Shown piece after piece: positions 1 through 32,725 of a DNA stretch of 32,725 bases. How positions within the stretch are numbered: the stretch's first letter is position 1; each line of letters begins with the position of its first letter. The translations under genes were made by a program, and so were the position numbers. The notes under the pieces are model-generated. The model was not told the DNA's origin, ran no database searches, and saw only the letters and a program-made list of their open reading frames with translations. Source of the stretch: a virus; IMG/VR virus record IMGVR_UViG_3300050821_001764, positions 1 to 32,725 of that record, one strand, 5' to 3'.

Positions 1-1
1 G

Positions 2-2881
2 TTCAGTTTGAATCAACAGGTTGGCTCGATTCCGATCCTGATAATCCCGGTCACTATTACGACCGCCGACGTGGCCAACTTAGTCGATTACCTGCAGGAC
101 GGCGCAGGCAGCACGACATATGGAGCGATTCGTCAGGCACAGGGCCAAACGGCGGCATGGGTATGCGCGTCCGGATGCCCATTTACGAATGTGTATCTGG
201 AATTCGGGAACGAGAATTGGAACGGCGGTTTTCTCGGCCATATTCTCACCAGCCACGCGAACAACCCGAACAACTATTACGACTATGCCGTGCGGATGGG
301 TGTGGTGCTGGCCGCGGCGCGAGCTCGCCAGACTGCCCAATCCTACTCGACGAGCGTTACCCAATGGTTTGCGAATGGGCAGACGGGAAGCACCACCGAT
401 TTCAAATACCTGACCGCTTATGTCGGAGGCCAGCTCACCTATTCGGGTGGGACAATTACCCCGACGCAGGGCACTGAGGACGGAATCGAGTTTCACCGCT
501 ACTACGGCATCAACATCCAGACCGTAAGCACGACCGGCTGCACCACTAACAATGCCTCCTGTCCTCTCTATGGGCCAACAGAGGCTGAAACCTACTCAGA
601 TTTCACCAGCACCAGCTCGGCTATCGGCTATCAGCAATCGATGACGGCAGTTCAGGGGATCAGTGCTTGCGGGCCGTCTCACACCGCGACCTGCAAAGCA
701 GCCACATATGAAGGCGGCATATCGCCGGATGGGGCAGGCACCTCAACCTCTGGACCATTCACGCAGGCCGTATCGGATTCCTTCACCCCTGCTGGCTGGC
801 ATCTCTCGACCGATGCCGTCGGCTACCAGCTGGCCAGTGCAAATAGCTTCGCCTACACGAACGAATATCAGGCACTCCAATACTTCATTGGCCAGGGCGG
901 AGTAAACGTAAAAATCTGGGGATCGATGCTTGATTACGGAGGCGATTCCTCGGTCACCAATTCTGCGCTATGGGGTGGCGCTCTCGTCTCTGGGCGTCCA
1001 CAGATGGCGGCTGCGATGGTCGCAAACTACTGCAAGATTGGGCAGGAGGCGCAGACCACCGGATCGAGCATTCCCACCTACAATCTCGCGGCCAATTCAA
1101 ACGGCGTCACAGCCCAGAACAATATCCCCTATCTGTTATTCGATGAGTACGCCTCGGGCACTCAGCGCTGCATCCTCATTACGAACACCGACCTAGTATC
1201 GTCGCACGCGGTAACGCTGGCCGGAACCAACGTTCCCACGACGGTAACCCAGTATCAGGCAGCCTCGCCAACGCAATCGAGCACCAATGAGGCAGCGAAC
1301 CTCGGCAATACCTCGACGACGGCCTCTACGGTCTACCCAGTGCTTACCAGCAGCGTGAACGTGGGCAGCGGCTTCACGGCGCCCGCAATGAGCACCACGG
1401 CGCTCCTGTTCAACACGGTTACACCGCTAGTGACGGCAGACTTCGGCGCGCGCTCCGGAGGAACGACTATACCCGCACAAATGGCCTGCGTGAACGTTGC
1501 GGGATTGAGCGGGACTAACCCACTCGCGGACATTGTGGCGGGTGGCATTACCTGCGCTAGAGTGTTCGCCAATCAGTTGCAGGGCTGCCCATCTTTCTAC
1601 ACGTCCTGCTCCTGGTCGAACATTCTTGGCATCCTGCAACTGGTTGCTCAGGCTGGGTTCACTTCGGTCATAGTGAATGTGGTTGGCGCGTCGCCGGATC
1701 TGGGCTCTTCGGGGTGTGCACCGCCCTCCTCTCCTGCAAACTGGGCAACCGCAATCCAGAGCATGATAGCGGCAATACATGCGGATACAACAGACGGCGT
1801 GAATCTACTTAATCTGACTTTGGAGATTGAGAACGAGCCAGACCTCGGTACGGTTGGAGGCACCTATCCTACCACCTTCTGGTGCCCGCCATCTGGGCAT
1901 ACCGTTCTAGGCGACTACAACACGCTGATTCATACCGCAGGACCGCAGATTCATGCTGCATATCCGACCATGCCTATCCTTATCGGGGTCGTTGGGTCAC
2001 CAGTTGCACACGGATCTGCATGGATTAATACGAGCACCGGCATCCTGTCGTCTAGCGGCTGGGCTACCCCGCCTTCTCAAGTCTCGGTTAGCTATCACGC
2101 CTACCTGGGTGATGCGGCGAACTGGGCAGCACAGTATGCGCAGGACATGGGTGCGTCAGGCACTGCTGCGCTCTTGTCGACGATGCAGGGCCTTGCGGGT
2201 TCCGTACCTGTTCAGGTCACCGAGATGAACACCGGGGCAGCCTTTACGGGAACGTTTTGCTGCAGAAACACTGCCGGATTTGCGCCGATGTGGGTCAGCA
2301 ACATGCTCATCAGCTACTTAAACTCGGCAACAGTTCCGGCCGATGTGAACTATTACGTTGATCAAGGTAATTCATCTGGCACGTCAGAGTTTTGTCTCGA
2401 AGGACAAATTGACGCGGGGATGGACTGTAACAGCACCGTGTTTCAGCGTTACCCGCAGTGGTATGCGTACAACCTTTTTCAGAATCTCTTAGGGCTGAAT
2501 GGCGGCGGGCACGGGGCAGCTAGTATATCGCCCGGCACAAACGCCACAGGCGTTACCTGCACAGCCTTCTATACCACCGCTGGAGATTCATTGGCCTGCG
2601 TCAACCCGACCTCCAGCGCTCAGACCTCGCAGCCGATCGCGATTAACAATACTGGGCTGAGCAGCGCGACAGCCACACAATTTCTGCTGAACTCGAGCAA
2701 CCCGACCATTACGCAGTCATCGCTCAGCCTGACACCTGCCGGCGGGACTAGCTACACCGCGACGGTTACCGTGCCGGCCCAGTCGACGCTCGGCATAATG
2801 CTTCAGCCCGGCACCGGGCCCTCTCCGCCATATGGGCTGTCGGGCAAGATCAGCATTGGTGGGCACGTAACGATCCCTTAG
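2..2881 (+). CDS. Tandem glycoside-hydrolase-like tail/receptor-degrading protein (5' partial)
   Basis: The frame is open at the left edge, so the true start is outside; a TTG at 8 is only the first in-window start-like codon. About 957 residues are visible. Two similar modules follow each other. Module 1 has a FGNENWN segment (Glu near residue 69) and a TYEGG segment (near 233); module 2 has IENEPDLG (near 607) and VTEMNTG (near 738). Such NE(P) and later E pairs fit the acid/base and nucleophile of clan GH-A (beta/alpha)8 glycosidases. Each module ends in a Thr/Ser-rich beta-sandwich-like stretch, as in arabinofuranosidase-type enzymes. It lies directly before the lysis genes at the end of the late operon, the place of the P22 tailspike. 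I infer a tail enzyme cutting host surface polysaccharide; substrate unknown. No signal peptide can be judged because the N-terminus is missing. Confidence 0.7.
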   Translation, partial: FSLNQQVGSIPILIIPVTITTADVANLVDYLQDGAGSTTYGAIRQAQGQTAAWVCASGCPFTNVYLEFGNENWNGGFLGHILTSHANNPNNYYDYAVRMGVVLAAARARQTAQSYSTSVTQWFANGQTGSTTDFKYLTAYVGGQLTYSGGTITPTQGTEDGIEFHRYYGINIQTVSTTGCTTNNASCPLYGPTEAETYSDFTSTSSAIGYQQSMTAVQGISACGPSHTATCKAATYEGGISPDGAGTSTSGPFTQAVSDSFTPAGWHLSTDAVGYQLASANSFAYTNEYQALQYFIGQGGVNVKIWGSMLDYGGDSSVTNSALWGGALVSGRPQMAAAMVANYCKIGQEAQTTGSSIPTYNLAANSNGVTAQNNIPYLLFDEYASGTQRCILITNTDLVSSHAVTLAGTNVPTTVTQYQAASPTQSSTNEAANLGNTSTTASTVYPVLTSSVNVGSGFTAPAMSTTALLFNTVTPLVTADFGARSGGTTIPAQMACVNVAGLSGTNPLADIVAGGITCARVFANQLQGCPSFYTSCSWSNILGILQLVAQAGFTSVIVNVVGASPDLGSSGCAPPSSPANWATAIQSMIAAIHADTTDGVNLLNLTLEIENEPDLGTVGGTYPTTFWCPPSGHTVLGDYNTLIHTAGPQIHAAYPTMPILIGVVGSPVAHGSAWINTSTGILSSSGWATPPSQVSVSYHAYLGDAANWAAQYAQDMGASGTAALLSTMQGLAGSVPVQVTEMNTGAAFTGTFCCRNTAGFAPMWVSNMLISYLNSATVPADVNYYVDQGNSSGTSEFCLEGQIDAGMDCNSTVFQRYPQWYAYNLFQNLLGLNGGGHGAASISPGTNATGVTCTAFYTTAGDSLACVNPTSSAQTSQPIAINNTGLSSATATQFLLNSSNPTITQSSLSLTPAGGTSYTATVTVPAQSTLGIMLQPGTGPSPPYGLSGKISIGGHVTIP

Positions 2882-2888
2882 GTTCTCC

Positions 2889-3395
2889 ATGTCAATTAGC
2901 TTTCCTCGGAATACCATACTCGCTTTGTGCCAGAAATACGGCCCGCTGCTTCAGGTTCGCGCGCCGCTGGACGGCCCGCAACTCATGGCTGCGATCGCTT
3001 CGAACGAGTCGACGCTCGGCAACAACTGCAATCCACGGTATGAAGCCAACTATGACGTGGGCGGGGCATATGGCGAGGAACCGCAAATGCAATCTCTCTT
3101 GCATCAGTATGGGCGCGATGCGGCATGCTCTTTTGGCCCCTGGCAAATCATGCTCATCAATGCGCCGGGCTATACGCCGACAGAGCTAAGGACGAATCCG
3201 GACGCATGTGCTCGCGCCTTCCTTGGTTATTTCAATAGCTTTGTGATCCGCGATCGCAAGGCTCAAACGCTCATGCAAATGGGGGAGGTTTACAACTCGG
3301 GAAGAATATGGCCATTTCCCCCTAAAGGCGTGCAGGACTACTGCACCGACCTACTCAACGCCTACAACGCGATTCAGTTTCCGGAGCCGTTATGA
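2889..3395 (+). CDS. Lysozyme/transglycosylase-like endolysin
   Basis: 168 aa. Residues 33-48 (MAAIASNESTLGNN) with Glu40 and the later SFGPWQIM segment (81-88) match the layout of SLT/goose-type lysozymes: a catalytic Glu in an ES-x-x-G context followed by an S-x-G-x-x-QI motif. The family cleaves the glycan strands of peptidoglycan. There is no signal peptide, so release would need a holin or pinholin, for which the nearby small membrane protein at 3751 is a candidate. The ATG follows the stop of the tail gene by 7 nt with a weak AGG upstream. The stop overlaps the next start by 4 nt (ATGA). The specific family is not certain; the lysis role is well supported by position and motifs. Confidence 0.75.
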   Translation: MSISFPRNTILALCQKYGPLLQVRAPLDGPQLMAAIASNESTLGNNCNPRYEANYDVGGAYGEEPQMQSLLHQYGRDAACSFGPWQIMLINAPGYTPTELRTNPDACARAFLGYFNSFVIRDRKAQTLMQMGEVYNSGRIWPFPPKGVQDYCTDLLNAYNAIQFPEPL

Positions 3396-3754
3396 AAATG
3401 CTATTACTCCTCGCCCTTTTTCTGACTATTCCCACTTTCGCCCATGCTCAGCATCAGGTAACGCTGAACTGGGTTGCGTCGACGGATTCGACAGCTGCTA
3501 CGCCCGGTACGGTGACCGTCTATCGCGCCGCGGCCGCATGCCCTGCGAGTGGGATCGGAACGCTGACTTATACGGCTCTGAGTACGACGGCACCCGCGGG
3601 TGGACCATACACCGATACCGCTGTGACCTCGGGCTCAACATATTGCTATTACGTGACGGCGACGATTGGGGGAGCGACGTCCGGCCCGTCTAATACTGTC
3701 TCCGGAACTATCCCCGTCGGAGCGCCCAGCAGCCTAATCCTGGTAGTCAAATGA
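3392..3754 (+). CDS. Secreted fibronectin-III-like domain protein
   Basis: 120 aa, coupled to the endolysin by an ATGA overlap. Residues 1-19 form a classic signal peptide (MKMLLLLALFLTIPTFAHA, cleavage after AHA). The rest reads as one FN3-like beta sandwich: VTLNWVAS at the start, YTDTAVTSGSTYCYYVTA in the middle and SGPSNTVSGTIP at the end, the usual W, Y and final T/V pattern. Two Cys (in AACPASG and TYCYYV) could pair in the periplasm. FN3 domains often bind carbohydrate or mediate adhesion. Its role in the lysis cassette is unknown; it might help the enzyme bind the wall or act on the cell surface during lysogeny. Confidence 0.7.
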   Translation: MKMLLLLALFLTIPTFAHAQHQVTLNWVASTDSTAATPGTVTVYRAAAACPASGIGTLTYTALSTTAPAGGPYTDTAVTSGSTYCYYVTATIGGATSGPSNTVSGTIPVGAPSSLILVVK

Positions 3755-3966
3755 GGTTTCTCGTTCAATTCTTCCTCGCCCACCAGACAACCATTTCCCT
3801 TGGGGCGGCGTGGCTGTTCTCTGCTGCCTGCTCTTCAATGCCGCCACTCCCGCCGAACGCAGGCTATTACAAGACTTGGGCGCATGACCTGCTGTTAATG
3901 GCGTCCGCCAACTTAAACAAGGTCAGGGGTAACCCTCCTGCGCCGCAACCACAGGAGAAACCATGA
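3751..3966 (+). CDS. Small membrane protein, possible holin-like lysis protein
   Basis: 71 aa, overlapping its neighbours by 4 nt on both sides, so translationally coupled within the lysis group. A hydrophobic segment spans roughly residues 11-28 (TTISLGAAWLFSAACSS). It is followed by a Pro-rich stretch and a short amphipathic segment, and the tail (NPPAPQPQEKP) is charged and Pro-rich. One membrane span plus position next to an endolysin fits a pinholin/holin or an inner-membrane spanin-like partner of the following lipoprotein. No family is recognised and the functional call is contextual. Confidence 0.55.
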   Translation: MRFLVQFFLAHQTTISLGAAWLFSAACSSMPPLPPNAGYYKTWAHDLLLMASANLNKVRGNPPAPQPQEKP

Positions 3967-4460
3967 AACGCATTCTTAGTTCCGTCGCAGCGCTGCTGCT
4001 AATCCCCATCGCCCTATGGTCGACCGCCTGCAACAAGCAGGCCGTTGCCGTCGCCCTACTCAACACCGCTGGCAGCTATGTTTCGCAGCTCGCTACGCTG
4101 GAAGGCAATGCCGCCCTCGGCGCCAAGCTGAAGACTGATTTTGCCACTGCGGCAACTCAGGTCCAGAACTGGAAGTCCGGCACCCCGGCGCAGGATGTGG
4201 TCGCGGTCCTGAATCTGGTTGAGGATGACTTGAGCCTGTTCCCAGTTATCGGCCCATTCGCCCCGCTGGTAGACCTGACGATCGGTACGGTAGACGCCAT
4301 CATCACGGCGGTATCAGCCAATGCCCCTGCTCCGGCTACCACGAGCCCCAGCGTTGCCGCGGTGCGCCACACAGCCACCCGTAGCGCGAAAGATGTCAAG
4401 GACTTCAAATCGCAGTGGAAAGCGCTGGCAGAAAGCACGCCTGCGGCCGCAATCAAATAA
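3963..4460 (+). CDS. Lipoprotein, possibly lysis-associated
   Basis: 165 aa. The N-terminus MKRILSSVAALLLIPIALW is a lipoprotein signal followed by STAC, with Cys23 as the likely lipidated residue. The mature part is Ala-rich and helical, and ends in a basic segment near 135-155. Start is the ATG at 3963, overlapping the previous stop and preceded by a strong AGGAGA. It is the last gene before the terminator at 4490. An outer-membrane lipoprotein at the end of a lysis cassette suggests an o-spanin-like role, but typical o-spanins are shorter and Pro-rich, so superinfection exclusion or another envelope role is equally possible. Confidence 0.65.
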   Translation: MKRILSSVAALLLIPIALWSTACNKQAVAVALLNTAGSYVSQLATLEGNAALGAKLKTDFATAATQVQNWKSGTPAQDVVAVLNLVEDDLSLFPVIGPFAPLVDLTIGTVDAIITAVSANAPAPATTSPSVAAVRHTATRSAKDVKDFKSQWKALAESTPAAAIK

Positions 4461-4489
4461 CCGCTTAATCCATACCCTCATACAGAACA

Positions 4490-4519
4490 AAGCCCCGGCC
4501 TTTATGGTCGGGGCTTTTT
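4490..4519 (+). terminator. Rho-independent terminator of the late/lysis operon
   Basis: Inverted repeat AGCCCCGGCC / GGTCGGGGCT (10 bp with one G-U pair, 5-nt loop TTTAT) followed by TTTT. It lies 30 nt after the lipoprotein stop and before convergent minus-strand genes. In the other direction the T tract is weak, so it mainly serves the plus strand. Confidence 0.88.
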
Positions 4520-4542
4520 GTTTGGCCAAGGCAGAACGAGCG

Positions 4543-4848
4543 TTAAGGCTCTACCGGGTAATCTGGATCGTAAATCCACCACTCATAGTCACCGCCGAAT
4601 GGGGAGTACAGCTCCATGCCTGGATTCTGCGCTGCGCATGAGTCCCTCGATCCATAGCAGGTTTTAAGGTAGGTACCATGAGGCGGCGGTGCTTCGAACT
4701 GTGGCGTTGGGTCCGTTTTGAGCCCTTGTATCGCTGGACCAAGATCCGGCGCCGTAGTGGGTGGCTTCTTCTCTTGTGCGTGCGCTGCTAATGCTGCGAA
4801 CAGCACAAGCGACGCAAGAATGGATAAAATACAGGAGCGGTTCTTCAC
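4543..4848 (-). CDS. Small secreted protein, possible lysogenic-conversion gene
   Basis: 101 aa on the minus strand, GTG start with a strong AAGGAGA eight bases upstream. Residues 1-24 form a signal peptide (cleavage near AHA|QEK). The mature protein is Pro-rich (KKPPTTAPDLGP, EAPPPHG), has two Cys, and ends in an aromatic/acidic stretch (GGDYEWWIYDPDYP). No family is recognised. It is convergent to the lysis operon, separated from it by the terminator, and sits beside the lysogeny region. That is a typical place for genes expressed from the prophage (morons), so an envelope-modifying or exclusion role is possible. Confidence 0.6.
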   Translation of the reverse strand: MKNRSCILSILASLVLFAALAAHAQEKKPPTTAPDLGPAIQGLKTDPTPQFEAPPPHGTYLKTCYGSRDSCAAQNPGMELYSPFGGDYEWWIYDPDYPVEP

Positions 4849-4954
4849 TGGTTCGTCTCCTTGGCTTTGGGGTTCCCGTCCAAGAGCACCCCGGCTGAGT
4901 TGTGAAGGGCCGCATTAGCCCTCCATTTGTGGCCCTAAACTTATATAAGATTTG

Positions 4955-5128
4955 CTATAGCTTCTTCCCCTTCTCAGGAAATCGCGCCTTCCATGCTTCC
5001 CGAATAGCTTCCTGTACCGCATAAGACTCGCTGCAATTTTGAGCAATGGCCAGTTGTCGTAGTTTGGCTACGGCATCTGGCTTAAAAGAAAAGCTCTTTA
5101 GTGTGCTGACTGCTTTCTTCTTTGGCAT
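4955..5128 (-). CDS. Small ribbon-helix-helix-like DNA-binding protein
   Basis: The preferred start is the ATG at 5128, giving 57 aa (MPKKKAVSTLKSFSF...); an upstream ATG at 5167 would add 13 unlikely residues. A beta strand (TLKSFSF) is followed by two helices (KPDAVAKLRQLAIAQ and SESYAVQEAIREAWKARF), the RHH/CopG-Arc pattern. Such proteins bind operators as dimers and serve as phage repressors or antitoxins. It is in the minus-strand lysogeny group with the protein at 5335. No toxin partner is seen beside it. Confidence 0.6.
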   Translation of the reverse strand: MPKKKAVSTLKSFSFKPDAVAKLRQLAIAQNCSESYAVQEAIREAWKARFPEKGKKL

Positions 5129-5334
5129 CCCTAATCCTATGTGACAGCGCCCGTCATCTCTGAGCACGGTAGCTTGACCAGGATCACCGCTAAGAAATCC
5201 CGCCGACTACCTTCGCTCCTCGGTAGCCAGCATCCGCCGAACGCCGTCACTGAAGGCATCATAACCCCGATTCGCCACCCCGCAACATAATTATTTACGA
5301 ATGGCTATTGCAAAGTTATATAACCTATGTAAAC
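5129..5334. other. Intergenic, AT-rich at the right end, possible minus-strand promoter
   Basis: 206 nt without a convincing ORF. The right end (about 5288-5334) is AT-rich. On the minus strand it contains two nearby ATAGGTT copies and TTGCAA followed after 17 nt by TTATGT, a weak promoter-like pair for the gene at 5128. A CTACC/GGTAG hairpin lies near 5209-5225. Nothing else is evident. Confidence 0.35.
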
Positions 5335-5511
5335 CTATCTCTGCACAGAGATGCCCTCAGCCTCAAGGGCACGCATTAGGCAATACCTGAGAGTGTTGGT
5401 CCTGTCTAAGCCTAACTTTCCTGCCAATTTATCAAGAGCCTTGAGCTGGCCTGGCGTCAGGCCGATATGTATTCGCTGAATAGCCATGCCGCATATTAAA
5501 GGCAATGGCAT
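5335..5511 (-). CDS. Ribbon-helix-helix-like regulator
   Basis: Two starts are possible: ATG at 5511 (58 aa, with GGGGGAG upstream) or ATG at 5487 (50 aa, MAIQRIHIGL...). The far upstream ATG at 5649 lies inside the divergent integrase and is unlikely. The core RIHIGLTPGQLKALDKLAGKLGLDRTNTLRYCLMRALEAEG is a beta strand plus two helices of RHH type. It is divergent from the integrase, with an inverted repeat (5542-5560) in the shared promoter area, so it may regulate int and itself. Confidence 0.55.
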   Translation of the reverse strand: MPLPLICGMAIQRIHIGLTPGQLKALDKLAGKLGLDRTNTLRYCLMRALEAEGISVQR

Positions 5512-5541
5512 GTGCTGATTTACTCCCCCGATGTGCTCTTC

Positions 5542-5560
5542 GTGTGCACTTAAGGCACAC
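5542..5560. promoter_or_regulatory. Inverted-repeat operator between regulator and integrase
   Basis: GTGTGCACTTAAGGCACAC has perfect 6-bp arms (GTGTGC/GCACAC) around a 7-bp centre. It lies upstream of both divergent starts (5511 minus, 5607 plus). A dimeric repressor site is the natural reading. Confidence 0.55.
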
Positions 5561-5606
5561 TTTATCTCCTTGGCAACTCCACGAAAGACGTACGACGGAG
5601 TTACCA

Positions 5607-6785
5607 ATGACTGTAGACAGTAATAATTCAAATGGCTTAAGGTCACCATCGAATCGACCTCACAAACAGCGCACTAGCAGCCTTCTCGATAGCCAGGCGT
5701 GTGAGGTGGAGCGGGTCCGGGCCTTGGAATCCATTAAGTTACACGTTCTGCCTTTTCGTAGAGCTTCAGAATTGTGGCTTGAGCAGCACAGACGGTATAT
5801 CAAACCGAATACCCTCCGAAGCTATGTCTTCGCCGTGAAGGTTCTCAATGATTATTTTGGGGATCTGATCGTGCGCAAGATCCACATCGGCCATGTTCGC
5901 CAGTATCAGCAAGACCGCGCGCACCGAGCGGGGGCTTACCGTATAAACGGGGAACTCAGCTGCTTCGCGATGGTCCTGAAAGAGGCGAAGTGCTGGAAAC
6001 CCATAGAAGAACTGTACCGACCCATGCCGGTACCCAAGCGCCGGGCTGGGCATTCGATCAGTGCCGATGAAGAGCGGCGGCTCCGCGAAATTGCCTTTAG
6101 CCGTCCGAAGTGGCGGCTAGCAGGACACTGCATGATGGTCATGCTCTCGACCACGATGGGATTTGGAGAGCTGCGCAACGTTCGAAGGCGCGATGTCGAT
6201 TTGCATAGGCGCTGCGTTGAGGTTCGCGAGGGCGCAAAGAACGATTACCGCGACCGCACTATCCCCCTAAATTCTGCCGCCCTTGAATCAATGAGTTGGC
6301 TAATCGATCGGTGGGAACATCTGGGCGGCACATGCGAAGACCAATTCATCCTTCCCCACAGACCTCGAAAACTTAAAGGCCCCTGGATTTTCGACGAACC
6401 GATGACGGCAATTCGAAGTGCATTCAGGAACATTCGCAAGGCGGCTGGCCTTCCCCACTTCCGCGTTTATGACTGCCGCGTGCAGGCAATTACCAAGTTG
6501 CTTTCCAATCCAAAGGTGTCCCCGCAGGTATCAAAAGAGATAGCAGGCCACATCTCGCAGGCAATGCAGGACCGCTATTCCATCCAGCAATTCGATACGA
6601 AACTGGCAGCATTAGAGGCGCTAGAATCGCCCGATTCTTATCGCAAAAGACCCTCTGATAACGTTACCATTTTGCCCCTTGACGCCGTACGCGAGCAGAT
6701 GTACTCTCAGAATCGTGAGACGGAAATCCCAAGCCGATTTGCTGAATATGCTCCGCACTCGCGTCGAAGGTTCGACGCAGGTTGA
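5607..6785 (+). CDS. int: Tyrosine site-specific recombinase (phage integrase)
   Basis: 392 aa from ATG 5607, chosen because ACGGAG lies 6 nt upstream; the frame is open further upstream. Residues about 50-135 form the SAM-like core-binding domain (SELWLEQHRRYIKPNTLRSY). The catalytic domain shows Arg190 (TTMGFGELR), Lys211 (EGAKNDYRDR), Tyr288-x-x-Arg291 (YDCR in place of HxxR), His315 (IAGH) and nucleophile Tyr324 (DRYS). The YDxR variant of box II is common in such integrases. It integrates and, with helper proteins, excises the phage at an attachment site. The complete tRNA-Arg gene 130 nt downstream is a plausible attachment locus. Confidence 0.93.
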   Translation: MTVDSNNSNGLRSPSNRPHKQRTSSLLDSQACEVERVRALESIKLHVLPFRRASELWLEQHRRYIKPNTLRSYVFAVKVLNDYFGDLIVRKIHIGHVRQYQQDRAHRAGAYRINGELSCFAMVLKEAKCWKPIEELYRPMPVPKRRAGHSISADEERRLREIAFSRPKWRLAGHCMMVMLSTTMGFGELRNVRRRDVDLHRRCVEVREGAKNDYRDRTIPLNSAALESMSWLIDRWEHLGGTCEDQFILPHRPRKLKGPWIFDEPMTAIRSAFRNIRKAAGLPHFRVYDCRVQAITKLLSNPKVSPQVSKEIAGHISQAMQDRYSIQQFDTKLAALEALESPDSYRKRPSDNVTILPLDAVREQMYSQNRETEIPSRFAEYAPHSRRRFDAG

Positions 6786-6915
6786 AGTCGCACGCGAGTT
6801 GGGTATCAGCAAGCAGCAGTTGAATGACATTCTGAGGGGCCGGGTCGACATATCAGAACGCGTCGCCATGCTCCTCGGGTTCGAGCGGGAAATCCGTTTT
6901 AAGGAAATCGCGTGA
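6715..6915 (+). CDS. Small HTH DNA-binding protein overlapping integrase
   Basis: The frame can start at TTG 6679, GTG 6715 or ATG 6748; I prefer GTG 6715 (67 aa) because it includes the first helix, though no good ribosome site is visible. The sequence STQVEVARELGISKQQLNDILRGRVDISERVAMLLGFER is a clear XRE-like helix-turn-helix with the usual family ending. It overlaps the integrase end by about 70 nt. Its stop (6913-6915) directly abuts the tRNA. It may act as a Cro/excisionase-like regulator of integration. Confidence 0.65.
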   Translation: MRRKSQADLLNMLRTRVEGSTQVEVARELGISKQQLNDILRGRVDISERVAMLLGFEREIRFKEIA

Positions 6916-6991
6916 GGAGCGGTCGGTCAATTGGAAAGGCCCCTCGCCTCCTAAGCGAGAGATCCCAGTTCGAGTCTGGGCCGTTCCACCA
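6916..6991 (+). tRNA. tRNA-Arg (anticodon CCT)
   Basis: A complete 76-nt cloverleaf: acceptor GGAGCGG/CCGTTCC (one G-U), D arm GGTC/GGCC, anticodon arm CTCGC-CTCCTAA-GCGAG with anticodon CCT, T arm CCCAG-TTCGAGT-CTGGG, and genomically encoded CCA. It starts at the base after the HTH stop codon. It reads the AGG codon. It is either a phage-carried tRNA or the tRNA copy carried in attP. Confidence 0.93.
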
Positions 6992-7015
6992 ACCTTAGAC
7001 CCTGGTTATTTTTAC

Positions 7016-7114
7016 GTGCAGTAGTTGAAAGCAGAGGATTCGCCACAATGACTTCCGTGCGGTTTGTTCCTAAAACAAGGGTCGCAAATCCCAACGACAG
7101 TGCAGTAGTTGAAA
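7016..7114 (+). repeat. 15-bp direct repeat pair after the tRNA
   Basis: GTGCAGTAGTTGAAA occurs exactly at 7016-7030 and 7100-7114, 84 nt apart. The second copy is inside the nuclease gene. Their closeness to int and tRNA suggests arm-type integrase sites or a small duplication. Confidence 0.6.
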
Positions 7115-7578
7115 TCCCCCTGCTTGATGCCCCCTGGCATTTCGTCGGCAAGCTAGCCGAAAGGCGGGTTGCTGCCAAGCTGCGTGGACTTGGTTATCAG
7201 GTCGACCTGATGCCTCATTCCCACCCGTTTGACCTGATGGTTAACGGGAAGCGTGTAGAGGTAAAGTACAGCCGTCCCCAGAAAAGCAAAAATGGCCGCT
7301 GGCGCGTTTCCTGTGCTAGCCACCGCAGACGGAACGAATCTTCTGTCGACGTGTACGTGATTCTCCTAGAAGACTTTCCCGGCTACACGCCCATCGACCC
7401 ACTCTATTTAGTTTTCCGCTCTCCGATAAACAGACCATCCCCGAACTTTTCGTGGATGACAGTCCGCCGCAACCATCAAGACGCCATCAATAACTGGTCG
7501 CTCTTGGGCACTCCCAATTTTCCCAATGTAACCCTAACCGGCCGGCAGGGAGACAACCATCTCTCTGCCGCCTCCTGA
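7048..7578 (+). CDS. PD-(D/E)XK nuclease-like protein
   Basis: 176 aa. The core KLAERRVAAKLRGLGYQVDLM (Glu38), PFDLMVNG (Asp62) and KRVEVKYS (Glu71, Lys73) gives the E...D...ExK pattern of PD-(D/E)XK nucleases. A VDVYVILLED strand follows, as in Holliday-junction-resolvase-like and restriction-like members. It opens the early operon right after the tRNA. The start is ATG 7048 with GCAGAGG upstream. Role unknown: host DNA attack, recombination or defence are all possible. Confidence 0.65.
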   Translation: MTSVRFVPKTRVANPNDSAVVEIPLLDAPWHFVGKLAERRVAAKLRGLGYQVDLMPHSHPFDLMVNGKRVEVKYSRPQKSKNGRWRVSCASHRRRNESSVDVYVILLEDFPGYTPIDPLYLVFRSPINRPSPNFSWMTVRRNHQDAINNWSLLGTPNFPNVTLTGRQGDNHLSAAS

Positions 7579-7594
7579 AGTGTGGAGATAAGCC

Positions 7595-7882
7595 ATGACG
7601 CCATTAACCGAAACAGAAGCAATCGTAAACAGGGTTTACGAAGCCTACGTTCCCCTTCCCGGCGCCGCCGTCCAGATTGACCGCCCATGGTCATTCGAAG
7701 AGATGGCTGCGCTTGATTACGCCAGCACTCCCCACTGGGTGACCAGGCAGCTTGCGGACGCTCTTGCTGAAGACGAGCCGGAAGAGAAGTCCTACTGCCG
7801 GTACTGCCCGAATGGCCCGAATGATCCCTGCGCGTCTATCTGCCGCGTATGTGGAACGCTCTGCTTTGCGGAGGTGCGGTGA
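7595..7882 (+). CDS. Small zinc-binding-type protein
   Basis: 95 aa, start ATG 7595 with GGAGAT upstream. The C-terminal quarter has several Cys (CRYCPNGPNDPC and CRVCGTLC), which look like a zinc knuckle. The N-terminal part is helical and acidic. The stop overlaps the next ATG (TGATG). No family recognised. Confidence 0.6.
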   Translation: MTPLTETEAIVNRVYEAYVPLPGAAVQIDRPWSFEEMAALDYASTPHWVTRQLADALAEDEPEEKSYCRYCPNGPNDPCASICRVCGTLCFAEVR

Positions 7883-8118
7883 TGGCACAGTTTGATCCTT
7901 GGAAATTTCTTCAACGGGCAGCGAACCATATCCGGCAGGAAATGAGTGCGGTCCGGTCGTGCCTCGGCGATTTTGGAAAAGTCGTAGAGGTTCATTCGGA
8001 TCTTAGTGAGGCCCACTGCATTCTCTGCGACTGCATGAATGAAATCACATACGAGATGGTTGCTAACGGTCCAACCGGGCGCGGTTCCGCCGGCTGGAGC
8101 GAAAGGAACGGCGACTAA
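7882..8118 (+). CDS. Hypothetical early phage protein
   Basis: 78 aa from ATG 7882, chosen over an upstream ATG (7849) because it overlaps the previous stop and has GGAGGT upstream. It is a helical protein with a CILCDC motif near the middle. It ends overlapping the next start by one base. Unknown function. Confidence 0.6.
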   Translation: MAQFDPWKFLQRAANHIRQEMSAVRSCLGDFGKVVEVHSDLSEAHCILCDCMNEITYEMVANGPTGRGSAGWSERNGD

Positions 8119-8300
8119 TGAACATCTTTCGCAAGCCTCGCGCAATCCGTGAACCCCATAAGCATGTGTTCGACAGCCAGATTGGCATAGATCAATTCGG
8201 CCCTATCTCTGTCCTTAAATGCTCTTGCGGTCTGGGCAAAGTTTTTTCTGATTCACCGATGGCTTCAGTTAGGGAATGCCTCAAATGGAGGAAAGCATGA
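8118..8300 (+). CDS. Small hypothetical protein with CxC motif
   Basis: 60 aa, start overlapping the previous stop (TAATG). It contains LKCSCGLGKVF, a half zinc-ribbon-like element, with HKHVF upstream as possible partner ligands. Unknown function; position in the coupled early operon supports it as real. Confidence 0.6.
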   Translation: MNIFRKPRAIREPHKHVFDSQIGIDQFGPISVLKCSCGLGKVFSDSPMASVRECLKWRKA

Positions 8301-8455
8301 ATCCCATTTGGTTCACGCAGTCGGAGGCGCGCGCTCTGTATGAAGCGCTGAAAATCTGCCATGCGGCACTCGTCCACCATCCGGAAGGCGATAACCGCAG
8401 CGCCGAGGACATAGCCACGACGAACGCAGCAATCGCCAAAGCGGAGGGCAAATGA
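8297..8455 (+). CDS. Very small hypothetical protein
   Basis: 52 aa (MNPIWFTQSEARALYEALK...), with ATGA coupling to the gene before and the gene after and GGAGGAAAG upstream. Mostly helical. No recognised family. Confidence 0.6.
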   Translation: MNPIWFTQSEARALYEALKICHAALVHHPEGDNRSAEDIATTNAAIAKAEGK

Positions 8456-8577
8456 TCGGGCGCGATTACAACGATGACGGCTGCGCGTTCTGCGGAATGA
8501 TAGCGGGATTCTGCATTCTCTTCCTTCTGGGCTGTGTCGGGGTTGCAGCCTACGCGGTTTTTCACCTGTTTCGGTAA
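8452..8577 (+). CDS. Tiny single-span membrane protein
   Basis: 41 aa. The hydrophobic span MIAGFCILFLLGCVGVAAYAV follows an acidic, Cys-containing head (DYNDDGCAFC). The start overlaps the previous stop (ATGA). Small membrane proteins of this kind are frequent in phage early operons; role unknown. Confidence 0.6.
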   Translation: MIGRDYNDDGCAFCGMIAGFCILFLLGCVGVAAYAVFHLFR

Positions 8578-8586
8578 GGAGAAGTT

Positions 8587-9426
8587 ATGGCCAGCAAATT
8601 CGGCATCTTCGAAGGGCTTCCGTATGAGGAGTACGCGCGCATCGACGCCGTCAACTATTCCTCCTTGAAGCACATGATGCGCTCGCCGAAGCATTACCGC
8701 TGGCACAAGGATCACCCGATGCCGCCAACGGAACCGATGAAGCTGGGCGCAGCAACGCACACGGTAATGTTGGAACCGGAGAGAGCCGGCGACTTCGCGG
8801 TCTATGACGGAATCCGCCGCGGCAAGGAATGGGATGCGTTCTGCGCTGACCACGGCGATAAGCAGATTCTCACTGTCGCGCAAATGAAGGGCCTCGTAAG
8901 CATGAGCGTGGCAATCCGGCAGTCGCCGCTGGCGATGAAGTATCTGGGGGCACCGGGTGCGTCTGAAGTAACGATTGTCTGGCGCGACAAGGCATCCCAC
9001 ATCGACTGCAAGGGGCGCGTCGACAAGCTAGCGACGATAGATGGACGGCGGATCATCGTCGACCTGAAGAGCTGCCGCGACGCCCGCCCATTCAAGTTTG
9101 GCAACGAGGCTTACCGCCTCGGATACCACATCCAGGATGCTCTGTACCGCGGTGGCCTGTATTACCTGACAGGCGAACTCTTGGATGTGGTCAAGATTGC
9201 GATCGAGAACGTGCCGCCCTACGACGTGGTGGTTTACGAGGTTCCCGACGAAGTTCTACAGAAGGGCCATGACGACTATGCCTTTCTCGTGAAAACCCTG
9301 CAAGAGTGCGATCGGCTAAATGAATGGCCGGGCGCCTACGAGCAGATGCAGCAACTCTCGCTTCCTACCTATGCCTATGGGGAAGAAGTGGACGACCTTA
9401 GCGATTTGCAACTGATAGCCGAATAG
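8587..9426 (+). CDS. RecE/YqaJ-type PD-(D/E)XK exonuclease (DUF3799-like)
   Basis: 279 aa, strong AAGGAGA before ATG 8587. The N-terminal YSSLKHMMRSPKHYRW and GAATHTVMLEPE segments are typical of phage exonucleases of the RecE-like group. The nuclease core is Glu127 (ASEVTIVWRD), Asp146 (CKGRVDKL), Asp159-x-Lys161 (VDLKS) and the Y-H-x-x-Q-x-x-x-Y motif at 180 (GYHIQDALYRGG). The family resects double-stranded DNA for single-strand annealing recombination. The next gene may be its ssDNA-binding partner, as in lambda Red-like pairs. Confidence 0.85.
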   Translation: MASKFGIFEGLPYEEYARIDAVNYSSLKHMMRSPKHYRWHKDHPMPPTEPMKLGAATHTVMLEPERAGDFAVYDGIRRGKEWDAFCADHGDKQILTVAQMKGLVSMSVAIRQSPLAMKYLGAPGASEVTIVWRDKASHIDCKGRVDKLATIDGRRIIVDLKSCRDARPFKFGNEAYRLGYHIQDALYRGGLYYLTGELLDVVKIAIENVPPYDVVVYEVPDEVLQKGHDDYAFLVKTLQECDRLNEWPGAYEQMQQLSLPTYAYGEEVDDLSDLQLIAE

Positions 9427-9437
9427 GAGGGCTCATC

Positions 9438-10028
9438 ATGGCAAAACCTACCGTATACGACGAACTTTACCCCGGCCGCTTTCTCAAGGCCGCCTTGCTC
9501 AAAGGAACCAAGCCAACCTTGACCATTAAGGATGTCGACCTAGAAGAACTGGTCGGTGAAGATGGCAAGCCGAAGGCGAAAGCGATCCTCTCGTTTGAGG
9601 AGCGCCCAATGCAGCTTGTGATGTGCAAGACAAACGGCCTATCCCTCAAGGCGATGTTTGGCCCTCAGCTCAAGGAGTGGATTGGTAAGAGGGTAACCCT
9701 GTTTGAGAGCCAGTGGAACGGCGAGCCGGCAATAAGGGTGTGGGGCAGCCCCGACCTAGCGTCTGACAAAACCGTGTCCATCGCGTTGCCGCGTCGCCGC
9801 CCTTTTGACATGGTACTGCACTCGGTGAAGCAGAAGCAAGCGACAAACGGCAAGAAGGAGGCCGACGCCGTACATGATCCCCGGATAGTTGCGGCATGGG
9901 AACTACTCGGCTGGAGCAAGGAAGAGGGCGCGACGGATAAGTCTAAATTCACCGGGCTGGATGCGGGATACCTGGCATATCTCAACGGCCTAATCGATGC
10001 AAAGAACGCCGAAGAAGTCACCGCTTAA
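9438..10028 (+). CDS. Phage recombination/replication-associated protein, possibly ssDNA-binding
   Basis: 196 aa, with AGGAGG upstream. The N-terminal part (YPGRFLKAALLKG...LTIKDVDLEEL...KAILSFEER...LVMCKTNGLSLKAMFG) is a pattern I associate with a conserved phage family found between exonuclease and replication genes. The beta-rich first 120 residues could form an OB-like fold; the C-terminal 70 residues are helical. I infer a DNA-binding partner of the exonuclease, but no annealase signature is recognised. Confidence 0.6.
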   Translation: MAKPTVYDELYPGRFLKAALLKGTKPTLTIKDVDLEELVGEDGKPKAKAILSFEERPMQLVMCKTNGLSLKAMFGPQLKEWIGKRVTLFESQWNGEPAIRVWGSPDLASDKTVSIALPRRRPFDMVLHSVKQKQATNGKKEADAVHDPRIVAAWELLGWSKEEGATDKSKFTGLDAGYLAYLNGLIDAKNAEEVTA

Positions 10029-10080
10029 CTGTTTCAGAACGACTGTAGTTATCTCTGCCGACCAAGGGAAGCAACAAAAC

Positions 10081-10977
10081 ATGCCCGCTAAGTGGCAACA
10101 ATGGATGCCCTTCGAAATAGACGCCTTCCGCGGATCGCCGGATGTTCAGGCGATGCATCCCGCTGCCCGCATGGGGTACCTCTATCTCCTAGCCTCGGCG
10201 TGGCAGACGGAGGACTGCAGCGTATCATCTGACCCTGTCGACCTAGCCACAGAATCTGGCCTTGGAGATGAGCTTTGGGCGCAATACTCTGTCCGCATCC
10301 TTCGCAAGTTCAAGGCGATAGGTGACGGCTCAAGACTGCAGAATCAGGTTGTCTTTGAGCGGTGGAATAAGGCCCGCCAGGTATTCGAGGCAAAGAGAGA
10401 TGGAGGTAAGCTCAAGGATACCTCAAAGACTCCTTCAGGATACCTGCAGGATACCTCAAAGACTCCTCAAGGTATCATGCATGATACCTCAAGCTCACCC
10501 GACACACGTACAGTAACAGTAACAAAGACAGAGACAAGAACAAACGAAGAACTAGACGCCTCCGCCTACGGGCGGATGCTTTGCGAATCCGTCGGGTGCT
10601 TTGACTTCAAAGACCAGGCCGGCCTGGCCAAGGTGATGGATTCCTACTCCCGCCATTCAAAGAAAAGCCTTGAAGAATCACGAGATTACCTGATTGCCCA
10701 GTGGGTCAAGTACGGCGCCATGTCTGCGCGGCTGACCTGGGTTTACGGCTCAGCTTACAAGTTTTTCATGTCGGGCAAGTGGGACAACCCCGACGCCTGG
10801 CCGTGGAAGCCTGGCGAGTCGCCGCCGCCGCGGCGTGCTCCACCGAAGGAATCCGCAGCGGCTCGCGCAATGCGTGAAGTCGAAGAAAAAAAAGAAACTG
10901 AACGACTGAGACGAGAGGCAATAGATGCAATCGAAAACGGCACGATTCGTATCGGAGAAAAAGCTGGAAGTGGGTGA
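10081..10977 (+). CDS. DUF1376-like replication initiator protein
   Basis: 298 aa from ATG 10081 (GGGAAG upstream); an upstream ATG at 9997 lies inside the previous gene. KWQQWMPFEIDAFRGSPDVQAMHPAARMGYLYLLASAW is the hallmark N-terminus of DUF1376/YdaU-type phage proteins, a winged-helix-like domain. A linker with repeats (residues about 112-140) follows, then a helical DNA-binding-like domain and a basic, charged tail. Members sit at the replication locus and are thought to initiate replication like lambda O. No helicase loader is seen nearby. Confidence 0.8.
   Translation: MPAKWQQWMPFEIDAFRGSPDVQAMHPAARMGYLYLLASAWQTEDCSVSSDPVDLATESGLGDELWAQYSVRILRKFKAIGDGSRLQNQVVFERWNKARQVFEAKRDGGKLKDTSKTPSGYLQDTSKTPQGIMHDTSSSPDTRTVTVTKTETRTNEELDASAYGRMLCESVGCFDFKDQAGLAKVMDSYSRHSKKSLEESRDYLIAQWVKYGAMSARLTWVYGSAYKFFMSGKWDNPDAWPWKPGESPPPRRAPPKESAAARAMREVEEKKETERLRREAIDAIENGTIRIGEKAGSG
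10415..10467 (+). repeat. 33-bp-period coding repeat in the replication protein linker
   Basis: A 20-bp unit beginning AGGATACCTCAAAGACT occurs exactly at 10415-10434 and 10448-10467, with a degenerate third copy (GATACCTCAAG) near 10482. It encodes DTSKTP-type peptides. Linker repeats in replication initiators can serve as the origin (as in lambda O), so this is also an origin candidate. Confidence 0.6.
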
Positions 10978-11074
10978 GATAGCCCCAATGGGCGGGTCCC
11001 TATGGCGGATAGTCCGCAAGCAAGAGATTCCCGACAGGCGGTTTCCATGGATGTATTACGCGGAGGCGCTATGA
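10925..11074 (+). CDS. Small hypothetical protein overlapping the replication gene
   Basis: 49 aa (MQSKTARFVSEKKLEVGEIAPM...MYYAEAL). It starts inside the end of the replication protein and ends in an ATGA overlap with the next gene. The basic N-terminus and aromatic C-terminus give no family match. Support comes from coupling and the otherwise empty 94 nt. Confidence 0.5.
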   Translation: MQSKTARFVSEKKLEVGEIAPMGGSLWRIVRKQEIPDRRFPWMYYAEAL

Positions 11075-11337
11075 AAATTCCGAAATGGCTGCGCCGCATC
11101 TGGACACACATGAAAGCGATTGACGACTGGTTCTTCCCCATAAATGCCCATTTGCGGGAACTGCGGGAAGTCATAGCGGCTCAGCCCGAAGTGCCTATCC
11201 TGACGCCTCGGCCTGAACGCCAAGATAGGGGCCTTCACTGTGACGAGTGCGGTGCAAAGATTCACCGCGGCGACCGCTTCGTAATGCTGCGAGTAAAGCA
11301 CCCGCTCTGCGCGAACCCGAGAGGAGAGAAGAAGTGA
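11071..11337 (+). CDS. Small zinc-ribbon-type phage protein
   Basis: 88 aa from ATG 11071 with GGAGG upstream; a longer reading from 11002 lacks a ribosome site. The C-terminal part LHCDECGAKIHRGDRFVMLRVKHPLCAN is a zinc-ribbon-like element. The N-terminal WLRRIWTHMKAIDDWFFPI is amphipathic. Its stop overlaps the next GTG start. Function unknown. Confidence 0.6.
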   Translation: MKIPKWLRRIWTHMKAIDDWFFPINAHLRELREVIAAQPEVPILTPRPERQDRGLHCDECGAKIHRGDRFVMLRVKHPLCANPRGEKK

Positions 11338-11882
11338 ACTGCCTGCACTGTTCAATTTGCGAAGCCGCTGCCTCGTTTGTCGTTCTTCGCCATGGAATAC
11401 GCGAGCCGCTCTGCGAAGAACACTGGGACTGGCTTGTAGAGAATTCGTCGCAGCTGCCCAAGTTCGAGCGCATCATGCCGTGCTCGTGCCAGACGAGGCC
11501 GCAGCGGAAGCCGGCAGCGCGAAAAAAGGAGAGGCTCCTTACCGAAGAAGGCAGGCGCAGGAAGCTGATTAATCAACGAGCCTATTATGCGCGCAACAGG
11601 GAACAGTTAAACGCCTATACCCGCGCATATTACGCCCAAAACAAAGAAAAGCTGCGCGCCGAGGCCCGCGCATATTACGCCCAAAACAGGGAAAGGATAA
11701 GTGGCGAGATCCGCGCATATTACGCGAAAAATAGGGACCAGCAACGCGCCAGCACCCGAAAGTATTACCTGCGGAACACGGAAAAGGTCGCAGCCATAAG
11801 GAAGCAGTATTACCTCGACAACCGCGATAGAATCCTCGCGCGCCAGCGTGAATACGAGAAGAGAAAGAGGGCTGCAGCGTGA
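11334..11882 (+). CDS. Zinc-ribbon protein with seven 15-residue helical repeats
   Basis: 182 aa from GTG 11334 (GTGA overlap, GAGGAGAG upstream). The N-terminal CLHCSICE...CEEHWDW is a zinc-ribbon-like domain. From residue about 82 to the end, seven 15-residue units follow with the consensus R-x-Y-Y-x-x-N-R-E-x-x-x-x-x-x. They form a long, highly charged, probably continuous helix. Similar Tyr-Tyr/Asn-Arg repeats occur in other phage and bacterial proteins without known function; nucleic-acid binding is plausible given the basic charge. It ends in a GTGA overlap with the methyltransferase. Confidence 0.7.
   Translation: MNCLHCSICEAAASFVVLRHGIREPLCEEHWDWLVENSSQLPKFERIMPCSCQTRPQRKPAARKKERLLTEEGRRRKLINQRAYYARNREQLNAYTRAYYAQNKEKLRAEARAYYAQNRERISGEIRAYYAKNRDQQRASTRKYYLRNTEKVAAIRKQYYLDNRDRILARQREYEKRKRAAA
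11577..11879 (+). repeat. 45-bp tandem coding repeat
   Basis: Seven units of 45 bp start at 11577, 11622, 11667, 11712, 11757, 11802 and 11847. The first four are closely similar in DNA (shared CGCGCATATTACGC core) and the last three are diverged. This implies recent expansion at the 5' side. Confidence 0.8.
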
Positions 11883-12547
11883 GAATGCTTGATTTGTTCT
11901 GCGGCCGCTGGGGATGGTCGAAAGCATTCACTGAGCGTGGATGGGAATGCGTTGGCGTGGACTTGGTTGAGCCGCCAGAGATACCGGAAGGCTGCGAGTT
12001 TATGAAGCAGGACATCCTCCAAATTACTGCCGATTCACCATTTATGCACTGGGATGATGGGACCAAATACTTCGACTTCATCTGCGCCTCATCTCCCTGC
12101 GAGCAATTCAGCGTTCACGGAATGAAGCATTTTCACCCGAACCCAAAGTACCCCGAGCTGGGGATCAAGCTGTTCAACCATACTCGCTCGCTGTGTGAGG
12201 CTTCAGGTGTTCCTTATGTGATGGAGAACGTCAGAGCGGCACAGGAATTTGTCGGAAGGGCAGTTAACCACTGCGGGCCTTTCTTCCTCTGGGGGAGTGC
12301 CGTTCCTCCGCTTATGCCGCAGGGCGTGAAGAAGGGAAATACGTTCCGTGGAGCTCCAGGCAACTACATGAAGTTCTGTCCCCCAGGCATGGATAAGAAA
12401 ACTTGGCGTAATGCGTACCAGAAGGATGTAGAGAAGCGAGCCGGCGGAAGGAGACATACGCCAGCCTTTGCCGCAACTATTCCTCCATTACTAGCAGCCG
12501 CAGTAGCTGATTACGCAACACGGCTTTATAAATCGAGGGTTGCATGA
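11879..12547 (+). CDS. Short C5-cytosine DNA methyltransferase
   Basis: 222 aa from GTG 11879. Motif I is LDLFCGRWGWSKAF (residues 4-17), motif II-like VGVDL (25-29), motif IV SSPCEQFS (71-78, catalytic Cys74) and motif VI ENV (116-118). A motif-X-like segment AATIPPLLAAAVADYA is near the C-terminus. It is shorter than usual C5 enzymes (above 300 aa), with a small target recognition region and no clear motif VIII. It would methylate cytosine in phage or host DNA, likely to evade restriction. It is followed, with ATGA overlap, by a Vsr/DUF559-like nuclease. Confidence 0.85.
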   Translation: MRMLDLFCGRWGWSKAFTERGWECVGVDLVEPPEIPEGCEFMKQDILQITADSPFMHWDDGTKYFDFICASSPCEQFSVHGMKHFHPNPKYPELGIKLFNHTRSLCEASGVPYVMENVRAAQEFVGRAVNHCGPFFLWGSAVPPLMPQGVKKGNTFRGAPGNYMKFCPPGMDKKTWRNAYQKDVEKRAGGRRHTPAFAATIPPLLAAAVADYATRLYKSRVA

Positions 12548-12849
12548 GCGCAGGCGAAGAGACATTCGCATTACATTGCAAGGCTTATGGTCTTCAGCCA
12601 GAGCGCGAGCTGGCGTTTCATCCGAAGCGCAAATGGAGATTCGACTTTGCATTCCCTGGCTACCGGCTGGCAGTGGAGATAGAAGGCGGAACATGGGCAC
12701 GCGGCCGGCACTCTCGCGGATCTGGCTACCTGAAGGACTGCGAAAAATACAACACCGCGGCAATGATGGGCTGGAAGGTGCTTCGCTACCCGACGCAATT
12801 AGTTATGGACGGAACAGCAATTGAGCAAGTTAGAGAGGCCCTGAAGTGA
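12544..12849 (+). CDS. Vsr/DUF559-like PD-(D/E)XK endonuclease
   Basis: 101 aa, coupled to the methyltransferase. RKWRFDFAFPGYRLAVEIEGGTW gives Asp34 and Glu45/Glu47. The HSRGSGYLKDCEKYNTAAMMGWKVLRYP segment is typical of the very-short-patch-repair-like and DUF559 fold. In bacteria vsr follows dcm-type methyltransferases and nicks T:G mismatches made by deamination of 5-methylcytosine. The same gene order is seen here. It may instead be a resolvase-like nuclease. Confidence 0.75.
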   Translation: MSAGEETFALHCKAYGLQPERELAFHPKRKWRFDFAFPGYRLAVEIEGGTWARGRHSRGSGYLKDCEKYNTAAMMGWKVLRYPTQLVMDGTAIEQVREALK

Positions 12850-13058
12850 AGCTAATCCTGTTTCTCTTTATCTGCACCGAAGTCGTACTCGCATCAGTTC
12901 AACACTCACGGCGCGAGGTTGCGCGCGGAGTAATCACAATCCAGATTGACGGCAATGCGGTTTACATCCCGCAGGACGTATGGGAGCGCGAGATTCGCCG
13001 GCGAACGAAAGCAATATCTGAAGCCAAAGAAGACTTATTTCCGAAGGGGATGATCTGA
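12846..13058 (+). CDS. Small hypothetical protein with hydrophobic N-terminus
   Basis: 70 aa, GTG start overlapping the previous stop (GTGA). Residues 1-18 (MKLILFLFICTEVVLASV) resemble a signal peptide or membrane anchor. The rest is charged (VWEREIRRRTKAISEAKEDLFPKG). No family recognised. Confidence 0.5.
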   Translation: MKLILFLFICTEVVLASVQHSRREVARGVITIQIDGNAVYIPQDVWEREIRRRTKAISEAKEDLFPKGMI

Positions 13059-13228
13059 TGCCGCAAGACAGCCTATCGTCGGTACTGCCTCGCTTGCCAG
13101 AGATTAAGAGACGCCAACAGATCAAAGAAGGGGAATTGATATGCCAATCACAATTAATGCAACTCGGCTATGGAAGAGGCACAGTTTCGACTATCACGAG
13201 CCAAATTCTTCAGATCCGGTACGCGTAA
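13058..13228 (+). CDS. Possible small coupled protein
   Basis: 56 aa (MPQDSLSSVLPRLPEIKRRQQ...), starting on a TGATG overlap with the previous gene. It overlaps the next start at 13141, which has a better ribosome site, so the two compete. The overlap coupling is the only support. Alternatively the first 80 nt are just a leader that resembles the one before 13391. Confidence 0.3.
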   Translation: MPQDSLSSVLPRLPEIKRRQQIKEGELICQSQLMQLGYGRGTVSTITSQILQIRYA

Positions 13229-13329
13229 TGGTAAAAGGGGATTTTATTAAAGCCGTTACCCTCCTCACCAAGCAAATCTCAAAAGACCTGAGTGATCCTG
13301 AAAGCAATGTGACCTTTGAAGTTAAGTAA
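13141..13329 (+). CDS. Small hypothetical protein
   Basis: 62 aa, ATG with AAGGGGA upstream. It mixes short strands and helices (RVMVKGDFIKAVTLLTKQISKDL) and has no recognisable motif. It is in line with the early operon. Confidence 0.5.
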   Translation: MPITINATRLWKRHSFDYHEPNSSDPVRVMVKGDFIKAVTLLTKQISKDLSDPESNVTFEVK

Positions 13330-13344
13330 GTGCATCGCGCACTT
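13328..13344. repeat. Perfect short inverted repeat
   Basis: AAGTGC-ATCGC-GCACTT, six-base arms around a 5-nt loop, overlapping the end of the previous gene and the start of the duplicated leader. Possible RNA hairpin or regulator site. Confidence 0.45.
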
Positions 13345-13390
13345 GCCAGAGAATCAGAAACGCAGCACGAACCAAGAAGATGGCACCCTA

Positions 13391-13579
13391 ATGCCCCACG
13401 ATAAAGAAGGTCGTACCGTCAATATCGGTGATTACGTCAGCATCGTTTGCAAGGTGCTTGACGTCAGCCAAAACGAAGATACGGAAAACCTGATAGTAGC
13501 ATGGCCGGGAATTCCGAATCAGGTAGTGGTACGCAGTAGCGAAGTATTGCACGTGATAGCCCCAGAGGAGCAGCCATGA
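13391..13579 (+). CDS. Small SH3/KOW-like beta protein
   Basis: 62 aa from ATG 13391; a longer TTG reading from 13316 overlaps the previous gene. NIGDYVSIVCKVLDV...LIVAWP...VVVRSSEVLHV alternates strands in the way of small SH3-like barrels. The stop overlaps the next ATG (ATGA), with AGAGGAG for the following gene. Unknown role. Confidence 0.5.
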   Translation: MPHDKEGRTVNIGDYVSIVCKVLDVSQNEDTENLIVAWPGIPNQVVVRSSEVLHVIAPEEQP

Positions 13580-14019
13580 GCGATGCCGAGAAGCTGTGGG
13601 AGAAGAATAGCGTTGAGTGGACTATAGATGGATTCAAGCAGGGCTTGATGTTTAAGCATAATTTCTACGCCGCATTCGAGGAGGCGCAGGCTTGTGCGGC
13701 TCATGAGTTCTGTATGGACAGCGATCAGGCTAAGCAGCGCAGAGCACAGCTAATCTCCGAGGCGCAGGCTGAGGGACGCAGGCAGGGGCTGGAGGAAGAG
13801 TACGCTGAGTGGGGATGGAGGGTCATCACCGGCTTTCAACCGCCGCCGCTCACGCCGGTATGGGTCATAGCGTCACGCTATTTCGAATGCGCTATCTACC
13901 GCGTGGGAAAGGGATTCGAGACTAGAGCAGGAAAGAAGCTGCATGACGTGACCCACTGGGCAAGAATATGCCCCGTGGAATCACCAGATGCGTCACCGGA
14001 GGATGCAATTGAAAAGTAA
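13576..14019 (+). CDS. Hypothetical protein with DUF551-like C-terminus
   Basis: 147 aa, coupled by ATGA and AGAGGAG. A helical N-terminal half (about 1-80) is followed by PPPLTPVWVIASRYFECAIYRVGKGF...LHDVTHWARICPVE, close to the phage DUF551 pattern (...VLV...VTHWMPLP). The last residues (ESPDASPED) recur at the end of the next gene. No known function. Confidence 0.55.
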   Translation: MSDAEKLWEKNSVEWTIDGFKQGLMFKHNFYAAFEEAQACAAHEFCMDSDQAKQRRAQLISEAQAEGRRQGLEEEYAEWGWRVITGFQPPPLTPVWVIASRYFECAIYRVGKGFETRAGKKLHDVTHWARICPVESPDASPEDAIEK

Positions 14020-14295
14020 AGAGGAAGTTAAGGCAGAGATTCTTGCCGAATGGCCGCAGGGCGCGCTCTACAGCACAGGCGTCATGGACTGGGCGGTGCG
14101 AGAGAGGATGAGGACATACCGATATGAAGATGTGGACCCAGACTTGCGCATAGAGGCGCAAAAGATTATCAGCATGGAGGCGACATGTATCGAATGGGGC
14201 GCAACCGCCGAGCAATCCGTTGAGCTATGCGCCGAACGCTTACAAGCCATTAGGGAGGCAGCATTATCTTTGCGGGAATCACCAAATGCGTCACC
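13977..14295 (+). repeat. 21-bp direct repeat at two gene junctions
   Basis: GGAATCACCAGATGCGT plus CACC at 13977-13997 recurs at 14275-14295 with one change (G to A). Both copies encode ESP-x-ASP tails and stand just before the Shine-Dalgarno of the next gene. Confidence 0.65.
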
Positions 14296-14329
14296 CGCAC
14301 CACAGGAGGAGAGGAAGGAGCGGGAATGA
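14009..14329 (+). CDS. Hypothetical early phage protein
   Basis: About 106 aa with TTG 14009 as start, chosen because GGAGG lies 6 nt upstream; ATG 13988 and ATG 14003 are alternatives. It is helical and charged (EVKAEILAEWPQ, AEQSVELCAERLQAIREAALSL). It ends with the repeated ESPNASP tail and overlaps the next ATG. Unknown. Confidence 0.5.
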   Translation: MKSKEEVKAEILAEWPQGALYSTGVMDWAVRERMRTYRYEDVDPDLRIEAQKIISMEATCIEWGATAEQSVELCAERLQAIREAALSLRESPNASPAPQEERKERE

Positions 14330-14475
14330 TTACGAATTGCGAACATTGCAGCAGGGAAGTCGAAGACGACAATGTGCAGATGTGCGAGCTATGCGGGCTG
14401 GACGGATTATGCCCAGATTGCACACCGCCTGAGTTTCACGAGTGCGAGGAAGACCATGACAACCGAGAAGACTGA
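14326..14475 (+). CDS. Tiny zinc-ribbon protein
   Basis: 49 aa (MITNCEHCSREVEDDNVQMC...). Four CxxC-like pairs and a His (CEHC, CELC, CPDC, FHEC) make a treble-clef or double zinc ribbon. ATGA overlap with the gene before, GGAGCGGGA upstream. It may bind nucleic acid or a protein partner. Confidence 0.6.
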   Translation: MITNCEHCSREVEDDNVQMCELCGLDGLCPDCTPPEFHECEEDHDNRED

Positions 14476-14767
14476 AGGCATGACCGATCCAATCACCTAT
14501 ACAAGCGATCAGCTAGGCAATCTGTACGCCCAGCAGGTCCAAGATTCAGAGCAGGTAGCCAGATGGATGGGGCGAGCGCTGGTAGCGGAGTTTCAGCGGG
14601 ACGCATTTAATGAAGCCATGATGGGCCTGCGCGCCTTGATTAGATGCGATTACTGGAAAGAAACAGCATATAGACATAGCACTGACCTGCTATTTCGGTC
14701 CGACGCCGAGTGGCTCACTCTCTGCCAGGAAGCGCTGGCAGCTCAGGTAAGGGGGCAGGCGAAGTGA
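14456..14767 (+). CDS. Hypothetical early phage protein
   Basis: 103 aa from ATG 14456 (GAGGAAG upstream), overlapping the zinc-ribbon gene by 20 nt. All-helical (DSEQVARWMGRALVAEFQRDAFNEAMMGLRALIRCDYW). Coupled by GTGA to the HTH gene. No family recognised. Confidence 0.5.
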   Translation: MTTEKTEGMTDPITYTSDQLGNLYAQQVQDSEQVARWMGRALVAEFQRDAFNEAMMGLRALIRCDYWKETAYRHSTDLLFRSDAEWLTLCQEALAAQVRGQAK

Positions 14768-15009
14768 AAAGCAGCGAAGAGCGCGAGTACCTATCTTCCT
14801 TGGGTCAGCGGGTGCGCAATAAGCGCCTCCGCAGGCGCATGACAATGAAGCAGCTCGCTGGGCTATCGGGCGCGAGCTTCACTGCGGTTTGGAGGCTCGA
14901 AAACGGACGCGGCTGCCACATCTGGACCTATATGCGCGTGCGCAAGATATTAGAAACGGATAATCCGATAGCGATAGAGAAAACCGACGCAATTGTTGTT
15001 GACCAATAG
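14764..15009 (+). CDS. XRE-family HTH regulator
   Basis: 81 aa from GTG 14764 (GTGA overlap). LGQRVRNKRLRRRMTMKQLAGLSGASFTAVWRLENGRG is a full XRE/Cro-type helix-turn-helix with a very basic first helix. It ends the tight early operon and stands before a structured 124-nt gap, so it may control the early-to-late switch. Confidence 0.75.
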   Translation: MKSSEEREYLSSLGQRVRNKRLRRRMTMKQLAGLSGASFTAVWRLENGRGCHIWTYMRVRKILETDNPIAIEKTDAIVVDQ

Positions 15010-15133
15010 CCACAACCTATAGCACTCTACATCTGAGATACCCCCAGATCTCCGGGATCGTTTGCAGGCGCGATCATCCCCTACGCAGTGGGGCGCGGCA
15101 TACCCTAAGTCGCGGCGTCTTCAAAACCGCCCA
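15010..15133 (+). other. Intergenic chain of short hairpins
   Basis: Gap between the HTH gene and the next convincing start. Successive hairpins: ATCTG/CAGAT (15031-15049), GATCG/CGATC (15056-15075), CCCC/GGGG (15078-15093), CGCG/CGCG (15094-15114), GGCG/CGCC (15114-15131, exclusive with the former by one base). No T-loop or U tract, so neither tRNA nor simple terminator. Confidence 0.45.
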
Positions 15134-15451
15134 ATGCGCACACAAAACATACAGTTACAGAATGCAGACTGCTCGCACTGCCGCTGGATCAGCATGCCCG
15201 AGGCTGCGCGCCTTGAGCAGCAAAAGGACGCATTTCGTGTAACCCGATTAAAGGCGAAGAGGACCATATACCGGCTCGCATGGTATCCAGAAGCCTCCGA
15301 TTCACCCGAAAGCCCCGCACATATCACGCTGGGCGATACATATCGCGTTGCCGGCGTGCTGCCAATGAATGAGATCCAGCGCGAGCGGCTGATTGGACTC
15401 AACTTAATTCCGATCCCCCCGGAACTACTCGCTGCAGAATGCTCAGCCTAG
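15134..15451 (+). CDS. Hypothetical phage protein
   Basis: 105 aa from ATG 15134 without a visible Shine-Dalgarno; a TTG reading from 15062 would cross the hairpin chain. It begins with a CSHC motif (NADCSHCRWISM), then a mixed fold with GDTYRVAGVLPMNEIQRERLIGL. The stop lies inside the next gene start. Unknown. Confidence 0.5.
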   Translation: MRTQNIQLQNADCSHCRWISMPEAARLEQQKDAFRVTRLKAKRTIYRLAWYPEASDSPESPAHITLGDTYRVAGVLPMNEIQRERLIGLNLIPIPPELLAAECSA

Positions 15452-15672
15452 AAGAGCGCAAGGCCCGTCACTGCGAAGCGCAGCGGCGATACAGGCAGAC
15501 GGCAAAAGGAAAAGAAACAGAGAGGCGTTATCAGAGAGGCGCGAGCCGCAAGGCCACATTAAAGCGCTATCTCGGCACACCTGGGGGAAGGATGATTAGA
15601 TATCTAATCAACAGACAGCCAGACCGCATGCTCCACAAGCGTCTATACATGCAGGAGCGTCGTGCTGCCTGA
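15439..15672 (+). CDS. Small basic helical protein
   Basis: 77 aa, strongly basic (LEERKARHCEAQRRYRQTAKGKETERRYQRG...). Two R-R-Y-x-x-x-x-K-G-K-like units recall a diverged relative of the repeat protein at 11334, and suggest nucleic-acid binding. It overlaps genes on both sides. Confidence 0.5.
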   Translation: MLSLEERKARHCEAQRRYRQTAKGKETERRYQRGASRKATLKRYLGTPGGRMIRYLINRQPDRMLHKRLYMQERRAA

Positions 15673-16525
15673 GTTTAAGGCTGCGGTAATCAATGATCTG
15701 CAATGTCCGCTGCATGATCCTGACGCCGTCGACGTTGGCCAGCAGATAATCAGAGATTTTGGGCCAGTCGATGTATTGGACCTGAACGGCGACATCACCG
15801 ACCTGATGAGCCTGTCTCGCTATCCAAATGCTAAGACAGAGCTCAACGAAAAGATGGTCGTCGAGCTTGAATCTGAGATCGATCGCACGTTTCGCCTGGT
15901 TAAGGGAATCGTCGACGAAACGCGGCCAAAGCGGATTCATTGGAAGAATGGCAATCACGAATGGCGGCTGTTGCGCGCGATCGCTAATGCTGACTTGCAG
16001 GCTCGTAAGATCCTCGAGCTGAAGGTGGTTCGTGATTCATACAGCTATCCAGCGCTGTTTAAGTTCAAGGATTTAGGCGTGCCAGTCAAGTTTGCCGGCG
16101 AATACCCCAAGGGCTTATGGCTGCACCCAAAGCTCCCGGCTGAAAAGAATGTCTGGGTTGAACACGGCTATGTCTCCCGAAAGAAATCAGGATTCACCGC
16201 CAACGCGCTCATGGAAGAGCGTATGTGTTCCGTCATTTGCGGCCATTGCGAGAAATTGGCAGGACCTTTATGGCGACACGTTATCGGACGCGACTATTTC
16301 GCGATTGAGAATGGAAATCTCTCCCGGATCGGCGTGCCCGGTCTTGGTGATGGCCTGTACAGTGGTGTGCCGCACTCGGAACCGGACTTTTTAAATCATA
16401 CTCAAGGCTTCAGCCTGCTGGTATTTGCAGACGGAAAATGGTTCCCGCAAACTATAAGGATTTCTCGCGGAACTACTTGGTGGAATGATAAACTATATAA
16501 GTCAAGACTTACTCCATCTGCATGA
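15662..16525 (+). CDS. Calcineurin-like metallophosphoesterase
   Basis: 287 aa from GTG 15662. Motifs in order: INDLQCPLHD (Asp12, His18), LNGDITD (Gly43-Asp44), KNGNHEW (Gly97-Asn98-His99-Glu100), VEHGY (His168) and ICGHCEK (Gly194-His195), the metal ligands of the metallophosphatase superfamily. Members hydrolyse phosphodiester or phosphomonoester bonds; phage versions often lie between early genes and terminase. Substrate unknown. The tail is coupled by ATGA to the HNH gene. Confidence 0.85.
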   Translation: MLPEFKAAVINDLQCPLHDPDAVDVGQQIIRDFGPVDVLDLNGDITDLMSLSRYPNAKTELNEKMVVELESEIDRTFRLVKGIVDETRPKRIHWKNGNHEWRLLRAIANADLQARKILELKVVRDSYSYPALFKFKDLGVPVKFAGEYPKGLWLHPKLPAEKNVWVEHGYVSRKKSGFTANALMEERMCSVICGHCEKLAGPLWRHVIGRDYFAIENGNLSRIGVPGLGDGLYSGVPHSEPDFLNHTQGFSLLVFADGKWFPQTIRISRGTTWWNDKLYKSRLTPSA

Positions 16526-16935
16526 ATATAGAGCGCTTCTGGGCACAAGTTAATAAGACTGATACCTGCTGGTTATGGAAGAAGTCAGTCAGGGTAGATA
16601 GCAATAATCGCGGATACGCCAAGTATGGAATCGAGCTGGCGCATCGGATTTCCTACAAGCTATTGGTCGGGCCTATACCCGCCGGTTTCCAGATCGACCA
16701 TCTATGCGGGAACAAGACCTGCGTTAACCCGACCCATTTAGAGCCAGTAACCCCGAGAACGAATGTCATGCGCGCGGCCACGGTTGTGGCAAGAAATGCT
16801 GCCAAGACGCATTGCCCTCGCGGACACGAATATAACGCCAGCAACACTTATGTGCGACCTGATGGTAAACGGGCTCGCGCCTGTATTGAATGCCAAAGAT
16901 TTAGAGACAGACTCAGGGTTAAGCGGGCCGCATAA
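16522..16935 (+). CDS. HNH endonuclease (HNH_3 type)
   Basis: 137 aa. AHRISYKLLVGPIPAGFQIDHLCGNKTCVNPTHLEPVT is the HNH_3 core (His-Asp-His with two Cys), and a second zinc-like part THCPRGHEY...CIECQRFRDR follows. It is the form seen in phage free-standing homing endonucleases and in packaging-associated HNH proteins. Its place some 1.4 kb before terminase would allow either role. ATGA coupling to the phosphoesterase. Confidence 0.85.
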   Translation: MNIERFWAQVNKTDTCWLWKKSVRVDSNNRGYAKYGIELAHRISYKLLVGPIPAGFQIDHLCGNKTCVNPTHLEPVTPRTNVMRAATVVARNAAKTHCPRGHEYNASNTYVRPDGKRARACIECQRFRDRLRVKRAA

Positions 16936-17169
16936 ATGGCGATTGATTCAGACATCGAGGCAATATGGCATGGCCAGGAATCTCCGAAGACGACAGTGAT
17001 GACGAATGGGGATTCGATGGAGATTGGCTTGGCCGGCGGCCATTACAAAATCGTGCTGACTCGAGGCCAGAGGCAATGGAAGAGTGCAGACGGATACAGC
17101 GGCCGCATCGATCCAAATACGGTCAGCTGGGCGCTGGTGGATTCTATTTTGGAGCCAAGGGCTAAATGA
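16936..17169 (+). CDS. Small hypothetical protein
   Basis: 77 aa starting at the base after the HNH stop. Alternating strands (MEIGLAGGHYKIVLTRGQRQWKSADGYSG...) suggest a compact beta fold. No recognised family. ATGA coupling to the next gene. Confidence 0.5.
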   Translation: MAIDSDIEAIWHGQESPKTTVMTNGDSMEIGLAGGHYKIVLTRGQRQWKSADGYSGRIDPNTVSWALVDSILEPRAK

Positions 17170-17381
17170 GCGAACTGCTGGGCGCTAGGGCATATGAAGC
17201 GCTATTCGAAGGTAATGGCGATTCAGTAATGACGCGCCTGAAGGTCGCGGAGACTAAGATAGATAACCACGAAAAGGCCATGGATTTCTGGCGCGGGGTA
17301 TCGACAAAGCTCCTAATTGCCGCACTCACATCATTCATCGGGCAGCTCGCCCAGATTCTCTACTTGGTATTAAAGCATTAA
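17166..17381 (+). CDS. Small C-terminal membrane-anchored protein
   Basis: 71 aa. A helical N-terminus with a coiled-coil-like stretch (RLKVAETKIDNHEKAMDFWRG) precedes one hydrophobic span (STKLLIAALTSFIGQLAQILYLVLKH). The layout resembles XhlA-like hemolysin/holin-associated proteins. It could join in lysis although it is far from the endolysin at 2889. Confidence 0.5.
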   Translation: MSELLGARAYEALFEGNGDSVMTRLKVAETKIDNHEKAMDFWRGVSTKLLIAALTSFIGQLAQILYLVLKH

Positions 17382-17384
17382 GCC

Positions 17385-17579
17385 ATGACATCCAGTGAAG
17401 CAGAAGCTCTCTTCGCGCAACTCATTGATTCCCAAGAAAGAGCAATGCAACTGCTGAAACACTGCTTTCTGGTCATCCACTCGCACACACATGATGCGCA
17501 AGGCGATGTGATTAGACATCCCGACATTGAGTCAGCAATCGAGTATAAGGCTTTCATTGAAGCCGAAGGATTGAAGTAA
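17385..17579 (+). CDS. Small hypothetical protein
   Basis: 64 aa, ATG three bases after the previous stop. Helical, His-rich centre (HCFLVIHSHTHDAQGD). It is the last gene before the gene-free region. Unknown. Confidence 0.45.
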   Translation: MTSSEAEALFAQLIDSQERAMQLLKHCFLVIHSHTHDAQGDVIRHPDIESAIEYKAFIEAEGLK

Positions 17580-17964
17580 CACAGCACGGACCCCGCACAT
17601 AAGATGTCGTGTCGCATAATGCGGCTTGTTGCTGGCGGACGCGCTAGCTAGACCGGTACGGGCATGCTAATCGGCGAGGAATCCTCAAGGGGTTGGAGGT
17701 CGCCGAATTCATTGAAATAATTGATGTATACGTCAAAACCCAGTCACCTTGGCTAATATTTGATCCATACATCAAAACCAAGTTTGCAGCGACAGCCCGG
17801 AGTCACACCTAGCGTTGTGGCGTTGATCGGTGCGGCAGAGTAAAGGGCCTAGGCTTACCTGTCGTGGTCGCTGCAATTCAAGCTGCGCGGCGGTTCCACA
17901 GTTCGAGCCCATACCTGGGCCACACCCGCCAAAACTGACGAGCAATCGCCGCGCGGAAACACAT
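17580..17964 (+). other. Gene-free structured region upstream of terminase
   Basis: About 385 nt with no supported ORF. It holds a palindrome CGCAT-A-ATGCG (17613-17623); a hairpin with 7-bp stem TCGGCGA/TCGCCGA and inner CCTC/GAGG (17670-17705); two operator-like dyads (17721-17775); and a domain closed by GCAGCG (17786-17791) with CGCTGC (17869-17874) or CGACAG with CTGTCG, enclosing CCTAG/CTAGG (17808-17853). A hairpin GCCCA-TACC-TGGGC (17907-17920) follows. It could hold a promoter, a pac/cos-type site or a small RNA. Confidence 0.55.
17721..17775. promoter_or_regulatory. Two operator-like dyads in direct repeat
   Basis: TTGATGTATACGTCAA (17721-17736) and TTGATCCATACATCAA (17760-17775), each followed by AACC and 39 nt apart from start to start. 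The half-site consensus is TTGATGTA. A TAATAT at 17754 could be a -10 element partly between them. Binding by an early regulator or by small terminase is inferred. Confidence 0.55.
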
Positions 17965-18150
17965 ATGCAGCCAGCAATCATGGTCGTGAACTTCTACAGC
18001 AAGCATGACTACGAGCTCGGGCAGAGCTATCGAATTAAGGTCCTCGGCGTCGCGGGTCTATATCGCTTCACTGCGAAGCTAGAGACAGGCGAAACTGGCG
18101 TGCCCTGGCAATATGAAGCAATTCGGGAAGCCCCGCACTGGGTAAATTGA
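17965..18150 (+). CDS. Small hypothetical protein
   Basis: 61 aa from ATG 17965 (weak GCGGAA upstream); ATG 17980 is an alternative. YELGQSYRIKVLGVAGLYRFTAKLETGETGVPWQYEAIREAPHW looks like a small beta barrel. No family recognised. It opens the packaging operon. Confidence 0.5.
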   Translation: MQPAIMVVNFYSKHDYELGQSYRIKVLGVAGLYRFTAKLETGETGVPWQYEAIREAPHWVN

Positions 18151-18151
18151 A

Positions 18152-18412
18152 ATGGACGAAGCGCTCCAATGGGCATTCATCATCGTGCTTTGCGCCTGCG
18201 CATGGATATTGGATGATCGCTTCCATAAGCTAAAGGCCTCATATATCAGCCTGTTAGGCGTTTATCTTCAACTAAAGATGGAATCATGTCAGACGAAATC
18301 GGTGGAAACACCGACAAAACCACCGACGACCCAAGATTGGCCAATCTCCGACCTCCTTGGAAGCCAGGAGAATCAGGCAACCCCAGCGGCAGGCCGAAGA
18401 AGAAGCCGGTGA
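18152..18412 (+). CDS. Small membrane protein overlapping terminase small subunit
   Basis: 86 aa. The N-terminal span EALQWAFIIVLCACAWIL is followed by a helix (FHKLKASYISLLGVYLQLK). The last 43 residues overlap the next gene in another frame and look non-native (Thr/Pro-rich). Start ATG lies two bases after the previous stop. The N-terminal part occupies otherwise empty DNA, so it is probably real. Confidence 0.45.
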   Translation: MDEALQWAFIIVLCACAWILDDRFHKLKASYISLLGVYLQLKMESCQTKSVETPTKPPTTQDWPISDLLGSQENQATPAAGRRRSR

Positions 18413-18633
18413 CTGAGCTTTACGAGCAGATCCTCGCTGATCCTGAAAATGTGGCTATGGTACGCGCCTCAATTCTTAAGGCATTGAGTAAGGGCCAGAT
18501 GGCTATGGTTCTCCAGCTTCGCGAGATGACCGAGCGAGTTGAGGGCAAGGTGGTTCAGCCGATCGATGCTGATGTGACAATCGGCACACTGGCTGAGCGG
18601 ATGCAAAAGGCTCGTGAGCGCGCAGGCGATTGA
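18286..18633 (+). CDS. Terminase small subunit-like (DUF5681-type N-terminus)
   Basis: 115 aa. The PPWKPGESGNPSGRPKKKP motif is the DUF5681 hallmark seen in genes directly before large terminases. The rest is helical (AMVRASILKALSKGQMAMVLQLREMTERVEGK...). It overlaps the large terminase start by 20 nt. Small terminases bind the pac/cos site and hand DNA to the large subunit; that role is inferred from position. Confidence 0.65.
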   Translation: MSDEIGGNTDKTTDDPRLANLRPPWKPGESGNPSGRPKKKPVTELYEQILADPENVAMVRASILKALSKGQMAMVLQLREMTERVEGKVVQPIDADVTIGTLAERMQKARERAGD

Positions 18634-20083
18634 CCTTGAGCAGCAACTAGTCGACGACCTTTATGCCTTCAGGTTCGATCCCTTAGGTTGCGTGCGATAT
18701 GCGTTCCCTTGGGGTGAGGGCGAGCTAAGGGATTCGCTAGGCCCGCGTTCCTGGCAGAAGCAGCAGCTTGAATCGCTGCGCAATCATCTACAGAATCCGG
18801 CCACGCGATACACGCCATATTTGGAGGCAATATCCAGCGGACACGGAATAGGCAAGAGCGCTGATGTCAGCTTCATCATTCACTGGGCTTTGTCCTGTTG
18901 GGAAGACGCTCGCATCGTGGTCACAGCCAATACGGGTGATCAGCTGGCTACCAAGACAGTTCCTGAGGGAAAGAAGTGGTTTCGGCGAGCGATAAACGCG
19001 CACTGGTTTGATGCTCGGGCCGAATCGATCAAGGTCAAGGACGCAGCCCACAAGGATACCTGGCGCGCCGACTTTGTAACGTGGAGCATCGAGAAGACAG
19101 AAGCCTTTGCCGGGCTGCATAACGAAGGCAAGATCATTGTGCTGATCTTCGATGAGTCCTCAGCAATCCCAGACAAGATATGGGAAGTAGCAGAGGGCGC
19201 ATTAACTGATGAAAAGACGGTAATCCTGTGGTTAGCCTATGGCAATCCGACAAAGAATACTGGCCGTTTTAGAGAATGCTTCGGAAAATTCGCGCATCGC
19301 TGGAACACTAGACAAATCGACTCCCGCACCGTCGAAGGCACCAACAAAGAGCAAATTGACAAATGGATTGCGGATTACGGTGAAGACTCGGATTTTGTAC
19401 GTGTTCGCGTTAGGGGCGAATTCCCTCGGGCAGGCTCTAGTCAGTTTATCCCTTCGGATCTGGTTGCGAATGCTCGTAAAGCGCGGGTAGAAGTTCCAGT
19501 AGTGCTGCCCAAGATTGGGGCCTGCGATGTTGCGAGGTTTGGAGACGATCAGAGCGTTATCGGCGACAGGCAGGGCAGACGAGCGCGCATATACAAGCGA
19601 TTCCGGGGCATTGATACTGTACAACTCGCTGACAGGTGTATTGAGTATATCGATGCCGAGCGGCCGGATGCGTTTGTTATTGACGGAGATGGAATCGGTG
19701 CTGGAGTCTTCGACTATCTCAAACATCGCGGATATGATCGCAAAACGCTGCTAGTCGAGCATCATGGCGGCGCCACTCCGAAAGATCCAGCCAAGTATTT
19801 CAATAAGCGCGCTGAAGTCTGGGGCGAGATGCGGGATTGGCTCGCAGATGGTGCGGCAATACCTGATGACCCAGAGCTGGACACCGAGCTGAGCAGTATC
19901 GAGTACGGATTCTCACCCAAGGGCGCGATCCAGCTCGAGAAAAAAGACGACATGAAGAAGCGCGGGCTAAGCTCGCCCGACTCGGCCGACACGCTGGCCA
20001 TGACATTCAGTGTCACGGTGGCGCCAAAGTTTAAGGAAGAACCGAAGCAAGAGTATTACGGCTCAGACGGCTGGATGGCCTAA
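18614..20083 (+). CDS. terL: Terminase large subunit
   Basis: 489 aa from GTG 18614. The ATPase domain has Walker A SSGHGIGKS (74-82) and Walker B VLIFDES (176-182, Asp180, Glu181), with a coupling-type YGNPT motif near 209-213. The RNase H-like nuclease domain shows Asp305 (ACDVARFGDD), Asp357/Asp359 (VIDGDGIGAG) and a late acidic motif (DSADTLAMTF). It translocates and cuts DNA at the portal. It is near the usual size. Confidence 0.93.
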   Translation: MSAQAIDLEQQLVDDLYAFRFDPLGCVRYAFPWGEGELRDSLGPRSWQKQQLESLRNHLQNPATRYTPYLEAISSGHGIGKSADVSFIIHWALSCWEDARIVVTANTGDQLATKTVPEGKKWFRRAINAHWFDARAESIKVKDAAHKDTWRADFVTWSIEKTEAFAGLHNEGKIIVLIFDESSAIPDKIWEVAEGALTDEKTVILWLAYGNPTKNTGRFRECFGKFAHRWNTRQIDSRTVEGTNKEQIDKWIADYGEDSDFVRVRVRGEFPRAGSSQFIPSDLVANARKARVEVPVVLPKIGACDVARFGDDQSVIGDRQGRRARIYKRFRGIDTVQLADRCIEYIDAERPDAFVIDGDGIGAGVFDYLKHRGYDRKTLLVEHHGGATPKDPAKYFNKRAEVWGEMRDWLADGAAIPDDPELDTELSSIEYGFSPKGAIQLEKKDDMKKRGLSSPDSADTLAMTFSVTVAPKFKEEPKQEYYGSDGWMA

Positions 20084-20104
20084 AACACTTAAGGAGAAAA
20101 TTCA

Positions 20105-20515
20105 ATGGCAAGATCAGCAACACCAGGACAGCCAGCTATTCAACGGGCTGGATGCTATGAAGCGACCGCATCCAAGGAAATTCAGAACGTCACCTGCCAT
20201 GGTAGCTTCGTGGTTTACGTCGGCACCGCGGATGCGCTGCAATTCCCTGGCAACTCGCAGATTGACGCTGCTGGCGTGGATGCACTGACCCTCGCAACGC
20301 CTGTTGCGGGCGAACAGCCGCTTGGCGATGATGGCAAGACTGTGTTCGTGGTCGACCTGAACGGCGCAGCGCATACCATTACTACCGCTGCCAATAAGAT
20401 CATAAATTCCAAGCACATCGCCACATTCAATGGCACCGTGGGCAGCAACTGCACGCTGGTAGCAATGGGCGGCGTGTGGGTTCCAACGCAGCTCGCCGGC
20501 GTCACGATCAGCTAG
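20105..20515 (+). CDS. Hypothetical structural beta protein
   Basis: 136 aa with AAGGAGA upstream. Mostly beta (GSFVVYVGTADALQFPGN, KTVFVVDLNGAAHTITTAANKIIN, NCTLVAMGGVWVP), ending in a typical G-x-W-x-P element of head decoration or fibre-type proteins. Lies between terminase and portal. Function inferred only from context. Confidence 0.6.
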   Translation: MARSATPGQPAIQRAGCYEATASKEIQNVTCHGSFVVYVGTADALQFPGNSQIDAAGVDALTLATPVAGEQPLGDDGKTVFVVDLNGAAHTITTAANKIINSKHIATFNGTVGSNCTLVAMGGVWVPTQLAGVTIS

Positions 20516-20523
20516 GAGTCGAC

Positions 20524-20730
20524 ATGGCAAAACTGAATGCAGGAGCACGCAAGAGCGAACCGAGCAGTGACTTCGGACTGCCTGGCTCGCGTAAGTATCC
20601 AATGCCGGATCGAAGCCACGCAGCTAATGCTAAGGCGCGCGCTACGCAGATGGTAGCCAAGGGCAAGCTCAGCAGTTCGTCTGCGGCCAAGATCAGAGAG
20701 AAGGCCAATCGCATTTTGGGAGAGAAATAA
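20524..20730 (+). CDS. Small basic phage protein
   Basis: 68 aa from ATG 20524 (TAGGAG upstream). FGLPGSRKYPMPDRSHAANAKARATQMVAKGKLS...KIREKANRIL is a pattern often seen in small phage proteins near head genes, with the P-G-S-R-x-Y-P-M/I-x-D-R-S-H-A core. Function unknown. Overlaps the next start by one base. Confidence 0.6.
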   Translation: MAKLNAGARKSEPSSDFGLPGSRKYPMPDRSHAANAKARATQMVAKGKLSSSSAAKIREKANRILGEK

Positions 20731-21017
20731 TGTCCGTCAAGACTCTGCAGGTAACGCAGACTGGCTCAGCGATTCAGGTATCTGCTACTGCGATCAAGTG
20801 CAAGTGGGCAGTATTCCAGAACACCGCAGCCGCTGTTATGCGCGTGGGTGATGCCAACGTGAGCACTACGCAAGGCGTCTCGCTCGCTGCTGCTAGTGTG
20901 CCATGGTCTGTTCCTGTGCCCATTGCTTCGACCTTCGGTACTGATCTGTCGCAGTGGTGGACGATCGGCACCTCCACGCAAAAGCTCGACGTGATTTACG
21001 ACGACCTGAACTTCTAG
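20730..21017 (+). CDS. Hypothetical structural beta protein
   Basis: 95 aa. Repeated beta strands (TLQVTQTGSAIQVSATAIKCKWAVFQN, LDVIYDDLNF) and no membrane or catalytic features. Fits a small head or tail decoration protein. TAATG coupling to the previous gene. Confidence 0.55.
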   Translation: MSVKTLQVTQTGSAIQVSATAIKCKWAVFQNTAAAVMRVGDANVSTTQGVSLAAASVPWSVPVPIASTFGTDLSQWWTIGTSTQKLDVIYDDLNF

Positions 21018-21019
21018 CT

Positions 21020-21175
21020 ATGTGCCCATGGACTCGCAAGCAAGTAAAGCTATTGCTATCGAAGTATTCGCCGCTGGACTCGGCGCAGAAGACCAAGATG
21101 GTTGGCGAGCTGCACGCTAATCCCGCGATGGGTCATGCACGCAAGGGCTCACAGGAGTTGAAGAAGAATGGCTAA
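21020..21175 (+). CDS. Small basic hypothetical protein
   Basis: 51 aa from ATG 21020, three bases after the previous stop. Lys-rich, helical with a GHARKGSQELKKNG tail. Overlaps the next gene by 8 nt. Confidence 0.5.
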   Translation: MCPWTRKQVKLLLSKYSPLDSAQKTKMVGELHANPAMGHARKGSQELKKNG

Positions 21176-21368
21176 GAAACTGCAAATGGTTAATCAGGAT
21201 GGCTCGCCCGACTTGCGACAATTTAATCGCCATCCTGTCTCGCCTCAGATAAGGCAAGCTATGTCTCTGTTCTTTCGAGACCCCATAGGTAGGGCTCGCA
21301 AGGAAATCCAACGGGCAGAGATTGAGCGTCTGCTCGCTATGCGGAAGGCGCGTTTATCAAATGGGTAA
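21168..21368 (+). CDS. Small basic hypothetical protein
   Basis: 66 aa, ATG 21168, GAAGAAG upstream. N-terminal DLRQFNRHPVSPQIRQAMSLFF, then a charged helix (RARKEIQRAEIERLLAMRKARL). Overlaps the next gene by 8 nt. Unknown function. Confidence 0.5.
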   Translation: MAKKLQMVNQDGSPDLRQFNRHPVSPQIRQAMSLFFRDPIGRARKEIQRAEIERLLAMRKARLSNG

Positions 21369-21594
21369 ACCAATTCGCAGCATTCACATCGAGCCAGCAC
21401 TGAATGGCGGTCATACGGTTACTCATAACTTCAAAGAAATGACGCGTCCCGGCAAGCATGGCTTAAGCTATGCGCCTCCGCCAAGTCCAGAAGTGCATGT
21501 ATTCGGCGCAGATGAAGGTCACGACATGCTTGCGCACGTAGCCAATACGCTCAGCATTCCCGCAGCTTCTGGTGAACCCGGCGACAATGCCTGA
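21361..21594 (+). CDS. Small hypothetical protein before portal
   Basis: 77 aa from ATG 21361. SIHIEPALNGGHTVTHNF...YAPPPSPEVHVFGADEGHDMLAHVANTL ends with a His/Asp pattern that recurs before portal genes in similar phages. It overlaps the portal start. Unknown function. Confidence 0.55.
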   Translation: MGKPIRSIHIEPALNGGHTVTHNFKEMTRPGKHGLSYAPPPSPEVHVFGADEGHDMLAHVANTLSIPAASGEPGDNA

Positions 21595-23758
21595 GAAAGA
21601 AGATTTCCTAGCTACAGCCCGCAAGCGTTTCGCTGCCGCAGCAGAAGACGAGAAGGAACTACGGCGGAAGTTTATCTCCGATCTGAAGTTCGCCTCTCCT
21701 GACGGTGATGACCAGTGGGACCCGCAGCTAAAGATGCAGCGCGAGCAGGCTGGCCGGCCGGCAATGTCGTTCCCCCGCTGCCATACGTTTGTTGCGCAGG
21801 TATCCAATGAGGCGCGCCAGAACAAGCCGCAAGTAAAGTTCGCACCGCGGCGTGATGCAGATGAGGATACGGCAGAGGTTTACGAAGGACTCGCGCGGTA
21901 TATCCAGTACACGTCTGACGCGCAGGTAGCCTATGAGACGGCTATCGAGTACAGCGCTGGCGGGTCGTTTGGCTATTACCGTTTCCTGACTGATTACTGC
22001 GATGACGAGAGCGATGACCTAGAACTGAGGGTTGTTCCGGTGCTCGATCCGCTGACCGTATATGGCGTGTTGGTGCCCGCCTGCTTCAACCGCAAGGTGC
22101 CATTCGCCTTCGTAATCGAGGACATGACCAAGGAGGAGTTTAAGCGGGTCTATCCTGACGCCGAAATGACATCGATTCCCTGGCGGGAGGTTGAGAAGTC
22201 AGGCGAAGGCTGGGTCGGCTCAGAGTCAGTCCGGATTGCTGAGTATTGGTGGGTCGAGGAGAAGCGCGTAAAGGGCCAGCGCAGGCCTACGCGGGTTGTG
22301 AAGTGCTGCAAGACGAATGGCTTCGAGGTTCTGCCCGGCGAAGATGGAGAATCATCCGAAACGGAGTGGCCGGGCTCAACTATCCCGATTATTCCCGTCC
22401 TCGGCAAGCAGATGATTATCGAAGGCAAGCCGCGGCTCACTTCGATCGTCACTCCGCAGAAGTCAGCGCAGCAGCTCATCAACTATTCGAAGTCACGCAT
22501 TGCTGAGACGCTTTCTGTAGCACCAATCTCGCCGTTCATGGTCGCTGAAGGGCAGATTGACGGATATGAGAAGGAATGGAGCACGCTCAATAGGGAATCG
22601 CGGCCATTCCTCAGGTACAAGATGGTCGACGTTGCAGGCCGACCGCTGCCACCGCCTGAGCGCAACACATTCGAGCCGCCAATACAAGCGCTTTCCGCAT
22701 TCGTCATGCAGGAAATTGACGACATGAAGGCCACAACGGGCATCTTTGACGCCTCGCTGGGCAATCAGGCCAATGAGACGAGCGGACAGGCGATTATGCG
22801 TCGGCAGGAGCAAGCAAACCTGTCCACGATGCACTTCATGGACAACCTTGAGCGCTCGTTTAAGCAGGCGGGCGACCTGATTGCGGAGATTATCCCGAAG
22901 ATATACGACGGAGAGCGCGAAATAGAGATTCTCGGAGAAGATGAGTCTCCGAAGGTAGTAACCATCAACAAGCCTTATACCGACGAGTCAGGCAAGAATC
23001 GCCATTATGACCTGACGAAGGGCAAATACAGTCTAGTCGTGACAGTCGGCAAGGCTTATGGATCGAAGCGCGCAGAATCCTTTGACACCATCTCGCAAGT
23101 AGTCCAGACCAGCCCGAACATGTTCCCGATGATAGCGGACATTCTGTTCCGCAATAGCGATATGGCTGGCGCGACTGAGCTTGCGGATCGGTTTCACAAG
23201 ATGCTGCCGCCGGGCTTGCAGCAAGACGAGAATAATCCAATCCCGCCAGAAGCGCAGGCCGCAGTCGCACAGGCCCAGCAGCAAGTGCAGTTGCTTCAGG
23301 GTGAGCTACAGAAGCTGCAGTTCGAGCGTCAGGCGAAGGTCGCTGAGTCTCAAGGCAAGATGCAACAGATTGCCCTACAGCATCAGTCCGACATGGCGCT
23401 TGAGGATAAGAAGCTTCAGACGCAGATTGCGGTAGCTGAGATTCAGACTAAGGCCCAGATTCTCACCGAGCGCGAGCAGGCACTGGCTAAGCTCGAGGCG
23501 CAATTCCACGATCAGGCGCATGACGTAGCCAAGCAGACACATGAGCATACGCATGAAGCCGCTATGGATGCGCAGAATAAGCGGCATGAGGTAGCAATGG
23601 CCGCCGCAGGCGCCGCGCAGCAGCAGAGCCTGGCCGTACATGGCGCGCAGGTTAAGTCAGCGTTAGCCGACCAGAACGCTCAGGCTACAAGCGCACAGAG
23701 CGCGCAGGAAGCCGCACAGAGTCAAGCGGCAGCACAGCAACAAACAGAATCAAGTTAG
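21587..23758 (+). CDS. Portal protein, P22-like
   Basis: 723 aa from ATG 21587 (GTG 21572 is an alternative). The N-terminal GRPAMSFPRCHTFVAQVSNEARQNKPQVKFAPR and VVPVLDPLTVYG segments are typical of the P22 portal family. A helical wing/stem follows, with ETSGQAIMRRQEQANLSTMHFMDNLERS. The last 180 residues are Gln/Ala/His-rich coiled coil (QAQQQVQLLQGELQKLQ), matching the barrel helices of long P22-type portals. It forms the dodecameric DNA entry ring. Confidence 0.92.
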   Translation: MPEKEDFLATARKRFAAAAEDEKELRRKFISDLKFASPDGDDQWDPQLKMQREQAGRPAMSFPRCHTFVAQVSNEARQNKPQVKFAPRRDADEDTAEVYEGLARYIQYTSDAQVAYETAIEYSAGGSFGYYRFLTDYCDDESDDLELRVVPVLDPLTVYGVLVPACFNRKVPFAFVIEDMTKEEFKRVYPDAEMTSIPWREVEKSGEGWVGSESVRIAEYWWVEEKRVKGQRRPTRVVKCCKTNGFEVLPGEDGESSETEWPGSTIPIIPVLGKQMIIEGKPRLTSIVTPQKSAQQLINYSKSRIAETLSVAPISPFMVAEGQIDGYEKEWSTLNRESRPFLRYKMVDVAGRPLPPPERNTFEPPIQALSAFVMQEIDDMKATTGIFDASLGNQANETSGQAIMRRQEQANLSTMHFMDNLERSFKQAGDLIAEIIPKIYDGEREIEILGEDESPKVVTINKPYTDESGKNRHYDLTKGKYSLVVTVGKAYGSKRAESFDTISQVVQTSPNMFPMIADILFRNSDMAGATELADRFHKMLPPGLQQDENNPIPPEAQAAVAQAQQQVQLLQGELQKLQFERQAKVAESQGKMQQIALQHQSDMALEDKKLQTQIAVAEIQTKAQILTEREQALAKLEAQFHDQAHDVAKQTHEHTHEAAMDAQNKRHEVAMAAAGAAQQQSLAVHGAQVKSALADQNAQATSAQSAQEAAQSQAAAQQQTESS

Positions 23759-23861
23759 GGCGCCGCGGAACGACCCCGGATGGCACTACGGGGCAGACCC
23801 GAGAAATCATGCTCGGCGCAGAAATGCGGTTCCTAAGCTCAGCAGATGGCACGCTGCGCCC
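23758..23861 (+). ncRNA. Multi-branched RNA-like element between portal and scaffold
   Basis: Outer stem GGGCG (23758-23762) with CGCCC (23857-23861) encloses four hairpins: CCCCG/CGGGG (23774-23793), CCGAG/CTCGG (23799-23816), CGCA-GAAA-TGCG with a GNRA tetraloop (23817-23828) and CAGC/GCTG (23840-23856). No ORF of note. It starts on the last base of the portal stop. Function unknown. Confidence 0.45.
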
Positions 23862-23888
23862 GTGTGCCCAAGTTTAGAAGTAACAAAT

Positions 23889-23983
23889 TGGGCAGTGGTG
23901 AAGTGGCAGACACAGCCCCATCGGGGGGTCGCTGGATCGAGTAATCGCCAGCATCGTAGGTTCGATTCCTGCCTGCTCAACCA
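23889..23983 (+). tRNA. Class II tRNA-like element, anticodon unresolved
   Basis: Acceptor TGGGCAG/CTGCTCA (7 bp with one G-U), D arm GTG-AAGTGGCAGA-CAC, T arm GTAGG-TTCGATT-CCTGC, discriminator A and encoded CCA are all good. Length 95 nt implies a long variable arm (GCTGG/CCAGC, 12-nt loop). The anticodon arm is abnormal: AGCCC-CATCGGG-GGGTC lacks T33, while a register with T33 gives CGG but pairs badly. It is either a degenerate or an unusual Leu/Ser-type tRNA. Confidence 0.6.
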
Positions 23984-24034
23984 AGCTTTAGAAGTTCCGC
24001 CTGCTCGGCGTAAGAGCACCCAAAGGACAACACA

Positions 24035-25033
24035 ATGGAACAGACGCCAGCGGCATCGTCACCCGCAGAAGTAGAAGACGTATTTCGTGGTGAGTATGTT
24101 AGCCATGACGAATTCAGCAAATATCGTCTGAGCGGCGAACTCCCCGAGCGATTCAAAGCCGAAACCGCAGAGCCGGCCCCTGCCGACACACCGGAAGAGA
24201 CGGTGGAATCCGAGCCCGAAGAGGGCGAAAGCGAGCCGGAGTCGGACCCGGAAGAATCTCAGGAGCAACCGCAAAAAGGTTCAGGCGCCGAAAAGCGCAT
24301 CAAGCAACTTCTCGCTAAGATCAAGGACTTAGAAAGCAAGGCTGCACCTGCGAAACAGGACGTAAATCCGGCCCCGTCCGCCGCGCAGTCGCAACCTCAG
24401 TCGGCCCAGAATTATCAGGAATGGCGCAAGACGTTCAAGGCTGCTGAGTGGGAGGCTAAGTATATTGCCGACCATCCAGAATCCAGGGACTATGCAGAAG
24501 TTACTGCGGCCATGGCTGATTATCTGGGCGACATACGCGATCAGTTCAAGGCCAGAGAGCAACATGAGCAGCAGGCTCGGAATGCTCTCAAGACCAAGAT
24601 GGACGATGCGCGTTCGCGGTATGAAGATGCGGATGACGTAATCTTTCCGGCCGCGACGGCGATCAATACCGCGCAAATACCTGTAGCCGTAAAGCAGGTA
24701 ATTGCAGAGTCGGATGTATTCCCCGATCTTCTCTATGTGCTTAACAGCGATGAGGGAGAACTGAAGAAGTTCATATCCCTCGCGCAGAGCAACCCGAGAG
24801 CGGCACTGGCCAAGACCTTCGAATACGAGCGCGGCATCCGCGAAGAACTCTCGAAGACTGGCGATGAACCCGAAAGCAGAACACCTCCTGAAAAGAAGAT
24901 CACCAAGGCTCCTAAGCCGCCAGCCCCTGTAGGTGGTGGTAGTTCGCGGGCCTTTGACGTGAGCGACGAAAGCCTTTCCCCGGAAGAGTGGGCGCGCAAG
25001 CGTACCGCGGAAGTAAAACGGCGAAAGGGCTAG
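24035..25033 (+). CDS. Scaffolding protein
   Basis: 332 aa, ATG with AAAGGA upstream. Very acidic first third (EETVESEPEEGESEPESDPEESQE), charged helical middle (AEKRIKQLLAKIKDLES, AREQHEQQARNALKTKMDDARSRYED), and a basic end (PEEWARKRTAEVKRRKG) that would bind coat. Position between portal and coat and the composition fit P22 gp8-type scaffolds. It would be absent from mature virions. Confidence 0.8.
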   Translation: MEQTPAASSPAEVEDVFRGEYVSHDEFSKYRLSGELPERFKAETAEPAPADTPEETVESEPEEGESEPESDPEESQEQPQKGSGAEKRIKQLLAKIKDLESKAAPAKQDVNPAPSAAQSQPQSAQNYQEWRKTFKAAEWEAKYIADHPESRDYAEVTAAMADYLGDIRDQFKAREQHEQQARNALKTKMDDARSRYEDADDVIFPAATAINTAQIPVAVKQVIAESDVFPDLLYVLNSDEGELKKFISLAQSNPRAALAKTFEYERGIREELSKTGDEPESRTPPEKKITKAPKPPAPVGGGSSRAFDVSDESLSPEEWARKRTAEVKRRKG

Positions 25034-25054
25034 TCGACTCAGGAGACATCCTAA

Positions 25055-26263
25055 GTGGCTAATAGCCTTCTATCACCCACAATCATCACGCGTGAGGCTC
25101 TCCGGATCCTGCACGCCAACCTCAACTTTATTGCGAACGTCGACAAGCAGTACGATGACCAGTTCGCCAACTCTGGCGCCTCCCCCTCCGGCAAGATTGG
25201 TCCCAGTTTGACCATTCGTATGCCGAACCAGTACACCATTCGTACTGGCGCGACACTCAGCACTCAGGACGTTGTCGAAACCAGCCAGGTTCTGACGGTT
25301 TCCACCCAAAAGGGCGTGGATTTCGTCTTCTCCTCACAAGACCTCACCCTGACAATTGACGAATTCAGCGATCGCTACCTCAAGCCGGCGATGGCTGTAC
25401 TCGCAACCAACATCGAAGCCGACGCGCTGAACATGGTTCTCAATGTTTACAATGCGGTCGACGATAACGCCAACCCGATTACCTACAAGGACATCGCGCT
25501 TGGCCGCAAGCTGCTCAACTACTCACTTGCTCCGGATGATGGAGAGCGCGTAGGCGTCATTGCTTCGCAGAATGTGCCTTCATACCTCGATGCCATCAAG
25601 GGCCTGTTCAACCCGCAAGAAGGAATTGCTCGTCCGTACCTTACCGGCAAAATCGGCAAGGTCAACAACATGAACTTCTATGAGAACACGGTTATTCCGG
25701 CGTTCCAGAGCGGCACAGCAGCGACAGTAACTGGCTATCTCTCTAACGATGCGACGGCGCAGGTCGGCTCAAGCATCATTGTGGATACCGGAACAACCAC
25801 GCTCCTCCTCGGTGACATCGTTACCTTTGCGGGCGTGTTTGCGGTTCACCCTGAAACCAAGGCGAGCCTGGGCTACCTGCAGCAGTTCGTGATTACAGCA
25901 AACTCCGGCGCCAGCGCAACCACTCTGGCTATTTCGCCGGCGATTGTTGCCACCGGGGCAGCTCAGAACGTTACCAACGGTGTCGCGGACGACTCTGCCG
26001 TGACCAAGGTTGGCGGCGGTGCTTCTAACCTCTACACGCAGTCAGTTCTTTTCCACCCTGAAGCGTTTGCCTTCGTCACCGCTGACTTGATTGATGTATC
26101 CAAGTTCGGCGCATGGGGCGCTCGTCAGGTTATGGATGGGATCAGCATGCGTATCGCTCGGCAGTACAACATCACGAACGATACAATCCCCTGCCGTCTT
26201 GACGTGCTGTATGGCTACAAGACGCTTCGTCCGCAGCTGGCTGTCCGCATCATTGCCCAGTAA
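25055..26263 (+). CDS. Major capsid protein, P22-coat-like
   Basis: 402 aa from GTG 25055 (AGGAGA upstream). The N-terminal PTIITREALRILHANLNFIANVDKQYDDQF and TLTIDEFSDRYLKPAM match the P22 coat (gp5) family. The I-domain-like part ADDSAVT and GDIVTFAGVFAVHPETKASLGYLQQFVIT and the SPAIV...G...NV motif follow. HK97 fold assembled on the scaffold. It is followed by a terminator, consistent with very high expression. Confidence 0.9.
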   Translation: MANSLLSPTIITREALRILHANLNFIANVDKQYDDQFANSGASPSGKIGPSLTIRMPNQYTIRTGATLSTQDVVETSQVLTVSTQKGVDFVFSSQDLTLTIDEFSDRYLKPAMAVLATNIEADALNMVLNVYNAVDDNANPITYKDIALGRKLLNYSLAPDDGERVGVIASQNVPSYLDAIKGLFNPQEGIARPYLTGKIGKVNNMNFYENTVIPAFQSGTAATVTGYLSNDATAQVGSSIIVDTGTTTLLLGDIVTFAGVFAVHPETKASLGYLQQFVITANSGASATTLAISPAIVATGAAQNVTNGVADDSAVTKVGGGASNLYTQSVLFHPEAFAFVTADLIDVSKFGAWGARQVMDGISMRIARQYNITNDTIPCRLDVLYGYKTLRPQLAVRIIAQ

Positions 26264-26269
26264 TACCAG

Positions 26270-26301
26270 AGGGGCTGGCTTTCTCAGCAGCCCCTATTTT
26301 T
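26270..26301 (+). terminator. Rho-independent terminator after capsid gene
   Basis: AGGGGCTG/CAGCCCCT 8-bp stem with a 10-nt loop, then ATTTTT. It starts 6 nt after the capsid stop. It probably reduces read-through to the low-copy head completion genes. Confidence 0.85.
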
Positions 26302-26310
26302 AGAGATTTG

Positions 26311-26450
26311 GCGCGCGCTCCGGGCGGGAATCGAATCCGCCACTTTCCGGCTTGCTTTGGTGAAGTTCTCACATAGAACAGAAATCTACGCTGCCGCCAT
26401 CACCCGCACTAAACGCCGGCTGTCCTGTTTAAACGACAGAGCTTACGCGC
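26311..26450. ncRNA. Closed multi-branched structured element after capsid terminator
   Basis: Outer stem GCGCG (26311-26315) with CGCGC (26446-26450) encloses GGCGG/CCGCC (26323-26341), a nested arm CCGGC/GCCGG (26347-26419), GGTGA/TCACC (26359-26404), GTTCT/AGAAC (26365-26379), and GCTGTC/GACAG-A-GC (26419-26442). On the minus strand the first hairpin reads like a T arm (GGATTCGATTCC). Strand undecided; no ORF. Confidence 0.4.
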
Positions 26451-26468
26451 TACCAGCATTATAAGCCC

Positions 26469-26639
26469 ATGACAAGCGAAGAACTCAAGCAAAAACAGGC
26501 AGCAGACCTAAGCACTAATTCCTGGATGCGCGAAATGTGCATCCAGCTTGCGCTGCTCAACGAAAAGCCGCAGATTCTTCCATGCGGATGCCGCAATGCA
26601 TGCTCAGGCCACAATCCGGAATCTAAGGTTTCTCGCTAA
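26469..26639 (+). CDS. Small hypothetical protein with CxC motif
   Basis: 56 aa (MTSEELKQKQAADLSTNSWMREMC...). A helical start and a Cys-rich end (LPCGCRNACSGHN) suggest a metal site. TAATG coupling to the gp4-like gene. No family recognised. Confidence 0.5.
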   Translation: MTSEELKQKQAADLSTNSWMREMCIQLALLNEKPQILPCGCRNACSGHNPESKVSR

Positions 26640-27406
26640 TGCCGATTCCGCCTCCCCCATCAGCCGAAAATGCCATTATCCAGAGCGCGAATGCTCTCGT
26701 CATGAGCGCTCTGCGGCTGATTGGCGTGACTGCTTCCGGCGAACAGCCGACGATAGCTGAAGCAAATGACGCGCTGATGGTGCTGAACCAGATGATTGAC
26801 ACCTGGAACGCCGATCGGCTGGCTATCTACACGGTCAGTTCGACCGACTTCCCATTTGTGCTTGGGCAGCAATCTTACACGCTGGGCAGCGGCGGCGATT
26901 TCGACATGACGCGCCCAGCCAAGATTACGGGGATGAGCGCGATTCTGATTGCCAATCCCACGAACCCTATCGAGGTACCGATCGCACTCTATTCATGGCA
27001 AGAATGGCAGCGCAATGTACCCGTCAAGCAGGTAGACGGATCATTCCCGCAAATCTGCTATGACGATGGCAATTTTCCCTTGCGAAACCTGAACTTCTGG
27101 CCTATTCCAACACTACAGCAGAACAATGTCAGGATTTATGGCTGGCTGCCGCTGCTCCTGGTGGGCTCACTCAACGCAAGCATCATATTGCCGCCGGGAT
27201 ATGCCGAAGCGTTCCGCTATAACCTCGCCGTACGTCTAGCCGCAGAGTTTGCCGCGCAGGTTGCGCCGGCCGTGCAGTCCATCGCCGTGGAATCGCTGGC
27301 GACTGTCAGGCGTATGAACGCACCAGACCTGGGGCTGAAGTCAGACCTCTTGGCGACTGATGCCGGCTACAACTATAAAGCGGATATGTTCGGGATTCCC
27401 TGGTAA
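26639..27406 (+). CDS. Head completion/tail accessory protein, P22 gp4-like
   Basis: 255 aa. The helical N-terminus ALVMSALRLIGVTASGEQPTIAEANDALMVLNQMIDTWNADRL is typical of podophage head-tail adaptors. It is followed by a beta part (TVSSTDFPFVLGQQSYTLGSGGDFDMTRPAKITGM). In P22, gp4 binds below the portal and is followed by gp10, the same order as here. Three bases separate it from the next gene. Confidence 0.78.
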   Translation: MPIPPPPSAENAIIQSANALVMSALRLIGVTASGEQPTIAEANDALMVLNQMIDTWNADRLAIYTVSSTDFPFVLGQQSYTLGSGGDFDMTRPAKITGMSAILIANPTNPIEVPIALYSWQEWQRNVPVKQVDGSFPQICYDDGNFPLRNLNFWPIPTLQQNNVRIYGWLPLLLVGSLNASIILPPGYAEAFRYNLAVRLAAEFAAQVAPAVQSIAVESLATVRRMNAPDLGLKSDLLATDAGYNYKADMFGIPW

Positions 27407-27409
27407 CCA

Positions 27410-28882
27410 ATGCCTAGGTTCGGATTCATCGGTCCTTCATATTCGGTCCAGTCTCGCTCGGTTGCCGATGAGGAGTGTATTAACCTCTTCGCTGAGACGA
27501 ATGAGTCAGGCGGCGCATTCGACCAAGCGCAGGCCTACGGTGGACGCGAATATGTCAACCTCAAGAGCTATTTCCGCACGCCGGGGCTCTCAGTATTCTC
27601 AGCACTGCCGCAGAGTCCAGTGCGCGGATCATTCTATGCGCTTGGGCGGCTGTTTGTAGTGGCCGGTGCGGGACTTTATGAGCTTTCAAGCTCTGGCGCG
27701 CAGACTTCCCGCGGTACAGTGGCGAATGACGGTAATCCGGTATCGATCGCGTTCAACAATATCCAACTGCTGATTGTCTCAGGAGGCCATGCCTACTGCT
27801 TCACGCTGGCGACAAACGCCTTACTTGATGTCACGGGCGATCTGGCAGGCATTCCGGTACAGGTCGACGAGTCGGACACATACTTCATCGTCGCATTTCA
27901 GAATTCGAACAAGTATCAAATGAGTCAGGTGCTTGACGGCACAACCTGGCCCGGCCAGCTGGTAAACGAAGTCTCAGTATTCCCCGACAACATAACTTCA
28001 ATCATCGTCAATCATCGGGAACTTTGGGTATGCGGGCAGAAGCGCTCACAGCCGTTTCAGGACACGGGCAGCACTGAGGTATTCGACCCGATTGCCGGCG
28101 CGCTGATCGAAACGGGGTCCGTGTCTACCTTTTCCGTCGCGCGGGTAGACAATTCAATCTTCTGGGTAGGCCAAGACGAGCGCGGTGCGGTTATTGCATG
28201 GCGCAGCAGTGGCTATACGCCCTCGCGGATCTCAACTCATGCGGTAGAAGTATGGCTCTCGAATCAGGCCAACGTCTCGCAGCTTGTCTCCTACAGCTAT
28301 CAGGATCGCGGACACCTGTTCTGGGTGCTGTATGTGCCCGGCGGCGACTGCTCTTGGGTCTATGACGTAACCGAGCAGCTCTGGCATAAGAGGCGCTCAT
28401 GGAATGCTGCGCTCGGCCAGTGGGGACCGCACTATAGCTGGAACCATGTATTTGCTTTCGGGATGCACTTGGTGGGCGATTGGAACTCAGGCAATCTCTA
28501 CCAGATGAACATGGAATTCCTTACGGACAATGGGACGAACATACGCCGGCTTCGGCGAGCGCCTACCGTGAGGAATGAAAAGAGGTGGATTTACCACACG
28601 CAGATGACGGTAGACTTTCAGGCCGGCACGGGCCCGCAGCCACCGCTACTAGATGGCAACAATGCACCTCGCCAACCACAGGCAATGCTTCGCTGGAGCA
28701 ACGATGGCGGCCAAACATGGTCGAACGAGCACTGGAGAGGGATGGGCTTCGCTGGGCAGTATGCTGCGCGTGTGTTCTGGATGCGACTAGGGCGCGCTCG
28801 CGACCGCGTCTATGAGCTAGTTATCGATGACCCGGTGGACGTTTCCATAGTCGACGCCTACTTGGAAACGGCCAATGGCTAA
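27410..28882 (+). CDS. Packaged DNA stabilization protein, P22 gp10-like
   Basis: 490 aa. FGFIGPSYSVQSRSVADEECINLFAETNESG and YFRTPGLSVFSALPQSPVRGSFYALGRLFVVAGAGLYEL are typical of the gp10 family, in which an N-terminal strand and repeated beta-propeller-like blades form the hub for tail spikes. It closes the portal channel together with gp4. Overlaps the next gene by 8 nt. Confidence 0.82.
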   Translation: MPRFGFIGPSYSVQSRSVADEECINLFAETNESGGAFDQAQAYGGREYVNLKSYFRTPGLSVFSALPQSPVRGSFYALGRLFVVAGAGLYELSSSGAQTSRGTVANDGNPVSIAFNNIQLLIVSGGHAYCFTLATNALLDVTGDLAGIPVQVDESDTYFIVAFQNSNKYQMSQVLDGTTWPGQLVNEVSVFPDNITSIIVNHRELWVCGQKRSQPFQDTGSTEVFDPIAGALIETGSVSTFSVARVDNSIFWVGQDERGAVIAWRSSGYTPSRISTHAVEVWLSNQANVSQLVSYSYQDRGHLFWVLYVPGGDCSWVYDVTEQLWHKRRSWNAALGQWGPHYSWNHVFAFGMHLVGDWNSGNLYQMNMEFLTDNGTNIRRLRRAPTVRNEKRWIYHTQMTVDFQAGTGPQPPLLDGNNAPRQPQAMLRWSNDGGQTWSNEHWRGMGFAGQYAARVFWMRLGRARDRVYELVIDDPVDVSIVDAYLETANG

Positions 28883-29486
28883 CAGCCTTCCGCCAGCACC
28901 AGCGCTAGTAATCTCGCGGTCTGCCATCGTCAACAAAGACGGCACAGCGTCATGGGAATTCGTCAAGATTCTGCAGAACTGGGCGCTGCAGATCAATAAC
29001 AGCCTCAATGCCATTGGTCAGTTCATAGGGACGCTTAGCCCAAACGCAACGGTAGGCGGACGATCGGGAACACTCGGCGCAGCGCTCCAGAACATAGACA
29101 GCACTGGAATACTTCAGCCGCCGGGAATCACTCCCGCTACTCCCTTGGCGCAAGGCGGGGTAATCCTGCCCACTGGGGCATCTAGCAATCTGCTAGGCAC
29201 GGCAGCCTTACAGCCGACGACGGCCTTTGATCCGGCGGGCGCTGCAGCCACAGCGCAGACTAATGCCGAGACATTTGCTACCGCTGCAGCCAATACGGCG
29301 CAGAGCAACGCCGAGACTTTCGCAAGCAATGCCTCGAACATCACCAGCGGCAATCTTGCGCTGGCTCAGTTGCCAACGGCTGGAATCACGCACACCTCAC
29401 CATTAGCCAAGCTGACGACGCTTGGCACCAATGGCTCTCTAACCTTCACGAATGGCATCTTGACTGCTGCGGTAGACCCGACATAA
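28875..29486 (+). CDS. Tail fibre/needle-like protein
   Basis: 203 aa. N-terminal ASWEFVKILQNWALQINNSLNAIGQFIGTL could attach to the tail hub. The central Ala/Gln repeats (AAATAQTNAETFATAAANTAQSNAETFASNAS, 15-residue spacing) suit a trimeric coiled coil, and the end is beta-like. Fits a short fibre or needle rather than an enzyme. It directly precedes the ACP gene. Confidence 0.6.
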   Translation: MANSLPPAPALVISRSAIVNKDGTASWEFVKILQNWALQINNSLNAIGQFIGTLSPNATVGGRSGTLGAALQNIDSTGILQPPGITPATPLAQGGVILPTGASSNLLGTAALQPTTAFDPAGAAATAQTNAETFATAAANTAQSNAETFASNASNITSGNLALAQLPTAGITHTSPLAKLTTLGTNGSLTFTNGILTAAVDPT

Positions 29487-29488
29487 TC

Positions 29489-29698
29489 ATGAGTGAAAAA
29501 ATATTCTCCATTATTGAGCGCGAAACTGATCAAAAATGCACAACGGAAACCACGCTGGAAGAATTAGGCGTCGATTCGCTTGAGCTTCTTGATCTGCTGA
29601 TGGCTATTGAGCAGGAAACGGGCCTCTCGGTGCCCGATAGCCGGCTTGCCGAACTGCACACGGTCGGCGACATCATCGGAATAGCGGCATCTGGGTGA
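29489..29698 (+). CDS. acpP-like: Acyl carrier protein
   Basis: 69 aa. LEELGVDSLELLDLLMAIEQETGLSVPDSRLAELHTVGDIIG is the full ACP helix pattern, with Ser30 in the DSL motif as the phosphopantetheine site. ACPs carry acyl groups as thioesters. The gene sits two bases after the tail fibre gene and overlaps the GNAT gene by GTGA, so it is expressed with virion genes. Its partner is likely the neighbouring acyltransferase; the acyl group and target are unknown. A host 4'-phosphopantetheinyl transferase would have to activate it. Confidence 0.85.
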   Translation: MSEKIFSIIERETDQKCTTETTLEELGVDSLELLDLLMAIEQETGLSVPDSRLAELHTVGDIIGIAASG

Positions 29699-30153
29699 TT
29701 ACTTTTCAAGTCGAGCGCTGGCGCGAATTTGCGCCTGACGGCTATCAGATATTCCCGCGTCACTGGGAAGACCTTAGCCTCGATAGAGACAAAATTAGCC
29801 TCTCCGTGGACGATCCAAAATATCAGCAACTAGATGATCTGGGCATCCTGCATATTGTCACTGCGCGCAAAGATGGGCGACTGATCGGCTATTTCCTCTC
29901 GTTCCTGATGATTCACCCGCATTACAAAGATGCAGGAATGATGGCGGTCGCGGACATTTACTACCTGCTGCCCGAGGCGCGCTCAGGCGGAACAGGCGTA
30001 AAGCTCTTTGCCGAGGTAGAGAAGTCATTGCGGGAGCGCGGCGTCATCAAGGCGTACCTATCCTGCAAGATTCACCAAGATCACACGGAATTGTTCACAC
30101 GTCTCGGCTGGAAGGCGACAGACATCATGTTCACGAAGCACCTAGGAAAATAA
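29695..30153 (+). CDS. Phage GNAT-family acyltransferase
   Basis: 152 aa from GTG 29695. WEDLSLDRDKISLSVDD, GILHIVTARKDGRLIGYFLSFL, then LLPEARSGGTGVKLFAEVEKSL with the R-x-G-x-G/A-like motif A (96-101), and a C-terminal LFTRLGWKATDIMFTKHLGK. It resembles the GNAT proteins often found among podophage structural genes. It transfers acyl groups from CoA or, as its coupled ACP gene suggests, from ACP. A substrate in the virion is possible. Confidence 0.8.
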   Translation: MITFQVERWREFAPDGYQIFPRHWEDLSLDRDKISLSVDDPKYQQLDDLGILHIVTARKDGRLIGYFLSFLMIHPHYKDAGMMAVADIYYLLPEARSGGTGVKLFAEVEKSLRERGVIKAYLSCKIHQDHTELFTRLGWKATDIMFTKHLGK

Positions 30154-30154
30154 T

Positions 30155-31453
30155 ATGGGCATAGGAACAGGCACTGCGGCGATTATTGGTGGAGTAGCGA
30201 GCGCTGGCGCTGGCATTGGCGGTGCAGCTATCTCGGCCAATGCGGCTGGCAATGCTGCGCAGGACCAGTCGCAGGCCGCTGAGCAGGCCGCACAGCTTCA
30301 ATATCAAGCATCACAGAATGCGCTTGGCTTTCAGGAGCAGGAATATAACCAGAATCAGCAGAACATGCAGCCCTGGTTGCAATCTGGCACGGGCGCGCTC
30401 ACCAACCTTGATTACCTCGCAGGCGTTTCGCCTCAATCGCCATCAGCATATGGCGCAGGCAGTCCGATTAATGTTAGCGGCACCAATCCTGCCAGCGTCG
30501 GTGCACCGGGTGTGGGCACTCCGCAAAACTATGGAGCTTCGCCTGCCGCTCAAGGCTCTGGCGCATTGCAAGGGATGCAGCTAACCAATCCTGGCGGATC
30601 ATCGCTTCCGCTGCCTTCTGGCAGCCCAGCGCTTACGCCTCAAGGCTACGGAGCTTCTCCCGCTGCTCAGGCGAGCGGTGCGGTGCGGCCCGCTGGTGCC
30701 AATCCTATCCCTACAGGCACCCCCGGAGGATCATCTCTCCCTCTTCCCGCGGGAAGCCCGGCACTCAGCGGCAATTATGGCGCATCACCGGCCGCACAGG
30801 CTGGCGGCGCTGCTCCTGCGGGTGCCGCGCCATCTGCTGGAGGATATGGCTCACTGCTGGCACCTTATCCGGGTCAATTCACCGCACCAACTGCGGCGCA
30901 AGCACTACAGGCTCCCGGCGAACAGGCCCAACTCCAGCTAGGCGAGCAAGCACTTCAGCAATCAGCGGCAGCTGGCGGGAATCTGCTTACCGGCGGCACA
31001 GCCGAAGCCCTCAACAATTACGCGCAGAATCTTGCGTCGACGAACTACCAGAACACCTATAACCAGGCCTACAACACATATTCCTCGAATTACAACCAGT
31101 ATGAGAACCAGCAGGCGAACGAGTACAACCGTTTAGCCTCTCTTGCGGGCGTAGGACAGACAGCAGCCAGCCAACTCGGAACCCTGGGACAAGGCGCATC
31201 GAATAACGTCTCGAGCAACCTATTGGGCACGGCGAGCGCGATCGGTGGCGATTACCAGAACGCCGCCGCCGCCAATGCCTCGGGCGTAGTCGGCGCGGCG
31301 AATGCTTATGGCGGAGCGATTGGCAATGCTGGAAACAGCATCTCGAACCTTGCGCTCCTGAGTCAGCTTGGCAATAACAGTGATCCCTGGGCCAACATTG
31401 ACCCGAATAGCCTCGGCAATTCCATCGCTGGAATGAATATAGGAAACAGCTAA
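30155..31453 (+). CDS. Gly/Ala/Asn-rich ejection-type virion protein
   Basis: 432 aa. The N-terminus IGTGTAAIIGGVASAGAGIGGAAISA is a hydrophobic glycine-zipper. LGFQEQEYNQNQQNMQPWLQSGTGALTNL is a common element of podophage internal virion proteins. The middle holds repeated GGSSLPLPSGSPAL and YGASPAAQ blocks, and the C-terminus is Asn/Tyr/Ala-rich. It fits a DNA-injection protein (P22 gp7/gp20-like place). Coupled by TAATG to the last gene. Confidence 0.65.
   Translation: MGIGTGTAAIIGGVASAGAGIGGAAISANAAGNAAQDQSQAAEQAAQLQYQASQNALGFQEQEYNQNQQNMQPWLQSGTGALTNLDYLAGVSPQSPSAYGAGSPINVSGTNPASVGAPGVGTPQNYGASPAAQGSGALQGMQLTNPGGSSLPLPSGSPALTPQGYGASPAAQASGAVRPAGANPIPTGTPGGSSLPLPAGSPALSGNYGASPAAQAGGAAPAGAAPSAGGYGSLLAPYPGQFTAPTAAQALQAPGEQAQLQLGEQALQQSAAAGGNLLTGGTAEALNNYAQNLASTNYQNTYNQAYNTYSSNYNQYENQQANEYNRLASLAGVGQTAASQLGTLGQGASNNVSSNLLGTASAIGGDYQNAAAANASGVVGAANAYGGAIGNAGNSISNLALLSQLGNNSDPWANIDPNSLGNSIAGMNIGNS
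30531..30820 (+). repeat. Imperfect coding repeats in ejection-type protein
   Basis: The peptide blocks YGASPAAQ (three copies) and PGGSSLPLPxGSPAL (two copies) alternate. The DNA copies near 30596-30637 and 30725-30768 differ at many synonymous sites, so the repeat is old and held by protein selection. Confidence 0.6.
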
Positions 31454-32725
31454 TGTCCAGTATCCCTCTTCCCGCCCTCGCAATCCAGCCTCCTCCGCAG
31501 CAGCCCAATCCCCTTGAGCAGTATGGGCGATTGCTCCAGCTCCGCAATATGCAGCAGGATCAGCCCTTGCAGCAGCAGCTTCTTCAGCAGCAGGTTCAGG
31601 AGGGCCAGCAGAATATCGCTGCCCGCCAAGCACTGAATCAAGCCTATTCTGGCGCTATTAGCAAGGACGAGAACGGCAATCCGACGATTGATGCCAATAA
31701 GCTAGCTCAGGGCTTGGCAAATGGCCCCGCTGCATACCAGACGCCTGCGGTGATGAAGGGGATTACTGACTTTCAGAAGAGTAGGCTGGATCTTCAGACC
31801 TCAGCCACCGACCTGCAGCAGAAGACTGCGGACCTTATCGGGAATGCGGCCGCAACGATCAAAGCAGCGAACTACGACGCTCCGCTGGCGCACAGCCTAT
31901 TGGATTCTCTGCCACCATCGCCGCAGCTAAACAATATACGCCAGCAAATCGACAATCCGCAGGCGCTGAAACAGTTGGTTGACTCGGCAATCATGAATTC
32001 TCCCAAGCAGCGCGAACTTGGGGCGCAGGAGCAGACCGCAGGAGCTCGCCAACTCACCGCGCAGACCGAGCAGGACAAGCTTAAGGCGCAGATGAACCCG
32101 CAAAGCTCGCTCTACGCTCCGTCTCCTGCATCGGTGGCGCTCGGAACAGCTCCCGGTGCCGCGCAGATTCAGGCTAATGAGGTGAAGCAGGCAGCCGTGA
32201 AGGCCGGCGCGGAAGAAGGCGCCCGTCTGCCCGGAGAATATGCGCTGAATGCGCAAAGGCAAGCCTTGTCACAGGGTGATCCTAATGCAGCAGGTCAGTT
32301 ATTGGTCAACGGAGATGCAACGCTGTCGGAATTGAAGGCTCGCGGCGCGACACCGGAATTCATCCAGCAGACGTTGAATGCAGCGCATAAGCTGAGCGGC
32401 GGACAATACAATGCTCAGGCGGCAGACTCTCAATTCCAGGTTGCCAAGTCGCCCGCCAACGTTGCGTTCTTTGGCTCTGCTAAGTCGCTGACAGACAAGG
32501 GCGGGACATTAGACCAGTTGTCGAATGCAGCAAAAAACATCCCCGGCGGCCTTATTCCCGCATTCAATAGCATTGCCGATTGGGAAAAGGCTGCTAGTGG
32601 CAGCGGACCAATCGCAAAATATGCCTCACTCGCTCTTGGTGTGGCTGACGACTATTCGAAGGTGATGGGCGGCGGTCAGGGAAGCGACACATCCCGGCAA
32701 CAGGCGCTACAGCTTGTCGGCGCGA
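31453..32725 (+). CDS. Second ejection-type virion protein (3' partial)
   Basis: About 424 residues, open at the right edge. It starts at ATG 31453 overlapping the previous stop. The N-terminus PLPALAIQPPPQQPNPLEQYGRLLQLRNMQQDQPLQQQLLQQQ is Gln/Pro-rich, followed by long helical, charged and Ala-rich stretches (RQLTAQTEQDKLKAQM, VKQAAVKAGAEEGARL). It is likely an internal DNA-ejection protein by position and composition; no enzymatic motif is visible in the part shown. Confidence 0.65.
   Translation, partial: MSSIPLPALAIQPPPQQPNPLEQYGRLLQLRNMQQDQPLQQQLLQQQVQEGQQNIAARQALNQAYSGAISKDENGNPTIDANKLAQGLANGPAAYQTPAVMKGITDFQKSRLDLQTSATDLQQKTADLIGNAAATIKAANYDAPLAHSLLDSLPPSPQLNNIRQQIDNPQALKQLVDSAIMNSPKQRELGAQEQTAGARQLTAQTEQDKLKAQMNPQSSLYAPSPASVALGTAPGAAQIQANEVKQAAVKAGAEEGARLPGEYALNAQRQALSQGDPNAAGQLLVNGDATLSELKARGATPEFIQQTLNAAHKLSGGQYNAQAADSQFQVAKSPANVAFFGSAKSLTDKGGTLDQLSNAAKNIPGGLIPAFNSIADWEKAASGSGPIAKYASLALGVADDYSKVMGGGQGSDTSRQQALQLVGA

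Follow-up and report, generated by a model that had tools for sequence, protein, structure and literature searches.

The lipopeptide maturases of the goadvionin GdvG type and the selidamide GNAT maturases place long acyl groups onto ribosomal peptides, and GdvG moves the acyl group from an acyl carrier protein (ACP) to the peptide N-terminus. As generally described, these maturases belong to peptide natural-product pathways, whereas the locus considered here lies in a phage virion operon. N-acyl amino acids are made by dedicated ACP and GNAT-fold enzymes, and the GNAT loading domains of polyketide synthases act with an ACP. For proteins, a precedent is HlyC, an acyl-ACP-dependent acyltransferase with a GNAT fold; HlyC/RtxC enzymes take the acyl group from acyl-ACP and acylate a membrane-inserting protein from their own operon, and HlyC-type enzymes lack CoA-binding elements (PMC8339906).

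In phages, GNAT genes beside internal virion protein genes are already known, as are the ACP and GNAT families themselves. The position of the Cobavirus GNAT (SIO1, pc40) was noticed earlier and compared with T7 gp13, and only a gp13-like role in morphogenesis was suggested (PMC6775973). In podovirus loci of this kind (SIO1/Cobavirus pc40, Zobellviridae, Pseudomonas phage PfAn1, phrog_1249), the GNAT adjoins internal virion or ejection genes, as it does in our locus. The Zobellviridae and PfAn1 enzymes are sequence relatives of the GNAT described here, and in sequenced phages (Zobellviridae, PfAn1 and a Manatee Spring genome) the homologues lie mostly between the head-closure/nozzle gene and the gene of the first internal virion protein. 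The ACP partner distinguishes our locus from them; none is annotated in those sequenced-phage loci examined. T7 gp13 (PF11090), encoded just before gp14, shares with our GNAT the place between nozzle/closure and first internal virion protein; no sequence relation between the two was detected (separate Pfam families; hhalign probability 6%; no PF11090 match for our GNAT). The partnership of an ACP with a virion-operon GNAT, which gives the acyltransferase its own dedicated carrier, appears to be new: in the open literature searched, no report of a phage ACP coupled to a GNAT or of acylated ejection proteins was found, which is not proof of absence.

The ACP and GNAT genes

The DNA analysed (the window), 32,725 bases long, spans an entire IMG/VR virus record, which is probably part of a longer genome. 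It comes from an uncultured, short-tailed, P22-like podovirus with an integrase and also encodes, by Pfam and PHROG matches, a P22-type portal and coat protein, a terminase and the head-closure protein Hc3. The genes around the ACP are as follows.

27410..28882, plus strand: head-closure Hc3 protein (phrog_578, E 1.5e-93)
28875..29486, plus strand: fibre-like structural protein, 203 aa, 5' of the ACP gene (weak PHROG match alone)
29489..29698, plus strand: acyl carrier protein, 69 aa, ATG start, DSL phosphopantetheine site at Ser30 (PF00550, E 7.1e-12)
29695..30153, plus strand: GNAT-fold acyltransferase, 152 aa, GTG start (PF00583, E 1.9e-6; phrog_1249, 'acetyltransferase')
30155..31453, plus strand: first ejection protein, 432 aa, candidate substrate (phrog_598, 'DNA ejection', E 5.7e-14)
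31453..32724, plus strand: second internal virion/ejection-type protein, open at the record end (open reading frame; N-terminus kept in relatives)

A similar fibre-like gene occupies the matching place in relatives of the window, and the second ejection-type protein (31453..32724) has no Pfam, PHROG or NCBIfam match. Two scans of GTDB genomes, made with the host in view, gave no relatives. The preliminary description had the coordinates of the pair, the DSL motif and Ser30 right (PF00550, D29-S30-L31), and the GTGA overlap that it reported is exact, as given by the open reading frames at 29489-29698 and 29695-30153. It had also placed the pair between fibre and ejection genes, in agreement with the fibre-like gene upstream (28875-29486, weak PHROG match) and the phrog_598 gene that starts at 30155 downstream. 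Its proposal that the pair is made together with virion proteins holds as far as operon position goes.

The window ACP, which carries D29-S30-L31, scores 45.8 bits against PF00550 (curated cut-off 20.8), and its AlphaFold2 model (pLDDT 92.3) adopts a four-helix fold whose best Foldseek matches are ACPs (TM 0.87). All 20 ACPs in the alignment keep D-S-L, although their identity to the window protein is just 23-57%. Compared with free-standing bacterial ACPs of the AcpP type (TIGR00517), the fold, the DSL motif and the acidic helix II are alike; on the other hand, the window ACP is shorter, reaches 40 bits against the equivalog cut-off of 70, and adjoins a GNAT gene, with no fatty-acid genes recognised nearby. 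Since the scanned window proteins include no phosphopantetheinyl transferase, the ACP would depend on one from the host. Six residues are missing after helix II in the ACPs of contigs L096, L119, L120, L121, L125, L130, L135 and L139, with DSL intact, and standard-carrier behaviour is thus not required of every ACP. Mini-ACPs shortened in this way (L096, L119 and others) are unusual among free-standing ACPs.

The window GNAT matches PF00583 above the curated cut-off, and its AlphaFold2 model (pLDDT 95.6) has the canonical GNAT fold, with 382 Foldseek matches in the PDB at E <= 0.001, the top ones being GNATs. The N-terminal acetyltransferase RimI is among these matches as one of many similar GNAT folds, which limits its weight for N-terminal acylation. 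The pyrophosphate loop R96-S-G-G99-T-G101 fits R/Q-x-x-G-x-G/A, and R96 and G101 are invariant across 62 sequences. At position 143, all 18 ACP-linked GNATs that extend this far have D and the 43 others all have E; Y89 and S123 likewise mark the ACP-linked enzymes, and no basic residues specific to the ACP clade were seen. A GNAT-like fold is common to the window enzyme and HlyC/RtxC. In contrast to HlyC/RtxC, the window GNAT has a CoA-type loop, its neighbouring substrate candidate contains no lysine, and its carrier is encoded in the cassette rather than borrowed from the host. In Pfam, it has no match to the RtxC family at E <= 0.1; it lies outside that family and may, by analogy, work like RtxC enzymes.

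Linkage and exchange of the cassette

An alignment-based scan of IMG/VR, from which the best 80 of 476 relatives were kept, was extended by scans that used the ACP alignment, the alignment of ACP-linked GNATs, and Hc3; alignments were needed, since scans with the single ACP or GNAT protein gave no matches. A profile built from the first eight ACPs placed an ACP directly 5' of the GNAT in 21 contigs, the window and the fusion-bearing L132 among them, and nine further contigs with ACP and GNAT came from the Hc3-anchored scan. In total, 30 contigs (the window and 29 other viral contigs) have an ACP gene that adjoins or overlaps the GNAT start, a pairing far beyond chance, and recurrence on this scale rules out a local accident or assembly artefact as its source. 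The ACP is always 5' of the GNAT, and in most contigs its stop overlaps the GNAT start, most commonly by 4 nt. In L132:4435-5022, a single open frame of 195 aa joins a truncated ACP (the DSLE helix-II half) to the GNAT; this may be a genuine fusion or the product of a deletion in the assembly.

Among 139 classified GNAT loci, 21 have an ACP, 54 have an Asp/Asn beta-hydroxylase-like gene (PF05118 in 6/6 tested) and none has both. This hydroxylase-type gene lies directly 5' of the GNAT and often overlaps its start; L020:5417-6456, L138, L140, L015, L044, L003 (PfAn1), L008 (DC33) and others have it. It represents a second kind of GNAT-coupled modification-type gene ahead of ejection genes. Limnohabitans phage DC33 (PQ492659, L008) is recorded as Inoviridae, yet the record is 39 kb long and its GNAT/hydroxylase region is tailed-phage-like, so the phage is likely misclassified.

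All 19 ACP-linked sequences fall into one clade (SH-aLRT 99) when 74 dereplicated GNATs are placed in a quick maximum-likelihood tree; this corresponds to one change and no losses. Hc3 provided an anchor tree independent of both ACP and GNAT. In close relatives anchored by Hc3, the slot holds either ACP and GNAT or a different GNAT (GNAT2) without an ACP, and the cassette label switches nine times or more on well supported (starred) branches of the Hc3 tree. The ACP tracks the GNAT type in 7/7 phylogenetically independent pairs on starred branches (sign test p 0.016); these counts come from a single collection and quick trees, with several contigs sharing metagenomes and some near-identical. 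This repeated switching, in which the ACP is never left behind, implies that the cassette is exchanged as one piece. In L093, L098, L170:6112-7013 and others, the gene after GNAT2 encodes a protein with matches to short tail fibre PHROGs, and this alternative cassette has been swapped repeatedly with ACP and GNAT in one slot.

That the two genes are gained and lost together, that they are fused once and that the serine never varies argues for an ACP that works as the carrier of this GNAT. From these comparative data, the two genes are very probably a real and functionally coupled pair. The two-part system of the preliminary description is thus upheld by linkage, stop/start overlap, inheritance in one clade, an in-frame fusion and repeated joint replacement; the survey of related phages that it called for showed the ACP next to the GNAT in 30 contigs, and the unlinking in relatives that it named as contrary evidence was not seen.

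The proposed acceptor and its alternatives

Whether these phages acylate one of their own virion proteins via acyl-ACP is, in our judgement, about evenly balanced. In this proposal, ACP and GNAT would form a phage acyl-transfer cassette produced alongside the late virion genes. Holo-ACP would arise from the phage ACP through a host phosphopantetheinyl transferase and be charged by host fatty-acid enzymes or an acyl-ACP synthetase; the GNAT, tuned to the phage ACP, would then move the acyl group to a virion-protein amine during assembly. The likeliest substrate would be the first ejection protein, encoded directly 3' of the GNAT, and the acyl group would go onto the N-terminal amine exposed once Met is removed (Gly in the window, Gly or Ser in relatives). 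Capped in this way with a lipid-like or short acyl group, the protein may assemble or enter the membrane more readily; its class would be that of T7 gp14, an outer-membrane pore former. T7 gp14, which occupies the matching position in T7, forms a constitutively open channel in lipid bilayers (PMC8954989). The direction of transfer, from acyl-ACP to acceptor, is suggested by acyl-ACP-using GNAT-fold enzymes such as HlyC (PMC8339906), and the acceptor is suggested by synteny; holo-ACP formation, acyl-ACP as the donor, a protein substrate, its N-terminus and the membrane role are likewise steps that we infer.

Phage biology has yet to explain how capsid-stored ejection proteins form membrane channels, and a conserved phage ACP and acyltransferase beside ejection genes suggests a covalent modification step. 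If this is true, protein acylation would join virion maturation, and it would explain a GNAT kept in this slot by many podoviruses, a gene for which present annotations give a generic acetyltransferase or a metabolic function. Mass spectrometry of virions makes the idea directly testable.

In nearly every locus the gene directly 3' of the GNAT, at a median gap of 1-9 nt, encodes a Gly/Ala-rich ejection-type protein. This near-universal order makes ejection proteins the best placed of the three targets named in the preliminary description (fibre proteins, ejection proteins, host surface), and the first ejection protein the best candidate. In the window, it is rich in Ala, Gly and Gln, starts MGIGTG (N-terminus GIGTGTAAIIGG) and contains no lysine and just two arginines in 432 aa. 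The median lysine content in the ACP group is 0.5%, four of the proteins, including that of the window, having none. HlyC-type lysine acylation of the window's first ejection protein is ruled out by this lack of lysine, which leaves the N-terminal amine as the likely site if the protein is the substrate; this N-terminus is a possible acylation site, though hardly a probable one. Residue 2 is S or G in 17/17 ACP-clade cases scored (one start uncertain) and V in most hydroxylase-clade ejection proteins. The matching ejection protein family also accompanies the ACP-less GNAT2 and begins MS there too, so residue 2 is not decisive as a marker of the ACP-linked GNAT and the pattern is weak evidence.

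Synteny does not decide between the fibre and the two ejection proteins as the substrate. It is not very likely, in our view, that the same chemistry acts instead on the fibre-like protein (28875-29486) or on the second ejection protein (from 31453). Both genes flank the cassette in relatives, and the second ejection protein, which starts MSSIPLPALA in the window, has a strongly conserved N-terminus in relatives (M-S/A/G-x-IPLPAL) and a normal lysine content of about 6%. However, the adjacency of the GNAT and the first ejection gene reaches distant phages whose second gene begins differently.

Some starts of the first ejection gene are unusual. Shortly past the GNAT stop, the conserved GIGTG-like start is preceded by ACG in L157, L158 and L136 and by ATA in L014, at the very place where relatives have ATG; these are possible non-standard start codons. 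In L050, L104, L141, L022, L138 and L140, a short charged leader ending in Cys precedes the Ala-rich stretch, at the place where relatives have the initiator Met, and is possibly processed.

It is unlikely that the pair acylates a host protein, amino acid or envelope component and lies in the late operon incidentally. Such a pair would resemble N-acyl amino acid or quorum-signal synthases, and the dedicated ACP and GNAT-fold enzymes that make N-acyl amino acids speak for it. So does Rac of phiKMV-like phages, a phage GNAT that acts on the host (PMC7552054). However, no profile of the LuxI-type autoinducer synthase family matched the cassette proteins, the ACP-clade cassette lies consistently between virion fibre/closure genes and the ejection gene, and the alternative cassettes in this slot likewise carry a GNAT.

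The retained R-x-x-G-x-G loop of CoA type counts against acyl-ACP as the donor, as does the lack of basic residues specific to the ACP clade. Together with the shortened helix II of several ACPs and the ACP-less relatives in the slot, which must use CoA or host ACP, the retained loop favours a GNAT that uses acetyl-CoA or another acyl-CoA on a virion protein, the ACP being a structural or regulatory subunit. We regard this reading as quite unlikely, as the DSL serine, needless for a purely structural subunit, is invariant in 20 very divergent ACPs. The reverse direction, in which the GNAT would put an acyl group on the ACP or decarboxylate one there and so feed host lipid synthesis, finds parallels in the GNAT loading domains of polyketide synthases and in the GNAT-related E. 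coli protein YiiD, linked to malonyl-ACP decarboxylation (PMC8666670). It is very improbable, since the cassette has no downstream product-using enzyme, scanning the window proteins brought up no lipid gene, and the virion-operon position is left unexplained.

Returning to acylation of a virion protein via acyl-ACP, a bolder form of this proposal, which we consider rather doubtful, is that podoviruses carry, immediately 5' of the ejection genes, exchangeable virion-modification cassettes (ACP and GNAT, Asp/Asn hydroxylase and GNAT, or a different GNAT), the ACP version of which would fatty-acylate the pore-forming ejection protein for insertion into the host membrane and so yield a lipidated DNA-injection machine.

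Two further genes were observed. At L122:5983-6210, an ACP gene occurs without a GNAT, among apparent head-tail or tail genes of a long-tailed phage. At the left end of the window record (8-2881), a 957-aa open reading frame with a TTG start and no Pfam match resembles a large secreted or structural protein.
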